From assembly GCF_014217335.1 (NCBI RefSeq), contig NZ_CP060092.1:3923501-3987500 (forward strand): a DNA stretch of 64,000 nt, read 5' to 3'. The position numbers were made by a program, and so were the translations under genes. Position 1 is the first letter of the stretch, and the number at the start of each line of letters is the position of its first letter. Source of the stretch: Teredinibacter purpureus. GTDB taxonomy: Bacteria > Pseudomonadota > Gammaproteobacteria > Pseudomonadales > Cellvibrionaceae. Positions 1-64,000 of the stretch are shown piece after piece. A model generated the notes under the pieces. It was given only the letters and a program-made list of their open reading frames with translations. It did not search any database and was not told the DNA's origin.

Positions 1-1272
1 CGTTGACTTTCTTGCCACACATATACGATTACAAATAGCGTCAACATAATCATCAATAAATATCAGATTAAAACCTATGTGACTATAATTGCTTTTTGAA
101 TCCTTGGGATGTAACTTTACCGAAAAATCAACCCCCAAATTATATAAGGTTTTTACAATACTCAAATTCACATGCGTATCCCTGGACTCGGAAAAATACA
201 CAACCTTTTTCCCCTTACCCTCATTGTCAACCGCCAAACAAGCCCTCGAAAAGATCCTATTCATCAATGCCTGGTCATATACAAATTTAGTGGTACCATA
301 CAGTTTATTCAAGCACTCCGCTGAAACTTGGCTCGTAGAATAGAAGATATCGCCAGCAACACCACCAGGAAACTTAATAGAATATTCAAGTCCATGGGGA
401 ATACAAATAAGCTCTTTATTGTTGTTGCTAGCAATACGACTCTCAAGCATCGCATACCGATCTTCTTTATTTCCTGTATATATGCTTTTGACAGAGCCTA
501 GTCTGCACAATTCGATAAAAGTAATTTCATAGATAGCTTTAACCACAATCCGCCTAGAAAAATACCAAACTATATCACCGACACACTGAAAACCAAGTAG
601 AATATAGGCATCTCTTAAAATTGAACAAAAATCACGCCCCACAATAAAGGGGATTTTCAAAACACTATAAAAAGAAGCATTTACACTCAATAGAGAAAAC
701 ATCGAACTCAAATTTGTCTTCTTATACGCTATATCCTCTGCGTATAAATCCATATTAAGATCATCTTTTATCAAACACATTTTGGAATAAGTTGCGCTAG
801 ACCTTACGATACAGGCCCTTGAAGACAAACTACCTCCCTTGCCGAGCATAAATGTTTGCCAAAGAACATACATAGGTGACAACAAGCCACCAATAACAAC
901 AACAGAAAATGCCATTATAGTCAAAATAACACTTCTAAAGTAATCTCGAATCAAAGTATAAACAGGTAACCCACGCCTACCCTTTAACATGCTTCGCCAC
1001 AACACGCCTTGTACGCCACCTACACCAGTTTTTATATCCTCGCAATGCAGATCATCCAGCTGAACACTCCACTCACACAATTTGAAGTAGAAAAGCAAAT
1101 AAATCTCATTGGCATAATCTGAACCAAGACCGAACCCAGCAACTTCTGACGAAAGTTTATCCGTTAGCGCGCTGATTTTTTTGCTGTCAAAGCCGACAAC
1201 CGTTGATTCACCATTAAATGAACATTCAATCTCACCGGTTCTAAGTAGCTTGACCTCTTTTTTTTTGTTCAT
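1..1272 (-). CDS. Putative polysaccharide-biosynthesis transferase, 3'-truncated by the window edge
   Basis: The frame stays open for 424 codons from an ATG at 1272 to base 1, so the C-terminus lies outside the window. The ATG shares its A with the upstream stop (TGATG), which implies translational coupling. A hydrophobic stretch near residues 115-140 may be a membrane segment or a buried helix. The C-terminal part (IPHGLEYSIKF, then VVYFSESRDTHVNLSIVK and VKLHPKD) has the feel of GT-B capsule or polysialyltransferase-like enzymes: a conserved HG near a sugar site and a Rossmann-like strand followed by LHPK. I cannot name a family with certainty. It is the eighth gene of the A+T-rich locus and probably transfers or modifies a sugar of the polymer made there. 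Confidence 0.6.
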   Translation of the reverse strand, partial: MNKKKEVKLLRTGEIECSFNGESTVVGFDSKKISALTDKLSSEVAGFGLGSDYANEIYLLFYFKLCEWSVQLDDLHCEDIKTGVGGVQGVLWRSMLKGRRGLPVYTLIRDYFRSVILTIMAFSVVVIGGLLSPMYVLWQTFMLGKGGSLSSRACIVRSSATYSKMCLIKDDLNMDLYAEDIAYKKTNLSSMFSLLSVNASFYSVLKIPFIVGRDFCSILRDAYILLGFQCVGDIVWYFSRRIVVKAIYEITFIELCRLGSVKSIYTGNKEDRYAMLESRIASNNNKELICIPHGLEYSIKFPGGVAGDIFYSTSQVSAECLNKLYGTTKFVYDQALMNRIFSRACLAVDNEGKGKKVVYFSESRDTHVNLSIVKTLYNLGVDFSVKLHPKDSKSNYSHIGFNLIFIDDYVDAICNRICVARKST

Positions 1273-2168
1273 CAAGCCAGTTTTTTCCTGATTTTATTGA
1301 TGTAACCAATATAGGGAAATAGAAGAAGTTTGAGAGGACTATAGACAAATTTGAAATACTTTCTCATAAACAACGTATTCACCTCGGGCGCCACAGCGTC
1401 ATCAATTGGAAACCCCTCACCAAAAACAGAGGTATCATCCCCGCTTTTGGATCCACGGTGCGTTCCCTCATCACCTATACCAATATTATTGATAAGGTTT
1501 TGCTTGGGGACCACATGCAACATTTTTTTTGATCGAAAATATAGATCGTATGAATACGCCCACGAATTTACCATTTTGGTTTTCATTAGGTTATGAATAC
1601 CCAGCACATGATTTTTTTCAGCAAAGGATAACTCGCGTAAGCCAATACTTTTCAAAACATCTTTTTGATAACCAAATTCAACATCAATTCCCCTAACCCT
1701 ATCCGCCCAACTCGCCCATCCCCAGCAGAAGAATTTACTAGAAAAAAAATGACTTTCTTTACCAAATTTTGACAATTCATTTCGTCCGGCTATCGAAGCG
1801 ACGGTTTTATCAGTTTTGTATTTTTCAAGCATTTTCTCGCAATATTCGAAAAAAAAAGGGGATGGAATACAATCATCCTCGAGAATAATTCCCCTATCAA
1901 CCTGGCTAAAAAACCATTGAATCCCCTTGCTTACAGCTAGCTTGCACCCTAGATTCTCTTCTGAGAACAAAGTGTGAACCTCACACCCCCAATCGATAGC
2001 ATTAAGAACTTCGTCCCGTATTTCAAATATGACTTCCTGCTCAGCAAGGCCTCTAGGACCATCAGAAGCCAAATATATAACCTCTGGCTTCACAGCTTTT
2101 AAAGCACCAACCAACCTAACAATAGAGTCTCGCCTATTGAAAAACAACAACAATACTGGAATATTCAT
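1272..2168 (-). CDS. Glycosyltransferase, GT2/HlpA-like nucleotide-diphospho-sugar transferase
   Basis: The 298-residue protein begins MNIPVLLLFFNRRDS, the usual start of small GT-A transferases annotated as HlpA-like or GNT-I-like. SDGPRG follows near residue 37 and the acidic metal-binding motif ILEDDCIPS near residue 95; WGWASW is typical of the acceptor half. The frame can be extended to a TTG at 2228, but the extra 20 residues match nothing in the family, while the ATG at 2168 has AAGG ten bases upstream, so I chose 2168. No membrane anchor is visible; it should act at the cytoplasmic face on an undecaprenyl-linked intermediate. The donor sugar cannot be predicted. Confidence 0.8.
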   Translation of the reverse strand: MNIPVLLLFFNRRDSIVRLVGALKAVKPEVIYLASDGPRGLAEQEVIFEIRDEVLNAIDWGCEVHTLFSEENLGCKLAVSKGIQWFFSQVDRGIILEDDCIPSPFFFEYCEKMLEKYKTDKTVASIAGRNELSKFGKESHFFSSKFFCWGWASWADRVRGIDVEFGYQKDVLKSIGLRELSFAEKNHVLGIHNLMKTKMVNSWAYSYDLYFRSKKMLHVVPKQNLINNIGIGDEGTHRGSKSGDDTSVFGEGFPIDDAVAPEVNTLFMRKYFKFVYSPLKLLLFPYIGYINKIRKKLA

Positions 2169-2224
2169 AGGATAATAACCTTGAGTGAAACAAGCACAAT
2201 CACTGCAGTCTGCATATAAATCGG

Positions 2225-3280
2225 TCAAAAAACATCTATAAACAAAAAATCTTTTAACACTCTGGACACAAAAACCAGATTAACCGTAACAAAAATAAAA
2301 TACGTCAGCACATTTAACACCTTATACCTCCCCACTTTACTCCGCTCACAAACAAAAGAAGTTACGATAAAAAACATAAAAACAACAAATGCATCAGCGA
2401 TCCTATCTACCCACAAAAAACCCGAGAAAAATGACGTAAGAAAAACCCCAAGAAGACAAACCTTAAGCGGCCCAGTCATTCTTTCAAAATCGCTAGTTTT
2501 GTAGATAACCACAGACAAAACGACAACATTAAACAAAAACCGAAAAGAATACCCTGACTCAAACTTAATATTATCAATATAATACGTATATCTGGACAGA
2601 AAAGAGAGCAACTTGATATATTCAAATATCTTTAAGATTATGAAGTCGGTCAGTCCAGTGTAATACAGAACAAAAGAGACAAAAAGAAAGCTATAACAAA
2701 CATACCTCTTTAACTGCAATTTCAACAAAGGCAAAGATAAAATGACCAGCAATATACTTTTATGGAAAAAAGGGGCTAGCGCAAAAACTAAAAAAGGAGC
2801 CACCTTCTTACCTCTATACAAAAGACTGTATCCATACAAAAAAACAGATATCGCCATACCAACCCGCAAAAATATAAAGTTAACAGAGAGACCATAGAAC
2901 GAAATATACGCAATCAACCCCAACGAGACATTAAGGCCTAGATTAACTAAAGCCAACCTTACCAACATGACATTAAACAAAGCAATAGATAAGAAATATA
3001 GTATGTGACTATCGAAAAAAAGCTTAATGAGCTTACCGAAAACCACAAAGCCCATCTCCTGCCCTATATATTGCATATCCAAAAGAGACGAGTTATACAA
3101 TTTAAATAAGTCAAAGTACTCTTTTGTATCTGGAACCAATATATTCCGATAACCAACGATAAAAACAAAAACAAAAACCACTAGAACCTGATAAAACCAC
3201 GTATCCCTTTTAGAAACCAACACTAAAAATGCCATCAAAAGCAAAAAAACTGCGTATAATAAAAATGATATGTCTTGCAA
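2225..3280 (-). CDS. EpsG-family membrane protein, probable O-unit polymerase (Wzy)
   Basis: A strongly hydrophobic protein of about 351 residues with roughly ten predicted membrane segments. An early motif, GYRNILVPDTKEYFDLF, is typical of EpsG-family polymerases. It sits between a flippase and glycosyltransferases, as expected for the Wzy of a Wzx/Wzy pathway, where it would join lipid-linked repeat units on the periplasmic side. The frame opens at a TTG at 3349, but GAGG lies five bases before another TTG at 3280, which starts the protein right at the first membrane helix; I prefer 3280. Wzy sequences diverge widely, so the assignment rests on topology, motif and context. Confidence 0.72.
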   Translation of the reverse strand: MQDISFLLYAVFLLLMAFLVLVSKRDTWFYQVLVVFVFVFIVGYRNILVPDTKEYFDLFKLYNSSLLDMQYIGQEMGFVVFGKLIKLFFDSHILYFLSIALFNVMLVRLALVNLGLNVSLGLIAYISFYGLSVNFIFLRVGMAISVFLYGYSLLYRGKKVAPFLVFALAPFFHKSILLVILSLPLLKLQLKRYVCYSFLFVSFVLYYTGLTDFIILKIFEYIKLLSFLSRYTYYIDNIKFESGYSFRFLFNVVVLSVVIYKTSDFERMTGPLKVCLLGVFLTSFFSGFLWVDRIADAFVVFMFFIVTSFVCERSKVGRYKVLNVLTYFIFVTVNLVFVSRVLKDFLFIDVF

Positions 3281-3329
3281 AAGAACCTCGAAAACACAAA
3301 GTGTATGCACAAGAAAATGTATATAGTTA

Positions 3330-4487
3330 TTACTGAATAAAGGAACCAAAAGACAATATCATCTTCCTTTTACTTAACGATTCTCGCGCTTCAGTCAACG
3401 CCCTATCCCCAACCTGCATATCAGACACTACCTCTATCGCCTCAACGAGCGCTCTACGATCAAGCGAAGTGCAATTAACACCAACTTTGTATTTATTAAT
3501 AAATGAAACTACCGAAGAATTTTTTGGCCCATGAAACAACACCTTTACGCTCGAAGCGATATATGCAGACACCTTCCCAGGAAACGAAGTTTCGACCACT
3601 TCAGCTTTTTTAGGAGAGAACCAATAAGGTACATAACCAATATCTGATACCGACAATTCGTCCAAAACCTCTTCCAATTCTACCTGACCTCGAAATTCAA
3701 TCCTTTTATCACGCAAGACGCCAAAACGAGGTAATCGACCAAAGTTAACAAGCTGAATATTTTTATTATTTACCTTGAAATCCATATATTTAAGCGCGGA
3801 AACAAAACTATTCCATTCACGCTTCGCGTATATTGATCCTGCAAATACAATTTTTATACTTTTTGATTTTTCAATGGATCGCCTCTCAATGACACCCCGC
3901 TGAAACTCATTACTATCAATTCCATTTCTAATAACAAACGTTTTATCTGCGTATTCAGAGCATAGCTTTGCTCCCATTCCCTCGTTGATAACGGAGATGT
4001 TTTCTGCCCCTTTCAATGTAAAATCAAATGATTTTTTAACCAAACGGTAGGTAAATGGGTCTAAGTTTAAATTCCCCTTTAAATAAACTGGTGAATCCCA
4101 AATCGTGACGTAAACGGGTATTTCAGTTTTGGCGAGCAGGCTCTCCGCAAGAAAAATTAATTCTGGACTTGATAGTACCACCCAAATTTTATCTACCTTC
4201 TCACAATTAATAACCTCAACTATAGTTCGAAATATCCTTTCCCTATAAATACACCTAAAAATCAATAAGAGTAGGCTTGACAAGATAGGTAAATGACTTT
4301 TAAAAACCCCATATTCATAACAACTAAAATTAAGCCATTTTTTTATTTTACCCAGCCTTGATCGCTTTACTACGGACAATCTTGCAATACTACCATCAGG
4401 TTGTTGAGAGCAAATATTTTCTAAGTAGATATCACCCACCCCTTTACTGCCCGCCGGTGTACTAGTTATTAACAACGTCTTTTGCAC
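3330..4487 (-). CDS. Glycosyltransferase, GT4-like
   Basis: The product of about 385 residues starts MQKTLLITSTPAGSKGVGD, a first beta strand and glycine loop typical of GT-B transferases. A second Rossmann-like core begins at IKIVFAGSIYAKREW and contains the late segment ETSFPGKVSAYIASS. The start is a GTG at 4487 with a perfect AAGGAG seven bases upstream (4495-4500). The longer reading from 4529 would lie 68 bases inside the flippase gene and has no ribosome site. The gene overlaps the flippase by 26 bases, so the two are probably co-translated. Donor and acceptor are unknown. Confidence 0.75.
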   Translation of the reverse strand: MQKTLLITSTPAGSKGVGDIYLENICSQQPDGSIARLSVVKRSRLGKIKKWLNFSCYEYGVFKSHLPILSSLLLLIFRCIYRERIFRTIVEVINCEKVDKIWVVLSSPELIFLAESLLAKTEIPVYVTIWDSPVYLKGNLNLDPFTYRLVKKSFDFTLKGAENISVINEGMGAKLCSEYADKTFVIRNGIDSNEFQRGVIERRSIEKSKSIKIVFAGSIYAKREWNSFVSALKYMDFKVNNKNIQLVNFGRLPRFGVLRDKRIEFRGQVELEEVLDELSVSDIGYVPYWFSPKKAEVVETSFPGKVSAYIASSVKVLFHGPKNSSVVSFINKYKVGVNCTSLDRRALVEAIEVVSDMQVGDRALTEARESLSKRKMILSFGSFIQ

Positions 4488-5766
4488 AAAAAAACTCCTT
4501 TGCAATTGAGTACAACGTAAAAGTTTCAATAATAAGAGTCCAAAACACCATTATATAAAACGGGTTCACCTCAATATCCATCCATAAAAAAATACAAATG
4601 GTGACTAAAACTGCGACCGCCTTGACAAGTAGATAACCCGCTACTTTCTTTATCTTACCCACTGCCGAAAGTATCGTCACATGAACATTTGTCCACATGA
4701 GCAATGAAAAGTAGAAGCTAGCTGACACAACAACACTTTGCTGAAAAGTTACTTCTGAGTTAAAAACGAAAGAGAGAACAGCACTACCGTACGAGCACCC
4801 TACAACGATGGTTAAAAATAGAACGCTAAGCACGTATTTCAACAGCTTCGAATATACCCCAATAGCCCAGGTATAACTTCCTTTTGAAACACTCTCTGTA
4901 ATAGCCGGAATCAACGGTAAACAGACCATGGAGACCAAGCCGCTTCCAAGTAAGATTATTTGATTTAGCGCAGCATATTGAGCAGCAAAATCCGTGCTAT
5001 AAAAACGACCGACAATCAGTACAGGCAATACATGCAAAATTAAATTTGCAACGGAACCGGCAAACAAAAAATTTTTACCGTCTGACAGTAACTTTTTTAC
5101 CTGCGGCTTAGATATCAAACTCGGATTGAGGTTAACATAACCTTCAACACAAATAAGTCTCAAAGCATTTATAAGTCTAAAGGCAACGATTGGCCCTAAA
5201 ATAATTAAAAGCAGATGGCTGACTAATGCTATATTTTCCCCATAAATAACAACAAACACTACACTAACTATTGAAGATAAAAATGAAAACGAATTAGTTA
5301 TATATTGCTTTTGCGATGCAAGAACGACAGCATCTGTTACGGTACAAAAGTTCTGCAAAACAAAAATAATTAAAATACAATAAAAACTGACGTTAACATC
5401 TATTGTCGAACTGACATTGGTAGACATAAAAATAGTATTAACATCTACCAACGCTAGCAATATTAGCGCACCTAGAAAAACTACTAAACTCACAAAAACT
5501 GCTATAATGAGAGCGCTTGAAAACCAACTACTTCGATCTTTCTTATAACGCAATGGCGATATAATAATGGTAATCGCTGGGCCAACACCGATACTTGACA
5601 GCATCAGCCACCCCATAACCCCCATCATCATTGAATATACAACAAAGCCCTCGGCACCCAACTGCTTGACAGCCAACGGCATTGCAAACAACTGTAATGC
5701 TAACGTTGACACTTTCGATAAGACTGAGGTGATAATCGAAAGCTTTATTTTTCGCTCTTTGGGCAT
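4462..5766 (-). CDS. wzx: Wzx-type polysaccharide flippase (MATE/MVF-like)
   Basis: The 434-residue integral membrane protein has about twelve hydrophobic segments. Its N-terminus (SIITSVLSKVSTLALQLFAMPLAV, then LGAEGFVVYSMMMG) is the common opening of Wzx/RfbX oligosaccharide flippases. Such proteins move undecaprenyl-diphosphate-linked repeat units across the inner membrane. The ATG at 5766 lacks a strong ribosome site. It is followed directly by glycosyltransferase and polymerase genes. The symbol reflects function by context and fold; sequence identity within the family is usually low. Confidence 0.82.
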   Translation of the reverse strand: MPKERKIKLSIITSVLSKVSTLALQLFAMPLAVKQLGAEGFVVYSMMMGVMGWLMLSSIGVGPAITIIISPLRYKKDRSSWFSSALIIAVFVSLVVFLGALILLALVDVNTIFMSTNVSSTIDVNVSFYCILIIFVLQNFCTVTDAVVLASQKQYITNSFSFLSSIVSVVFVVIYGENIALVSHLLLIILGPIVAFRLINALRLICVEGYVNLNPSLISKPQVKKLLSDGKNFLFAGSVANLILHVLPVLIVGRFYSTDFAAQYAALNQIILLGSGLVSMVCLPLIPAITESVSKGSYTWAIGVYSKLLKYVLSVLFLTIVVGCSYGSAVLSFVFNSEVTFQQSVVVSASFYFSLLMWTNVHVTILSAVGKIKKVAGYLLVKAVAVLVTICIFLWMDIEVNPFYIMVFWTLIIETFTLYSIAKEFFCAKDVVNN

Positions 5767-5904
5767 CGTAGGTCTGTCTGTATATCAAATTAACTCTATT
5801 GATAAAATCTATTGTTAGCTAACAGCAGATATTTACCTACTTAAAATACCTCGACTTATGCGAGAACGGATATTTTACAACCTTGTATTATGGCTTAATT
5901 TAAA

Positions 5905-6636
5905 TCACTGCTGCATAGAGAGAACAACGCGAGCCACATCATCAGGAATATCCACAGCGATAGAACCACTCCCTACTTCGACCATGTTTACCTCATAACC
6001 AGACTCTAAAAATCGTAAAATCTCAACATCTTCAACCTCTTCAAGAGGTGTTTTTTTCTGCTGGCTTAAGAAAAACTCAAGATGCTCTCTCGAAAAAGCG
6101 TAAATACAAACCTGCTTTAAGCCAAACTTAAAATCCCCCTCTTTTGTCAATGGGATCCCAGATCGACTCATATACAATAGCTTTCCAGACTGATCACATA
6201 CCACTTTCGGAACAGTTAACGAACGGAACTCCCTTTCGTCTGAAATCTTGCACATAGCGTTAATAATCGCTCCATCACTATTAATATAAGATTCAATTAC
6301 ATTTTTAATATGTTCAGGAGAAACAAGTGGTTCGTCGCCTTGAACATTAACAATAAAATTGCAATTTAAAGTCCGATTAGCCTCTGCAAGCCTATCGGTT
6401 CCAGTGAGACAGCCGCTACTTGTTCTTATAACCGAACCACCGAACGTGTTGACCGCAGATTCAATTCGATCATCATCGGTTGCTACGAACACCTTTTCGC
6501 CCCCAACTGCTTCACAGCATCGCTCCCAAACATGCTGAATCATAGGTTTACCGCATATATCTACTAAAGGCTTACCTGGAAATCGACTCGACTCGAATCT
6601 AGCTGGAATAACTACCGCATAATTATCAACGTTCAT
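5905..6636 (-). CDS. kdsB: CMP-Kdo synthetase-like cytidylyltransferase
   Basis: The 243-residue protein carries the full KdsB signature: VVIPARFESSRFPGKPL at the CTP-binding N-terminus, CGKPMIQHVWERC, VFVATDDDRI and NVQGDEPLV. Length matches the family (about 245-255). The known reaction is CTP plus Kdo giving CMP-Kdo and diphosphate. The housekeeping kdsB of most gammaproteobacteria sits beside lpxK or murB; this copy lies in a polysaccharide operon and overlaps the HAD gene by four bases (ATGA), so it resembles capsule KpsU and may activate a different ulosonic acid. Substrate choice cannot be read from sequence alone. Confidence 0.85.
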   Translation of the reverse strand: MNVDNYAVVIPARFESSRFPGKPLVDICGKPMIQHVWERCCEAVGGEKVFVATDDDRIESAVNTFGGSVIRTSSGCLTGTDRLAEANRTLNCNFIVNVQGDEPLVSPEHIKNVIESYINSDGAIINAMCKISDEREFRSLTVPKVVCDQSGKLLYMSRSGIPLTKEGDFKFGLKQVCIYAFSREHLEFFLSQQKKTPLEEVEDVEILRFLESGYEVNMVEVGSGSIAVDIPDDVARVVLSMQQ

Positions 6637-7298
6637 ATTTCTTGTATTACCTCATCAAAAGAATCTATGACTCGATATCCTTGATCTTTACACAGACCTC
6701 TCATTTTTGATTCAACCCTAGAAAAAGGACTGTAAAAAATGAAATCAATTGCATTGGCTCTTGCAGCTTCTAGGTCTGAAATTGCATCACCGATCATTAC
6801 AGCTTTAGACTCTTTATGCATATCCAAAATGTTGGAGACATTAACTGATTTCAGTTCTGGGGAGCCCATAATTCCATCAAAATAGACATTTAACTGTCGA
6901 GCATTAAAAACTCTTCTCAACTCATCTTGTTCTGAACCACTAGCAACATATTTAACCGCATTACTTTTAGTCAGCAACTCTTTTACAAATGGCGCCAAAT
7001 TAGCTTTTAAGTATAACCTTTCACACTGATACGAATAAGATGCGAGAACTTCGCTTTTAAAGTCCTCAACTATCAAGCCTCTCAAATTTAGCAAGTGGCT
7101 TGCAAAATAGTCAACGTGATAAAATCTAGATTTCCCGAAGTTTTGACCAAAAAAAGAGGTGCATGTATCAATATCAGAATTCGTTATGCCGTACCCCCTT
7201 AAAGCTATACCCATAGCTTTAATTTTTAGGGCATTTGAGTCGAGCAGAACGCCATCACAATCAAATATAATTACATCAAAACAACTAAACCGGTGCAT
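6633..7298 (-). CDS. HAD-superfamily phosphatase of the polysaccharide locus
   Basis: A 221-residue HAD hydrolase with nucleophile motif FDCDGVLLDS (Asp13 and Asp15 from the chosen start), motif II at YVASGSEQDE, a lysine in SPELKSVN and the metal motif MIGDAISDLEAA. The helical cap between motifs I and II places it with subfamily I enzymes of the phosphoglycolate type, not with the capless KdsC group. The ATG at 7298 has AAGG eight bases upstream; the TTG at 7316 has no site. It overlaps the aldolase gene by 14 bases and the cytidylyltransferase by four. By position it would remove phosphate from the aldolase product before CMP activation, as KdsC does in Kdo synthesis. Confidence 0.8.
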   Translation of the reverse strand: MHRFSCFDVIIFDCDGVLLDSNALKIKAMGIALRGYGITNSDIDTCTSFFGQNFGKSRFYHVDYFASHLLNLRGLIVEDFKSEVLASYSYQCERLYLKANLAPFVKELLTKSNAVKYVASGSEQDELRRVFNARQLNVYFDGIMGSPELKSVNVSNILDMHKESKAVMIGDAISDLEAARANAIDFIFYSPFSRVESKMRGLCKDQGYRVIDSFDEVIQEI

Positions 7299-8904
7299 AG
7301 ATGGAGCCTTGCACAAGAGGATAGGTCGTTGGCGTTAATGCAATGAGCCTTTTTGATATTTCAAGACCATTCATCATAGAAAAGATTTCAAGCATCTCTA
7401 ATTGTCGAGAGTCGGCACTTTCATACCCATCAAACCCGGCGAGAAACACTCCTTTCGGGTTCATCGTTTCAACAACACTAAATGCATATGCTGCTGTAAT
7501 ATCAAAAGGAACAACACAGTATTCGTTTTTAACGGAAAAACAATTATGCTTAACTTCAAACCCATAATCGATTAATTGACAGCTGCCAGAAAAAAGTTCT
7601 AGTTCTGAATCCTTGAATCGGTGCTTTGGCAATATAACCGGCTTTTTGAGCGTATTGTATATACCACGCTCTGAAAGAAATTTATTGTTGTGGGATAGAC
7701 AATAATAATCAATATATTCTGCCAGCTCTTCAATCACATTTATCCCAATAACAATTGGCTTTTTGTTTCTAATATACGCTTTAATGTCCCTTAAATATCT
7801 TTGTAAACTTGAACCATTTGCTACAATTAAAACATCTCTTTCATGTGCAACACTGCACAACTCTGGCGAACCACTGACCGGCTTTCCCTCACCGGAGAAT
7901 GTCAATGCGGCTTTGTACACATCTCCATTGTAGGACGTTCTATTTTCCTGCTGACTAAGAAATTCTATCGCACCAACAATTTCATCCGTCCCAAAATGGC
8001 TATCAGAAAGCATGTTTTGTATGTAAGTAGGGTGAAGATTATTTTGAGCGCCTAAGAAATAAAGTAAATTGCTTCCCCAGCCACATTCTTTCTGCATCGG
8101 CTCGAAATGACGTATTGCCAACTCATATACTGGAGTTGTTACATAACTATCGCTCTCTTGACTAATAACAGCTAATAAATTTTCAGTCTGCGAATTACCT
8201 GCACCACGCCCCATACCCGTAACCGTAGCATCCAGCCACTTCACCCCTGCTGCTTTTGCGACCAAACAATTATCTAATGCTCTAGCCATGTTGTTGTGAG
8301 TATGGATACCTAAGTCACCAGACCAGCATTCACGCAATGCCGAGATTATTCGTTTAACCTCCCCTCCATCCATATTGCCAAGTGAATCAGCGAAATATAA
8401 GACATCCACCTGCCCCCAAGAAGCCACTATCCCAGCCTTTTCTGCCAACTCCGCTGAGGGTTTACCTCCGGCTTGCATCAAGTTATATCCAACAATATAA
8501 CCCTTGTCTTTCAAGCATTTCACTATCGCCTCTGATTTTTCCACTTCATCAAAGTGAGCTGCAACTCTAACAATAGACACATGACTGTCTTTAGAATCAA
8601 CAAATAAATCATTAACTGTATCGCCAATAGACTTAGGGGAGCCCATAATCGACTTAGCATTAACCATTACACCATAACTAGGCCCATTGGGTAATCGCAA
8701 ACGATTAATAAAATCTTCGGTTGTGTAAAAGAACGCACCGTGAAAACCTTTTTGAGGCAGCTCACGCAACCCTAATTCGACGTAATCTACTTTAGCTTTA
8801 GCCATGGCTTCAATGTATGCTTGAACAACGTCAGGATCAAAATCCCAAAGATTGTAATAACCACCATCACGCAGTGTGCAGTCTAAAATTTTAACTTCAT
8901 GCAT
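7285..8904 (-). CDS. DRE-TIM (HMGL-like) aldolase fused to a C-terminal MptE/DUF115-like domain
   Basis: Residues 1 to about 290 form a DRE-TIM barrel: ILDCTLRDGG at the N-terminus, metal ligands in GIHTHNNMARALDN (His201, His203) and GMGRGAGNSQTENLL (231-245), closest in style to DmpG-type 4-hydroxy-2-oxovalerate aldolases that handle pyruvate enolate. From about 355 a different domain begins: DVLIVANGSSLQRYL, then PIVIGINVIEEL and GVFLAGFDGY, resembling the Rossmann-like DUF115/MptE or GT42 sialyltransferase folds. The ATG at 8904 has AGGA upstream and is the first gene of its operon. I infer that it condenses pyruvate with a sugar aldehyde to give an ulosonic acid; the job of the second domain is unknown. 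Confidence 0.75.
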   Translation of the reverse strand: MHEVKILDCTLRDGGYYNLWDFDPDVVQAYIEAMAKAKVDYVELGLRELPQKGFHGAFFYTTEDFINRLRLPNGPSYGVMVNAKSIMGSPKSIGDTVNDLFVDSKDSHVSIVRVAAHFDEVEKSEAIVKCLKDKGYIVGYNLMQAGGKPSAELAEKAGIVASWGQVDVLYFADSLGNMDGGEVKRIISALRECWSGDLGIHTHNNMARALDNCLVAKAAGVKWLDATVTGMGRGAGNSQTENLLAVISQESDSYVTTPVYELAIRHFEPMQKECGWGSNLLYFLGAQNNLHPTYIQNMLSDSHFGTDEIVGAIEFLSQQENRTSYNGDVYKAALTFSGEGKPVSGSPELCSVAHERDVLIVANGSSLQRYLRDIKAYIRNKKPIVIGINVIEELAEYIDYYCLSHNNKFLSERGIYNTLKKPVILPKHRFKDSELELFSGSCQLIDYGFEVKHNCFSVKNEYCVVPFDITAAYAFSVVETMNPKGVFLAGFDGYESADSRQLEMLEIFSMMNGLEISKRLIALTPTTYPLVQGSIYAPV

Positions 8905-9144
8905 AATAAATTCTTCCTAACTAATTACTACATACCTAGATTAACACCCATATAAACCTGTTTTTTCAACAGAAAATCCCACAAACACCACTAATTTAAA
9001 CATTGATTTGAAGGTCTTCCAGCACGAAAGATTAAGATTCTTCGAAACCTAGCTAACGCGGATCAATGGCCAAAAAACAATGGTATTGGTTATTGCAAGT
9101 AAAACAGAAACCCAAATCTAGTAATCGTCTTTTTTGACCGAGAC

Positions 9145-10194
9145 TCACTGACCTCGGAAATACCGAACAAACACAATCAAAAACGAAAACATCCCGCCCA
9201 ACAAAACACCAAGTACACAGATTAATGCTCGTTTTGGCTTTGATTTTATTTCAGCTACTTTTGCTGGACTTAACACTTTAAATACGTACTCATCACTGAC
9301 TTCGGCCAGCATTAACGTTTTAGTCTGCTCTTCAACTAATTGGTAAAAAATGGATTGCATACCTGCAATATTTGTTTCCTGAATTTTTTTCTTTAGGTAT
9401 TCGATGCTTTTAGAAGCCTCGTCTTTGTCATGCCTTTGAATATGAGCATTAATGGTAACAACTAAGATGTCAACCCATGCTTTAGCCGTATATGGAGAAT
9501 AGTGCTCAACGGACAAGTTTACTAAACCCGTTTTTTCATCTTGAGAAATACTAATGCGGTCTCTAAGCTTTTCATAGAGCTTCCAACTGCTTGGCTCGGC
9601 TGCTTCCCCTTTACTCGGGTCAAATTCCCTTACCCAGCTTTTGTTTACACTGTCATAAATATCACTATCATAAGTTAAGGTGTTAGTTGAACGGTTCCAG
9701 CCGTTGGCAGCATAGACCGCAACTTCAATATTATTGTCTCGGATAAACCCATCGAGGAATCCCCAAGTCTTAATTATTTCAATAGCAATAGTCGCTTTAT
9801 CACTTACACCGCCCCCACCTAGATTAATTCCAGCTAATGAGGCCAGGCCACCAAATTGCTTAGCCATAACAGCTAAACCACCGCTAGCTCCCTGCTCAGC
9901 CGGCACTAGCAATACTTCCGATTTATAAACATTGGGCAATGAAAGCGCATAAAACACAGACGCAACAGTAAAAGCAAAAGTTGTAGCAATAATAATCCAC
10001 TTGCCCAGCCAAATAACGTTCCACAGCTCCCGCAAATCGATCTCGTCGGCATTCACCTGCGCCTGATAACTAAGCTGCTCACTAGGTTTTAGAATGGTCG
10101 CTGCAGTAACAGTGCCTAACTGCCGCTCTATCCGATCGAGTTGTTTTTCAAAATTCGCGTCCACCCCTGAATCTATAGGTATTTTTTTGTCCAT
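9145..10194 (-). CDS. wzz: Wzz-type polysaccharide chain-length determinant
   Basis: The 349-residue inner-membrane protein has the Wzz topology: a cytoplasmic N-terminus, the motif IDLRELWNVIWLGKWIII leading into the first membrane helix (about 65-88), PNVYKSEVLLVPAE just after it, a long periplasmic domain with coiled helix (EYLKKKIQETNIAGMQ) and a C-terminal helix preceded by the proline-rich AKVAEIKSKPKRALI. Such proteins set the modal length of the polymer made by Wzy. In Pseudomonas aeruginosa wzz also lies close to ihfB at the edge of the O-antigen cluster. It is separated from the biosynthetic operon by 240 bases, so it likely has its own promoter. Confidence 0.9.
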   Translation of the reverse strand: MDKKIPIDSGVDANFEKQLDRIERQLGTVTAATILKPSEQLSYQAQVNADEIDLRELWNVIWLGKWIIIATTFAFTVASVFYALSLPNVYKSEVLLVPAEQGASGGLAVMAKQFGGLASLAGINLGGGGVSDKATIAIEIIKTWGFLDGFIRDNNIEVAVYAANGWNRSTNTLTYDSDIYDSVNKSWVREFDPSKGEAAEPSSWKLYEKLRDRISISQDEKTGLVNLSVEHYSPYTAKAWVDILVVTINAHIQRHDKDEASKSIEYLKKKIQETNIAGMQSIFYQLVEEQTKTLMLAEVSDEYVFKVLSPAKVAEIKSKPKRALICVLGVLLGGMFSFLIVFVRYFRGQ

Positions 10195-10284
10195 AAGTTG
10201 CTTTCTGCTCTTTTCAAGATTAGATTTTTACAGTAAAGAGCTCTATACTCCGTTACTTAAAATAACAATTCAACTATTCTTACA

Positions 10285-10626
10285 TTATTTATTTTGAGCG
10301 ACCGCCTCTTTTTGTAACACGGCAATTTCCTGTTCTAACTGCTCATATAAGAGCTGTTTATTTTTCAAAAAACGTACGGTTACTGCCGCTTTTTCGCTTA
10401 ACCCTTTTGGAGTTAAAACATAAGCGTAATTTAGCTTGCGGTTAGAGCGGGCGAAATTACCTACCTTTACCCAACCTGCATCTACCAACGCTTTTAGGCA
10501 GTAGTTAGTTTTACCTAAACTTACACCCATCATGCTCGCTAGCTGCCGCTGGCTAATATCAGGATTTTCCTCTAGCTCTTTAAGCAGTTGGTAGCGTAAC
10601 TCGTCTGATAATATTGTTTCGGGCAT
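10285..10626 (-). CDS. EPS-associated MarR-family transcriptional regulator
   Basis: A 113-residue winged-helix protein. Residues 5-60 (LSDELRYQLLKELEENPDIS, then QRQLASMMGVSLGKTNYCLKAL) give the helix-turn-helix, and NYAYVLTPKGLSEKA the wing. Length and sequence fit the MarR-like regulators repeatedly found at extracellular polysaccharide loci. The C-terminus is a charged helix that may dimerise. It lies upstream of wzz in the same direction, 90 bases away, so it may be cotranscribed with it. A 7-bp inverted repeat stands 27 bases before the start codon and could be its own operator. No ligand site is recognisable. Confidence 0.82.
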   Translation of the reverse strand: MPETILSDELRYQLLKELEENPDISQRQLASMMGVSLGKTNYCLKALVDAGWVKVGNFARSNRKLNYAYVLTPKGLSEKAAVTVRFLKNKQLLYEQLEQEIAVLQKEAVAQNK

Positions 10627-10652
10627 TACTTTATAAACCTACGAATGATCCC

Positions 10653-10669
10653 TGTTCACAGGGTGAACA
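10653..10669. promoter_or_regulatory. Inverted repeat, candidate operator of the MarR-type regulator
   Basis: The sequence TGTTCACAGGGTGAACA has perfect 7-bp arms around a 3-base centre. It ends about 27 bases upstream of the regulator ATG at 10626, between that gene and the terminator of the WecA-like gene. MarR-type dimers usually bind palindromes of this size in their own promoter, so autoregulation is a reasonable inference; no second copy was seen before wzz. Confidence 0.45.
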
Positions 10670-10670
10670 C

Positions 10671-10716
10671 TATCACTCTAAAAAAGCGGCCAGCAGGCCG
10701 CTTTTTTAGAGTGATA
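10671..10716. terminator. Rho-independent terminator of the WecA-like gene
   Basis: Perfect 21-bp inverted repeat with a 4-base AGCA loop. The core is AAAAAAGCGGCC paired with GGCCGCTTTTTT, so it can terminate transcription in both directions. It starts nine bases beyond the stop of the minus-strand WecA-like gene. Confidence 0.9.
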
Positions 10717-10724
10717 TTACTAAG

Positions 10725-11798
10725 TTACGCTGACGCTTCTGCAAACAAATTTCGTTTACTCCAACGTATAAAGCGCCACGAGCGCCTCATTAACAATTGA
10801 TAGCCCGTTACAAAAACCACTGCCAACAAAAACGACAACCAATCTGGCTGCCCAGCATTCATTAAGGCTATGCCCGTAACCACAAACAACCCTTGCGCTA
10901 CTAACATAATGTAAAGCGTGTGCACTTTTGAGAAGCCCGCGCGCATTATAATATGGTGTATATGGGTTCTATCTGGTGCCATGGGTGAGCGGCCGCGTTT
11001 TATTCTGCGGTACATAATGGTGAACATATCCGTCATGGGTAGCAATACGAACCATAGTGCGGTAACGGGGCTGAAGGCGGCTTCATTGCCCTGCGAGCCC
11101 GCGACCAGGAGTACGCCCAGCGATAGCCCTAGAAACATACTGCCAGCATCGCCCATAAAGATTTTTTTGAAGCTTTTGTGTGGGCTACCCCAGAGGTTAA
11201 AAATTAGGAAGGCGGTAATAGCGCCCACAAAGCTTAAGCACAAGTACTGGAAGGTTTGATTCCCGTTATAGCCGAACAGCGCTATTAGGCCAATAAACGC
11301 TACCACCACTAGAGAACCTACGAGGCCATCCATGCCGTCTAGCATGTTGATAGCATTGATTACGCCCATCAAGCTTAATACGGTTAACGGAAAACCTAGC
11401 CAACCCGTTTTTAGTTCGCCTAAGCCGAAGATATTACCAAAAGAGTGAATGTGTACTTCTAAGCCGTACACAAAAATACCCGTAACAAGCAATTGGCCGG
11501 CCAGACGAAAACGTGCCGACAGTTCGTATCGATCGTCTACCATGCCCATAAACACGATAAGCCCACCGGCCAATAAGAAGAGGCGTATAAAAAGGGGTTG
11601 TTCGATAAACAGGAAGGTAGTAAAGAAAACGCCGAAATAAATAGCGAGGCCACCAATAAGCGGAATTAAACCATCGTGATTTTTGCGGCCGCCGGGCTTA
11701 TCGACAAGCTGAAAAGAATAGGCGATTGGCTTGAGTATTTTTACCATTACAAAGGCTATTGCGAACGCGATAGCGAGCATTCCGAATCCTTGCAGCAT
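10725..11798 (-). CDS. wecA: WecA-like undecaprenyl-phosphate sugar-1-phosphate transferase
   Basis: The 357-residue polytopic protein belongs to the MraY/WecA family. Diagnostic motifs are LVDKPGGRKNHDGLIPLIGG near residue 36, the catalytic aspartate motif MVDDRYEL, NAINMLDGMDGLVG, FMGDAGSMFLG and a late HIHH (RTHIHHI) that distinguishes WecA/WbpL-type enzymes from MraY. It would attach the first sugar phosphate (GlcNAc-1-P or a relative) to undecaprenyl phosphate and so start the repeat unit polymerised by the neighbouring genes. The ATG at 11798 has AGGAG five bases upstream. The donor sugar is not certain, so the symbol is a family-level name. Confidence 0.87.
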   Translation of the reverse strand: MLQGFGMLAIAFAIAFVMVKILKPIAYSFQLVDKPGGRKNHDGLIPLIGGLAIYFGVFFTTFLFIEQPLFIRLFLLAGGLIVFMGMVDDRYELSARFRLAGQLLVTGIFVYGLEVHIHSFGNIFGLGELKTGWLGFPLTVLSLMGVINAINMLDGMDGLVGSLVVVAFIGLIALFGYNGNQTFQYLCLSFVGAITAFLIFNLWGSPHKSFKKIFMGDAGSMFLGLSLGVLLVAGSQGNEAAFSPVTALWFVLLPMTDMFTIMYRRIKRGRSPMAPDRTHIHHIIMRAGFSKVHTLYIMLVAQGLFVVTGIALMNAGQPDWLSFLLAVVFVTGYQLLMRRSWRFIRWSKRNLFAEASA

Positions 11799-11917
11799 TT
11801 ATTCTCCTACCCCTCTTACTCGTATACAAATAATAGATAAATCCGCATTTTTCTGAACGCGAAAATTATACATTATTCATGAAAACCCTTCGATAGTAAT
11901 ACCGTTAAAAAATGTTG

Positions 11918-13306
11918 TTACCAACGCACGATATCATCTTCGTTTAAATACTCACCGCTACGCACTTCTATTAAATTTAGCGGAACCTTCCCTGGGTTGG
12001 ATAAACGATGTTTTTCGCCCAGCGGAATATAAACAGATTCATTTTCAGTGATTAGGAATGTTTCGCTGCCCCGCTCAACCTTAGCGGTGCCTCGCACTAC
12101 CACCCAGTGTTCAGCACGATGATGGTGCATTTGTAACGACAAGCTGGCACCTGGATTAACTTTTAGACTTTTAACATCGTATCGATCGCCCGAATCGATT
12201 GAATCGAAACTACCCCACGGCCGGTGTACTTCACGATGATGCTGAAACTCGGTTCTATTTTCTGACTTTAACCAGTCGACGACTGACTTTACCTCTTGCG
12301 TGCAGTGACGGTTGACCACTAGCAGTGCATCGTCCGTATCAACTATAGCGATATTTTCGAGCCCTATTGCAGCAACAAGACGTTCTTTGCCGTGTATCAA
12401 AGTGTTTTCACAATTTTTTACAAACGCATCACCAAAGGTGACGTTTCCGTTCTCATCTTTCTTACTGGCTTCCCAGAGGGCGTCCCAACTGCCTAGATCG
12501 CTCCACTGCGCATCAAGAGGAACCATCCATGCTTTTTTTGTTTTTTCCATGAGCGCGAAATCTATCGATATATCGTCGCACTCGGCAAAATCACTTTCGT
12601 TAAGCCGTATAAAATCTAGATCTTGCTCTGCATTCGCTAGCGCGTTTTTGCCACAACCTAACCAACCCGCGCCACAGGCTTCAAGCTCACTCAATAGAAG
12701 CGTACTGTTAAATACGAACATGCCGCTATTCCACGTAAAAGTGCCTTCCGCCAAATAGCCTTCTGCGGTTTCTTTATTGGGCTTCTCTACAAACTGGACA
12801 ACTGAGGCGCCAGCACCCTCCAAGCTTTTTTCGGACTGAATATACCCGTAACCCGTTTCGGCATGAGTGGGCACCACACCAAACGTAACAAGTTTTTGCT
12901 CTGCTTGCGCTAAAGCTATTTGCAAGGCTTTATTAAAGGCTTCTGTATTTTTAATAAGGTGGTCGGCGGGTAAAACAATTAAAATGGGGTTTTCGTACAA
13001 CTGCTGCGCCCTAAGCGCGGCTACCACTATGGCCGGTGCAGTATTGCGCGCACAGGGCTCTAAAATAATATCGGGTTTTGCTATTTGCAGCTCGGACAAT
13101 TGGTCTGCCACCATAAAGCGCTGGTCGTTATTACAAACAACAATTGGCGCCTTAAACCCCTTAACACGATTAACGGTATGCTGCAGCATGGTGTAATCGC
13201 CGTAGAGCTTGTGTAATTGTTTTGGGTAGGCTTTTCGAGACTTGGGCCACAGGCGTGTACCGCTGCCGCCAGAAAGAATAACGGGAACTATGGGGCGAGT
13301 ATTCAA
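11918..13306 (-). CDS. manC: Mannose-1-phosphate guanylyltransferase / mannose-6-phosphate isomerase
   Basis: A 462-residue bifunctional type II enzyme. The N-terminal nucleotidyltransferase has VILSGGSGTRLWPKSR, PKQLHKL and ENPILIVLPADHLI; the C-terminal cupin domain (about 350-462) has HRPWGSFDSID, LSLQMHHHRAEHWVVV and EKHRLSNPG. It makes GDP-mannose, precursor for mannose, rhamnose or fucose units. The only suitable start is a TTG at 13306 with AGGA seven bases upstream; no in-frame ATG lies near the conserved N-terminus. It precedes the WecA-like gene by 119 bases. Confidence 0.93.
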   Translation of the reverse strand: MNTRPIVPVILSGGSGTRLWPKSRKAYPKQLHKLYGDYTMLQHTVNRVKGFKAPIVVCNNDQRFMVADQLSELQIAKPDIILEPCARNTAPAIVVAALRAQQLYENPILIVLPADHLIKNTEAFNKALQIALAQAEQKLVTFGVVPTHAETGYGYIQSEKSLEGAGASVVQFVEKPNKETAEGYLAEGTFTWNSGMFVFNSTLLLSELEACGAGWLGCGKNALANAEQDLDFIRLNESDFAECDDISIDFALMEKTKKAWMVPLDAQWSDLGSWDALWEASKKDENGNVTFGDAFVKNCENTLIHGKERLVAAIGLENIAIVDTDDALLVVNRHCTQEVKSVVDWLKSENRTEFQHHREVHRPWGSFDSIDSGDRYDVKSLKVNPGASLSLQMHHHRAEHWVVVRGTAKVERGSETFLITENESVYIPLGEKHRLSNPGKVPLNLIEVRSGEYLNEDDIVRW

Positions 13307-13630
13307 TGGCTTTTCCTGTGCGTTAACTTCCGATGGCTACCGAGCTGTTGACCCGCTCTTTTGTGCGCTGCCGCACAATTTGCGCGAATTATATAGGCTT
13401 TAATGGCTGGTTGCAGCAGAGAATTACCACACTGAATAAACTTTTAGGTATATGTACCTAGAAGCCGCCCCCTCCCGTACGTTTTCTCCCTCGCTCTGTA
13501 ACAAACCAAAAAACGCTGCGGAACACTTACGATTATTTAACGTTTATTCGAGTTATAGTGCCGCTAACAATAACTAAACGGTGCAATACAAAAAACTATA
13601 TTGCCCTGTAAAACACCACGCCAAACGCGC
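13307..13630. other. Intergenic region between ihfB and manC
   Basis: No gene is supported here. It should hold the manC promoter on the minus strand. Two small inverted repeats are visible: TTGTGCG and CGCACAA around CTGC (13361-13378), and TAGGTA and TACCTA around TATG (13445-13460). Neither is followed by a U-rich run, so they look more like binding sites than terminators. Confidence 0.4.
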
Positions 13631-13924
13631 CTAATCGCGCGATAGACTTTCATTCACCCTATCGCGCATTTCTTTGCCGGGCTTAAAGTGCGGTACGTAT
13701 TTACCTTCTAGCTCAACAGATTCGCCCGTTTTGGGGTTGCGGCCAGTGCGTGGGGCGCGGTAATGAAGGGAGAAGCTGCCGAAGCCGCGAATTTCGATGC
13801 GATCGCCCGCGGCGAGGCACTGGGACATGTATTCGATGATAAGCTTTACGGCCAGCTCTATATCTTTGGCGGATAACTGGTCTTGCCGTTCGGCAATTCG
13901 CTCGATTAGCTCTGACTTGGTCAT
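13631..13924 (-). CDS. ihfB: Integration host factor subunit beta
   Basis: The 97-residue protein starts [17 protein letters not shown], the usual IHF-beta N-terminus, and contains [17 protein letters not shown] and [14 protein letters not shown], the beta-arm that intercalates with the proline into the DNA minor groove. It pairs with IhfA to bend DNA and is a known helper of sigma-54 promoters, several of which seem present in this window. The frame extends to a GTG at 13966, but family length favours the ATG at 13924. It lies downstream of rpsA, as in Pseudomonas and E. coli, but beyond the rpsA terminator. Confidence 0.95.
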
Positions 13925-14352
13925 AGGGTTAGAGGCCACTGGCGAGTAGTTAGCGTTATTTAGCACGTTTAGCGCTAATGGTTAACAATGATTCTAGCCT
14001 AAAAAGTCGCTTATATCATTGCGTTAGGTTAATAAGTGAATGCAGTTACTCTGTTTTGGCTGCAAGTTGTTGTTTATACAACAAAAAGCGGCGGAACGCC
14101 ACCTTGGCGGTTACTGTTAACCACAGCACAATTAACATAAACAAACTTAGCGCCCGCCGAACACTACTTTAATTCCTTTTTAATTCCTCTTCGACGGCAC
14201 ACTACCTGCACATAACAATATCGTGCTAAACACGCACTTACACCGTAAACACGACAACAATGGCGCACAAAGCATTTTCTGCACCCTGAAAGCAAAAAAG
14301 CGACACGCCTTTCGGTGTGTCGCTTTTACGTAAAACTAAATGCGGTTAGCGA
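13925..14352. other. Intergenic region between rpsA and ihfB
   Basis: No coding region is supported. It contains the rpsA terminator (14294-14327) and presumably the ihfB promoter on the minus strand. A short C/G-rich repeat around 14090-14115 (GGCGGAACGCC and GGCGG) is the only other structure noticed. Confidence 0.4.
14294..14327 (-). terminator. Rho-independent terminator of rpsA
   Basis: A 14-bp stem (14296-14309 with 14314-14327) with one G-T pair and a TTTC loop on the plus strand. Read on the minus strand it is followed by six U residues, and it begins about 25 bases after the rpsA stop. Confidence 0.85.
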
Positions 14353-16032
14353 TTAGTTTTTACTTTTCATTTCCGCTTTGATCAAGTCACCAATAGTGGC
14401 TGGAGCAGCAGATTCAGCTGCTTTTGCACTGTGCTCTTTAATCGCTGCTTTTTCATCGTCGTTATCTTTCGCTTTTATGCTCAAGATAATGGCGCGGTTT
14501 TTACGATCAACATTGGTAATTTTCGCTTCTACTTCTTCGCCTTCTTTCAGCACGTTGCGAGCATCTTCAACTTTGTCGCGGCTAATTTCGGAGGCTTTCA
14601 AAGTACCTTCAATGTCGTCTGCCAAGGTGATAACGGCTTCTTTCGCATCTACAGATTTCACAACGCCAGTCACGATGGTGCCTTTGTCGTTAGTGCCCAC
14701 GTAGATAGTGAAAGGATCTTCATCTAGCTGCTTGATGCCTAATGAAATACGCTCACGCTCAGGATCGATAGCCAATACAACTGTTTCTAGCTCGTCACCT
14801 TTTTTGTACTTACGTACGGCTTCTTCGCCAGCTTCGTTCCAGCTAATATCGGACAAGTGAACCAAACCGTCTATACCGCCGTCCAGGCCAATAAAGATAC
14901 CGAAATCGGTGATAGATTTGATTTTGCCAGAGATCTTGTCGCCTTTAGCGAATTGATTACTGAAGGCATCCCATGGGTTTTCTTGACACTGTTTGATACC
15001 CAAGGAGATACGACGACGCTCTTCGTCGATATCCAAAATCATCACTTCCACTTCGTCGCCTAGGTTAACAACTTTGCTTGGGTGGATGTTTTTGTTGGTC
15101 CAATCCATTTCGGATACGTGAACCAAACCTTCAACACCTTCTTCGATTTCGGCGAAACAGCCGTAGTCGGTAAGGTTGGTGATGGTGGCTTTAACTTTCG
15201 CGCCTTCTGGGTAACGATTAGTGATAGCGGCCCATGGATCTTCACCCAATTGCTTAAGACCAAGTGATACACGGTTGCGCTCGCGATCAAATTTAAGCAC
15301 TTTAACGTCGATTTCGTCGCCTACAGCAACGATTTCACTTGGGTGCTTAATGCGCTTCCACGCCATATCGGTAATGTGTAGCAAGCCATCTACGCCGCCC
15401 AAGTCAACGAAGGCACCGTAATCGGTAAGGTTCTTAACGATACCTTTAACCGCTTGACCTTCTTGCAAGGTAGCCAGCAACTCATCACGCTCTTCGGTGT
15501 TGGCTTGCTCCATAACGGCACGACGAGAAACAACAACGTTGTTACGCTTCTGGTCTAGCTTAATAACTTTAAACTCTAACTCTTTGCCTTCTAGGTGAGT
15601 TGTCTCGCGCACAGGGCGAACATCTACCAATGAACCAGGCAAGAAGGCACGAATACCAGCAACGTCTACAGTGAAACCACCTTTAACCTTGCCGTTAATC
15701 ACACCTGTAATAACTTCTTCAGATTCGTGAGCCGCTTCAAGCACTTTCCAGCTTTCTGCGCGCTTAGCCTTTTCACGAGACAGGCGGGTTTCACCGAAAC
15801 CATCTTCTACGGTCTCTAGGGCTACCTGAACTTCGTCACCTATGCTTAGGTCGAGTTCGCCTTTTTCGTTTAGGAATTGTACTGCGGGAATAACGCCTTC
15901 AGATTTGAGACCAGCGTGTACTGTGACCCAATCTTGATCGATGTCGATAACAACACCGGTTACGATGGTGCCTGGCACCATATCAACTGTCTGTAAGCTC
16001 TCTTCAAAGAGTTCTGCAAAGCTTTCGCTCAT
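14353..16032 (-). CDS. rpsA: 30S ribosomal protein S1
   Basis: The 559-residue protein has six S1 RNA-binding repeats, as in E. coli S1 (557). Typical repeat signatures are [40 protein letters not shown] and [10 protein letters not shown], with the linker motif RISLGIKQ recurring. It binds mRNA leaders at the 30S subunit during initiation. The ATG at 16032 has AGG upstream. A possible promoter lies about 120 bases before the start, and a terminator follows. In E. coli and Pseudomonas cmk is the direct upstream neighbour; here lapA and lapB lie between them. Confidence 0.97.
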
Positions 16033-16150
16033 TGCGCGCTACCTATATATAGAAACCGTATTCGCCAGTATACGGGTCAATTAATTGTCGCTAGAAACAC
16101 TCCACATCTGGCTAAAAAGAGGTTGTCCAACGGTTTTTCAGAGGTGCGCG

Positions 16151-16179
16151 AGGGTAGCAGAGATATACCGTAATCACAA
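16151..16179 (-). promoter_or_regulatory. Candidate sigma-70 promoter of rpsA
   Basis: On the minus strand TTGTGA (16179-16174) and TACCCT (16156-16151) are separated by 17 bases, and TGC precedes the -10 as in extended -10 promoters. The leader to the rpsA ATG would be about 110 bases. Both hexamers deviate from consensus, so this is a prediction from spacing and position. Confidence 0.4.
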
Positions 16180-16270
16180 GGGGTTTTGTTTGCTTTTAGG
16201 GTGTGCTTGCGTCACGGCCATTTACATGAATGGAGATAGACTCGCACAAACAATATAAGCGCTAAATAGG

Positions 16271-17446
16271 TTAACGCGCCGTTATCGTCGACCAGCGTTT
16301 ACAGCTAGGGCACAACCAGTGCAACTGCTCGCCCGAGAACCCACAACCGGCGCATTCGTATTCACAATTTGCGTGGGTTAATTTTTCGAGCACCCCCTTT
16401 ATGGTGCCGTAGTTAAAACCTATCCATTGAGAGGTGTTTTCTGAGACTAATTTCAGTAGCTCGCCGGCGGCATCCATCTGTGGGAATGCCTGGAGTTCTT
16501 GCAATAAAAAATCGACGACAACATCTTCACCTTGCTCTTGCGCGATAGATTTAGCTAAGTAGCTCAGCACGAGTAAACTATGGCTATCGGTATATATTTC
16601 TTGGTAAAAGGCGGTCATTTCTTTGGGGCTATTGAGCGCCTGAAAACACGTATAAATAAGCGGTAATGCTTCGGAAATAAATTCGGGGTTATGGTGCGGC
16701 AATTTACGCAACACCGTTAACGCAACGGCAGCCCCGCCTTCGGCTAGCTCTATTTTAGACTGGAGCAATGCCGCTCTGGCGCAGGCCTTGTCGTAACGCA
16801 GGGCATTGCGCACGAAGCGCCGAGCCTCTCCTGCCGCTTGCCCCGCCAACGCCTCTTCTGCCAGTTCACAGCTGTATTGCGCTTGCCTGTGACGCCATTC
16901 ATCGGCCGTTGATGAAAACTTGGCGGCCGTGAGGCGGTCTGCCACATCAATTGCCGCCAACCACTCTTTCGTATCTTGATACACTTCTAACAAATACGAT
17001 AACGCTTGCTCTCTAAAGGCATTATCAAGACCTTTAACTTCTGCTAATTCTTTAAAAAGCGATTCGGCACGATCAAGCAAGCCCGACTTCATATAATCCA
17101 CACCCAGTTCAAGCTGCGCCAAATGACGTTGCGCTTTACTTAAATTGGGCTGCGATAACACATTCTGATGGACGCGAATGGCGCGGGCGGCTTCGCCGCG
17201 CTTTCGGAGTAAATTGCCCAGCGCTAAATGCGTTTCTAGCGTTTCGCTGTTAACGTCTAGCGCTGCGATAAAGGTGTCGATGGCTGCATCGGGCTCATCT
17301 TTCAATAAATGATTTAAGCCTTGGTAATAGGAGTTACCGGGCGCAGCTCCGGCGTTTTGGCGTTCGCCAGCTCGCTGATAGCGGCCAAGCACGTAACCCA
17401 CCGCTACCGCCACTAACAACAATGCAAAAACAAGGTAATCGACCAT
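16271..17446 (-). CDS. lapB: Lipopolysaccharide assembly protein LapB (YciM)
   Basis: The 391-residue protein has one N-terminal membrane helix (about 3-21, LVFALLLVAVAVGYVLG), a cytoplasmic array of TPR repeats from about residue 40 to 345, and a C-terminal rubredoxin-like metal site with CAGCGF and CPSC. These are the hallmarks of LapB, which in E. coli recruits FtsH to degrade LpxC and so restrains LPS synthesis. The gene follows lapA by seven bases, as in E. coli. It lies upstream of rpsA instead of downstream of ihfB. Confidence 0.93.
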   Translation of the reverse strand: MVDYLVFALLLVAVAVGYVLGRYQRAGERQNAGAAPGNSYYQGLNHLLKDEPDAAIDTFIAALDVNSETLETHLALGNLLRKRGEAARAIRVHQNVLSQPNLSKAQRHLAQLELGVDYMKSGLLDRAESLFKELAEVKGLDNAFREQALSYLLEVYQDTKEWLAAIDVADRLTAAKFSSTADEWRHRQAQYSCELAEEALAGQAAGEARRFVRNALRYDKACARAALLQSKIELAEGGAAVALTVLRKLPHHNPEFISEALPLIYTCFQALNSPKEMTAFYQEIYTDSHSLLVLSYLAKSIAQEQGEDVVVDFLLQELQAFPQMDAAGELLKLVSENTSQWIGFNYGTIKGVLEKLTHANCEYECAGCGFSGEQLHWLCPSCKRWSTITAR

Positions 17447-17453
17447 AGCTCGC

Positions 17454-17762
17454 TTAGGTCTCCTGAACTTGCGCCGTGCGCAGCTTGCCTACCTCTTTTT
17501 GAACCTTACCCAATTCCCGCTTACGCGAATAAAGTTTTCCCTGCGCTAACACCCAAGTGCCAAACCACCCCAAACCAACACCTACAGCAAACGTTAAGCA
17601 CAAGTAGAAACCAATGGTCATTTCAGGCAGTTGAAAACCGAGGATATTAAGCGTGGTGTAATCGGCGTTATAGAAGCCAATCCAAGCGCCTATAACGAGT
17701 ACAGCAACCAGCCAAAGGATAATGAAAACGCCCCGCAGCCACCCTATTAGTTTTTGAAACAT
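17454..17762 (-). CDS. lapA: Lipopolysaccharide assembly protein LapA (DUF1049)
   Basis: A 102-residue protein with two membrane helices (about 11-31 and 44-70) and a charged C-terminal helix (KLYSRKRELGKVQKEVGKL). The motif WIGFYNADYTTLNIL between the helices is the LapA/YciS signature. In E. coli LapA works with LapB in control of LPS synthesis. The ATG at 17762 has AGGAG a few bases upstream. The gene lies 33 bases after cmk in the same direction, so a cmk-lapA-lapB transcript is likely. Confidence 0.9.
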   Translation of the reverse strand: MFQKLIGWLRGVFIILWLVAVLVIGAWIGFYNADYTTLNILGFQLPEMTIGFYLCLTFAVGVGLGWFGTWVLAQGKLYSRKRELGKVQKEVGKLRTAQVQET

Positions 17763-17795
17763 GCTCTTCTCCTATATAAGCGGCTCGCCAAACAA

Positions 17796-18482
17796 TTAAG
17801 CGCCCAACGCTCGCTGGCTCACTTCATTCATTATGAGATTGAATACCGCGTTAATCGACAGGCTAGTACTGTCGAGCACTATCGCATCACTGGCGGGCTT
17901 AAGCGGTGAACTGGCTCTATTAGTATCTCGGTCGTCTCGCGCCTCAATATCTGCAAGAATTTTAGCGGGATCGATACCGGCCGCACCTGATAACGCCAAC
18001 TGCTTAACTCGGCGATTAGCGCGCTCTTGCGCACTGGCGGTTAAGAATATTTTTAGGGGCGCCTCTGGAAAAACAACTGTACCCATGTCTCTACCGTCCG
18101 CCACTAGACCTGGCGCCTGCCGAAAATCACGCTGACGGGTAAGCAGTGCTTCGCGCACCTGCGGGTAAGCCGCTACTGTTGACGCGAGCATGCCTATCTC
18201 TTCTTGACGAATTGCGTCGGTAACCTCTTTTGAGCCGAGCATGACACAAATAGACTCTTCAGCGAGCCTGAATTCTATCGCCAAGTTCTGGGCTAGCGCT
18301 GCGACAGCCTGCTCATTTTCTAAATTGGTATTCGACTGCACGGCCGCTAAAGCCGTTAGGCGGTAGAGTGCACCGCTATCCAGCAATGAATAGCCCGTTG
18401 CCTGCGCCACAAGACGACATAGCGTACCTTTGCCAGAGCCACTAGGGCCATCAATTGTTATTACAGGACTATCGTTTTGCAT
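17796..18482 (-). CDS. cmk: Cytidylate kinase
   Basis: The 228-residue enzyme phosphorylates CMP and dCMP with ATP. It has the P-loop ITIDGPSGSGKGTLC at the N-terminus, GALYRLTALAA for the nucleotide monophosphate site, LVADGRDMGTVVFPEA and the lid segment RANRRVKQL, followed by RDDRDTNR; length fits the bacterial family. The product also recycles the CMP released by CMP-ulosonate-using transferases, although that link is only incidental here. It heads the cmk-lapA-lapB group. Confidence 0.96.
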   Translation of the reverse strand: MQNDSPVITIDGPSGSGKGTLCRLVAQATGYSLLDSGALYRLTALAAVQSNTNLENEQAVAALAQNLAIEFRLAEESICVMLGSKEVTDAIRQEEIGMLASTVAAYPQVREALLTRQRDFRQAPGLVADGRDMGTVVFPEAPLKIFLTASAQERANRRVKQLALSGAAGIDPAKILADIEARDDRDTNRASSPLKPASDAIVLDSTSLSINAVFNLIMNEVSQRALGA

Positions 18483-18645
18483 ACGCTCTATTCAACTTTT
18501 CTTTAATCGTTAATAAGCCCAGTTTATCGAGGCTTTGTACAAGTCGCGCTCCGCAAATATTGCCTACACAACACCTTTCACTCAGAGCGCTGGCCAGTTA
18601 CGCTTCGCGGGCCTTATGTTATCGCTACTTATTTTCTGGGGTAGT

Positions 18646-19350
18646 TTACTCAGCACGAATACTGGATGCGATAGCAGCACACGCCGCTGCGGGGTCGGCG
18701 GCTTGCGTAATAGGCCGGCCCACCACAATATAATCACTGCCATTTTGTATGGCTTGCTCTGGCGTTACCACTCTTCGTTGATCGCCTTGCGCCGCCGAAA
18801 CGGGGCGTATACCTGGGGTAACCGTAAGAAAGGCATTGCCTAGCGCTTGCTTCATTTGAGCCGTTTCCATTGCCGAACACACCACGCCATCCATACCCGA
18901 CTGTTGCGCTAAGCGGGCTAGACGGGCCACTACCTGCTCTGGCGTCTCTTGAATACCAATACCGGCAAGGTCTGAGGCATCCATGCTGGTCAGTACGGTA
19001 ACGGCAATAAGTTGTGGGCGCTGCTGAAAAGATGCTAACGCATTGCGCGCCGCTACCATCATTCGCTCGCCCCCTAGCGCATGGACATTCACCATCCAAA
19101 CGCCTAAGTTAGCCGCGGAATTTATAGCCCCAGCAACGGTATTGGGTATGTCATGAAATTTTAGATCGAGAAACACCTCAAACCCTAATGCCTGTACAGC
19201 ATTGACAATTGAAGGGCCTGCCGCTGTAAACAACTCTTTGCCAATTTTTAGCCGACAGTCTTTGGGGTTAAGCTGCTGTACGGTTTTTAGGCATTGTTCT
19301 GCGTTATCGTAATCTAACGCAACCAGTAAACGAGGGCCTAGGTCGATCAT
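18646..19350 (-). CDS. pyrF: Orotidine 5'-phosphate decarboxylase
   Basis: The 234-residue TIM-barrel enzyme converts OMP to UMP. Motifs: [10 protein letters not shown] at the N-terminus, [12 protein letters not shown], the catalytic [12 protein letters not shown] and late [14 protein letters not shown]. The frame runs open to 19488, but the ATG at 19350 has GGAGAG five bases upstream and gives the family length, so the 46 extra residues are rejected. In E. coli pyrF follows lapB; here it stands upstream of cmk, so the same genes are present in a permuted order. Confidence 0.95.
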
Positions 19351-19430
19351 AATATCTCTCCATTCAAATACGGTGGGTATTCTACAACGGACCGCAACAT
19401 TATGCCCTTTGGATATAGCGCTAAAACAAG

Positions 19431-19467
19431 AAAAGGGAAAGCCACCTGAGCGGTAACTTTCCCTTTT
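19431..19467. terminator. Rho-independent terminator after comEA
   Basis: An 11-bp stem, AAAAGGGAAAG paired with CTTTCCCTTTT, encloses a 15-base loop. It lies 30 bases beyond the comEA stop and before pyrF. T-rich flanks exist on both strands. Confidence 0.7.
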
Positions 19468-19496
19468 TACACAATACCTAGAATACAAGCAGAACG

Positions 19497-19859
19497 TTAG
19501 AGCAGAATTTTAGCCCGATTCTTTTCCAAAATACCTTCGCCAATTCCTTTGATTACGAGTAGTTCATCTAGCGATTTAAACTTACCCTTCTGCTTGCGAT
19601 ACACCACGATGGCCTCAGCCTTTTTCAGGCCCACACCGGTTAGCACGCTAGCGATTGTTTCTGCATCTGCTTTATTGATATTCACCTTACTCGCCACCTG
19701 CTCGGCATTAGGTTTTACCGCTTGATCTTTAGCTTTAGGCGCAGCCACTCCTTGCGGTGATGCAACGAGCAAACAAAAAACCGAAAGCACCAACATTGAC
19801 GTATAGAAATCTCGCGAAAACATTCGCTGTACAAACTCAAAATTTGTTCCCTTTAACAT
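19497..19859 (-). CDS. comEA: ComEA-family helix-hairpin-helix DNA-binding protein
   Basis: A 120-residue protein with a probable signal sequence (hydrophobic 19-40, ending ASPQGVAA) and a tandem helix-hairpin-helix domain at about 57-120: [20 protein letters not shown], then [20 protein letters not shown]. This is the minimal ComEA form of Gram-negative bacteria, which binds incoming DNA in the periplasm during natural transformation; short ComEA-like proteins of unproven role also exist. The ATG at 19859 has a perfect AAGGAG six bases upstream. It has its own terminator and an unusual palindrome upstream. Confidence 0.85.
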
Positions 19860-19945
19860 AACTCGCTCCTTGTTGATTATTATTGGTGTGAAGCCATTAG
19901 CTTCGGGAGTTACTTTACGAAAAAAAATTTGAATTTAAAGCAGGC

Positions 19946-19993
19946 CGTTTTATAAACGTTACGTGAGAAATGAACGTTTATAAACGTGAGAAA
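19946..19993. repeat. Palindrome and imperfect direct repeat upstream of comEA
   Basis: CGTTTTATAAACGTTACGTGAG begins the first copy and CGTTTATAAACGTGAG the second, 29 bases later. The second is centred on the perfect palindrome ACGTTTATAAACGT. The spacing of nearly three helical turns would put two dimer sites on the same face. No known regulator site was recognised. Confidence 0.5.
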
Positions 19994-20123
19994 AAGAATA
20001 AGCATCGACGAAAAGCACTACTACCCATTATTACAACATAACAATGGCTCTAGTGACCTTTAATTAACGTTAGAATTTAAGCGGTAAAGGTAAGGGAAAG
20101 CGATTTTACTGACGGGGATTTTT

Positions 20124-20154
20124 TCGAACCTTCCACCAACGGCAGAAGGTTCGA
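20124..20154. repeat. Stem-loop downstream of cysN
   Basis: TCGAACCTTC and GAAGGTTCGA form a perfect 10-bp stem with an 11-base loop, about 45 bases past the cysN stop. On the minus strand it is followed by an A-run, not a U-run, so it is not a standard intrinsic terminator in the cysN direction; it could protect the mRNA end. Confidence 0.45.
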
Positions 20155-20197
20155 CGGTATTAAGCGTGAGCCAAACCAAACAATAAAGTGAAAAAAA

Positions 20198-21610
20198 TCA
20201 CAATTTGGATAGATCTTTCGCATCCCAGTGAGGGAAATGTTTGCGCACCAATGAATTCAGTTCAACTTCAAACTCAGAAAACTGAGAGTCGCTTGCCTGC
20301 TTAGACTCAAGCGCATCGATCACCATGCCCGCCCCAACTGTGATATTTGTCATACGATCGATAATAATGAACGCACCCGTTGCCCTATTCTGCGGGTAAG
20401 AATCGACAACAACTTTTTGCTCCAGCTGCACATCGACAACGGCAATATCGTTAAGCGCCATATCATCTGCTTCAGACTTTTCGAAGGTATTAACATCGAT
20501 ACGGTATTCAACTTCGGAGACAAAACCTGGTGTTACTTTACTCGCAAATTTAAAGAAGTATTGTTTGTTTGTTTTTAACGTGGCCTCGGCCATCCAAACA
20601 ATATGTGCCTGCAAGCGATCAGAGAAGTGTGGGTTTGCATCCGCGTGCACTATCATGTCCCCGCGGCTAACATCAATTTCATCTTCTAGCGTAAGCGTAA
20701 CGGACTGGTCAATAAAGGCCGACTCCAGCTCACCATCGTAAGTTTCAATAGATTTTATTTTACTAATTTTCTGAGAAGGATAAACCTTAACTTCATCCCC
20801 TTTTTTGACGATACCCGATGCGACAGTGCCACAAAACCCGCGGAAATTAAGATGCGGACGGTTAACGTACTGTACCGGATAACGAAAATCGGTAATATTT
20901 TTATCTTCTGAGACTTTTACTGTCTCTAAAATTTCCATTAGCGATTGCCCTGTATACCAAGGCGTATGGGTACTTTTATTAACCACGTTGTCGCCTTCGA
21001 GGGCAGACATGGGTACAAAATACAATTCTGCATCGTTCAACGACTTAGACAACTGAAGATACTCGGCCTTAATTTCTTCAAAACGCTTTTCGTCGAACTC
21101 GACCAAATCCATTTTATTAATCGCGACAACAACGTGTTTCAAGCCCAATAGCGATGCAATATACGAATGGCGACGTGTTTGTGTTTGCACGCCGTAGCGG
21201 GCATCAATCAAAATTATCGCGAGATCACAGGTGGAGGCTCCTGTGGCCATATTACGCGTGTACTGCTCGTGCCCTGGAGTATCGGCAATAATAAATTTGC
21301 GCTTCGCTGTAGAAAAATATCGATAAGCCACATCGATGGTAATACCTTGCTCACGCTCAGCCTGCAAACCATCGACGAGCAAAGCCAAATCTAGCTTTTC
21401 GCCCGTTGTACCATGCTTTGTTGAATCTGAAGCAACTGCGGCTAACTGATCTTCATAGATCATTTTGGAGTCGTGCAGCAAGCGACCAATTAATGTGGAC
21501 TTACCGTCGTCAACGCTTCCGCAAGTGAGAAAACGTAACAGCTCTTTTTGTTCGTGCTGCGCTAGGTATGCGTCGATATCGGTTTCAATAAGTTCTGATT
21601 GATGGGACAT
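20198..21610 (-). CDS. cysN: Sulfate adenylyltransferase subunit 1 (GTPase)
   Basis: The 470-residue protein is an EF-Tu-like GTPase with G1 [18 protein letters not shown], the G3 motif [13 protein letters not shown]4 NKMDL and two beta-barrel domains after about residue 240. With CysD it makes adenosine 5'-phosphosulfate from ATP and sulfate, GTP hydrolysis driving the reaction. Length matches free CysN; there is no fused CysC kinase domain as in Pseudomonas, so an APS kinase or APS reductase must be encoded elsewhere. It lies 116 bases after cysD in the same direction. Confidence 0.95.
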
Positions 21611-21726
21611 TGAAATGCCTACTCCAAATTCACTGTATATTTTTACGTATGCTCATTAAACCTTCACAGGCATGGCAAGGTACAACAAACACTGCCCCAT
21701 GGTGCTGAGGCGGCCAAAAAAAGGGA

Positions 21727-22638
21727 TTAGAAATACCCTTCCTGCTTTTTCTTTTCCATTGAGCCTGAAGAGTCGTGATCAATCACGCGACCTTGGCGCT
21801 CAGAGGTTTTTGTGAGCAGCATTTCCTGAATAATTTCGGGCAATGTTGTTGCGGTAGATTCAACCGCGCCGGTTAGGGGGTAACACCCAAGCGTGCGGAA
21901 ACGTACCATTTTTTCTTCAATTTTGTCGTCTTTGCCAATGGGCATACGATCGTCATCGACCATAATTAGTACGCCGTCTTTTTCTACCACTGGGCGCTTC
22001 GCCGCAAAATATAACGGCACAATAGGAATGCTTTCTAAATGAATATATTGCCAAATATCGAGTTCAGTCCAATTGGAAAGCGGGAACACGCGAATACTTT
22101 CGCCTTTATCCACTTTACCGTTATATAAACTCCATAATTCAGGGCGCTGATTTTTAGGGTCCCAGCGATGGTTTTTATCGCGGAAGGAATACACGCGCTC
22201 TTTCGCTCGAGACTTTTCTTCATCTCGCCTGGCGCCACCAAATGCAGCATCAAAACCATGCTTATCTAGAGCCTGTTTTAAGCTTTGAGTTTTCATGATA
22301 TCGGTATGTTTTGCACTACCATGAACAAACGGACTAATGCCCATATCAACACCTTCTTGATTGATATGTACAATTAAATCCCAACCTAAATCTTTAAGTC
22401 GCTGCTCACGAAAGGCTATCATTTCTTTAAATTTCCATGTGGTATCCACATGCATTAAAGGAAACGGCGGCTTACCCGGCGCAAAGGCTTTCATGGCCAA
22501 ATGCATCATTACTGCAGAGTCTTTACCCACAGAATACAGCATTACAGGGTTATCAAATTCTGCCGCTACTTCGCGGATAATATGAATACTCTCAGCTTCC
22601 AGCTGCTTGAGATGTGTCATGGTAGTATCGTTAATCAT
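21727..22638 (-). CDS. cysD: Sulfate adenylyltransferase subunit 2
   Basis: The catalytic subunit of about 303 residues. It contains [20 protein letters not shown], the PP-loop [25 protein letters not shown] and the C-terminal tail [17 protein letters not shown] that is nearly invariant in CysD. It adenylates sulfate. Two ATG codons are plausible, at 22638 and 22620; neither has a strong ribosome site, and the longer frame to 22698 adds residues absent from the family. It lies close behind tyrA-aroA, so it could be read from that transcript. Confidence 0.94.
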
Positions 22639-22722
22639 GAAATGTGTCTCGGGACAGTTCTTAATAGGCATTGACTGACGTTTAACCAGCCAATGCAAAT
22701 TATAATGATTTAGCGCGTAAAA

Positions 22723-24951
22723 TTAAGCACAATTTACTTCTAAGCTTATGCCGACTTCTCGCGCCAGATCGACAAAGTTAGGGAATGAGGTTGTCACATT
22801 TGCACAGTTGTTCACCTGTATCGCGCCTGATGCGCGCAGAGCAGCGATGGTAAACGACATTGCAATACGGTGATCGTGACAGCTTTCTACAGTACCGCCG
22901 GTTAACTGGCCACCCACAACAATGATACCGTCGGGCGTTGACTCACATTCGATACCAAGCGCAGTTAAGCCATCTGCCATTGCCTGGATACGATCCGTTT
23001 CTTTTACGCGCAGCTCTTCGGCTCCGGTCAGTACAGTTTTACCTTCTGCGCAGGCTGCGGCAATAAGTAGCGCAGGAAACTCATCAATCGCTAGGGGTAC
23101 TTGATCTTCTGGGATTTGAATGCCTTTTAACGGGGCGTATTGCACGCGAATATCCGCTACCGGTTCTCCGCCTACTTCACGTTCGTTTTCGAGCGATAAA
23201 TTTGCCCCCATTAAACGTAAAATATTAACCACACCAATACGCGTTGGGTTGATACCAACATGAGTAAGCGTTATATCTGAACCAGGGCAAATAGCGGCCG
23301 CCACCATAAAGAACGTTGCGGAGGAGATGTCGGCAGGAATATCGATGTCGGTACCGGTTAACTTGCCACCAGATTTTACCGATACAACATTTCCTTCGCG
23401 CTGCACATTGTACCCAAAGCCTCTGAGCATACGCTCTGTATGGTCGCGCGTTGGCGCAGGTTCTGTAACGGTTGTTTCACCTTCGGCGTATAAGCCGGCT
23501 AACAACAAACACGATTTTACCTGTGCGCTGGCCATTGGCATTTCGTAGTTAATACCTTTTAATGCAGAACCACCGTTAATAACCATGGGTGGACGACCAT
23601 TTTCTTCGGTATCGATTGTTACGCCCATATCACGCAACGGATTAGCAACGCGATTCATTGGGCGCTTACTTAACGAGACATCACCCGTTAGTTCACTCTG
23701 AAATGATTGCCCTGCTAATATTCCGGATAACAATCTCATTGATGTACCAGAATTACCCACGTATAACGCGCCCGAAGGCTTTTGCAGACCCTTTAAGCCA
23801 ACGCCATGCACAGTAACGGTACCTTGTTCTGGCCCTTCGATAACAACACCCATGTCACGAAACGCTTGCAAGGTGGCGAGGGCATCTTCACCCTCCAAAA
23901 AACCTTCGATATGCGTTGTACCTTCTGCTAACGAGCCCAGCATAATGGAGCGGTGAGAAATTGATTTATCGCCAGGAACGCGAATACGGCCTTTTATTTG
24001 GCCACCAGGAGCTACGGTGTAAACAACGAGTTTTTCTTCTGTATTTTGCATAGGGCTACTATAGGCTTTGTGTTCTAACATTTTAGTGAATCGATCGCGG
24101 GCAAATTTAGCGCGGGTGAAAACACCGGTGATTTCGGTAGCGTCTTCTTTATCGATTAACGCTCTTAAACGCGAAAGGTTTGAAGAGAATAAATCGATAG
24201 CATCTAAAACGCTTCGTTTATTGGCGAGCATTATGTCTCGCCACATAATGGCATCGCTGCTGGCAATTCGAGTAAAGTCGCGAAACCCACCCGCTGCGTA
24301 GCGAAAAATATTTTCATTATGGCTGTCATGAGCCAAGGTATCGACAAGCGAATAAGCAATAACATGCGGTAAATGGCTAGTGGAAGCTAAAACCACATCG
24401 TGATCGTCTACTTCCATTTCCAATACTTCTGCACCAACGGCTTGCCACATTGCCCGCACGGCCGTAACCGCCTCGGCGTTGTTTTGTGGCATAGGCGTTA
24501 CAATAACCCGATGCTTAACATACAAATCGGGGTTTGATGCTTCTACGCCACTTTGCTCCGACCCTGCTATTGGGTGACCCAACACAAAGTTAGCCGGAAA
24601 ATGGCCGTAAATTTCGCGTACATCATCACGTACACTACCTTTTACGCTTGCGCCGTCGGTAATAATAACGTCACTCGGGATACAGGCTTTTAATTGTTCA
24701 ACAATAGCGCGAACAGTTAACGTGGGCACCGAAATAAAGACGATATCGCCCTTACCTAATTCGCTCGCAACCTCTGAAATATGGGTAACGGCCTGATCAA
24801 CCACACCCATCTTTAAGGCTTGCTGACACGTTTCTTCTCGTCGTGCAACGCCAATAATTTTTTGGCACGCACCGGCTTTTTGTAGGCCTGCCGCTAAGCT
24901 GCCGCCTATTAACCCTAAGCCAACAATAACAACCTTATTTAGTCCGGTCAT
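22723..24951 (-). CDS. tyrA-aroA: Prephenate dehydrogenase / EPSP synthase fusion
   Basis: A 742-residue bifunctional enzyme of aromatic amino acid synthesis. Residues 1 to about 290 are TyrA: VVIVGLGLIGGSLA for NAD binding and VLGHPIAGSEQSG for prephenate. From about 310 AroA begins (RIRVPGDKSISHRSIMLGSL, later GNSGTSMRLL and DHRIAMSF) and transfers enolpyruvate to shikimate 3-phosphate. The same fusion is known in Pseudomonas. The ATG at 24951 is preferred to the GTG at 24972 because it starts just before the first beta strand. PheA lies 82 bases upstream, so two chorismate-derived branches are encoded together. Confidence 0.95.
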   Translation of the reverse strand: MTGLNKVVIVGLGLIGGSLAAGLQKAGACQKIIGVARREETCQQALKMGVVDQAVTHISEVASELGKGDIVFISVPTLTVRAIVEQLKACIPSDVIITDGASVKGSVRDDVREIYGHFPANFVLGHPIAGSEQSGVEASNPDLYVKHRVIVTPMPQNNAEAVTAVRAMWQAVGAEVLEMEVDDHDVVLASTSHLPHVIAYSLVDTLAHDSHNENIFRYAAGGFRDFTRIASSDAIMWRDIMLANKRSVLDAIDLFSSNLSRLRALIDKEDATEITGVFTRAKFARDRFTKMLEHKAYSSPMQNTEEKLVVYTVAPGGQIKGRIRVPGDKSISHRSIMLGSLAEGTTHIEGFLEGEDALATLQAFRDMGVVIEGPEQGTVTVHGVGLKGLQKPSGALYVGNSGTSMRLLSGILAGQSFQSELTGDVSLSKRPMNRVANPLRDMGVTIDTEENGRPPMVINGGSALKGINYEMPMASAQVKSCLLLAGLYAEGETTVTEPAPTRDHTERMLRGFGYNVQREGNVVSVKSGGKLTGTDIDIPADISSATFFMVAAAICPGSDITLTHVGINPTRIGVVNILRLMGANLSLENEREVGGEPVADIRVQYAPLKGIQIPEDQVPLAIDEFPALLIAAACAEGKTVLTGAEELRVKETDRIQAMADGLTALGIECESTPDGIIVVGGQLTGGTVESCHDHRIAMSFTIAALRASGAIQVNNCANVTTSFPNFVDLAREVGISLEVNCA

Positions 24952-25033
24952 AATCACCAAGCGATCCGCCACTCGTTTACACCGCCAGCTAATAGTCGCT
25001 GGCTAGCGAGAATAAACGACGTGAAGTAAATGG

Positions 25034-26158
25034 TTATAAAACGCCCTTTGGATAAGAGCCAAGAATTTTTAAATCGGATACGTTTTTTTCCACATCCTTT
25101 AGCGCTGCTTGTACAACGCTATCGGTAACATGCCCTGCAAAATCAATAAAAAACACGTAATTCCATGTGCCGGTTGACGACGGACGCGTTTCGACTCGCG
25201 TTAGATCTATACCGTGCCGATGAAACGGTTCCAGCAAGCCGTGTAGTGCGCCCGGCTCGTTGCGGGTAGACACCACCAATGAGGTTTTATCATCATTACT
25301 GGGGCCAACGTCTTCGGAGCCAATAATTAAAAACCGCGTTGAGTTATCGGGCTGATCTTCAATATTTTGTGCGTAGCTGGTTAAATCGTACAAGTCGGCA
25401 GCTATTTCACCTGCGATAGCCGCTGCATTCCATTCACCCTTCAAACGACGGGCTGCTTCTGAATTACTGTTAACAGCTATTCGCTCTGCATTGGGGAAAT
25501 GGCCATCCAGCCATTTACGGCATTGGGACAACGACTGAGCATGAGAATACACACGCGTAATATTGCTAACGTGAGTAACGTCTGACACTAAAAAGTGATG
25601 ATGAATGCGAAGCACCACTTCACCACAAATTTTTACGCTACTCGCAAGAAAATTATCTAAGGTATGGGTTACAACCCCTTCAGTGGAATTTTCGACGGGA
25701 ACAACACCGTAATGAGCCGCTCCCGATGCCACCTCGCGAAACACTTCATCAATAGCCGACATGGAAACCGTATGGGCCGACTGACCAAAATGTTTTAGCG
25801 CGGCTTGCTGGGTATAGGTACCCTCTGGCCCAAGATATGCAACTTTTATAGGATTTTCGAGCGCCAAACACGCCGACATAATTTCACGGAAGAGCCGCGC
25901 ATATTCTTCGTCGTGTAACGGCCCTTGATTACGCTCCATTGCTTTGCGCAACACTTGCGCCTCACGCTCAGGGCGATAGAAGTTCGGAGCTTCATCACCT
26001 GAATACCGCTGCTTTATCTCGGCAACATCTTGAGCGCATTGCGCGCGCGAACTGATCAGCTCACCAATTTGCGTATCGATACCGTCAATTTTATCGCGCA
26101 GTGCCGCAAGCTCTTTTTGCTCTTGGGTATTGGGCCCACTGTTTTCGTTGTCAGTCAC
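25034..26158 (-). CDS. pheA: Chorismate mutase / prephenate dehydratase (P-protein)
   Basis: The 374-residue P-protein has an AroQ chorismate mutase domain (about 14-100, LAALRDKIDGIDTQI), a prephenate dehydratase domain from VAYLGPEGTYTQQAAL with VENSTEGVV and the catalytic NSTRFLII, and a C-terminal ACT domain (EPGALHGLLEPF and ETRPS) that binds phenylalanine for feedback inhibition. The start is a GTG at 26158, 20 bases after the gyrA stop. In Pseudomonas serC lies between gyrA and pheA; it is absent here. Confidence 0.95.
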   Translation of the reverse strand: MTDNENSGPNTQEQKELAALRDKIDGIDTQIGELISSRAQCAQDVAEIKQRYSGDEAPNFYRPEREAQVLRKAMERNQGPLHDEEYARLFREIMSACLALENPIKVAYLGPEGTYTQQAALKHFGQSAHTVSMSAIDEVFREVASGAAHYGVVPVENSTEGVVTHTLDNFLASSVKICGEVVLRIHHHFLVSDVTHVSNITRVYSHAQSLSQCRKWLDGHFPNAERIAVNSNSEAARRLKGEWNAAAIAGEIAADLYDLTSYAQNIEDQPDNSTRFLIIGSEDVGPSNDDKTSLVVSTRNEPGALHGLLEPFHRHGIDLTRVETRPSSTGTWNYVFFIDFAGHVTDSVVQAALKDVEKNVSDLKILGSYPKGVL

Positions 26159-26178
26159 TCGTCATCATTCCCTGAAAG

Positions 26179-28839
26179 TTATTCTTCGTCGGTGTCGGCG
26201 TCTGAATCGGCTGGTTTCTCATCCGCACCGCCTGAAGCAGCAACTTCACCCGCTGACGCTTCTGCCTGCTCCGTGTCTGCCGGTTCAGCACCCTCGGGAT
26301 CAACATCGTCTAGCTGTTCATCTATACGCGCAACACCCACAATATGTTCACCGTCTTTCACTCGAATGAGACGAACACCTTGGGTATTACGGCTAAGCAC
26401 CGAAATTTCGTCACCGCGTGTACGCACCAAGGTGCCTTGGTCGGAGATGAGCATAATTTCATCACCATCAAAGACCTGTGTTGCGCCTACCAATGCACCG
26501 TTACGATCAGACGTTGCCATGGCAATAACACCTTGACCACCACGACCTTTCGTTGGGAAATCGGCTACTTCGGTTCGTTTGCCGAAGCCATTTTCACTAA
26601 CCGTAAGAACTTTGCCGTCCTCGGCTGGGATGATCATCGCAATAACACGATGTTCTTCGGCTATTCGTATGCCTCGAACACCACGAGAGGTACGCCCCAT
26701 GGAACGAACGGTATCTTCTTCAAAACGCGTAGCTTTACCGCTGGAACTCAGCAGCATAATATCTTTTTTGCCATCGGTAATGGCCGTACCCACTAAGTGA
26801 TCGCCTTCTACAAGATCGATCGCGCGCAGCCCTACGGAACGTGGACGGGCAAATTGTGGCAGCGGCGTTTTCTTAACCGTACCGTTAGATGTTGCCATCA
26901 CTATAAATAGGTCTTCGTCGAACTCTCGTACCGGTAAAATTGAGGTGATACGCTCACCCTCTTCCAGCGGTAACAAATTCACCATGGGTCGACCTCGAGA
27001 TTGTCGGCCAGCCACCGGAATTTGGAACACTTTCAACCAATACACTTTACCGGCATTGGTGAAGCACAAGAGGTAATCGTGCGTGCTCGCTATCAACATA
27101 TGCTCGACGAAATCTTCATCTTTCACCGATGTAGCCGCCTTGCCCATGCCACCGCGACGCTGTGCTTGATAGGCATCGAGAGGCTGTGTTTTGGCGTAGC
27201 CACCGTGAGATATTGTCACGACTCGATCTTCTTCAGTAATGAGGTCTTCTACGGTTAAATCTTGCTGAGAATGCTGAATTTCAGTACGACGCTCATCGCC
27301 ATACTCTTCTTTTACCGCTTCAAGCTCTTCTCGGATAACGTGCATCAAACGAAGCGGGTTGCCGAGAATTTCTAGGTATTCCCCAATAAGTTTGAGCTTC
27401 TCTTCGTACTCAGCCAGTAACTTCTCGTGCTCCATTCCCGTTAAACGGTGCAGGCGCAACTCCAAAATTGCCTGCACCTGTGCAAGCGACAAATAATACA
27501 AGCCGTCTCGTAAACCGAAAGAATCGCCTAGGTCGTCTGGTTTACACGCATCGGCGCCAGCGCTCTCTAAGAACGGGCTGATGGTGCTAGTGTTCCAGCC
27601 TCGCGCCAATAAGGCTTCTCGAGCCTCCGCGGGCGAAGGAGACGCTTTAATAAGCGTAATAACGTCATCGATATTGGCGATAGCGACGGCCAAACCTTCG
27701 AGTACATGACCTCTCTCACGCGCCTTACGCAATAAATAAACCGTACGACGCGTAACCACTTCACGCCTATGGCGAATAAAATATTCAAGCATTTGTTTGA
27801 GGTTGAGCACTCTCGGCTGATCGTCAACCAAGGCGACTACGTTAATACCAAAAACGCTTTGCAGCTGGGTTTGTGCGAATAGGTTATTAAGAACCACATC
27901 GCCCATTTCCCCACGCTTAATTTCTATCACTACACGCAAGCCATCTTTATCGGATTCATCACGAATCTCGGAGATACCTTCAATCTTCTTATCTTTAACG
28001 AGCTCCGCAATTTTTTCGATCAGGCGCGCTTTATTCACCTGATAGGGGATTTCGTTAATAATAATGGTGTCACGATGCGTTTTTTCGTCGGTAATAACAT
28101 CGGCTTTAGCACGCACATAAATGCGACCACGGCCTGTTCGATACGCCTGAATAATACCGGCCCGGCCATTAATAATGGCGCCTGTGGGGAAATCTGGACC
28201 AGGAATGTCTTCCATTAGCTCGTCAATGGTCGACTCTGGGCAGTCAATTAAACGAAGACAACCCTGAACCACTTCGCGCAAATTGTGAGGCGGAATGTTC
28301 GTCGCCATGCCCACCGCAATACCCGAAGAACCGTTCACAAGCAGGTTGGGAACCCGAGTAGGCATTACCGCCGGGATCAATTCTGTGCCATCGTAGTTGG
28401 GCACGAAATCTACGGTTTCTTTATCGAGATCGGCTAACAAATCGTGCGCGATCTTCTTCATTCTAATTTCGGTGTATCGCATAGCAGCAGCGCTATCACC
28501 ATCGACCGACCCGAAGTTACCTTGGCCATCGACCAGCGTATAGCGCAACGAAAAAGGCTGGGCCATACGAACAATGGTGTCGTAAACGGCTGAATCGCCG
28601 TGAGGGTGATACTTACCAATAACATCACCGACCACACGGGCCGATTTTTTATAGGGTTTGTTCCAGTCGTTGTTTAACTCGCTCATCGCGAACAACACTC
28701 GACGGTGCACGGGTTTTAAGCCATCTCGAACATCAGGTAACGCACGCCCCACGATCACGCTCATCGCGTAATCGAGGTAGGATTGCTTGAGTTCGTCTTC
28801 GATGCTTACCGGTAGGATTTCTTTTGCAATATCGCCCAT
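26179..28839 (-). CDS. gyrA: DNA gyrase subunit A
   Basis: The 886-residue subunit cleaves and rejoins DNA in the A2B2 gyrase. From the ATG at 28839, Ser83, Asp87 and the catalytic Tyr122 ([11 protein letters not shown]) fall exactly at E. coli numbering, which supports this start over the ATG at 28866; GGTGAG also lies six bases upstream. Ser83 and Asp87 are the quinolone-sensitive residues. The C-terminal beta-pinwheel contains the GyrA-box (QRRGGMGK) near residue 560. The last 40 residues are very acidic and alanine-rich. It is the first gene of a gyrA-pheA-tyrA/aroA group. Confidence 0.97.
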
Positions 28840-29059
28840 AAAAGTCTCACCCGCTTTGCGGGACATGTCTTTTTGTTGTTTTGCGGTTCTATGCGACCTA
28901 AGCGCTCTAGATCACGGCCAAATAAACGGCGAATACTACCATAAAATCAACATGATAAGCACGTTGAGCGAGCGCCACAGCATAGAAATTTACGGGTATA
29001 CTGGGCTCCCTGCCACTAAACCCACGTGACGAACAAACAACGAGCAGTTAGCGCACAAT

Positions 29060-30430
29060 ATGACCACAAAAATAACCGTAGACCTATGCCTAGACGCCTC
29101 TTGGATTGCTCCCGTGATTCCACGTGGCCGCCTTTATACTGATTGCAGCCTATTAATCAACGGCGACACCATTATAGGTATAACCCCGACTAGCGATGTT
29201 AGCAGCCAATACACGCCCCTAAAGCGAGTAGATCTTACCCGGCAATTGATTATGCCGGGGCTTATCAACACCCACGGTCATGCGGCTATGGCCCTGCTAC
29301 GCGGTTTTGCCGATGATCACCCTCTCGACACCTGGCTACAAGACCATATATGGCCGGCCGAAAACCGTTGGGTAAATGAAACATTTGTGGAAGACGGAAG
29401 CAAACTCGCCATCGCCGAGATGTTATTAACAGGTACAACCTGTTTTGCCGATATGTATTATTTCCCCGAAGCGTGTGCCGCAGCCGCCCGCGAAGCCGGT
29501 ATTCGGGCGCAAATTACCTTCCCTATATTGGACGCCCCTAATAACTGGTCCCGAGATGCTGATGACGCGTTCCACAAAGGTTTACAGCTGCGTGACAAAT
29601 ACCGTTCTCACCCCCTTATAGAGATTGGCTTTGGCCCCCATGCGCCCTACACCGTTAGCGACCAGTCACTACAACGCATTGCGACCTACGCAGAAGAACT
29701 GCAAGCCCCCATTCAAATACACTTACACGAAACGGCTCACGAGATCGATACCGCTCTAGCAGAAACCGGCATACGTCCCTTGCAACGCTTACACGATCTC
29801 GGGCTGCTCACGCCTTTAACGCAGTGCGTGCATATGACGCAAACCACCGCAGACGATAGAGCACTATTAAAACTTACCGGTGCACACGTTATTCATTGCC
29901 CGCAATCGAACATGAAGCTGGCCAGCGGTACCTGTAACGCCCAGCAGCTTTTAGACGCCGATATAAACGTAGCCCTCGGTACTGATGGCGCGGCCAGCAA
30001 TAACACGCTGAATATGTTTGCCGAGCTACAAACAGCCGCATTGCTCGGTAAACTTGCGGCCAACAACCCCGCCGCGATCAATGCCACCACCGCCATTGAG
30101 ATGGCAACCATTAACGGCGCACGCGCAATGGGAATTGAAGAAAAAGTGGGATCACTCGAAGCCGGTAAACAAGCCGATGTGATTGCCATAGACCTCTCTA
30201 ATATAGCCTCTTTGCCAGTGCACAACCCGCTGAGCCAACTGGTATACACCGGTGCAGGCGCGCACGTAACACATGTTTGGGTGGCCGGTGAGCAACGCGT
30301 TCATAACGGCGCTCTCACACAGCTATCGCTTGAAGAGATTAAGATTAATACCCATAAATGGCAAAACCGTATGAAGGGTAACGAACCCCCTAAAAATGCC
30401 AGTACACACATTGGAGAGCGCGAATCATGA
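29060..30430 (+). CDS. 5-methylthioadenosine/S-adenosylhomocysteine deaminase-like amidohydrolase
   Basis: The 456-residue metal-dependent hydrolase has [22 protein letters not shown], with the HxH metal site, [11 protein letters not shown] and [15 protein letters not shown] carrying further His and Asp ligands, in the TRZ/ATZ-MtaD family. Characterised members deaminate S-adenosylhomocysteine or methylthioadenosine. The Pseudomonas aeruginosa neighbourhood has the same gene beside ubiG and close to gyrA, with mtnA between; mtnA is missing here. It is divergent from gyrA across 220 bases and overlaps ubiG by four bases. Confidence 0.9.
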
Positions 30431-31143
30431 CGACGACAGCCAACCAAAATGTTGATGAAGCCGAGATTGCAAAATTTGAACGCATGGCCAGCCGCTGGTG
30501 GGATTTAAACGGCGAATTTAAGCCCCTGCACGACATTAACCCGCTACGCGCCAACTACATTGATGAGCGCGCGGCCGTCGCAGAAAAGAAAGTACTCGAT
30601 ATTGGTTGTGGTGGCGGAATATTATGCGAAGCTCTTTTTCAGCGCGGCGCCAATGTGACCGGTATAGACATGGGAGTGGCGCCGCTAGAAGTTGCTAAGC
30701 TTCACGGCCTAGAAACTGGCGCTCAGGTTGACTACCAACACACTACCGCAGAAGCCTTTGCTCAGAATAACGCGAATCAATTCGACATTGTTACCTGCTT
30801 AGAAATGCTCGAACACGTACCCAACCCCGCGAGCACAATCGATGCCTGTACAGCATTAGTAAAACCCGGTGGCGACATTTTCTTTTCAACCATTAACCGC
30901 AACCCAAAAGCATACGGCGTTGCCATTCTTGGGGCAGAATACCTGCTTAAATTATTACCCAAAGGCACGCACGAATACGGCAAGTTTATTCGCCCTTCAG
31001 AGCTTAGCCGCTGGGCACGAGAATCTGGCCTTGTAGTGAATAATATTTGCGGCATTACGTACAATGTTTTCACCAAAAAATATAAACTTAACCCAGACGA
31101 TATCGATGTTAATTATTTAATTCACGCGACCAAACCGTTATGA
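30427..31143 (+). CDS. ubiG: UbiG 3-demethylubiquinone / polyprenyl-dihydroxybenzoate O-methyltransferase
   Basis: The 238-residue SAM-dependent methyltransferase carries out both O-methylations of ubiquinone synthesis. It has [15 protein letters not shown] (SAM motif I), [20 protein letters not shown] and the UbiG-typical [20 protein letters not shown] near the N-terminus. ATGA overlaps join it to the deaminase upstream and the phosphatase downstream. Release of S-adenosylhomocysteine by UbiG may explain the conserved link to the deaminase, but that is inference. Confidence 0.96.
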
Positions 31144-31808
31144 ACCCGAAACTTACGGCTGTTTTTTTTGACTTAGATGGTACGCTGCTCGATACCGCTC
31201 CAGATTTGGCGGCAGCGCTTAACCGGCTACTGCGCAGTAAAAGTATGCCAGAATTACCGTTAACCGCAGTACGCAACGTTGTCTCCGACGGCGCTAACGC
31301 CATGCTACAAATGGCGTTTAATTGTAAACCCAACGATAATGGCTTCGCTGAACTGCGCAGTGCATTACTCAACTTTTATTTACTCGATTTAGCCACTCAC
31401 ACAACCACTTTCGACGGCATTGATACCCTTCTGGAAAACCTAGCCTCCAAGGGCATTCACTGGGGCGTTGTCACAAATAAACCTTGGACCTATACCGAAC
31501 CGCTCATGAACGCATTTAAATTTTCTTCTGAGCCGTGTTCTATTATATGCCCTGAACATGTGGAAGAACGCAAGCCCGCACCCGACGCCTTACTGCTCGC
31601 CTGTAAGCAAAGCGCTTGCCTACCGCAAAATGCTCTTTATATTGGTGACCACAAACGCGATATTCTGTGTGGAATTAACGCAGGCATGCCCACTATCGCC
31701 GTAGGCTACGGTTACATTGACGCAAACGATAGCCACGAGAATTGGAACGCAACCCATTGCGTTAATAACGCCAGCGAAATATGGCCTATTATTGAAACAT
31801 ACCTTTAG
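31140..31808 (+). CDS. mupP: HAD phosphatase, MupP-like (MurNAc-6-phosphate phosphatase)
   Basis: The 222-residue Gph-like HAD enzyme has motif [20 protein letters not shown], motif II VVTNKPW, lysine in ERKPAPD and motif [11 protein letters not shown]. Position between ubiG and a yciK-like gene is the same as in Pseudomonas, where the protein was shown to be MupP, which dephosphorylates MurNAc-6-phosphate in peptidoglycan recycling. Phosphoglycolate phosphatase is the alternative reading from sequence alone; synteny tips the balance. Start ATG overlaps the ubiG stop by four bases. Confidence 0.82.
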
Positions 31809-31865
31809 ATTATTGATACCGCCGCACGACAACACGTCTAAGATTCCGGCGTCAGGAAAAGCATT

Positions 31866-32663
31866 ATGATCGATTCAAATACGCTCGTTCAATACGACGC
31901 GCCCAGTAAATTATTACACGATAAAATTATTCTCGTGACCGGTGCTGGAGATGGCATAGGCAGAGCTGCGGCCTTGGCGTTTGCCCAAGCCGGTGCAACG
32001 GTTGTATTACTCGGCCGAACCCTTTCAAAACTCGAAGCCGTTTACGACGAAATTGAAGCCAATAATGGCCCCAAGCCAGCCATTATTCCTATTAATTTTG
32101 AAGGCGCCGCCGAGCAAGATTTTATTGAAGTAGGTAATGTGCTCGCAGAGGAATTTGGCCATATCGACGGTTTACTGCATAACGCTAGCGAACTCGGCCC
32201 ACGTACGCCCATCGCCAATTACGGGCTTGAACAATGGCAAAAATTATTGCAAGTAAATGTGACCGCGCCGTTTATCCTCACAAAAACACTCTTACCGCTT
32301 TTATTAAGTGCACCGAGTGCTAGCGTAGTATTTACCGGTGCAGACGTTGGTTTAAAGGGTCGCGCTTATTGGGGCGCATATGCCGTCTCTAAAGCCGCCA
32401 GCGAAAACCTAATGGAAACCTTAGCCGATGAGTTTGATGGCAAAAACACTATTCGTATTAACTCGATAAACCCTGGCCCTACACGCACCAAAATGCGCGC
32501 GACCGCTTACCCCGCAGAAGACCCCGGGAAAATAGCCTCAGCAGAATCGCTTATGAACCGTTATTTATACCTCATGGGAAAAGACAGTGAAGGCATTTCA
32601 GGCCAACAGTTTAATGCTCAACCTACCGTAGAAATAAGCGCTAGCAACCAGCTAAATCTATAA
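31866..32663 (+). CDS. YciK-like short-chain dehydrogenase
   Basis: The 265-residue SDR has the NAD(P)-binding motif VTGAGDGIGRAAAL near residue 24, LHNASELGP in place of the usual NNAG, and the catalytic pair in YAVSKAASENL. It matches the YciK group, whose substrate is not firmly known. The ATG at 31866 has AGGA eight bases upstream. It is last in the plus-strand group and overlaps the 3' end of the converging lipoprotein gene by six bases, with no terminator visible between them. Confidence 0.85.
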   Translation: MIDSNTLVQYDAPSKLLHDKIILVTGAGDGIGRAAALAFAQAGATVVLLGRTLSKLEAVYDEIEANNGPKPAIIPINFEGAAEQDFIEVGNVLAEEFGHIDGLLHNASELGPRTPIANYGLEQWQKLLQVNVTAPFILTKTLLPLLLSAPSASVVFTGADVGLKGRAYWGAYAVSKAASENLMETLADEFDGKNTIRINSINPGPTRTKMRATAYPAEDPGKIASAESLMNRYLYLMGKDSEGISGQQFNAQPTVEISASNQLNL

Positions 32664-33377
32664 GCGCGTACCACCGCTTCCAATAATAGGTTGCGGTGCT
32701 ATCGCTGACCCGCGGGAATGGTCTGGTTCTGGCGTGGGCGTAGGCACGGGAATAGGCCCTGTGGGCGGTGCCATAAAGTGCGGCGTTACGCTGGAATGCG
32801 GCGCTACCGATGGGCTTGATGGAAGCATGGCGCTGTCCAACTCTTTCGGTTTTTCTGTAATCTCTAAATTCTCTAAGCGCTCGACGTTTTCTACATTATC
32901 GACAATCTCATTAGAGCCATTGGGCTGACGAAAAAACGTCGTTGATTGCGCTTTAGCGTAACGGTCTCGCCAATGACTTTTCACTACTCCTTCATCGTAA
33001 AATACATGAAAGTACTCCACATCCTGTTCTTCACCATCATAGCGAAGTAATACAAAGAGATCGGCATGCATTTTATTTAGCCGATACAATCGATAATTTG
33101 AAATAGACTGGTTATCCGGGCCTTGCTGACGAGACTGCGGTTCGCCGAGTTGCGATTCTATCCACAACTGAGACGTTTTATTGTGTCGAATATCAACAAA
33201 AAAATTATCGGGCAACAAGCCTTCAACATCTTCGTAGGCTGTTTTGTTAGAAATGGAACACGACGAAAGTAGTAAAAATACAGCAAGAGAGAAAATACGC
33301 AAATCTGTACGCGGTAAAACCCAAGGTAATACTCGCCTATTTAGCGGCGCATTTTTAAATAGAAGGTTACGCCACAT
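32658..33377 (-). CDS. BamE-like lipoprotein with proline-rich tail
   Basis: The reading frame encodes 239 residues. Residues 26-40 (LRIFSLAVFLLLSSC) form a lipoprotein signal with Cys40, so the true start may be the TTG at 33302, although no ribosome site supports either choice. The mature part (SQLWIESQLGEPQSR, then VEYFHVFYDEGVVKSHW) resembles the SmpA/BamE fold. The last 70 residues are rich in Pro and Ser (GPIPVPTPTPEPDHS). It is the last gene of the chemotaxis group, overlapping the DUF2802 gene by 11 bases. I know no role for it in motility. Confidence 0.65.
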   Translation of the reverse strand: MWRNLLFKNAPLNRRVLPWVLPRTDLRIFSLAVFLLLSSCSISNKTAYEDVEGLLPDNFFVDIRHNKTSQLWIESQLGEPQSRQQGPDNQSISNYRLYRLNKMHADLFVLLRYDGEEQDVEYFHVFYDEGVVKSHWRDRYAKAQSTTFFRQPNGSNEIVDNVENVERLENLEITEKPKELDSAMLPSSPSVAPHSSVTPHFMAPPTGPIPVPTPTPEPDHSRGSAIAPQPIIGSGGTRL

Positions 33378-33798
33378 GATCGTGTAATTGTGATTGCGCG
33401 TGTAGCATTTTCATTAAATCAATTTCTGATGGCGACAACCCACTATTAGCGGATATCGTTTGTACATCGATACCTTGTTCCACCAATTTTTGCGCCTGAG
33501 AGTATGAAAATTCGCTATCGTTATGCCGAATATCCTCTTGCTCTAGTTGCAAAGTATTCAGTTTTTTTTCTAATGCAATAATGTGCTGCCCAAGCCCGCG
33601 CGAACCCGCGTTTATTAGCGCACCCTGTTTTTCTAACCTATCCACTTGTTGCCTAAGCGCTAGTAGCCTACGACGGTTTAACAGTGAAAATACAACGATA
33701 GCCACAAAACACAACGCAACTACACCCATAAAGCCAACGAGTAGATCATCACTTAGCGCGCCAAACCATTGCGCTAATTTAAATGAATTCATCTCCAT
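33367..33798 (-). CDS. DUF2802-family membrane-anchored protein
   Basis: A 143-residue protein with one membrane helix (about 21-40, GFMGVVALCFVAIVVFSLL), a coiled-coil segment (about 45-95) and a C-terminal helical motif (QAQKLVEQGIDVQTISANSG, then LSPSEIDLMKML). The family regularly follows cheW in polar flagellates including Pseudomonas. Its function is not established; the C-terminal module looks like a small helix-turn-helix, and the membrane helix suggests a polar or array-linked scaffold. It lies 72 bases after cheW. Confidence 0.8.
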   Translation of the reverse strand: MEMNSFKLAQWFGALSDDLLVGFMGVVALCFVAIVVFSLLNRRRLLALRQQVDRLEKQGALINAGSRGLGQHIIALEKKLNTLQLEQEDIRHNDSEFSYSQAQKLVEQGIDVQTISANSGLSPSEIDLMKMLHAQSQLHDHVA

Positions 33799-33870
33799 AA
33801 TAGAGGTACCTCGTTTATCTCAACCTGATATGTACGTTGTGTACAACCATGTTGTTGTTTTAGGTGTGAT

Positions 33871-34356
33871 TTACACCGCATCTATTTCAGCCCACTCATC
33901 GTCGGTTAATAATTTATCCAGTTCAATTAAGATGAGTAGTTCATCATTTTTATGACAAACACCCTGAATAAATTTAGCGCTTTCTTCATTACCTACATTG
34001 GGGGCCGTTTCTATTTCGGACTGGCGTAAATACACCACCTCAGCAACACTATCCACCAAAATGCCCACTACATGAGCATCTGCCTCGATAATGACGATTC
34101 GAGTGTTATCGTTAAGCTCGCCAGGAGGCAGGGCAAAGCGTTCTCGCGTATCAATAACGGTTACAACATTACCGCGCAAATTGATAATACCGATAACATA
34201 AGAAGGTGCGCCTGGCACCGCCGCTATTTCGGTGTAACGCAAGACCTCTTGTACCTGCATCACATTCACACCATAGGTTTCACCGGCCAACTTAAACGTT
34301 ACCCATTGTAAGACCGGATCTTCACTGGATTTATTGATGCTGGAATTAGCTGACAT
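33871..34356 (-). CDS. cheW: Chemotaxis coupling protein CheW
   Basis: The 161-residue CheW has an SH3-like double barrel: VLQWVTFKLAGETYGVNVMQ, EVLRYTEIAAVPGAPSYVIG, INLRGNVVTVIDTRERF and VGILVDSVAEV. It links MCP receptors to CheA. The short N-terminal extension is polar. A good sigma-54 motif lies about 115 bases upstream, so it may be transcribed apart from parP as well as with it. Confidence 0.95.
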   Translation of the reverse strand: MSANSSINKSSEDPVLQWVTFKLAGETYGVNVMQVQEVLRYTEIAAVPGAPSYVIGIINLRGNVVTVIDTRERFALPPGELNDNTRIVIIEADAHVVGILVDSVAEVVYLRQSEIETAPNVGNEESAKFIQGVCHKNDELLILIELDKLLTDDEWAEIDAV

Positions 34357-34471
34357 TGATTGTATTCCTCACTATTTCTACGCCTGAGCTTATCGGAAAG
34401 ATTTCTGATGTCACAGCAGGCGTCAAATTTCAGCCGCGCGGCGCCGGATCTACTCTTTAATATAGTTAATT

Positions 34472-34487
34472 GCAGCTTCTATGCCAG
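34472..34487 (-). promoter_or_regulatory. Candidate sigma-54 promoter of cheW
   Basis: On the minus strand CTGGCATAGAAGCTGC gives GG and GC with exactly ten bases between, flanked as TGGCA and TGCA, close to the consensus. The predicted start is near 34460, about 100 bases before the cheW ATG, in the gap after parP. Confidence 0.5.
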
Positions 34488-34509
34488 CGGAAAACTCATC
34501 GAGAAGAGA

Positions 34510-35631
34510 TTATTTATTTTCCGAGGCCTGCAACATTGCGCCCATTTGAGGAATATCGATAAGTGCACACATGGCAGACTTAACGGTACCCGCGAGCCAA
34601 GGACGACCAGAACGATGCGCACGCCATTTAACCTCATCAGGGTCAAGTGATATGGGCTGGTTAACCGAATCAACCGCCAAGCCCCACGGTAAGCCATCAA
34701 TAGAAACAACATATTTAGCCGACGACAAAAAACAATCGGAGTATTTTTCGGGCATTACAAATAATGCCGTATTAACCGTGCGAATTTGCCCATGCGGCGT
34801 GGTCAAGAGCCCCATAAACCAATCGGACTGTCCGAAAATTGGCGTTAATTCCTCGGCGATAGGCTGAATTTGGCCTAGGGCAATAAGCGGAACCGCCAAC
34901 GTAAGGCCAGCAACATCGAATAACAGCACATCAAAACGATTCTGAGCCCATTGCGGACGCCCATTATCGGCCCACTCAAGAACAGAATTGATGCTCTGTG
35001 CGTAAAGGTCTTCTTGCGAAAACGAAACCACTTCCGAAACGCTCTGCATACCGAGCGATTTGCGTAACGAGATCTCGGCTTTTTCATCGTCGGATAGCGC
35101 TTCTTCGCACTCCACCGCTATTTCTACGGGCTCGCTTTCTTTTAACGGTGCTGCAGGGCTATCGACAATCGGTAAATCAACCTGCTGCTCAACATGAATA
35201 TCGGGTATTTGTTTAGCGAGTAACGCCTGTAACTGTTGTCGCTTAAGTGCCTCCAACTCGGCAAGGTGCTGCCCATCGACCTCTCGCACACTCTCTTTCT
35301 TGGGGCTTACCTGCACTTGCGTTACCGCCTTCGCGCGCTCACGCACCCGCTCAACTCTAGGAGTAACCGGTAAGACAGCGGGGCTTGGTTTGGGCGAAAT
35401 GGCGATGCGCTGTGACGTTGATGCACGCGATGCTGCAAGAGGAGGTGCGGTATTCTGCGAGGTTTGCGACACTGCCGTAACAGTTGCCTTGTCAGTTGTA
35501 AGCGTACAAGGCGACGTTACCTGTTCAGGTTTTTCCGCCTCAGCAGTTGCCGGGCGAGCGCTTTCTACCTTTTCGCTTAACAGCTCATTAAAATAATCTA
35601 ACAGAGATTCTTCAGTGTGCCGGTTATTCAT
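34510..35631 (-). CDS. parP: ParP-like CheW-domain protein
   Basis: The 373-residue protein has a short N-terminal helix (EESLLDYFNELLSEK), a long Ala/Pro/Ser/Thr linker to about 200 and a C-terminal CheW-like domain (about 228-373: NRFDVLLFDVAGLTLAVPL and WGLAVDSVNQP). This matches ParP, known in Vibrio to bind CheA and ParC and so tether chemotaxis arrays at the pole. It overlaps parC by four bases (ATGA) and precedes cheW, the expected order. Confidence 0.85.
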   Translation of the reverse strand: MNNRHTEESLLDYFNELLSEKVESARPATAEAEKPEQVTSPCTLTTDKATVTAVSQTSQNTAPPLAASRASTSQRIAISPKPSPAVLPVTPRVERVRERAKAVTQVQVSPKKESVREVDGQHLAELEALKRQQLQALLAKQIPDIHVEQQVDLPIVDSPAAPLKESEPVEIAVECEEALSDDEKAEISLRKSLGMQSVSEVVSFSQEDLYAQSINSVLEWADNGRPQWAQNRFDVLLFDVAGLTLAVPLIALGQIQPIAEELTPIFGQSDWFMGLLTTPHGQIRTVNTALFVMPEKYSDCFLSSAKYVVSIDGLPWGLAVDSVNQPISLDPDEVKWRAHRSGRPWLAGTVKSAMCALIDIPQMGAMLQASENK

Positions 35632-36497
35632 CGAAGGCTTCCCCGCGCATTATCGCTCGGTGAAACGCGTGTTGTTTTTACGCGCGCTGTATCAGTTGGC
35701 ACACCAACGTCTCTACCTTGCGCATAATCTCCTTCTTCTGTATTTAAGAATTGATACAACGACCGGTAGCCCTCTATACCCCGCGTACTATCGTCGAATA
35801 AATGGGGTGGTACACCCGCCTTACTCGCATCACGAAACCGTGTATCAATGGGAATTTTTCCTTTCCATACCGGCTCACCAAAACTATTACGTATCGTCCT
35901 TAAGCTGGTCACGCATGCCTGTGTTCGCCTATCGTACATGGTGGGTACGATTGTAAAAGGTAACTCTTGCTTACGTGAGCGGCTCATCATTTTGAGTGTA
36001 TGCAAGATACGCTCTAGGCCTTTTATGGCCAAAAATTCCGTTTGTACAGGGATAATTAAATGATGGCACGCCGCTATCGCGTTCACCATCAACACCCCTA
36101 ATTGCGGCGGGCAATCGATAATCGCTTGGTCAAAATCACTAGCCACCGCAGACAGTGTTTTAGCCATTACCAACCCCATTCCATCGCCAATCGCTTGACG
36201 TTCGAGTGTCGCCAATAGGGTTGAAGCCGGCAATAGGTGTAACCCGGCAAACGGTGTAGACACCACCATTTTTTCAACAAGATTATGCGTAATTTTATGT
36301 CGATTTTCGAAAAGCGTAAAAACTGATTCAGTTAGGGTATCGGGGTTTTGTCTAAAATAACTGGTCAACGAACCATGCGGGTCCAAATCAATAAGCAGCA
36401 CACGCTTGCTCGCCTCAGAAGCTAAGCCGCCGAGCGCTACCGTGGTGGTGGTTTTCCCCACGCCACCCTTTTGATTTGCGATTGTCCAAACTTGCAC
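35628..36497 (-). CDS. parC: ParC-like ParA-family ATPase for polar array placement
   Basis: The 289-residue ATPase starts MQVWTIANQKGGVGKTTTTV with a deviant Walker A motif and has VLLIDLDPHGSLTSYF and AIIDCPPQLGVL. The start is a GTG at 36497 with AGGT six bases upstream; the extension to the TTG at 36554 is rejected because all relatives start just before the P-loop. In Vibrio ParC directs chemotaxis arrays to the old and new poles with ParP, which overlaps it here. Confidence 0.88.
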   Translation of the reverse strand: MQVWTIANQKGGVGKTTTTVALGGLASEASKRVLLIDLDPHGSLTSYFRQNPDTLTESVFTLFENRHKITHNLVEKMVVSTPFAGLHLLPASTLLATLERQAIGDGMGLVMAKTLSAVASDFDQAIIDCPPQLGVLMVNAIAACHHLIIPVQTEFLAIKGLERILHTLKMMSRSRKQELPFTIVPTMYDRRTQACVTSLRTIRNSFGEPVWKGKIPIDTRFRDASKAGVPPHLFDDSTRGIEGYRSLYQFLNTEEGDYAQGRDVGVPTDTARVKTTRVSPSDNARGSLR

Positions 36498-36572
36498 AAT
36501 AGTACCTGAGGTTTTTTCAAAAATACGGGTAGTATTTCTGACGCGTACATTCAATATTATTCACCAACGCAA

Positions 36573-37496
36573 TTAACGTGCCTCGCCTCTGCCTTTTGCG
36601 TCACTCGTAAATAACAGGCCACCACTGGGCAGCTGAATAGGCTCTACCGTATTGATGGGTAAATCCTCTTGCTGGATGTCATTAGGCGCTATATCACTCT
36701 CGGGATTGCCTTCTAGCGCGTTCACAAGTTCTGGCGACGGCAGGATATCCTGTGTATTGCTGACTCGCTCACCAGCATTCGACATAATGGTATCGGCACC
36801 TTCTCTCGGCGCTTGCGCCTTACTGCGTGCCACGCGTAATACAACACGTCGATTTTGGTTGCGCCCCTCGGGTGTAGCATTATCGCCAATAGGTTGATAC
36901 TCCCCATAACCGATTGCCGATAAACGAGTAGGGTCGACACCTTCAACTGCCAATAAATTGACTACCGCTACCGCGCGTGCAGACGACAGTTCCCAGTTAC
37001 TGTCGAATCGAGTATTGCGTATAGGAATGTCATCGGTATGCCCCGATACCGCAACAGCGTTGGCAAAGGGCGACAACACTTCGGCAACATCGGCAAATAT
37101 TTGTCGAGCCTCTTGGCTTGGCGCAGCATCGCCAGAATTAAACAGCAAGGCACTACTCACTTCAATTTCTACCCAGTCTTCGTTACCCCATACACTCACG
37201 GAACCTTTAGCGATAGCCCCTTCTAATAAGGCCGATAGACTTTTTTCGAGTGATGACAGTGCAGCCAAGGAATCGCCGTTCTCAACGATTTCTACCGGCG
37301 CTGCGGCAAGGGATTGAACCGGCTGTGAAAACGCCGATTGCAGCGTTTCGGATAACACTTTGTATTTACTTTCGCTCACATGTGAGACGGAATACATCAC
37401 CACAAAAAAGGCAAACAACAACGTAATAAAATCGGAATAGGATACTAACCAACGTTCGTGATTCGTTTTAGTCGCTATTGTGCTTCTACGTCTCAT
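36573..37496 (-). CDS. motD: Flagellar motor stator protein MotD (MotB family)
   Basis: A 307-residue MotB-type protein. The N-terminal plug-and-helix region has HERWLVSYSDFITLLFAFFVVMY with the proton-carrying Asp in SYSDF, and the periplasmic OmpA-like domain has VAVSGHTDDIPI, NWELSSARAVAVV and GEYQPIGDN for peptidoglycan binding. The C-terminal 75 residues are low in structure. The ATG at 37496 fits the family better than the TTG at 37511. MotD pairs with MotC, encoded 24 bases upstream. Confidence 0.9.
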   Translation of the reverse strand: MRRRSTIATKTNHERWLVSYSDFITLLFAFFVVMYSVSHVSESKYKVLSETLQSAFSQPVQSLAAAPVEIVENGDSLAALSSLEKSLSALLEGAIAKGSVSVWGNEDWVEIEVSSALLFNSGDAAPSQEARQIFADVAEVLSPFANAVAVSGHTDDIPIRNTRFDSNWELSSARAVAVVNLLAVEGVDPTRLSAIGYGEYQPIGDNATPEGRNQNRRVVLRVARSKAQAPREGADTIMSNAGERVSNTQDILPSPELVNALEGNPESDIAPNDIQQEDLPINTVEPIQLPSGGLLFTSDAKGRGEAR

Positions 37497-37520
37497 AATA
37501 ATGTGCCGCAAAAATCGACC

Positions 37521-38261
37521 TTAATGAAGATAACCGCTTAACTTCATTTCGATTGCCTTAGGGTTTTCACCATCGGCGATGGCGATAATGCCTTCGATTA
37601 ATAACTCTCGAAACTGAGACTGCTCTTTAATACAAGATTTCAATTTGTTCGCTATCGGTAATAGCAATAGATTCGCGAACGCGACGCCGTAAATCGTCGC
37701 CACAAACGCTACCGCTATTCCTGGGCCTAACTCAGCAGGGTCTGCCAAATGTTGCATTACATGAATCAAGCCCATCACTGCACCGATAATACCGATGGTG
37801 GGCGCGTAGCCCCCCATGCTCTCATAAAACTGTACGGCATCGTGATCACGCTCTTCTGCCACAATCAAATCTGTTTCTAAAACATGTCGAATAACATCGG
37901 GTTCACTGCCGTCAACTAACATGCGTAAACCTTTTTTCGAAAACGCATCCTTTTCACGCTCAGCAATATTTTCTAAACCCAACAAACCTTCTTTTCGAGC
38001 CGATCGCGCCCACCCCACTACTCGCTTAATACCCACCTGAAACTTTTGCCTTGGCGGCCTAAATATCCATTTAAATAAGCTTATGGCTCGGCGCAAGCCA
38101 GATGACGGCGTCTGCAATATTGCCGCACCAAAGGTACCACCAATAACAATAATGGCCGCAGGGCCATTTACCAGAGAGCCCCAGTTACCGCCCTCCAAAA
38201 AATTGCCGCCTATTAGTGCGGAAAAGCCAATAATAACGCCAACTACACTGAGCATATCCAT
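37521..38261 (-). CDS. motC: Flagellar motor stator protein MotC (MotA family)
   Basis: The 246-residue MotA-like protein has four membrane segments: about 4-21, 31-48, 148-168 and 181-201. Conserved pieces are GGNFLEGGNWGSLVNGPAAIIV, PTIGIIGAVMGLIHVM and PGIAVAFVATIYGVAFANLL, with charged cytoplasmic loops that touch FliG. In Pseudomonas the motCD pair is encoded after cheB and provides the stator needed under high load or swarming; the same order is found here. Confidence 0.92.
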   Translation of the reverse strand: MDMLSVVGVIIGFSALIGGNFLEGGNWGSLVNGPAAIIVIGGTFGAAILQTPSSGLRRAISLFKWIFRPPRQKFQVGIKRVVGWARSARKEGLLGLENIAEREKDAFSKKGLRMLVDGSEPDVIRHVLETDLIVAEERDHDAVQFYESMGGYAPTIGIIGAVMGLIHVMQHLADPAELGPGIAVAFVATIYGVAFANLLLLPIANKLKSCIKEQSQFRELLIEGIIAIADGENPKAIEMKLSGYLH

Positions 38262-38272
38262 TGTTCAGACCG

Positions 38273-39391
38273 TCATATTTCGCTAGTTAAACGGGGCAGA
38301 AAATCGACCAAAGGCACAATCTCATCCGACAAATTCGCTTTCGCCACAGCTGCAGGCATTCCATAAACCACGCAGGACTCTTGATCCTGAGACCAAATTG
38401 CTGCGCCTTTGTTTTTGAGCAAGCGCGCACCTTCGCAACCATCAGAACCCATACCCGTAAGGATTACGGCTAAAATTTTTCCGCTAAAGGTGTTGGCCAA
38501 AGACGCGAAAGTGATATCCACGCAAGGCTTATAATTAACACGATCATCTCCTTCTATAATTTTTATAGTGCTACCGGTTCGGTCTAGCATCATTTGTTTT
38601 CCACCCGGCGCAATAAAAACTTTTCCTGGTCCCAGCCGATCGCCATTTTCAGCTTCTTTTACCGAAACGCTTGATTGTTTATCTAACCGCTCGGAAAATG
38701 CCTTGGTAAAGTTTTCGGGCATATGCTGTATAACCAATACCGGCGTTGGAAAATTACTCGGTAATCCTGTGATAATGTCGGATAAAGCAACCGGTCCGCC
38801 GGTAGAAGCGCCAATTGCGACCAATTTAACCTTGCCCTTTAAGCCGCCTGAAGACGCGCCTTTAGTTGTGCGAGACAGCTCTGTTTTTTTCGCGATTCGC
38901 TCACGTAAGGCCGCCGTTTTTTCCTTTGCTCTTTGAGAGCGGACAGCGGCTTGTGCGGCCAATTCATCGGTTGAACGTACGGGCGCCAAATTAGCTTGAC
39001 TGGCAAAGGTAACAAGTTTTTCGTGTAAGCGTTTTTTTAGAACAGCAGAATTGGTAGAAACTTCGGCAAAGTTTTTGGGAATAAAGTCGACAGCACCCGC
39101 TTCTAAAGCCTCTAACGTAATTTTTGCGCCCTCGTACGTCATAGACGAAAACATTACGATAGGAACCGGCCTTTCCGCCATAATGGCGCGCACGGCCGAA
39201 ACACCGTTTAAAAACGGCATTTCATAATCCATTGAAATAATATCGGGGTTTAGACTGGCCGCCTTTTCTATAGCTTCCTGCCCATTTGATGCGATGCCCA
39301 CCACTTGCAAATCGGGGCATTCACTTATAATTTCTTTCAAACGATGCTGAAAGAAACTCGAGTCATCAACAATTAACACCTTGTAGGGCAC
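38273..39391 (-). CDS. cheB: Chemotaxis response regulator protein-glutamate methylesterase CheB
   Basis: The 372-residue CheB has a receiver domain with phospho-acceptor Asp55 (IISMDYEMPF), a long basic linker (140-190) and a methylesterase domain with the triad motifs VAIGASTGGPVAL (Ser), VIQHMPENF (His) and LTGMGSDGCEGA (Asp). It removes methyl groups from receptors, opposing CheR. The start is a GTG at 39391 with GAGGAG five bases upstream. This copy follows cheA, as in Pseudomonas; a second cheB occurs beside cheD. Confidence 0.94.
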   Translation of the reverse strand: MPYKVLIVDDSSFFQHRLKEIISECPDLQVVGIASNGQEAIEKAASLNPDIISMDYEMPFLNGVSAVRAIMAERPVPIVMFSSMTYEGAKITLEALEAGAVDFIPKNFAEVSTNSAVLKKRLHEKLVTFASQANLAPVRSTDELAAQAAVRSQRAKEKTAALRERIAKKTELSRTTKGASSGGLKGKVKLVAIGASTGGPVALSDIITGLPSNFPTPVLVIQHMPENFTKAFSERLDKQSSVSVKEAENGDRLGPGKVFIAPGGKQMMLDRTGSTIKIIEGDDRVNYKPCVDITFASLANTFSGKILAVILTGMGSDGCEGARLLKNKGAAIWSQDQESCVVYGMPAAVAKANLSDEIVPLVDFLPRLTSEI

Positions 39392-39426
39392 GAGTACTCC
39401 TCATTTCAGTAACCTGTAGACGCTCT

Positions 39427-41649
39427 CTACGTATTGCCTGCATAGCGTTTAAGCATGCTGGGCACATCCAGTATTAGCGCGATCGTACCGTCCCCTGTAA
39501 TAGTGGCGCCAGCCATTCCGGGTGTGCCGTGTAGCATTTTACCCAGAGGTTTTATCACCACCTCCTCCTGCCCAATAAGCTGATCGACCACAAATCCCAC
39601 TCGCTGTGTACCGACCGACACAATCACAACATGGCCCTCTTCTGGAACATCGAACGATATATTTTTCTTTACTAACCATCGCTTTAAATGAAATATTGGA
39701 ATGGCCTTTTCTCGAATAGTGATGCATTCCTGGCCATCAACAATATTGCTCTGGGTTAGATCCATGTGGAATATTTCGTTAACGCTTACTAACGGCAACG
39801 CAAAGGTTTGTTGGCCAAGCATAATCATAAGCGTTGGCATAATCGCTAAAGTAAGAGGAACCTTAATGCGAATGCACGTACCTCGATCAATTTTTGAATC
39901 AATTTCAATGGAGCCATTTAGCTGGGTGATTTTTGTTTTCACCACGTCCATACCTACGCCACGACCGGACACATCGGAGATTTCCTGCTTGGTTGAAAAC
40001 CCCGGGGCAAAAATTAGGTTAAAGGCTTCGTTATCCGTAAGACGTGCAGCGGCATCATGATCTAACAACCCTTTTTCCACCGCTTTTTCTCGCAGTTTAT
40101 CCGGGTCCATTCCGCCGCCGTCATCGGTAATCGACAGTAGGATATGATCACCTTCTTGCTCGGCAGCCAAAATTACTTTACCCACTCGAGGTTTACCTTT
40201 TTCCTCTCGAATGCCGGGTAGTTCAATACCATGGTCAACTGAATTTCGCACCAAGTGAACCAGTGGGTCGGCCAAAGCCTCAACTAAATTTTTATCGAGA
40301 TCCGTTTCTTCGCCCTCCAGTTCCAAATTGATTTCTTTTTTAAGATTGCGAGCAAGGTCTCTTACCACACGCGGGAAGCGGCCAAACACCTTTTTTATGG
40401 GCTGCATGCGGGTTTTCATGACCGACGTTTGGAGGTCGGCGGTCACAACATCGAGATTGGCTACCGCTTTTTGCATGACTTCATCTGCAGATTCTACGCC
40501 CAATCGAACAAGACGATTACGCACCAACACCAGCTCTCCCACCATATTCATGATGTCGTCTAACCGCTGGGTATCAACTCGCACTGTTGTTTCTGCCGCA
40601 GGCGCCGCTTGAAACGTTCCCTCACGAGGCTTAGGTGCTGCAGTAGGTTTCGGAGGCGCTGGAGGTTCTGCGCTGGAACTCGCTTGGGGTTTCGGAGCCG
40701 CCACTGGAGTCGGTGGCTCTACTTTTTTAGCCGCCGGTGGGGGCGCGGGAGCACTACTGCTAGAAGTAGGAGTAGGCGTTGGCGACGAGGTTTGGGAGGA
40801 CGATAGATCGGGCGCCTTGCCTTTGCCATGCAGTTGATCGAGTAGATTTTCAAACTCATCGTCTGTAATTAAGTCAGATTTTTTATCGTCCTCGGCGGTT
40901 TTTCCTGGCGCCGCGCCGGATCCATGAAGTTGATCGAGTAAATTTTCGAATTCATCCGGCGTTATTTCGTCGCTATCTGTAGACGAGGCCGGTTGTTCTG
41001 CAGAAGAAGCCGGAGGTGCGTCCTTACCGGGGCTTTTGCCGCTACCATGAAGTTGATCTAACAAAGACTCAAATTCGTCTTCTGAAATTTCATCACTGCC
41101 GCTAGCACTTACCTCAGCCTGCGGTGCATCACTTATAGCATCCAGAAAGCCTTCAAATTCATCGTCGGATATTTCTATGTCGCCGTTCGCGGTTACTGGA
41201 GCGGGAGGCTCCACATTCTGCACGGGCTCAGGCTCAGGTGCAGGCTCTGCTACTAAATCGTCACCTGACACGAGTTTTTCGAGCGCCTTAATAAGTGCAG
41301 GGTCGGCAGGCGCCAATTCTTCTCGTGCAGATACCTGCGCAAACTGCGCATTCACGGCGTCTAATGCTTGTAGTACAACATCCATTAATTCCGCTGTTAC
41401 CGTGCGCTGACCGTTACGCAATATGTCGAAGAGATTTTCGGTTACATGACAGCAGTCAACCATTGCGTTGAGTTGCAAAAATCCTGCGCCACCTTTTACC
41501 GTGTGAAAACCACGAAAAATTGCGTTCAGTAAATCTTTGTCATCAGGACGCTGCTCTAGGTCGACTAACTGTTCTGAGAGTAGCTCAATGATCTCTCCAG
41601 CTTCGACAAGGAAGTCCTGCAGGATATCTTCGTCATCGCCAAACGCCAT
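39427..41649 (-). CDS. cheA: Chemotaxis histidine kinase CheA with four linker repeats
   Basis: The 740-residue kinase has an Hpt domain with His49 (IFRGFHTVKGG), an acidic and proline-rich linker (130-350), dimerisation domain (355-430), ATPase domain with N box HLVRNSVDHGIE (465-476), G1 DDGGGMD and G2 GRGVGMD, and a CheW-like P5 domain (about 605-740). The linker holds four copies of a motif of the type DEFENLLDQLHG at about 160-275, the last three almost identical. No typical CheY-binding P2 domain is evident. The ATG at 41649 follows AAGGAG. It phosphorylates CheY and CheB. Confidence 0.95.
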   Translation of the reverse strand: MAFGDDEDILQDFLVEAGEIIELLSEQLVDLEQRPDDKDLLNAIFRGFHTVKGGAGFLQLNAMVDCCHVTENLFDILRNGQRTVTAELMDVVLQALDAVNAQFAQVSAREELAPADPALIKALEKLVSGDDLVAEPAPEPEPVQNVEPPAPVTANGDIEISDDEFEGFLDAISDAPQAEVSASGSDEISEDEFESLLDQLHGSGKSPGKDAPPASSAEQPASSTDSDEITPDEFENLLDQLHGSGAAPGKTAEDDKKSDLITDDEFENLLDQLHGKGKAPDLSSSQTSSPTPTPTSSSSAPAPPPAAKKVEPPTPVAAPKPQASSSAEPPAPPKPTAAPKPREGTFQAAPAAETTVRVDTQRLDDIMNMVGELVLVRNRLVRLGVESADEVMQKAVANLDVVTADLQTSVMKTRMQPIKKVFGRFPRVVRDLARNLKKEINLELEGEETDLDKNLVEALADPLVHLVRNSVDHGIELPGIREEKGKPRVGKVILAAEQEGDHILLSITDDGGGMDPDKLREKAVEKGLLDHDAAARLTDNEAFNLIFAPGFSTKQEISDVSGRGVGMDVVKTKITQLNGSIEIDSKIDRGTCIRIKVPLTLAIMPTLMIMLGQQTFALPLVSVNEIFHMDLTQSNIVDGQECITIREKAIPIFHLKRWLVKKNISFDVPEEGHVVIVSVGTQRVGFVVDQLIGQEEVVIKPLGKMLHGTPGMAGATITGDGTIALILDVPSMLKRYAGNT
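40819..41172 (-). repeat. Four coding repeats in the cheA linker
   Basis: CheA residues 160-277 contain ISDDEFEGFLDAI, ISEDEFESLLDQLHGSG, ITPDEFENLLDQLHGSG and ITDDEFENLLDQLHGKG, spaced by 28, 41 and 32 residues of Pro/Ser/Asp-rich linker. The DNA copies (for example ATGAAGTTGATC) are similar but not identical, so the unit is maintained at the protein level. Confidence 0.85.
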
Positions 41650-41742
41650 TTATTGCTCCTTCAGAACCGGCAAGTATGAATGCCTCGCTCACTGTTTTTT
41701 TCGAGTTGCGAATTTTCATTTTATCCGAAAAATCCCACGTGA

Positions 41743-42537
41743 TTAGAAACCTAAACTTGATAACAAATCGTCTACATCGTCTTGGCCGGACACCACATCA
41801 TCCCGCTCTTCCGCGTGTATTTGCGGGCCTTCTGCAACGATATTATCAATAGTTTTTAATTTATCTTTATCCAACCCATCACTTGCCATGCCGGTAACAT
41901 TTTCTACTTGCCCGGCAATTCTCATCAAGTTAACCAACTCATCTTCAACATTGGTTACCAAACTAATCACTTTGCGCAATACTTGCCCAGTCAAATCCTG
42001 GAAGCCCTGTTCAAGAATAATATCTTGCAAAGATTTATTAAGTTGTTGCGTGCCGTCATCCATTTGTTCGAGGAATTCGCCCATTTGGTTATACAGGCCC
42101 TTAAACTCCTCTTTGGTTATTTCGCGCCTTTTTAGTCTTTTCCATTCGTCTCGTAGTCGAGTTGCCTCTTGCCCTAAGCTCATGGCAATTGGGGCTATCG
42201 CTTCAACCTTATCCATTGTTTGATCGGCGGCTTTTTGGGTCATATCGATAACGTAGTTCAATCGACTAGACGCATCTCGTATTTCCGATGCGTTGACCTC
42301 GGGAGGTTCGGAATCTAGATCTGCATCGACATGAAAATTTACAATGGCTTCGTGCAGCGCTCGGGTTAATTGCCCAACGCTATTAAATATGTGTTTGTCT
42401 CTTGCTTCTACTAAACCGTGTATAAGCTTAGACGCTTCGTCGTAGTCATCGCCCTGTAACTTTTCAACCAGCTGAGTTGCGCAATCTTGCAGTTGCGACA
42501 GGAACTCCTCATCATGGCTCTGAATCGTTTTTTCCAT
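41743..42537 (-). CDS. cheZ: Protein phosphatase CheZ
   Basis: The 264-residue CheZ forms a long helical hairpin. The catalytic region is LQDIILEQGFQDLTGQVLRKV, with the conserved Asp and Gln that attack phospho-CheY, and the C-terminal peptide DDVDDLLSSLGF binds CheY. It ends the signal by speeding CheY-P hydrolysis. AGGTGG lies seven bases before the ATG at 42537; cheY is 20 bases upstream. Confidence 0.94.
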   Translation of the reverse strand: MEKTIQSHDEEFLSQLQDCATQLVEKLQGDDYDEASKLIHGLVEARDKHIFNSVGQLTRALHEAIVNFHVDADLDSEPPEVNASEIRDASSRLNYVIDMTQKAADQTMDKVEAIAPIAMSLGQEATRLRDEWKRLKRREITKEEFKGLYNQMGEFLEQMDDGTQQLNKSLQDIILEQGFQDLTGQVLRKVISLVTNVEDELVNLMRIAGQVENVTGMASDGLDKDKLKTIDNIVAEGPQIHAEERDDVVSGQDDVDDLLSSLGF

Positions 42538-42556
42538 TGAATAACCACCTGGCCGT

Positions 42557-42943
42557 TTAGCCGTCTACACGCTCAAAGATTTTATCTATCTTTTCTTTTA
42601 GTACTTGTGCGGTGAAGGGTTTAACCACATAGCCATTTACGCCAGCTTGAGCAGCTTCAATAATTTGATCGCGTTTCGCCTCCGCTGTCACCATTAATAC
42701 AGGTAGGCTCACAAGTTTTGCATCGGCCCTAACCTCTTTAAGAAGATCGATACCTGTCATGCCCGGCATATTCCAGTCCGTCACTAGAAAATCAAAATCG
42801 CCGCTACGTAACATGGGTAAGGCCGTAGTACCATCGTCGGCTTCTTGAGTGTTAGTGAAGCCTAAATCTCGAAGAAGATTTTTAATGATTCGCCTCATCG
42901 TCGAAAAGTCGTCCACAATGAGGATTTTCATATTTTTATCCAA
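42557..42943 (-). CDS. cheY: Chemotaxis response regulator CheY
   Basis: The single-domain receiver of 128 residues has [20 protein letters not shown], the acceptor Asp in [21 protein letters not shown] and the conserved Lys in YVVKPFTA. CheY-P binds FliM/FliN to switch rotation. The frame extends to 43078, but GGAGG lies five bases before a TTG at 42943, giving MDKNMKIL; the ATG four codons later has no site at proper distance. A fliA terminator upstream suggests a separate cheY promoter, which I could not identify. Confidence 0.94.
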
Positions 42944-43106
42944 TGCAACCTCCGTCTCCCTTCTCGGGTTTACGCTAATCTGATGATTTCTATGCCTTTT
43001 ATCGCAGGGTTCTGTGGAACCTTGAAATAAGTCTAGCTGCTGATTACCAGTCGGCCAGTTTTTACGCCAGCCGCGCATAAAGAAGAACTTAATCGGGCAA
43101 TAAACA

Positions 43107-43140
43107 CCTCATTACCGAACCAATAGCATCGGTAATGAGG
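43107..43140 (-). terminator. Probable terminator of the fliA transcript
   Basis: CCTCATTACCGA and TCGGTAATGAGG form a perfect 12-bp stem around a 10-base loop, 63 bases past the fliA stop. On the minus strand TGTTTATTG follows, a weak U-tract, so termination may be partial. Confidence 0.6.
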
Positions 43141-43202
43141 TTTAAAGAAATTTATGGGGGCGTAAAACGTAACCGGTACCACTGATTGACTTCGCGGTTG
43201 GG

Positions 43203-43952
43203 CTACGATTGTTGCCAGTCCGTTAGTCGCGCCCTTAATCGCAAAGCTGCTTGGCTATGGATTTGACTAACACGTGATTCCGATACCGATAACACCTGCC
43301 CAATCTCTTTTAAGTTCAGTTCTTGTTCGTAATAGAGCGACAGAACCAGCTGTTCTCGCTCGGGCAATCCTCTAATCGCCTCGGCTAATGAGCGGCGCAA
43401 TGCTTCTTTTTGTGCGCCTTCGGCGGGGCCTACGAAGGGACTTCCCAGTGCTGGCTGTGCTGTACGTGGCTCGTCTTCGTCAAAAGTTTCTTCTAAACTG
43501 AATAAACGTGCTGAGGTGCTGTCACGTAAAATATCGTGGTATTCGTCTAATGACATGTCTAACTGCGCCGCTATTTCACTGTCTTTGGCGTCACGCCCCA
43601 ACTGAGCTTCGAGCACTTTAATGGCTTCTGCTACTCTACGTGCATTCCTATGAACGGATCTGGGTGCCCAATCTCCACGACGCATCTCGTCGACAATTGC
43701 GCCTCGAATACGAATACCGGCATACGTTTCAAAGCTCGCGCCTTTAGTGGCGTCATATTTTTGTGATGCTTCAAGCAAGCCAACCATACCCGCTTGCATT
43801 AGATCATCGATCTGAACGCTAGATGGCATTCGGGCCATAATGTGATGCGCAATGCGATGCACCAGATTCAGGTAATCTTCAACCTTTATTTGAATGCTCG
43901 CATCCTGCGTTTGTTCGTAAGTCATTAAATTGTCTGCTGCGGAAACCGACAT
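43203..43952 (-). CDS. fliA: Flagellar sigma factor FliA (sigma-28)
   Basis: The 249-residue sigma factor has region 2 (LVHRIAHHIMARMPSSVQID, then DLMQAGMVGLLEASQKYD and AGIRIRGAIVDEMRR), region 3 and region 4 (LKEIGQVLSVSESRVSQIHSQA). It directs late flagellar and chemotaxis transcription and is held by FlgM. The ATG at 43952 has AGG four bases upstream. It lies after fleN, as in Pseudomonas, and is indirectly linked to the hsbA gene of this window, because HsbA binds FlgM in P. aeruginosa. Confidence 0.96.
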   Translation of the reverse strand: MSVSAADNLMTYEQTQDASIQIKVEDYLNLVHRIAHHIMARMPSSVQIDDLMQAGMVGLLEASQKYDATKGASFETYAGIRIRGAIVDEMRRGDWAPRSVHRNARRVAEAIKVLEAQLGRDAKDSEIAAQLDMSLDEYHDILRDSTSARLFSLEETFDEDEPRTAQPALGSPFVGPAEGAQKEALRRSLAEAIRGLPEREQLVLSLYYEQELNLKEIGQVLSVSESRVSQIHSQAALRLRARLTDWQQS

Positions 43953-44071
43953 AAAACCTGCGTAAAAACACGGTGGATTAACATCAAATGGTTATCGTCT
44001 CGTTACTCGAAAGAGTGTTGTGAATGTTGCGTATGCAACCCCTGATAGTAAACGTTATTACGTTATACGTA

Positions 44072-44971
44072 TTAACACGCACCTGCATTAGCGGTCACTA
44101 AACGTTCTAAGAAAAATTCTAAATGCCCACGTGGCGACGCCTGTACCGGCCATTGATCAATTTTTTGAGCGATAACGCGTACCGCAGCAGAAGCTTTACT
44201 TCGTGGCGCAAATTCGATTAAGGGCTGGCGTTTTTGCACGGCTTTACGCACATTTTCATCGAACGGCACGTGCCCCAGATATTGTAGTGACGCATCTAAA
44301 AAACGATCGCAAACCCCATTTAATTTATTAAATAAATTAATACCTTCTTGGTTGGTTCTCGTCATGTTTGCAATAACGCGAAACCGAAAAACACCGTGTT
44401 CAGAATTGAGCAATTTTATTAACGCATAGGCATCGGTAATAGAAGACGGTTCGTCGCACACGACGATAATGACTTCCTGAGCGGCTCTCACAAAACTAAC
44501 AACGGTTTCGGAGATTCCAGCGGCGGTATCAATCATTAAAATATCGAGCTGATCGCTGAGTTCATTAAATGCATAGATGAGTGCAGCATGCTCTTGTGGT
44601 GTTAGGTGTGTCATTTGCTGCACACCTGACGATGCCGGTACAACCTTTACCCCACCGGGGCCATTTAGCATCACATCACGAAGCGACATACTGCCATCGA
44701 GCACATCGGCGAGCGTATGTTTTGCATGGAGCCCTAAGAGCACATCGACATTCGCAAGCCCTAAATCAGCATCCAATAGGATAACTCTACGGCTTAGTTC
44801 AGCGAGGGCGATACTAAGATTTACCGATAAATTCGTTTTCCCAACGCCACCTTTACCACCAGTCACGGCAATGACTTTTACGGGTCGGTTTACACTCATA
44901 CGCTTCAAATCTCTTTCTATCGGGGATGCATTCAACAAGTATAGATGACGATTGTCTTGCTGCTGGCTCAT
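44072..44971 (-). CDS. fleN: Flagellar number regulator FleN (FlhG), MinD-like ATPase
   Basis: The 299-residue ATPase has the deviant Walker A AVTGGKGGVGKTNLSVNL, LLDADLGLANVDVLLG and DTAAGISETVVSF. It restrains flagellar number by acting on FleQ and FlhF. The N-terminal 30 residues (QQQDNRHLYLLNAS) resemble the FlhF-activating DQAxxLR-type helix only loosely. The ATG at 44971 lies 25 bases beyond the flhF stop; the ATG at residue 25 is an alternative start that would remove the N-terminal helix. Confidence 0.93.
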   Translation of the reverse strand: MSQQQDNRHLYLLNASPIERDLKRMSVNRPVKVIAVTGGKGGVGKTNLSVNLSIALAELSRRVILLDADLGLANVDVLLGLHAKHTLADVLDGSMSLRDVMLNGPGGVKVVPASSGVQQMTHLTPQEHAALIYAFNELSDQLDILMIDTAAGISETVVSFVRAAQEVIIVVCDEPSSITDAYALIKLLNSEHGVFRFRVIANMTRTNQEGINLFNKLNGVCDRFLDASLQYLGHVPFDENVRKAVQKRQPLIEFAPRSKASAAVRVIAQKIDQWPVQASPRGHLEFFLERLVTANAGAC

Positions 44972-44995
44972 GCCGCTAACACCGCATTGTCAACG

Positions 44996-46537
44996 TTAGC
45001 CACCTTGCAATGCCGGGTCTGTTTCTATTGGCGCTTTCAATAGCGCTACGGCGTCAGCCACTAACTGGTGACCACTCGCACAGCGAATATCTTTCGGTAT
45101 CTCTTGCCCATTGGTAGTGTAGGCCACGGGTAATTGCCGATCGATAACCACACTAATGGCTTCACCCAAGCTGGCCGCTTCGTCCAGTTTCGTGAGCACA
45201 CAAGCATCAATACCTTTTGAGGCGCTATAGGCATGAGTAGAGGCTTTCATTGTTTGGAGCTGGCTGTTACACGCCATAACTAAAACGCGCTTGATGCCAG
45301 AGCAATGGTCCATTTGCCGAAGCTGATCTTTCAGCAACGGATCGCCGTGACGAAAACCCGCCGTATCGATAAGCACTAACGAAAACTGACGTAAACTTGA
45401 CAGTACAGTAATGAGGCTGTTGTCTCTGTCGACCGCTCGCACAGGCACATTTAAAATACGGCCTAATGAACGTAACTGGTCGTGCGCCCCCACTCTATAA
45501 GTATCGGTTGTGACGAGTGCGACCTTACCCGGCCCATTCTCGAGTACGTAGCGTGCCGCTAATTTGGCAATAGTGGTGGTTTTACCGACGCCCGTTTGCC
45601 CTACAAACGCATAGGCCCCGCCCTTAGAAACAAAATCGTCCGTCGCCGTTGGAATATCTTTCGCCAATCGCGCCATACATTCTCGCCACGCTTTATTAAC
45701 TTTTTTATGGTGTTTAGTTTCGCTTAGCAGTTGATGCGTGTGTTTTTCCGGTAAGCCTAATCGCGTTAAATGCTCCGTTACCACGGAAAAACCCGCCGGA
45801 AGTTGCACTTGGCTGGGCATATTCTCGTGCGCCTGATGCTGAGACATACGCCACAACTGCTGTTCGAGAATCATGCGCATATCGGCCAGCTCACTTTGAA
45901 GGGTTTCTAGGCGCGTATCCTGACCACTATTGTCGTTCACACCTGCAGGCTGTTCATATCCCCCCCGCATAGCAGCCTTTGCCGGTACTGGCGATTGAGT
46001 ATACTGCTCCATCGCGGAAACCTGCGAAGCTGGCGACTTTTTAGAGGAATCCCGAGCGTCTTGCTGGCGTGCAGCGATACTCGCTGTACTGGGTAATTCA
46101 GAGATTGGCAATTCATTTTCACGGGCACGACGTTTCGCGTCTATCATGCGTTCTCGCGCTCGCTCTATGTCTAGCGCAAGGCGCTCACCTCTGGTCGCGG
46201 GCTTGCCTGCTTCCGGTGACGTACGATCATTATGTTCAACTCGCCCTGCATACTGAGCGGCCGCTTTATCCATTTCGGCTTGCGCCTGCCAAGCGGCATC
46301 GCTTCCCATGGCCGTATCCAATTCGGTATCAAAACTTCTGCCAAATTCTCGACGCACATCAATACCGCGCGTGGGTAAATCGGGCTCAAGTGAGGTGATC
46401 ACTTCCACACCCTCTGACGTTTTTTGACTCGACAAAATAACGGCTTCAGGGCCTAGTTCCTCTCGAACGAGATCCAGTGCGCGACGCATAGAAGGCGCAA
46501 CAAATCGTTTGACGAGTGAATTACCGTTGGGTTGCAT
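44996..46537 (-). CDS. flhF: Flagellar GTPase FlhF
   Basis: The SRP-type GTPase of 513 residues has a basic N-terminal domain (VKRFVAPSMRRALDLVREEL), a variable linker (about 90-270), an N domain and the G domain with FVGQTGVGKTTTIAKLAARY, VTTDTYRVGAHDQL, LIDTAGFRHGDP and LTKLDEAASLG. It recruits the first flagellar parts to the pole. The ATG at 46537 has AGGAG seven bases upstream; the TTG at 46567 is rejected. It lies between flhA and fleN, the usual polar-flagellate order. Confidence 0.94.
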   Translation of the reverse strand: MQPNGNSLVKRFVAPSMRRALDLVREELGPEAVILSSQKTSEGVEVITSLEPDLPTRGIDVRREFGRSFDTELDTAMGSDAAWQAQAEMDKAAAQYAGRVEHNDRTSPEAGKPATRGERLALDIERARERMIDAKRRARENELPISELPSTASIAARQQDARDSSKKSPASQVSAMEQYTQSPVPAKAAMRGGYEQPAGVNDNSGQDTRLETLQSELADMRMILEQQLWRMSQHQAHENMPSQVQLPAGFSVVTEHLTRLGLPEKHTHQLLSETKHHKKVNKAWRECMARLAKDIPTATDDFVSKGGAYAFVGQTGVGKTTTIAKLAARYVLENGPGKVALVTTDTYRVGAHDQLRSLGRILNVPVRAVDRDNSLITVLSSLRQFSLVLIDTAGFRHGDPLLKDQLRQMDHCSGIKRVLVMACNSQLQTMKASTHAYSASKGIDACVLTKLDEAASLGEAISVVIDRQLPVAYTTNGQEIPKDIRCASGHQLVADAVALLKAPIETDPALQGG

Positions 46538-46585
46538 GGTTAATCTCCTGCAGAATATCGCGTTCAATAGGGTTGGTGTACATCA

Positions 46586-48814
46586 CTAACCACTCATTAC
46601 ATCGCCGCCAATACTGGCATCGATGGTAATTTGTTTGTTGTCGGGCACTTCGTTATACGCCAGCACCCGCATATCCGGAATATTAAAACGAACAAACTGC
46701 GCCATCATTGCGCGAACGGGGGCAGCGACTAGTAACACAATCACTTTGCCTTCGCTCTCTTGTTTTCGCGCCGCTTGTACCAGCCCATTATTCATGCGTT
46801 CCGCCAATTGAGGTTCTAATAAAGCGCCCTCATCGGCGCCAGTTTTTTGTGCTTGTTGTACCGTCTGTAGCAACAATTGTTCCAGTGCGGGATCAAGCGT
46901 TAGAACGGGTAAATCGGTTTGCTGTCCAATAATGCCTTGTACAATTTGTCTCGCCAACGCTGCACGCGCTATGGCGGTAAGTGAACCCGTATCATGATTT
47001 TTACTACCATGCGCCGCCAAGGCTTCGGCGATAGTGCGCATATCCCTCACCGCGACCTGTTCACGTAATAAGGCTTGGAGAACTTTTAGCAATTGGTTAA
47101 TCGAAAGGGTATTCGGCACTAATTCTTCTACCAGCTTGGGTGATTTTTCGGCCAGTAGGTCTAACAACTTTTGTACATCTTCGTGGCCGATCAGTTCGTA
47201 TGTATGCTGTTGAATAATTTGATTTAAGTGCGTGGCTGCCACAGTGCTTGCATCCACTACGGTGTACCCCAACGTTTGTGCTTTATCGCGTTGCGTTTCG
47301 TCTATCCATACGGCGTCTAAACCAAAGGCCGGATCTTTTGTGGCCGTTCCCTCTAGCTTCCCAAACACTTGCCCGGGGTTAATGGCAAGGGAACGGTCGG
47401 GAAAAACCTCACCTTCCCCAACGCTCACGCCCATTAGGGTTATGCGATAAGCGCTGGGCAGTAAATCTAAATTATCGCGAATATGAACCGCGGGTATCAA
47501 AAAACCTAAATCCTGAGACAGCTTTTTACGTACACCTTTAATGCGCCCTAGTAATTCGCCATTTTGATTTTTATCGACGATAGGAATTAAACGGTAACCC
47601 ACTTCCAGTCCAATAATGTCCACGGGCGTTACGTCATCCCAACTGACTTCTGCAGGCTCGTTCGTATTCGGCACAGGCGACGGTAAACCGGCAGGCGTAG
47701 AACCAGAGGGAGGAATATCTCTAATGCCCGGTACCGCACCAGGTGCCCCTGGTTTAAAACCACCTACGTCAACGACTTCGATTTGTTGTTGTTTGAAATA
47801 AATGAAGTAGGCGATTAACGCACAAATAAACGCCAAACTAAGGAAGGCAACGTGTGGCATTCCCGGAATAGAACCCATAATAAAAAGAATGCCGGCCGCT
47901 ACTGCCATTGCTTTCGGCGAGGCAAACATTTGCGATAGCACCTGCCGGTTCATATCCTCGTCACTGTTTACTCGCGTCACCATTATGGCGGCAGCAGTGG
48001 ACAAGAGTAGCGACGGTATTTGTGCAACGAGCCCATCACCAATGGTGAGTAATACATATTTCTCGAGCGCATCCTGAAATTCAAGTGAATGTTGCACCAT
48101 GCCCACGATAAGCCCCCCAATAATATTGAGGATTAGAATTAAAATTCCCGCAACCGAATCGCCCCGTACAAATTTACTTGCACCGTCCATAGCACCGTAA
48201 AAATCGGCTTCTGCGGCAACATCTTCTCGCCGAGTTCGAGCATCGTCTTGATCAATGAGGCCTGCATTAAGGTCTGCATCAATGGCCATTTGTTTGCCCG
48301 GCATTGCATCCAGTGTAAAACGCGCGCTCACTTCCGAAATACGCCCCGCGCCTTTGGTAACAACAACAAAGTTAATAATGATGAGAATAATAAACACCAC
48401 CAAACCAACCGCATAGTTACCGCCAATAACCACCTCGCCAAAGGCTTGAATAACTTTACCGGCCGCATCACCACCGTTGTGACCTTCCAACAACACCACG
48501 CGTGTAGAGGCTACATTTAGCGCCAACCGAAGCAAGGTCGCAATCAACAAAATAGTGGGAAATACCGCAAAATCGAGGGGTCTTAGGCTATAGACGGCAA
48601 CTAACAGCACCACTATCGATAACGCAATATTGAAGGAGAAAAAAACATCCAATAAAAAGGCCGGCAAAGGCAACATCATCATGCCAAGCAAGCAGAGCAA
48701 CAGAATTGGAACGCTCAGGTTACCGCTTAAGATCGCGCGTGCGCCACCGGCCAGAGATTCACCCGAAACCGTACCGGGGAGTGATTTTAAATGATCAAAA
48801 AAACGCTCTGACAT
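46586..48814 (-). CDS. flhA: Flagellar type III export gate protein FlhA
   Basis: The 742-residue protein has about eight N-terminal membrane helices (to about 330), the FHIPEP-type loop with KFVRGDSVAGILILILNIIG and a cytoplasmic domain that docks chaperone-substrate complexes. VVFIILIIINFVVVTKGAGR and ARFTLDAMPGKQMAIDADLN are family landmarks. The ATG at 48814 begins MSERFFDHL; the frame to the TTG at 48877 is longer than the family. A sigma-54-like site lies about 60 bases upstream. The export genes fliPQR-flhB are cut off from it by a gene on the other strand. Confidence 0.96.
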   Translation of the reverse strand: MSERFFDHLKSLPGTVSGESLAGGARAILSGNLSVPILLLCLLGMMMLPLPAFLLDVFFSFNIALSIVVLLVAVYSLRPLDFAVFPTILLIATLLRLALNVASTRVVLLEGHNGGDAAGKVIQAFGEVVIGGNYAVGLVVFIILIIINFVVVTKGAGRISEVSARFTLDAMPGKQMAIDADLNAGLIDQDDARTRREDVAAEADFYGAMDGASKFVRGDSVAGILILILNIIGGLIVGMVQHSLEFQDALEKYVLLTIGDGLVAQIPSLLLSTAAAIMVTRVNSDEDMNRQVLSQMFASPKAMAVAAGILFIMGSIPGMPHVAFLSLAFICALIAYFIYFKQQQIEVVDVGGFKPGAPGAVPGIRDIPPSGSTPAGLPSPVPNTNEPAEVSWDDVTPVDIIGLEVGYRLIPIVDKNQNGELLGRIKGVRKKLSQDLGFLIPAVHIRDNLDLLPSAYRITLMGVSVGEGEVFPDRSLAINPGQVFGKLEGTATKDPAFGLDAVWIDETQRDKAQTLGYTVVDASTVAATHLNQIIQQHTYELIGHEDVQKLLDLLAEKSPKLVEELVPNTLSINQLLKVLQALLREQVAVRDMRTIAEALAAHGSKNHDTGSLTAIARAALARQIVQGIIGQQTDLPVLTLDPALEQLLLQTVQQAQKTGADEGALLEPQLAERMNNGLVQAARKQESEGKVIVLLVAAPVRAMMAQFVRFNIPDMRVLAYNEVPDNKQITIDASIGGDVMSG

Positions 48815-48873
48815 GCAGGCTCTACCCTTAAAACGACAATATTCTGTCAAAAAACCGGTTATATCCTGTAATG

Positions 48874-48889
48874 GCAAAAAACGTTCCTA
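48874..48889 (-). promoter_or_regulatory. Candidate sigma-54 promoter of flhA
   Basis: On the minus strand AGGAACGTTTTTTGCC has GG and GC separated by ten bases, with TTTGC at -12 in good agreement and -24 weaker. It lies in the 208-base divergent region between flhA and the TPR gene; the leader would be about 48 bases. Confidence 0.4.
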
Positions 48890-49022
48890 TAACACCTCGC
48901 TATAAAAGAAAAACATGTACCTCTATTATCTATAGCAACGATCTATTCAACGTCTTCACGTTATCGGTGTTACTATTAACGACAGGGGGGTAGTGCATAG
49001 TTTCTAAGATTCGGAGCCTGCC

Positions 49023-50240
49023 ATGAGCAACTGTTTTACGTTCAAGCCATTGACTTCACCCGTTTTTCTAACGTGTGTACTGGCTGTTATCAACTCTATT
49101 CCTTGCAGTACCTTCGCTGAACAAGCACTGCCGGCACCTGCCGTTGCAACCATTGCCGATACACCACTCGAATTTCATCGTTCAAATACTTCAATCGTAC
49201 CGCTTAATTTATCGCAATTACCTCACGTAGCAGATGTGGATATTCTGGCCATCAGTGACGAGCTCAAAGGCCTATTAGATAGGACCATTGCGAATCTCTC
49301 GAGCGGTCGAGAAAAGGCTATCGAACTGCATCGTTTGCTGTTTAAGCCCATGTTTTTAAATATTGATTATGTGTATAACGCCACCCACACCGCGCAGCAA
49401 ACCTATGAGACTCGTGAAGGTAACTGCTTAGCGCATGCAGCACTGTATACCGCCGCTGCCCGCTACGTAGGGCTGAAGGCACAATTTCAAACCGTGGATG
49501 TACCGCGAGACTGGCTAGACCGAGACAATTTTTATATCGTGCCGGGGCACGTAAATGTGGTGGTAAAGCTACCAGGAAACACCATTACCGTGGAATTTGC
49601 CGACGCCTATTCGGCACAACACACACAGCTGCTAGATTCCAAAGTGATTCCAGACAAACAAGTGCTAGCCGAGTACTACAACAATATCGGCATGAATTAT
49701 ATGGAAGAAAAAGACTATCCCACGGCCATAGCGTACATGCAAAAATCAATCGACACCTACAGTAAAGTCGGTTCTGTTTGGTCCAATATTGGGGTTGTCT
49801 ACAAATTGAATGGGTATCTTGAACTTGCCGAAAATGCCTATAAAAAAGGCCTGAAATACGACAAACGCAACATGTCGATCATCAATAACATCTATATCCT
49901 TTACAACCAAACCGGCCAGTACGAAAAAGCACAGAAACTGGCCAAGAAAGTAACACGCTATAGCAAAAAGAACCCGTATTACCTCGAAAAACTTGCCACC
50001 ACCGATTTAAATTTGGGCAACTATGGGCACGCAATTAGCCTGCTTAAAAAAGCCATTGCGCTAAAACAGAATGAGCCTGAATTTTATATAAACATGTCAT
50101 TCGCTTACCATCAACTTGGCCAATATAATGAAAGCCTAAAGGCCGCGACACTAGCGCGAGAATATTCAACGTCAGAGGAAGAGCATAATCGGTTTCAATC
50201 GAAACTGGATATTTTAAAACGTTATCAAGCGGGAATATAA
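49023..50240 (+). CDS. Secreted transglutaminase-like/TPR protein
   Basis: A 405-residue protein with a signal sequence (1-32, likely cleavage after STFA). Residues 95-200 form a transglutaminase-like core: REGNCLAHAALYTAAARYVG gives Cys135, PGHVNVVV His176 and EFAD Asp194, a plausible catalytic triad. From about 219 to the end five TPR units follow (NIGMNYMEEKDYPTAIAYMQ is the first). GGAG lies six bases before the ATG. It is the only plus-strand gene inside the flagellar cluster, divergent from flhA and convergent with flhB with 27 bases between. It may be a periplasmic peptidase or amidase-like enzyme; no substrate is known. Confidence 0.75.
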   Translation: MSNCFTFKPLTSPVFLTCVLAVINSIPCSTFAEQALPAPAVATIADTPLEFHRSNTSIVPLNLSQLPHVADVDILAISDELKGLLDRTIANLSSGREKAIELHRLLFKPMFLNIDYVYNATHTAQQTYETREGNCLAHAALYTAAARYVGLKAQFQTVDVPRDWLDRDNFYIVPGHVNVVVKLPGNTITVEFADAYSAQHTQLLDSKVIPDKQVLAEYYNNIGMNYMEEKDYPTAIAYMQKSIDTYSKVGSVWSNIGVVYKLNGYLELAENAYKKGLKYDKRNMSIINNIYILYNQTGQYEKAQKLAKKVTRYSKKNPYYLEKLATTDLNLGNYGHAISLLKKAIALKQNEPEFYINMSFAYHQLGQYNESLKAATLAREYSTSEEEHNRFQSKLDILKRYQAGI

Positions 50241-50267
50241 CGCAGTTTTTTCTCTTCCCACGTCATC

Positions 50268-51401
50268 TTAATAGTGTTTCATATCGGGTGGAATATCGAC
50301 CTTTCGTGGCGGATAGGGTCGTTCGCCACCCATTTTTCGGTAGTCTCTCAACTGAAAGACGTACGCCAACACTTGCGCAACCGCTACAAATAAACCGGCG
50401 GGTATAGTGTCATCCAAGGCGGTTGTGTTATAGATAGCGCGCGCCAATAACGGTGATTCAACAAATTCTATTTTATGTTCTTTCGCCACTTCTCGAATTT
50501 TCAACGCTGCAAAATCAACCCCTTTTGCGAGTAAAATAGGGGTTTCCATTGTCGCAGGGTCATACTTCAACGCAACCGAATAATGAGTAGGGTTGGTAAT
50601 AACAACATCGGCTTCTGGCACCGAGCCCATCATTCTGGACTGTGCTATTTGTTGTTGCATTTGTCGAATTCTGCCCTTAACTTCTGGCTTCCCCTCTGTA
50701 TCTTTCATTTCGTCTTTAATATCTTGTCGCGACATTTTTAGCTTTTTAGAGTGGTCCCATATTTGAAACGGAATATCGACGAGCGCAATTAAAACCGTTG
50801 CGGCTGAAAGAAAAACCGCCGCCCATAAACTTAAGTTAATCGAATGAAGTATGCCCCGCTCTACGGCCTCACCCGCTAATCCCAATAACGAATCTTGCAT
50901 AATGCTCAACAACACAAAGGCAATGCCCACTACCACCAGCACCTTCCCTATAGCTTTTACAAGTTCAACTAACGATTTCACTGAAAACATACGCCCCAAG
51001 CCTTTTATTGGGTCCATCCTGTTTAGCTTGGGCGCCAATGATTTTGTGCTGAACAACCAACCGCCAAGTGCTATGGGGCCCGCTATTGCAGCAATGAGTA
51101 CAATAATAAAAAAAGGAATTAGGCCAAGAAAGACTTCCCAAAAAGACGCACCCAGTTTCGAGAACATGGCCGCAGTATCAAATAGTTCCGGCCGTTCTAG
51201 TTGAAAATTCATGCGTAACACCGCCATCATTTTTTGCCCCAGCACATCGCCGAAAAGCACCAAACCAGAACTGCCTGCCAATAATACCGCAGTGGTTGTC
51301 AGCTCTTTAGAACGGGGCACCTGCCCTTCTTCTTTCGCTTTTTCAAGCCGTCTCGGCGTCGCTTCTTCCGTTTTTTCTTGTGAGCTATCTTCTTCTGCCA
51401 C
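50268..51401 (-). CDS. flhB: Flagellar export switch protein FlhB
   Basis: The 377-residue FlhB has four membrane helices (about 30-215) and a cytoplasmic domain with the self-cleavage motif NPTH (VVITNPTHYSVAL), which switches export from rod/hook to filament substrates together with FliK. The N-terminal EDSSQEKTEEATPRRLEKAK is typical. A GTG at 51401 is the start. The gene ends the fliLMNOPQR-flhB run and converges with the TPR gene. Confidence 0.96.
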   Translation of the reverse strand: MAEEDSSQEKTEEATPRRLEKAKEEGQVPRSKELTTTAVLLAGSSGLVLFGDVLGQKMMAVLRMNFQLERPELFDTAAMFSKLGASFWEVFLGLIPFFIIVLIAAIAGPIALGGWLFSTKSLAPKLNRMDPIKGLGRMFSVKSLVELVKAIGKVLVVVGIAFVLLSIMQDSLLGLAGEAVERGILHSINLSLWAAVFLSAATVLIALVDIPFQIWDHSKKLKMSRQDIKDEMKDTEGKPEVKGRIRQMQQQIAQSRMMGSVPEADVVITNPTHYSVALKYDPATMETPILLAKGVDFAALKIREVAKEHKIEFVESPLLARAIYNTTALDDTIPAGLFVAVAQVLAYVFQLRDYRKMGGERPYPPRKVDIPPDMKHY

Positions 51402-51422
51402 GTGAGTGAGTCCGCCCGCCTG

Positions 51423-52196
51423 CTATTGAACTGTTATCCCTTTGGCTACACTAAAGCCAAAGATCATGGTGTTGTTAAAAATATCAATGAAGTTAGATAA
51501 TCCCAACCAAATGAGTATTAACCCGCACATCAATGTAAATGGGAAACCCACCGCAAAAATATTCAGTTGCGGTGCCGCACGGCTCATTACGCCAAACGCC
51601 ATATTGACAAACAACAATGAGGTGAGAACAGGGAGTGCGAGTACCAACGCCGACGAAAACATCCAACTGCCCAGCCCTGCGAGCTGCCAAAATACCGAAG
51701 GCTGAAAATTAAACTTGCCAGGCGGCAAGGTTTGGAAACTTTCGACCAACAACGAAATTAACACTAAGTGACCATCTACCGCGACGAACATTAAGGTAAC
51801 GATCATAAGAAAAAATTGAGAAATAACCGTCGTTTGAACACCGTTTGTAGGGTCGTTCATGGACGCAAAGCCAAGGCCCATTTTCATGGCCATATACTGA
51901 CCACACAATACAAACATTTGAAAAATTATTTGGAAGGTGAAACCCATTGAGAAACCTACGAGAATCTCTTGCAGAATAAACCCAAAGGCCGATAGGCTTA
52001 GTAAATTTACGGTGGGCAATGCGGGCAAAAAAGGTACCACAATGACTACAATAGCTGCCGACAACACCAACCGTATACGAGGATTCACAATACGAGAACC
52101 AATCACGGGCATTACCATTAGCATGACGCCAATACGCACAAACGGTAAAAAATATTGTTGAATAAGTGCCGCCAATTGCGATTCGGTTAAGTCCAT
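51423..52196 (-). CDS. fliR: Flagellar export gate protein FliR
   Basis: The 257-residue membrane protein has about six hydrophobic segments, with LVLSAAIVVIVVPFLP, EILVGFSMGFTFQIIF and NGVQTTVISQFFLMIV as family landmarks. FliR joins FliP and FliQ in the core export channel. The ATG at 52196 overlaps the fliQ stop by one base (TAATG), a sign of coupled translation and fixed stoichiometry. Confidence 0.95.
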   Translation of the reverse strand: MDLTESQLAALIQQYFLPFVRIGVMLMVMPVIGSRIVNPRIRLVLSAAIVVIVVPFLPALPTVNLLSLSAFGFILQEILVGFSMGFTFQIIFQMFVLCGQYMAMKMGLGFASMNDPTNGVQTTVISQFFLMIVTLMFVAVDGHLVLISLLVESFQTLPPGKFNFQPSVFWQLAGLGSWMFSSALVLALPVLTSLLFVNMAFGVMSRAAPQLNIFAVGFPFTLMCGLILIWLGLSNFIDIFNNTMIFGFSVAKGITVQ

Positions 52197-52465
52197 TATC
52201 CGATCACTTCAGGAATAAGCAACATTAGCGTCGTAAATAGATCCATTAGCTTTTGAACAAGCCAAGGCCCTGTCATCATGATGGTTGCTAGGGTAACCAA
52301 TAGGCGAGGTAAAAAACTCAGTGTTTGTTCGTTTATCTGGGTAGCGGCTTGAAAAGTACTGACAATAAGGCCAATCATTAAACTAGGGCCAACAATAACG
52401 GAGACCATGGTAACCGTCAAAAAAAAGGCCTCACCAAATAATTGAAGAGCAATTTCGGGGGTCAA
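52196..52465 (-). CDS. fliQ: Flagellar export gate protein FliQ
   Basis: The 89-residue protein has two membrane helices (about 14-40 and 53-75) and starts MTPEIALQLFGEAFF, matching FliQ. The start is a TTG at 52465 with GGAG nine bases upstream. Four copies of FliQ surround the FliP/FliR channel. It lies 28 bases behind fliP. Confidence 0.94.
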   Translation of the reverse strand: MTPEIALQLFGEAFFLTVTMVSVIVGPSLMIGLIVSTFQAATQINEQTLSFLPRLLVTLATIMMTGPWLVQKLMDLFTTLMLLIPEVIG

Positions 52466-52493
52466 ATTCGCTTACTCCACGCATGGGCTGTAT

Positions 52494-53345
52494 CTAAATG
52501 CCAAAGCTGGCCGCTAGCGTTCCAATAATTAACGCCCAGCCATCCACTAATACAAACAACATTATCTTGAACGGCAACGAAATTATAAGTGGTGACAACA
52601 TCATCATACCCATTGCCATTAGAACGCTGGCTACTACAATATCGATAACCAAAAAAGGGATGAAAATAATAAATCCAATTTGAAATGCAGTTTTAAGTTC
52701 AGAGGTCACAAATGCAGGCAATAGAATACTAAACGGTACATCTTCTGGCTGCGCTACCCTAGCGACTCGACCAATTTTAAAGAAAAGATCTAGGTCAGAT
52801 TCTCGCGTATTCGCCATCATAAATTGATGGAAGGGTTTTTTGGTATTATTCAGTGCCTGATTGGCGCTAATACTCTCGCTAATATAGGGTTGTAACGCTG
52901 TTTCATTCACCTCGGTTAGTACGGGAGACATAATAAAAAACGAAAGAAACAACGAAAGACCAATGAGAATTTGATTGGAAGGCGATTGCTGTAAACCTAA
53001 CGCCTGTCTTAATATCGAAAAAACAATAATAATGCGCGTAAACGATGTCATCATCATTAGAATGGCCGGCAAAAACGTGAGCACGGTCATTAAGAAAAGT
53101 ATCTGTAACGTTACCGTATATTCTTGAGTGCCATCACTGTTCGTTTTTACCGTCACGGCTGGCAAACCTTCGATGGGCTTGAAGCCTTCCGTGCCATTAC
53201 TCAACATACTTTCAGCAACGGTTATACCATTAGCGTCTTGTGAAAATACGGGCTGAGATAGCATGCATAAAAAGCCCAATAATAGGATAGTGGCTATGGC
53301 CATCGACACGCGATAATAATGACCATTAACACGGAGGCGTTTCAC
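52494..53345 (-). CDS. fliP: Flagellar export gate protein FliP
   Basis: The 283-residue FliP has a cleavable N-terminal signal (about 12-35), then [39 protein letters not shown] and a C-terminal [20 protein letters not shown]. It forms the five-subunit FliP ring of the export gate. Start is a GTG at 53345 in a four-base overlap with fliO; the ATG at 53303 is possible but would shorten the signal. Confidence 0.95.
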
Positions 53346-53902
53346 GACTTATTACTCGGGTCCAGGACCGATTTTAAATAACGGGCAAATTCCTGTCCTT
53401 TTTTTAACGGCACACCGTTATTTTTCTCTGGGAATGAATCGTTTACGGATACAGCGTATTCCTCTCTAGAAACCCTCGCCTCCAAGATTTTTATAACATT
53501 AACACGGCCGGGCGCTACTCCCAATACCAGTCTTTCGCCTTCAACTTCAATAAGCACTGCTCGCTCACGATTACCCAACGGCAAATTTGCCACGACACGC
53601 ATATGTGCAGGGCCATTAAAATTCGCGTATCCCAGTTTTTTTGCCAACCATGCAAGCACAAAAATGAGCAAGGTCACCGCGCCTAGACCAGTAACAACCT
53701 GAATAAGAACACGGCTCGAAGAAATGACTTCCGGCCGCTCATCAATGACTGATGACGAGAGATACGACGCAGGTGAATTCTCAGGAACAGACGATAGTAT
53801 TTGAGTATCGTTGGCATCTGTGTCGATTGCCTGTTCGGCCCAAAGGTTTTGGCTTACCAAGAATACTAGTAATAATGTGTAGCGAAAAAATGTTAGTGAC
53901 AT
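53342..53902 (-). CDS. fliO: Flagellar assembly protein FliO
   Basis: The 186-residue protein has an N-terminal signal or helix ([13 protein letters not shown]), a membrane helix around 73-92 and a cytoplasmic part with [20 protein letters not shown] and [14 protein letters not shown], the FliO family core. FliO helps assemble the FliP ring. The ATG at 53902 is chosen; the frame extends to a TTG at 53932. Order fliN-fliO-fliP is as usual. Confidence 0.9.
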
Positions 53903-53960
53903 ACGTTTACCCGCATTCAACAGAGCTATCAATTGGCTTTTCTAACGTACTTTTTTGAAC

Positions 53961-54392
53961 TTACTTTAATTTATTAATTCGTTCGGAGGGGCTTATAACA
54001 TCGGTCATGCGAATACCAAATTTTTCGTTGACCACAACCACTTCGCCATGCGCGATAAGCGTACCGTTCACGAGCACATCCAACGGTTCTCCGGCTAAAC
54101 GATCAAGTTCAATTACGGAACCTTGATTGAGCTGTAACAAGTTACGAATGGTGATCGATGTCCGCCCAACTTCCATCGAAATACTAACAGGAATGTCCAG
54201 AATGACATCGAGGTTTGGGTTACCTTCACCACCGCCGTGCTCAAGTGATGCGGTTACCGCCTCGAATTCATCTAAAGCCATAGGCGCTGTGTCACCCTCG
54301 GCATCACCGTCGCCATCGATGATATCTTGTTCCTCCATCGCCGCTGCCCACTCATCGGCCATATCACCTTGGTCGACATCATCATCACTCAT
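53961..54392 (-). CDS. fliN: Flagellar motor switch protein FliN
   Basis: The 143-residue protein has an acidic N-terminal 50 residues and the FliN/SpoA domain: VILDIPVSISMEVGRTSITI, LLQLNQGSVIELDRLAGEPL and VNEKFGIRMTDVI. It builds the lower C-ring and binds CheY-P with FliM. The ATG at 54392 has GGAG six bases upstream and overlaps fliM by eight bases; the frame extends upstream through three more possible starts. Confidence 0.94.
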   Translation of the reverse strand: MSDDDVDQGDMADEWAAAMEEQDIIDGDGDAEGDTAPMALDEFEAVTASLEHGGGEGNPNLDVILDIPVSISMEVGRTSITIRNLLQLNQGSVIELDRLAGEPLDVLVNGTLIAHGEVVVVNEKFGIRMTDVISPSERINKLK

Positions 54393-55386
54393 GGTTATCT
54401 CCATCATCACTTGTAGCGCGAACTATTGGTCGGTCCACAAAGTCGAGTACTTTTAATGCTAGATTATCGCTACTTTGCCCAAATTGAGTTTTAAACATAG
54501 GTACGCCGTTTGCGGTAGTAATGTGAAAATCTGGCATAGTAATGGGGACAACGTCCCCCGCTTTTAAATCAACAATATCGCGCAAACTAATATCCCGTCG
54601 AATAATGTCGCACTCCAAATCGATTCGCGCGTCCATCACGTCTTCGCGTAATGCCACCACCCATCGATCGTCTCTTTCATCCGTATCCGATTGCAGCCCT
54701 GCATCCAGCACCTCCCGAATAGGCTCTACCATTGAATAGGGCATGGTGATATGCAGCTCACCACCGCCGCCATCCAGCTCCACATGAAAGGTACTTACCA
54801 CTACGACTTCGCTAGGGCTCACTATATTGGCCATAGAGGGGTTGACTTCCGAATTGATATATTCAAAATCAATCAGTTTTACCGCCTTCCACGCCTCGCG
54901 CAAATCAATAAACACTTGATCCAATACCATTTGAACGACGCGTAATTCTGTTGGTGTAAATTCTCGGCCCTCGATTTTTGCATGACGACCATCACCGCCG
55001 AAAAAATTATCGACCAGTTTAAATACCAGTTTCGCATCTAGAATAACCAATGCTGTACCGCGTAAAGGGCGAAACTTCACCATATTTAAGCTTGTGGGTA
55101 CGTAGAGTGTATGAACATATTCACCAAATTTTTGAATTTGAATACCACCTACAGATACGTCCGCCGTGCGCCGCAATAAATTAAACATACTGATACGGGT
55201 ATAGCGTGCAAATCGTTCGTTGATCATTTCTAACGTGGGCATTCGGCCACGTACAATTCGATCTTGGCTTGTTAAATCGTACGATTTTATACCGCCGAGG
55301 TCTTGATCCCCTTCGGTTTCAATATCACCGTCATCGACTCCGTGGAGGAGCGCATCAATTTCGTCTTGTGAGAGTAAGTCTTGCAA
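54385..55386 (-). CDS. fliM: Flagellar motor switch protein FliM
   Basis: The 333-residue FliM starts MQDLLSQDEIDALLHGVDDG, the CheY-P binding peptide, followed by the middle domain that binds FliG and a C-terminal SpoA-like domain (ARIDLECDIIRRDISLRDIV). The start is a TTG at 55386, preceded by AGGA at six bases; relatives begin at the same place. It lies eight bases after fliL. Confidence 0.96.
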   Translation of the reverse strand: MQDLLSQDEIDALLHGVDDGDIETEGDQDLGGIKSYDLTSQDRIVRGRMPTLEMINERFARYTRISMFNLLRRTADVSVGGIQIQKFGEYVHTLYVPTSLNMVKFRPLRGTALVILDAKLVFKLVDNFFGGDGRHAKIEGREFTPTELRVVQMVLDQVFIDLREAWKAVKLIDFEYINSEVNPSMANIVSPSEVVVVSTFHVELDGGGGELHITMPYSMVEPIREVLDAGLQSDTDERDDRWVVALREDVMDARIDLECDIIRRDISLRDIVDLKAGDVVPITMPDFHITTANGVPMFKTQFGQSSDNLALKVLDFVDRPIVRATSDDGDNHE

Positions 55387-55394
55387 GGTTTTTC

Positions 55395-55919
55395 CTATTG
55401 CATTACGAAGTTAGTAAACAAAACCTGTTCGATACCCGGTTTTCCTAATTCTTCTTGCATAATATCTTGCAACGTTTGCAAGCATTGCTGACGCAAAAGT
55501 TCTTTTCCCTCAGCGGTTTGTATTTCTTCGTAAATTTGACTACCGATAAGTAAATTCAAACCGTTGCGTATTTTCGGCATATGCAATTCGATGCTGCCAA
55601 TAATGTCTTCTTCGCGCACCATTAATGTAAGCTCTGCTTGCAAATACCGTTGCCGCCCTTTCGCATCATAATTAACGATTATGGCGGGCTTTATGGGGTA
55701 GTAAATGGCGGGAAGTCGTGGCGGTTCCAGGTCTTCTTCAGCGCCCTCTTCTGCCGTAGGTTCCGGCGGAGGCGGCATAATAAATTTAAGCGCGGCTAAC
55801 GTACCGCCTACAGATATTCCAGCAATCACCAGCGCCATTACAATTAGGGTAATGAGTTTTTTCTTACCGCCACCGGGGGCCGCTTCTTCGCTGCCTTCTG
55901 TGTTGTCATCATCTGCCAT
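55395..55919 (-). CDS. fliL: Flagellar basal-body protein FliL
   Basis: The 174-residue protein has one membrane helix (about 21-47, KKLITLIVMALVIAG), an acidic/proline linker and a periplasmic domain (IYYPIKPAIIVNYDAKGRQR) ending in EQVLFTNFVMQ, the FliL signature. It surrounds stators and supports torque. GGAAG lies six bases before the ATG. A strong sigma-54 motif is about 40 bases upstream, so this is probably the first gene of fliLMNOPQR-flhB. Confidence 0.94.
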   Translation of the reverse strand: MADDDNTEGSEEAAPGGGKKKLITLIVMALVIAGISVGGTLAALKFIMPPPPEPTAEEGAEEDLEPPRLPAIYYPIKPAIIVNYDAKGRQRYLQAELTLMVREEDIIGSIELHMPKIRNGLNLLIGSQIYEEIQTAEGKELLRQQCLQTLQDIMQEELGKPGIEQVLFTNFVMQ

Positions 55920-55959
55920 GTCAAACTTCCGTCTTATAACGCAGGTTGATTTCTAGTGA

Positions 55960-55975
55960 GCAAGAGATATGCCAA
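55960..55975 (-). promoter_or_regulatory. Sigma-54 promoter of the fliL operon
   Basis: The minus strand reads TTGGCATATCTCTTGC, nearly the sigma-54 consensus with GG and GC ten bases apart. The predicted start is near 55948, about 28 bases upstream of the fliL ATG. RpoN-dependent control of fliL operons is known in Pseudomonas and Vibrio. Confidence 0.75.
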
Positions 55976-56146
55976 GCACTTGTCACCGCCCTACAGCTAA
56001 ATGTAGTCGGCAATTTCTGGATGAGCGTATTTTTTCACGTAATTGAAGTGCACCCTCCTATTAATATTGAGAGTGCTAGGGAAAGAGCGTCGAAAAATTG
56101 ACGCTTCGATGTCAAATACAAACATTACTACAACAAAGCAAAGCGC

Positions 56147-57652
56147 TTAGGCAAAGTAATCGATACCCGTTTGTACCGTTACCGATAACGTGGTGGTCTG
56201 TTCGTCTTGCGGAGCGTCCAATACCGTTTCAGTTTGGCCCGATGCCGAGTGCTCGGGCTGTGGCGTAGGCTCTTCGTCTGGCGACTGATCTGAAACGTCG
56301 ACATCCACTAAATTTAGCCCTTGTTGTTCACACAGTTCCCGTAATCGCGTCGCTGTAGTGTCTAAGGCATCACGCACGTTGGCATGACCAGAAACAAAGC
56401 TAACCACTACTTGGTCACTGTTCACCTGAACCCGTACTTGCAGTGGCCCTAGCTCAGGGGGGTCTAACTGAAGCTCTGCAGATTGAATATTTTGGCCCGC
56501 CATCATTGCGGTACGCTCGGCGACCATACCCGCCCATTGAGGCCTGCCGAAGGTTACGTTAACAGGCATTTGTAGCCGCGACGAAAGACTATCGTGCGTT
56601 ACGGTATTAAGGTTTAGGCCAGCGCCGGCAATACTCGCATGGCGTACCGATGTTTCCAGGGCAGGCCCACTTTCCAGCGCCGATAGTTTTTCAACATTCC
56701 CCCCAATCCCCAATCGAAACAACGCTTCGCTTTGCGCGCTACGGTTCAGCATACCCTCGAACGATGCCATGCGATTATCCATGCTGGTCGCCCAATCACT
56801 ACTCAATAATGCACCCTCATTTTTTACCGCAACCGGTGCGCTTTTTACGCCATGAAATTGAAGTTCCGCAGGTAATGCAGTAGGCGTTACCTCTTGCGAC
56901 CGAACGAGATTCGCCGATAGACCAATGCCGCCGTTTAAGGCCAGCCGAAGCTCGGCAAACGTCATTGGTTGAACGCTAAGCCCCTCGGCCTGTATAGACA
57001 AGCCTGGGGCCGCACGTAGGCGGTGTAACGGTGATTCACCTATACCTGCAGAGAGTTGAACGGTTGCCTGCAACGCCGTCTTTAACCCCTCTACCGGCAG
57101 TACAATACTTTCCATCGATAGCACACCTGACGCTATAGGCCCGCCCAGCAACCGATTGTTCACCCCTACAGTATCGTGTTCAAACGACGCCAGAAGTGCG
57201 CTCAGCTCCGTCGGCGTGAAGTGATACGGTTGTTCTTGAGGCTCCAGCGCCGTGCCCGCTGCAAGGCCGCTGAACTCAGGCGTATTATCAGCTGTGCCAG
57301 ACTGTTCCATTGTACTCGACAGCTCCGTTGTACTCGATACGTTTTCGGATACCGAAGACGATTCGGTTACGCTCTTACGGTCGCGATTACTGGCTGCTTG
57401 CGTTGCGCCGCTGACGCGTTGATGAGGCGAAGTATCAGACGCCGCAGTAGCTCCGCGATTAGGCGCGTCATTCGGCTGAACTGCCGTTTCTGACTGTTCG
57501 GCTTTACGCCGCGCCTCATGGGCGAATGTTGTTCGAAAAGTATCATCCTTGCCATTGTCACGATTAGCTGACGATGGTGATTGCGCCCTTGGGCGCGATA
57601 TTTGGCTGATGGCGCTATCGCCAATAGTTAATAGGTCGAAAATGGAATGCAT
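56147..57652 (-). CDS. fliK: Flagellar hook-length control protein FliK
   Basis: The 501-residue protein has a disordered N-terminal ruler region rich in Ser, Thr, Glu and Ala and a conserved C-terminal domain (about 375-465) with AELQLDPPELGPLQVRVQV and VSFVSGHANVRDAL, which acts on FlhB to stop hook growth. The ATG at 57652 lies 44 bases from a sigma-54 motif. FliK N-termini vary freely, so only the C-terminal domain supports the name. It is separate from fliL by 227 bases, with its own promoter. Confidence 0.92.
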   Translation of the reverse strand: MHSIFDLLTIGDSAISQISRPRAQSPSSANRDNGKDDTFRTTFAHEARRKAEQSETAVQPNDAPNRGATAASDTSPHQRVSGATQAASNRDRKSVTESSSVSENVSSTTELSSTMEQSGTADNTPEFSGLAAGTALEPQEQPYHFTPTELSALLASFEHDTVGVNNRLLGGPIASGVLSMESIVLPVEGLKTALQATVQLSAGIGESPLHRLRAAPGLSIQAEGLSVQPMTFAELRLALNGGIGLSANLVRSQEVTPTALPAELQFHGVKSAPVAVKNEGALLSSDWATSMDNRMASFEGMLNRSAQSEALFRLGIGGNVEKLSALESGPALETSVRHASIAGAGLNLNTVTHDSLSSRLQMPVNVTFGRPQWAGMVAERTAMMAGQNIQSAELQLDPPELGPLQVRVQVNSDQVVVSFVSGHANVRDALDTTATRLRELCEQQGLNLVDVDVSDQSPDEEPTPQPEHSASGQTETVLDAPQDEQTTTLSVTVQTGIDYFA

Positions 57653-58028
57653 GGCGCTTTCTCTCTAGAGATATAACGGTATCTATCAGCTAAGAGCAAA
57701 GGCTATGCCAGAGGATACATAATTCGCGGGAGACGCATTAATTAAATAGAAACGTTTACAAACCTCTCGCCAGAATAAAATGACCAACACTGTATTGCCA
57801 AGAAGAGACGTATTCCGTTGCTAGACATCTAGCGTAACAAGGGCGCGCTACAAACCGCACTCGAAGGGGGGTTGCTAATAAACCTATGATGACACGGTGC
57901 CTTTTACAGACCCCGTTCGACCGCGTACTTCGCACGCTTATGCGGTAAAAATGACAGATATTTAAGCACTACCGAGCGCCTAATTAAGGGCGCTAATAAG
58001 TGGATAAGTAAACGCTAGAGGACAATAG
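57653..58028. other. Intergenic region between hptB and fliK
   Basis: No gene is supported. It contains the sigma-54 motif of fliK (57696-57710) and a 6-bp stem AGCGCC/GGCGCT (57975-57994) some 35 bases past the hptB stop, which lacks a U-run. The rest shows nothing recognisable. Confidence 0.4.
57696..57710 (-). promoter_or_regulatory. Sigma-54 promoter of fliK
   Basis: TGGCATAGCCTTTGC on the minus strand has GG-N10-GC and good flanks (TGGCA, TTTGC). The predicted start is about 32 bases upstream of the fliK ATG. Confidence 0.65.
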
Positions 58029-58385
58029 CTAGAGAAGGTTATTTAATTGTTGCGCGGTAGCGGCAAACTCTTGCTCTATAGCGGAAAAAATTTGCGGCAT
58101 TGCGACGGCGTCTTCCACTTTGGCCTTGGTTTCCATTTGATCACATAATAGAGCCAACGAGTTTGCCCCCATATTACGGCTACTGCCTTTCACGCCATGA
58201 GCTTCGTGATTAATTTGAACAAAATCGTGGTTTTCTAATGCAATACCCATACGAGAAATTCTCGCGGCGCAATCTTCGTTGTACGTGCGAATCAACTCAG
58301 GAAATTTTTCGCCCAGTAAATCCCGCAGGCTTTCCAGCATTGGTAAATCAATGTCTACGTTCAACTCCGACATCGTGTCATTCAC
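58029..58385 (-). CDS. hptB: Histidine phosphotransfer protein HptB
   Basis: The 118-residue Hpt protein has the phosphorylated His63 in INHEAHGVKGSSRNMGA within a four-helix bundle. In P. aeruginosa HptB receives phosphate from several hybrid kinases and passes it to HsbR, encoded just upstream here. Start is a GTG at 58385 preceded by GAGG; an in-frame ATG four codons later is possible. It follows hsbR by ten bases and no other hybrid kinase is present in the window. Confidence 0.85.
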   Translation of the reverse strand: MNDTMSELNVDIDLPMLESLRDLLGEKFPELIRTYNEDCAARISRMGIALENHDFVQINHEAHGVKGSSRNMGANSLALLCDQMETKAKVEDAVAMPQIFSAIEQEFAATAQQLNNLL

Positions 58386-58395
58386 TCCACCTCAA

Positions 58396-60144
58396 TCATA
58401 AATCATGACCATCATCCAAGTGCCACCGAAAATCCACTTCAATATCATTTCCAGGGGGATGTATCGTCAATTTTTCGCATATAGAATCCATAAGCGATAA
58501 CCCACGGCCAAAATAATTGGGCTTACTTGGCGTTGGCGGAGCGACCACTTTACTCGTTTCCTGCGTCTTTTCGGTGGGTGTAAAGCCTTTTCCGCTATCA
58601 ATAATTCGAATATTCAAAAGGCCACCTGATGGCGACGCAACATGTTTCAAACACACACGAACAGAGCCTTTATCGAGCGACTGTAAGCGATCGTGTTTAA
58701 GCTTGTAAAACTCGGCAAAACCCTGAGGGGTTTTCTTAAGCTCAGACGACAACCCTAGAACGCCATGCTCAAGCGCGTTAGCGTAAAGTTCGGCGAGCAC
58801 TGTGTATAGCGTAGTGCTTCGATCCTTTAATCCCGGCACTTCGGAGGTTATATTCACCAGTAAAGGTAGCGGGTCAAACTCTTTTAAACTCGATTCACTT
58901 ACCTCGAATGTTAGCGCCCAATCGACCAACTGCCCCTTCGCTTTCGTGTGAGTGTCCGTATCGAGCCGCTTAATTGGAAAATCGTCGATCAGCACCTCCA
59001 CTAAGGAAATATCATCATCTTTATCTGAATCGCCGATATGATTATGTACCTGCCCCAAAATCTCATCAAACAACGTGGATGAACCAATACGCCGGTCCAT
59101 CAATGCGTGTAACCGCGATTCACCAAACATCTCACCCTGACTATCGCGAGCCTCGAAAACACCATCTGACCACATGTAAAATCGGTCGCCGATCTCTAAT
59201 GGAATACGTTTACAATTCGCTTTAAAATTCTGCGTTGATAACACGCCTAATGGCAAATTTCTAGACTGGAGCATTTCATAACTATTGGTGCGTGCACGAT
59301 AAAGAAAACTTTCGGGCAACCCACCATTCCATATGCGCATGCGACGCTTTTCAAGATTAATATCGATACACGTTGCACAGCAAAAAAAACCGATTGGTAA
59401 GATCTCGTGCAATTTGGTATTAATTTCTTTAATGATATCGGGCATAGAAAAGCCCTTGCGAGCCATGCCATAAAAAGTGGAAGCCAAAGGCATGGAGCCT
59501 ATAGCGGCAGGTAAACCGTGCCCCGTAAAATCACCCAGTAAAATTAATATACTGCCATTAGGGCTCACCTCGGCGACCAACACATCACCATTAAAAACCG
59601 CTAGAGGTGACATATACGCATTAATAATATCGAGATCCAAACAACCCGAATGCGCGATTTTATCGTACACCTGTTTAGCGACCTCTTGCTCTTGAATCAG
59701 GTGCTGATTATGTGCCTGGATAAGCGATTTTTGCTGAGCGAGTACAAGGTGCATGTCACGCATACGCCCGAATGCTTTAATTTTTGATACCAGCACCACG
59801 GGGTTGTACGGCTTTGGCAGGAAATCATCGCCACCCGCCTCAATACACTCCACGAGTGACTCATCATCAGACAGGGACGTTAAAAAAATAATGGGCACAA
59901 ATTCGTCACGCGTAAGCGCTCGAATTTCTCGCGCGGCCTCTACCCCACCCATGCGTGGCATTAAAACATCCAGCATGATGATATCGGGTTTGTGCTCTTT
60001 GTAGGCTTCTATGGCTTCTTGACCGTCGGCGACAGGGATAGGAACATGCCCAGCGCGTGCAACGATCGATTCAAGAATCAACCGGTCTGGTGCAGAATCT
60101 TCCGCAATGAGTATGTTTAAACTCTGCTCTTTCTCGTTGGGCAC
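58396..60144 (-). CDS. hsbR: Response regulator HsbR with PP2C phosphatase and HATPase domains
   Basis: The 582-residue protein has a receiver domain (Asp59 in IIMLDVLMP, Lys in FLPKPYNP), a helical linker, a SpoIIE/PP2C phosphatase domain (about 180-375, with LLGDFTGHGLPAA) and a C-terminal HATPase anti-sigma kinase domain (YTVLAELYANALEHGV and IIDSGKGF). This arrangement is that of HsbR, which switches between dephosphorylating and phosphorylating HsbA according to HptB. The GTG at 60144 has AAGG seven bases upstream. Confidence 0.88.
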   Translation of the reverse strand: MPNEKEQSLNILIAEDSAPDRLILESIVARAGHVPIPVADGQEAIEAYKEHKPDIIMLDVLMPRMGGVEAAREIRALTRDEFVPIIFLTSLSDDESLVECIEAGGDDFLPKPYNPVVLVSKIKAFGRMRDMHLVLAQQKSLIQAHNQHLIQEQEVAKQVYDKIAHSGCLDLDIINAYMSPLAVFNGDVLVAEVSPNGSILILLGDFTGHGLPAAIGSMPLASTFYGMARKGFSMPDIIKEINTKLHEILPIGFFCCATCIDINLEKRRMRIWNGGLPESFLYRARTNSYEMLQSRNLPLGVLSTQNFKANCKRIPLEIGDRFYMWSDGVFEARDSQGEMFGESRLHALMDRRIGSSTLFDEILGQVHNHIGDSDKDDDISLVEVLIDDFPIKRLDTDTHTKAKGQLVDWALTFEVSESSLKEFDPLPLLVNITSEVPGLKDRSTTLYTVLAELYANALEHGVLGLSSELKKTPQGFAEFYKLKHDRLQSLDKGSVRVCLKHVASPSGGLLNIRIIDSGKGFTPTEKTQETSKVVAPPTPSKPNYFGRGLSLMDSICEKLTIHPPGNDIEVDFRWHLDDGHDL

Positions 60145-60259
60145 CGGCGAACCTTAGTGAATTACCATGAAATACGTGGGGTTGTATTCGGTAGGATTAA
60201 GTGTTCAAACAGCTCACGCTAAAATGCGATTACTATTACCTTAAAAAGCATCGACCACA

Positions 60260-60568
60260 TTATTGAATGGTAAATAATTGCTCGAAACTAGAAATTGCAA
60301 ATATTTTTTTAACTTCAGGGCTGCAGTTGTCGATGGTAATTCGAGCGCTGTCGCCACCTGCGAAATCTCTTAACACTAACAACATTCCTAATGCAGAACT
60401 ATCTAAGTGAACGGTGTCGCCTAGGTCCACACAATAATTTTCAAGAGAATGTGAATCGACATCCTCATACGCTTTTCGAAAATTATCCAAAGAAGAAGCG
60501 TCAAATCGACCTTCAATTGATATTCTTAATGTTTTCCCGTTATCAGAGATTGCGGATCTTATAGCCAT
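60260..60568 (-). CDS. hsbA: STAS-domain anti-anti-sigma factor HsbA
   Basis: The 102-residue STAS protein begins MAIRSAISDNGKTLRISIEG; the phosphorylatable Ser lies in VHLDSSALGMLLVLRD near residue 57. In P. aeruginosa HsbA binds the anti-sigma factor FlgM, freeing FliA, and its phosphorylation by HsbR alters motility and biofilm choice. The ATG at 60568 gives the family length; the TTG at 60607 is rejected. HsbR is encoded 115 bases downstream. Confidence 0.85.
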   Translation of the reverse strand: MAIRSAISDNGKTLRISIEGRFDASSLDNFRKAYEDVDSHSLENYCVDLGDTVHLDSSALGMLLVLRDFAGGDSARITIDNCSPEVKKIFAISSFEQLFTIQ

Positions 60569-60823
60569 ATTCTGGTGTCTCTTACGTTTGGCCAACGACA
60601 TGAACAAACGTTCATTTTGTTAGCGACAATAAAACCACATGTTAAACGCTTTCGGCGGTAATTAACCTTCTGCACCGACGCTGTGCGCATATTACCACAA
60701 TCAGCGAAAAACACTGGATCATATTTCGATAAGTACTCGCCGAACGCCTCAAATTTAAGCGTCTTAATGAGGATAGCTCAATCTCCAAGAAGCCCAGCAG
60801 ATTACCATCAGATTTCATACCTT

Positions 60824-61879
60824 TTATTTAAAGGCGTTTGTAAGTAGGTACCGGCCAATTTTATTCAAGGGTAAAATTTTACTCGCAGCACCCATTTTTA
60901 CCGCGGCGCCAGGCATACCCCATACCACACTCGACCCCTCATCTTGCGCCACCGTGACTGCACCGACTTGTTTCATTCTTAATAACGCCGCCGCACCATC
61001 ACTACCCATGCCCGTTAAAATAATACCCATCGCTTTTGCGCCAGCCGCTTTCGTAACGGAATCGAACAACGCTTCTACAGAGGGCCTGTGGCGATTGATC
61101 ACATCGTCGCGACCTAAGCTGCAATAGTAACCACCTGCTCTAGCCTCAACGCGCAAATGCGCATTTCCTGGCGCGATATAAACACTACCTTGCTCAATCT
61201 TCTGATTATGCTTAGCCTCGACCACTGTCATTTTCGCAGCGGAATTGACGCGTCGTGCAAAAGAGGCGCTGAACGCCTCTGGAATATGCTGAGCAATAAC
61301 AATAGGCGGGCCATTTTCCGGCAAGCCAAGTACAACCTCTTTTATGGCCTCGGTACCACCCGTAGATGCACCTAATGCACAGATAAATTGCGATTTAAGC
61401 TTTTTGCTGGAGGCGAGATCACGATTGCCTGAAATATGGTCACTAAAACTAGAAGCTTCAGCTGATGCCGCTATGTTGGCACTCGCTGCACATAAGACTT
61501 TCTCTACAATTACATCGCGATAAAGCTCTAACGCTCCACCACCTTCGTTTTTAGGTTTTGGTACGAAGTCAACAGCCCCCAGTGCTAGCGCCTCGAGCGT
61601 TGCGGGAGCGCCATCCTGCGTAAGCGTCGATATCATAACCACCGGCATGGGCCTTAAACGCATAAGATTTTTAAGAAAGGCTATGCCGTTCATGCGAGGC
61701 ATTTCAATATCAAGCGTCAGAACGTCTGGCGCGAATTTTTTAATTAATTCGCGTGCCTCGTAGGGATCAGTTGCAGCACCAACGACCTCGATCCCAGGAT
61801 GAGAGCTCAACACCTCATTCAGTAAAGCGCGAATAAGGGCCGAATCATCCACAATTAATACTTTTACGCGCTTTTGCAT
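60824..61879 (-). CDS. cheB: Second CheB methylesterase
   Basis: The 351-residue protein has a receiver domain (Asp57 in VLTLDIEMPRM) and a methylesterase domain with ICALGASTGGTEAI (Ser), IVIAQHIPEAF (His) and LTGMGSDGAAAL (Asp). The linker is short compared with the other CheB in the window. The ATG at 61879 starts MQKRVKVLIVDDSALIR; the GTG at 61903 adds a non-family extension. It follows cheD by 36 bases and may serve the cheR-cheD pair. Two CheB in one cluster suggests a division of labour or allelic redundancy. Confidence 0.92.
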   Translation of the reverse strand: MQKRVKVLIVDDSALIRALLNEVLSSHPGIEVVGAATDPYEARELIKKFAPDVLTLDIEMPRMNGIAFLKNLMRLRPMPVVMISTLTQDGAPATLEALALGAVDFVPKPKNEGGGALELYRDVIVEKVLCAASANIAASAEASSFSDHISGNRDLASSKKLKSQFICALGASTGGTEAIKEVVLGLPENGPPIVIAQHIPEAFSASFARRVNSAAKMTVVEAKHNQKIEQGSVYIAPGNAHLRVEARAGGYYCSLGRDDVINRHRPSVEALFDSVTKAAGAKAMGIILTGMGSDGAAALLRMKQVGAVTVAQDEGSSVVWGMPGAAVKMGAASKILPLNKIGRYLLTNAFK

Positions 61880-61915
61880 ATTCGACACTCGCGTGCGTCT
61901 CACCCTTTACGATTA

Positions 61916-62560
61916 TTAAAATAGTTCCACGTTGCCTGAGGCAGGCTTTTTAACCATGGAATCCAGGTAGGCTTTTTCGCGCTGTTCAATCGTATTATTC
62001 ATGCGCGTACGTAACTTCTTGAGTTTAATGGCTCCGGTATCGGGAAAGTAAAGCACCTTTCGCGGGTAATCACTGCCTAGATCCTGTGCCGCTATCGTTA
62101 GGCTGTCTTTTTGTAAATAATCCAATACGAATTCGACATTACGTTTACCTATATCCATATTCGTCATGCTACTGAGTACACGCCCGCCGCCAAACAGTTT
62201 TACTTCCAACCTATCGCGTCGTCCACCCTGTTTTAATATAGCGTTAATGAGATATTCCATTGCCCAATTACCGTAGCACAGCTCTGCATTAACAACGCTG
62301 GGCCTCGATATTGACTGCTCCCCTAACTGCACGGGCAACATAAAATGGTTCATGCCACCAACACCAATTTTAACGTCTCTCACACACGCTGCCACACAAG
62401 AACCTAGTACCGTTACTATCATTTCACCCGTTCGGCTAACGTAGCATTCTCCGGGAAGAATTTTAGCGGCGGGTATTCCTAAACGCCGATCCCAGTAACG
62501 GTTAATATGTTCAAAACCGCTAATCGAGGTTACGGGTTGATAGTCACTTTTTAAAAACAA
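61916..62560 (-). CDS. cheD: Chemoreceptor glutamine deamidase CheD
   Basis: The 214-residue CheD has the catalytic Cys in VTVLGSCVAACVRD, His in GGMNHFMLP, and LEVKLFGGGRVL with a Thr-rich loop. It deamidates glutamines on receptors and can interact with CheC-type phosphatases. A TTG at 62560 is the only reasonable start, with GGAAGAG about ten bases upstream; the next Met is far inside the domain. The C-terminus GNVELF is unremarkable. It lies between cheR and the second cheB. Confidence 0.92.
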   Translation of the reverse strand: MFLKSDYQPVTSISGFEHINRYWDRRLGIPAAKILPGECYVSRTGEMIVTVLGSCVAACVRDVKIGVGGMNHFMLPVQLGEQSISRPSVVNAELCYGNWAMEYLINAILKQGGRRDRLEVKLFGGGRVLSSMTNMDIGKRNVEFVLDYLQKDSLTIAAQDLGSDYPRKVLYFPDTGAIKLKKLRTRMNNTIEQREKAYLDSMVKKPASGNVELF

Positions 62561-62634
62561 TCAGTTTTCGCTCTTCCAAATTAAATATGGCAGCACAACA
62601 CACTCACACGTTATATGTCACCACCTAAAAACCA

Positions 62635-63477
62635 CTAGTTAAGTTCGTATATTGTTCGACCTAGAGATTTAAATCGTGATGTAATATTGTGTAAATTTTC
62701 TGAATGCCCAATAAATAGATTGCCTGTTGTTTCAAGTAGGTTAGCATAGCGTTCAAACAATTTTTTTTGCGTTTCGACGTCAAAATAAATCACCACATTC
62801 CGACAAAATATAATATCGAAACGCCCTTTCATTGGCCACTCATGAAGTAGGTTGAGCTGTTTAAATGTGATCATATCCCGAATAACGTCCTTTACTCGTA
62901 CTCTATCTTCCACATTATTTCTGGCTATAAATCGGCGACAGTTATCGGGTATTGTTTCTACTCGCTCAGTGGCGTATTCGCCCAATCTGGCCTTTTCTAC
63001 CACATTCGAGTCGAGATCGGTCGCCAGAATTTTTACATCCCAAGCGCTCATTCCCGTAAAGTTTTTTAACGTCATGGCAATAGAGTAGGGTTCTTCTCCC
63101 GTCGAGCATCCCGCTGACCATATTCGAATACGCTTCTCTTGCCGCTTCTCGGCCAGTAATCGTGGTAATAGTTTGGTCGACAAGAACTCGAAATGATGGC
63201 CCTCTCGAAAAAAAGACGTTAAGTTGGTAGTAATAGCATTAACAAATTCAACATGTTCCCGGCTATTTTTTTCCCGAATAACATCGCAGTACTCATTAAA
63301 TGAGGCAACATTTAAACGCCGTAAGCGACGCGCCAAACGGCCATACACCATATTTTTTTTATGGTTCGAAAGGCTTATTCCGGTCAGAGAATAGGCAACG
63401 ACCTTTATTTCCTCAAAATTTTGCTGCGTCATTGGAAATTCACGCTGCGAAAAATCGCCTACGTTTGAATTATTCAA
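62635..63477 (-). CDS. cheR: Chemotaxis protein methyltransferase CheR
   Basis: The 280-residue protein has the N-terminal helical domain (about 15-75) and the SAM-binding core: IWSAGCSTGEEPYSIAMTL, ILATDLDSNVVEKAR, FDIIFCRNVVIYFD and GNLFIGHSENL. It methylates glutamates on MCPs. GGAGG sits five bases before a TTG at 63477; the TTG at 63489 and the ATG at 63432 have no site. A sigma-54-like motif lies close upstream at the end of the MCP gene. Confidence 0.94.
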   Translation of the reverse strand: MNNSNVGDFSQREFPMTQQNFEEIKVVAYSLTGISLSNHKKNMVYGRLARRLRRLNVASFNEYCDVIREKNSREHVEFVNAITTNLTSFFREGHHFEFLSTKLLPRLLAEKRQEKRIRIWSAGCSTGEEPYSIAMTLKNFTGMSAWDVKILATDLDSNVVEKARLGEYATERVETIPDNCRRFIARNNVEDRVRVKDVIRDMITFKQLNLLHEWPMKGRFDIIFCRNVVIYFDVETQKKLFERYANLLETTGNLFIGHSENLHNITSRFKSLGRTIYELN

Positions 63478-63549
63478 ATACGCCTCCAATCAGCGTTCTA
63501 TTGGTAGCCAAGGTCACGATTACTTTACCTCTTCACTCACAACTAATAT

Positions 63550-63565
63550 GCAATGCTTAACCCTT
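63550..63565 (-). promoter_or_regulatory. Weak sigma-54-like motif upstream of cheR
   Basis: The minus strand reads AGGGTTAAGCATTGCA, with GG-N10-GC spacing and a good TTGCA at -12 but a poor -24. It overlaps the MCP stop region and would give a leader of about 60 bases. Confidence 0.3.
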
Positions 63566-64000
63566 TAGAAATCTTCCCATTCATCGTCCGTGGCACCGCC
63601 TTGCGAACCATAAGACATCGGCGGCTCTACCGACGCACGATGCGCAACACTGGTATGAGTTGTTGGACGTGATTGATGGGTACTAGGGGCATTTGCTGCA
63701 GCGGCCTCCCTATGGCCGGCGATTGAAAAGAAATCAACCACCTGATTGAGTGCGCGCGCCTGATCGGCCATGGCCTCACCTGCCGCTGAGGCTTCCTCTA
63801 CCAGAGCCGCATTTTGTTGGGTCATTTCGTCCATTTGGGAGACCGCTGTATTCACTTGCTCAATACCGCTCGTTTGCTCCTTCGCAGCATCGGCAATTTC
63901 GCGCATCATCGCGGTAACGCTTTCCACCGACGCGACAATATCGGCTAGCGTTTGCCCCGACTCATTCACTTGCGCGGTGCCATCTTGTACTTTCGATACG
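63565..64000 (-). CDS. Methyl-accepting chemotaxis protein, C-terminal part
   Basis: The frame stays open to the window edge, so only the last 144 residues are visible. They contain the end of the MCP signalling domain (SGIEQVNTAVSQMDEMTQQN, then AALVEEASAAGEAM) with the methylation helix, a Pro/Thr-rich flexible stretch and a terminal DDEWEDF. The xWxxF form of that tail matches the pentapeptide by which some receptors tether CheR or CheB. The sensory domain is outside the window. It lies directly upstream of cheR. Confidence 0.9.
   Translation of the reverse strand, partial: VSKVQDGTAQVNESGQTLADIVASVESVTAMMREIADAAKEQTSGIEQVNTAVSQMDEMTQQNAALVEEASAAGEAMADQARALNQVVDFFSIAGHREAAAANAPSTHQSRPTTHTSVAHRASVEPPMSYGSQGGATDDEWEDF

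Follow-up and report, generated by a model that had tools for sequence, protein, structure and literature searches.

A conserved aldolase–phosphatase–cytidylyltransferase gene set in a Teredinibacter polysaccharide locus may provide a CMP-activated 3-deoxy-2-ulosonic acid

Organization of the locus

The window, a 64,000-nucleotide stretch of the Teredinibacter purpureus genome, carries a Wzx/Wzy polysaccharide locus with three overlapping ORFs (hereafter the trio), whose products have an aldolase fold, belong to the HAD phosphatases and resemble the cytidylyltransferase KdsB, respectively. These ORFs, all on the minus strand, exactly fill positions 5905–8904. All three products scored above their Pfam cut-offs, which confirms the gene content given in the initial annotation. 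The aldolase (7285..8904, 539 aa) consists of a DRE-TIM barrel (residues 1 to ~330; PF00682, HMGL-like) and a C-terminal domain (residues ~355–539). The HAD-superfamily phosphatase gene (6633..7316; PF13419, HAD_2) encodes 227 aa when read from a TTG start; if it began at an in-frame ATG instead, it would overlap the aldolase gene by 14 nt. Its stop codon shares an ATGA overlap with the start of the gene for the KdsB-like cytidylyltransferase (5905..6636, 243 aa; PF02348).

The surrounding genes lie on the same strand. A Wzz chain-length determinant (9145..10194; PF02706, 53.5 bits) is encoded upstream of the trio. At lower coordinates we found a Wzx-type flippase (4462..5766; PF01943, 42.7 bits), a probable glycosyltransferase (3330..4529) with no Pfam match and weak NCBIfam glycosyltransferase matches below the cut-off, and an EpsG-family polymerase in the Wzy role (2225..3349; PF14897, 87.9 bits). 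The next ORF (1272..2228) gave no Pfam or NCBIfam match and, by position only, we guess it to be a glycosyltransferase. The last one (1..1275) encodes a 482-aa protein with a GT-B-like fold, a candidate CMP-sugar transferase; the gene runs past the left edge of the window with its 3′ end, and is complete in stretch L005 (17827–19275).

Recurrence of the gene set

Of at least 580 relatives of the aldolase, the best 80 were kept, and 74 of these 80 have its C-terminal domain; the remaining six include L064, cut by a contig end. Among the 74, a CMP-transferase gene was present within 3.5 kb in 67 (in 66 on the same strand) and within 50 bp of the aldolase in 53, as measured between stop-to-stop frames. 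A HAD gene was nearby in 50 relatives and all three genes in 48. In 24 our search found no HAD gene within 3.5 kb, and in 7 no CMP-transferase, which speaks against the pathway proposed below. One of those seven is cut by a contig end (L052), and two (L025 and L038) have a NeuA-type ORF according to clustering. None of the 16 DmpG-type paralogues used as controls had a CMP-transferase within 1.5 kb. Judged from these sequences, the grouping of the trio is more than chance. Thus, the possibility raised earlier that the homologues rarely occur together did not hold. As for the setting, the commonest neighbour families of the set, counted by family, are polysaccharide genes.

No CMP-transferase was found near the short aldolases that lack the C-terminal domain (L072, L076, L077, L081, L084 and L098–L101); HAD matches occurred near L072, L076 and L077. 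We treated these proteins as having another function. Among phage records there was no trio-type aldolase, the single match being annotated as a 4-hydroxy-2-oxovalerate aldolase, and E. coli gave no DNA match to the Brenneria set. Matching plasmid records numbered 232, with at least 80% of the query covered in 3.

The partner transferase is not always of one type. Over the 80 relatives, 46 have only a KdsB-type enzyme, 19 only a NeuA-type one, 2 both and 13 neither. The two types have replaced each other repeatedly: along the aldolase tree, the NeuA label changes 8 times, and no fewer than 5 of these changes are forced. In L034 a Pfam GT29 sialyltransferase (31.6 bits, cut-off 23) adjoins the set, and relatives occur in L082 and L085. 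We count these observations in favour of the pathway proposed below. They would also suit a nine-carbon, sialic-acid-like product, for which the aldolase would take the place of a NeuB-type synthase and use the phosphate of a hexose or hexosamine. The KdsB type is nevertheless the commoner partner, and among the 25 neighbour families listed (of 114) we saw general sugar-nucleotide dehydratases but no enzyme specific for hexosamines. We therefore regard a nine-carbon acid as improbable. With the NeuB–NeuA systems with GT29 or GT42 transferases the trio loci share CMP activation and, in some relatives, NeuA-type enzymes and an adjacent GT29 protein; they differ in their commoner KdsB-type partner and in that no NeuB-type synthase was found among the 15 locus genes scanned. 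A search for GT42 (PF06002) matched nothing, controls included, and is hence uninformative.

The aldolase

The aldolase matches PF00682 with 95.1 bits (cut-off 29) and has the HxH metal site and the RD pair, by which we assign it to the DRE-TIM metallolyase superfamily. Among solved and named enzymes, 4-hydroxy-2-oxovalerate aldolases (1nvm, 8ih7 and 4lrs) come closest to it. Its score with the model of that activity, TIGR03217, is 108.5 bits, far under the cut-off of 286. Conservation was counted over 83 aligned relatives and 16 DmpG-type controls. R12, D13, H201 and H203 are kept in 82 or 83 of the relatives and, together with E43 and N205, are the same residues in DmpG when aligned with 1nvm. 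To this extent the DmpG-like active site proposed in the initial annotation was found, and pyruvate enolate chemistry is probably common to both enzymes. However, the position of H21 of 1nvm, which we take to be the catalytic histidine of DmpG, is occupied by Tyr16 (Tyr in 82/83 relatives, His in 15/16 controls). Since this histidine is absent, the mechanism must differ from that of DmpG.

Further differences concern R47 (81/83) and R233 (82/83), where the controls have Gly and Ala, respectively (15/16 each), as well as W276. The aldolase is not DmpG: the catalytic histidine is replaced by tyrosine and new conserved arginines are present. R47 and R233 would suit a negatively charged acceptor. 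R233 also occurs in 9/9 short aldolases that lack the set, so that its presence does not depend on the set; in those proteins R47 is not conserved. The locus differs too, as no gene for the acylating aldehyde dehydrogenase partner was found among the 15 neighbouring proteins scanned in the window and L005.

The absence of the catalytic histidine, in a superfamily as diverse as this one, leads to another reading, in which the enzyme performs a different superfamily reaction, be it a lyase step or a condensation of the Claisen type, and the CMP-transferase has another acid as its substrate. The folds of homocitrate synthase, isopropylmalate synthase and HMG-CoA lyase match as well. On the other hand, pyruvate aldolases score best, and the association with ulosonate-type CMP-transferases points to a 2-keto acid as the product, so we consider such a reaction very unlikely.

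The C-terminal domain, which the initial annotation did not mention, is of another kind than that of DmpG and may be weakly related to the MptE-like family (PF01973). At an E value of 0.01, that family matched in 9/25 members, the window's own aldolase not being among them, and a comparison of the domain with five PF01973-bearing loci gave no match at E 1. The best PDB profile matches were weak (sialyltransferase 2drj, E 0.22; MptE 8sd5, E 0.4). A sialyltransferase identity was considered and dropped, as the sequence hints were weak. The full-length structural comparison was taken up by the barrel and therefore says nothing about this domain. Also among the closest known proteins is BVU_2661, a putative aldolase of Bacteroides vulgatus (PDB 3dxi), of which the N-terminal domain alone was solved and whose entry title gives no function.

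The phosphatase and the cytidylyltransferase

The HAD enzyme matches PF13419 with 43.8 bits (cut-off 23.8) and the NCBIfam HAD-IA model with 26.7 bits (cut-off 23.3). It contains DCDG, SGS and GDAISD, presumably the HAD motifs. No KdsC-named model was among its NCBIfam matches at E 0.001, although NCBIfam may have no such model. Both the HAD and HMGL families are broad, which we counted against the pathway reading. The enzyme also shows weak similarity to the models of both beta-phosphoglucomutase and phosphoglycolate phosphatase, with scores under the respective cut-offs, and the substrates of DmpG-type enzymes are short aldehydes in free form. Both points are compatible with the same pathway in another order, where the HAD enzyme acts first, freeing the aldehyde or isomerising its phosphate, and the aldolase takes an unphosphorylated aldehyde as DmpG does. 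The conserved R47 and R233, with their presumed fit to an anionic acceptor, argue against this order, which we find rather unlikely.

The KdsB-like enzyme scores 155.7 bits with PF02348 (CTP_transf_3, cut-off 22.6), 297.9 with NF009905 (cut-off 255) and 164.4 with TIGR00466 (cut-off 155.2), and so passes the KdsB cut-off. Its best solved relative is the CMP-Kdo synthetase 1gq9 (8.1e-47), which we take to be KpsU. Nevertheless, 56 trio enzymes fall on one side of a branch with SH-aLRT 99.6, opposite 30 canonical gammaproteobacterial KdsBs. Three residues, H, G and Q (189, 191 and 219 in the numbering of L150), are invariant in 30/30 canonical KdsBs and also kept in 1gq9; the window's enzyme has Q, C and I, as do most trio KdsBs (51/56, 49/56 and 50/56). 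Other KdsB-type copies in the trio genomes (n = 20, not the set's own) mostly keep H (19), G (20) and Q (17). In E. coli KdsB, His181 and Gln211 presumably touch Kdo. The QxC...EILR signature tells the trio cytidylyltransferase from canonical KdsB. The part of PMC3149649 available to us assigns Kdo binding to the C-terminal domain of KdsB, and names no contact residue there.

Relation to Kdo synthesis

The genome of T. purpureus also has canonical KdsA and KdsB. The sole KdsA match maps to position 2502641 of contig C1 and thus outside the locus of the window, which is at 3923501. The trio is therefore not replacing KdsA in this cell, and the claim that it substitutes for the PEP-dependent synthase finds no support in that form. 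The loss of residues that are invariant in canonical KdsB makes it likelier that the trio runs beside Kdo synthesis and leads to a different sugar acid, and from these sequence comparisons the product is probably not Kdo.

A second, PEP-independent route to CMP-Kdo, from pyruvate and arabinose 5-phosphate, with Kdo in the repeat unit, would agree with the TIGR00466 score and the closeness to 1gq9. Additionally, according to the accessible part of PMC3210612, Kdo occurs in some polysaccharides of Pseudoalteromonas, a genus with close aldolase relatives. However, of the 25 genomes with the aldolase that were tested, 21 have an ordinary KdsA, and the H, G and Q replaced in the trio enzymes are mostly kept in the other copies of the same genomes. 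Bacillus L068 has, besides the trio, a kdsA-kdsB pair at a distance of ~5 kb, although the KdsB of that pair (F, G, S) is also without the Kdo residues. In Rossellomorea and two Prochlorococcus genomes the trio is present with no KdsA over the cut-off, which we count in favour of the pathway proposed below. Overall, we hold the CMP-Kdo route to be improbable as well.

Proposed pathway

Our preferred reading, to which we give a probability of about 0.6, is that the trio builds an acid for a surface polysaccharide from pyruvate and a phosphorylated aldehyde, and that this product is a 3-deoxy-2-ulosonic acid in CMP-activated form, probably not Kdo. The metal-dependent aldolase would form a pyruvate enolate and add it to the aldehyde, the HAD enzyme would then take off the phosphate, and the KdsB-like enzyme would couple CMP to the C2 hydroxyl of the acid. 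We infer the pyruvate donor, the phosphorylated acceptor, the direction, the order of steps and the role of the transferase from what was observed, namely the gene order, the families, the conserved metal-site residues, the co-occurrence and the separate KdsB clade. The scheme shares with KdsA–KdsC–KdsB the succession of ulosonate phosphate, dephosphorylation and CMP activation, and the third enzyme is homologous; it differs in an unrelated first enzyme that is probably pyruvate-dependent. The ulosonate pathway of the initial annotation thus keeps support from the recurrence of the set, from the polysaccharide genes among its commonest neighbour families and from the tie of the aldolase to either type of CMP-transferase, with the replacement of KdsA removed.

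Carriers of the trio include marine SAR11 and Prochlorococcus as well as Gram-positives. More tentatively, and with somewhat less than even confidence, we propose a dedicated pyruvate-aldolase pathway in Pseudomonadota (SAR11 included), Bacteroidota, Campylobacterota, Bacillota and cyanobacteria. It would yield one and the same CMP-3-deoxy-ulosonic acid, distinct from Kdo and from the known nonulosonic acids, and feed dedicated transferases; the acid could be a shorter one, C6 or C7, from glyceraldehyde 3-phosphate or erythrose 4-phosphate.

Two known acids were considered in this context: Klebsiella K38 reportedly contains 3-deoxy-L-glycero-pentulosonic acid, a possible product, and Vibrio parahaemolyticus O7/O12 is said to contain 3-deoxy-threo-hexulosonic acid. 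The K38 lead was dropped, as the words aldolase, ulosonic and cytidylyltransferase are absent from the accessible part of PMC4616057. An open-access literature search on candidate products did not find "hexulosonic acid". Similar searches found no description of the trio gene set and no known non-sugar substrate of the aldolase. To our knowledge, all CMP-activated ulosonic acids are made by PEP-dependent synthases. If true, synthesis through a pyruvate aldolase would give this class of sugars a second mode of formation unrelated to the first, the acid sugar would be predictable from genomes, and a new aldolase would be available for synthesis.

After activation, a glycosyltransferase of the locus would add the acid to the repeat unit, the candidate being the 482-aa GT-B protein. 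Where found, its homologue lies directly beside the set in 2/80 loci (L035 and L040) and in 1/16 further stretches (L119). The AlphaFold model of this protein (pLDDT 91.5) has a GT-B-like fold. In the list ranked by Z score, UDP-GlcNAc 2-epimerases (14.2) and the polysialyltransferase 5wc6 (13.8; rmsd 4.4, 270 aligned) were tied, and Foldseek placed a glucosyltransferase first (4.5e-4) and WaaA 2xci third (1.6e-3).

Organization of the trio and the proposed pathway

The three overlapping genes reported in the initial annotation are present, all on the minus strand and transcribed in the order aldolase (8904–7285), HAD phosphatase (7316–6633) and KdsB-like cytidylyltransferase (6636–5905). The first overlap is 14 nt counted from an in-frame ATG or 32 nt from a TTG; the second is ATGA. 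The trio is flanked by a Wzz gene on one side and a Wzx-type flippase on the other. Beyond the flippase come a probable glycosyltransferase, an EpsG-type polymerase, an ORF and a 482-aa protein (the latter two without a family), and further on UDP-FucNAc-type genes (FnlA-like, 724.8 bits, cut-off 730; WbcJ-type reductase, 558.2 bits, cut-off 500; WecB-type epimerase, 226.1 bits, cut-off 210.15), a glycosyltransferase, a cupin and a UDP-glucose dehydrogenase. The locus is of the Wzx/Wzy polysaccharide type.

We give a pyruvate-aldolase route to a CMP-3-deoxy-ulosonate a probability of about 0.6. The pathway proposed initially (aldol addition of pyruvate, dephosphorylation, CMP activation) remains the best explanation of the trio, provided that it is seen as parallel to Kdo synthesis. 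Its other part, replacement of the PEP-dependent synthase, was not borne out: KdsA scores over the cut-off in the own genome (382.4 bits) and in 21 of 25 aldolase-bearing genomes. Those with no KdsA over the cut-off are Rossellomorea, two Prochlorococcus and a Rikenellaceae MAG, the last three being single-cell or metagenome assemblies that are possibly incomplete; the MAG carries a NeuA-type enzyme and no HAD match. A search of the open-access literature gave no description of the gene set among the papers listed, which is weak evidence of novelty.

Recurrence of the gene set

The same three genes recur together in other genomes. Among the best 80 of at least 580 aldolase relatives, 74 loci encode the C-terminal domain of the aldolase; in 67 of these 74 a CMP-transferase lies no more than 3.5 kb away (on the same strand in 66, within 50 bp between stop-to-stop frames in 53), while 50 have a nearby HAD gene and 48 have both. 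A CMP-transferase near the aldolase is absent from all six loci that lack the domain, one of them truncated by a contig end. In the same loci, 67 with a CMP-transferase in 501 kb near the aldolase compare with 11 matches in 835 kb elsewhere.

A second sample, of 293 genomes from the same order, includes 10 (the own genome among them) that carry a full-length aldolase. In nine of these a CMP-transferase lies within 1.5 kb, and in the remaining one both partners are farther away; none of the 16 DmpG-type paralogues of this sample has a CMP-transferase within 1.5 kb. The locus is accessory, since both congeners in the sample lack the full-length gene.

In the insect symbiont Symbiopectobacterium (L067, 9956–11581), the aldolase ORF is in four pieces, and the adjoining HAD and NeuA-type genes are open. 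In five further loci (L053, L055, L079, L029, L038) a gene resembling a B12-type radical SAM protein lies directly after the aldolase, with no CMP-transferase nearby at E 1e-5; L038 does have a NeuA-cluster ORF.

CMP-transferases of two types

A single-query search of the same best 80 loci found only a KdsB type in 46, only a NeuA type in 19, both in two and neither in 13; one NeuA-type example was confirmed as PF02348 (49.0 bits, cut-off 22.6). On the aldolase tree, from which five cut or broken rows were omitted and parts of which are unsure through long branches, the NeuA label requires 8 changes, at least 5 of them forced by starred branches, with labels set by hand for L014, L019, L021, L022, L025, L036 and L089–L097. 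The swapping of unlike CMP-transferases around an aldolase that stays is strong, though indirect, evidence that CMP activation is part of the pathway.

A variant set occurs in L014 (11590–15788), L019 (11609–14961) and L021 (11394–15004), and in part in L025 and L036. Here the aldolase is accompanied by a second one of the HpcH/HpaI type (PF03328 in L025), by an LdpA-like ferredoxin protein (from Pfam in L014), by a further HAD and by a KdsB whose signature is of a third kind. Two aldolase types thus occur within one locus.

Probable specificity of the trio KdsB

In a tree whose canonical rows are gammaproteobacterial only, same-genome copies from other phyla being outside it, one branch (SH-aLRT 99.6) separates 56 trio KdsBs from 30 canonical ones. 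H189, G191 and Q219 (numbering of row L150) are invariant in all 30 canonical enzymes, against Q (51/56), C (49/56) and I (50/56) in the trio enzymes. The exceptions inside the set are L014, L019 and L022 (A, H, Y), L021 (A, H, H) and the copy adjacent in L061 (H, S, L). Among 20 KdsB-type copies outside the set in the same genomes, H is kept in 19, G in 20 and Q in 17. Counted along the chain, the three positions fall within the C-terminal domain, to which Kdo binds (PMC3149649). The product of the trio is probably not Kdo; that all sets share one such non-Kdo acid, yet to be assigned, is a more tentative reading.

The only non-set copy without H (F, G, S) belongs to a kdsA-kdsB pair about 5 kb from the trio in a Bacillus sp. 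(L068, 4285–12332), an occurrence of Kdo-pathway-like genes in a Gram-positive; two acids may therefore be made from a single locus. Two kdsB copies of 45.1% identity are reported for the V. parahaemolyticus K18 locus (PMC7829505), and one of them may be of the trio type, in a strain of known serotype.

The aldolase and its C-terminal domain

Residues 1 to ~330 form a DRE-TIM barrel (PF00682; closest solved structures 3dxi, then 1nvm, 8ih7 and 4lrs). We aligned 83 relatives with 16 controls, same-order paralogues that look DmpG-type. R12, D13, E43, H201, H203, N205 and N237 are kept in 82 or 83 relatives and in every control, but at the position of the catalytic His of DmpG, 82/83 relatives have Tyr (15/16 controls have His). 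R47 (81/83) and R233 (82/83) replace the Gly and Ala of the controls (15/16 each); R233, but not R47, is common to all nine short aldolases without the set. The DmpG-like active site proposed initially therefore holds in part: the metal and enolate site would work like that of a pyruvate aldolase, yet the enzyme falls outside the DmpG family. Its acceptor is likely anionic.

The C-terminal domain (~185 residues) is weakly MptE-like; PF01973 matched 9 of 25 aldolases scanned, the window's own not among them. Among 7,991 ORFs, two near the set and apart from the aldolase weakly match the domain profile (L007, 14432–15307, E 3.7e-4; L068, 4285–5076, E 0.0076), and the domain may also exist as a stand-alone protein. 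Elsewhere in the own genome (G000:C1:4016379-4026532; L003, L136, L141), two proteins with PF01973 (in frames of 709 and 759 aa) lie near another cytidylyltransferase, in what we guess is a flagellin glycosylation region. The names in a list of 120 relatives comprise only 'aldolase catalytic domain-containing protein', 'pyruvate carboxyltransferase' and '4-hydroxy 2-oxovalerate aldolase', with bare contig or cluster notes otherwise.

Neighbouring genes

Of 58 eligible loci, 43 supplied 128 neighbour proteins, in which a Pfam scan recognized 114 families. Among the 25 families listed, the commonest, each with between 3 and 8 members, are sugar-nucleotide dehydratases, glycosyltransferases, Wzx, Wzy and radical SAM proteins. 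These 25 include no sugar-phosphate isomerase, a hint that the aldehyde is an ordinary metabolite. On an annotated Leisingera plasmid, the aldolase, a 3-deoxy-manno-octulosonate cytidylyltransferase and a HAD hydrolase occur together in a locus that also encodes an ABC transporter and glycosyltransferases. In L034 a Pfam GT29 sialyltransferase (31.6 bits, cut-off 23) adjoins the set, with relatives in L082 and L085. In four Marinobacter loci (L020, L024, L030, L047) the set adjoins a weakly Kdo-kinase-like protein (PF06293 in L024, 20.9 bits, cut-off 21.3) and a protein (425 aa in L024) that matches no Pfam family and by eye resembles a sialyltransferase.
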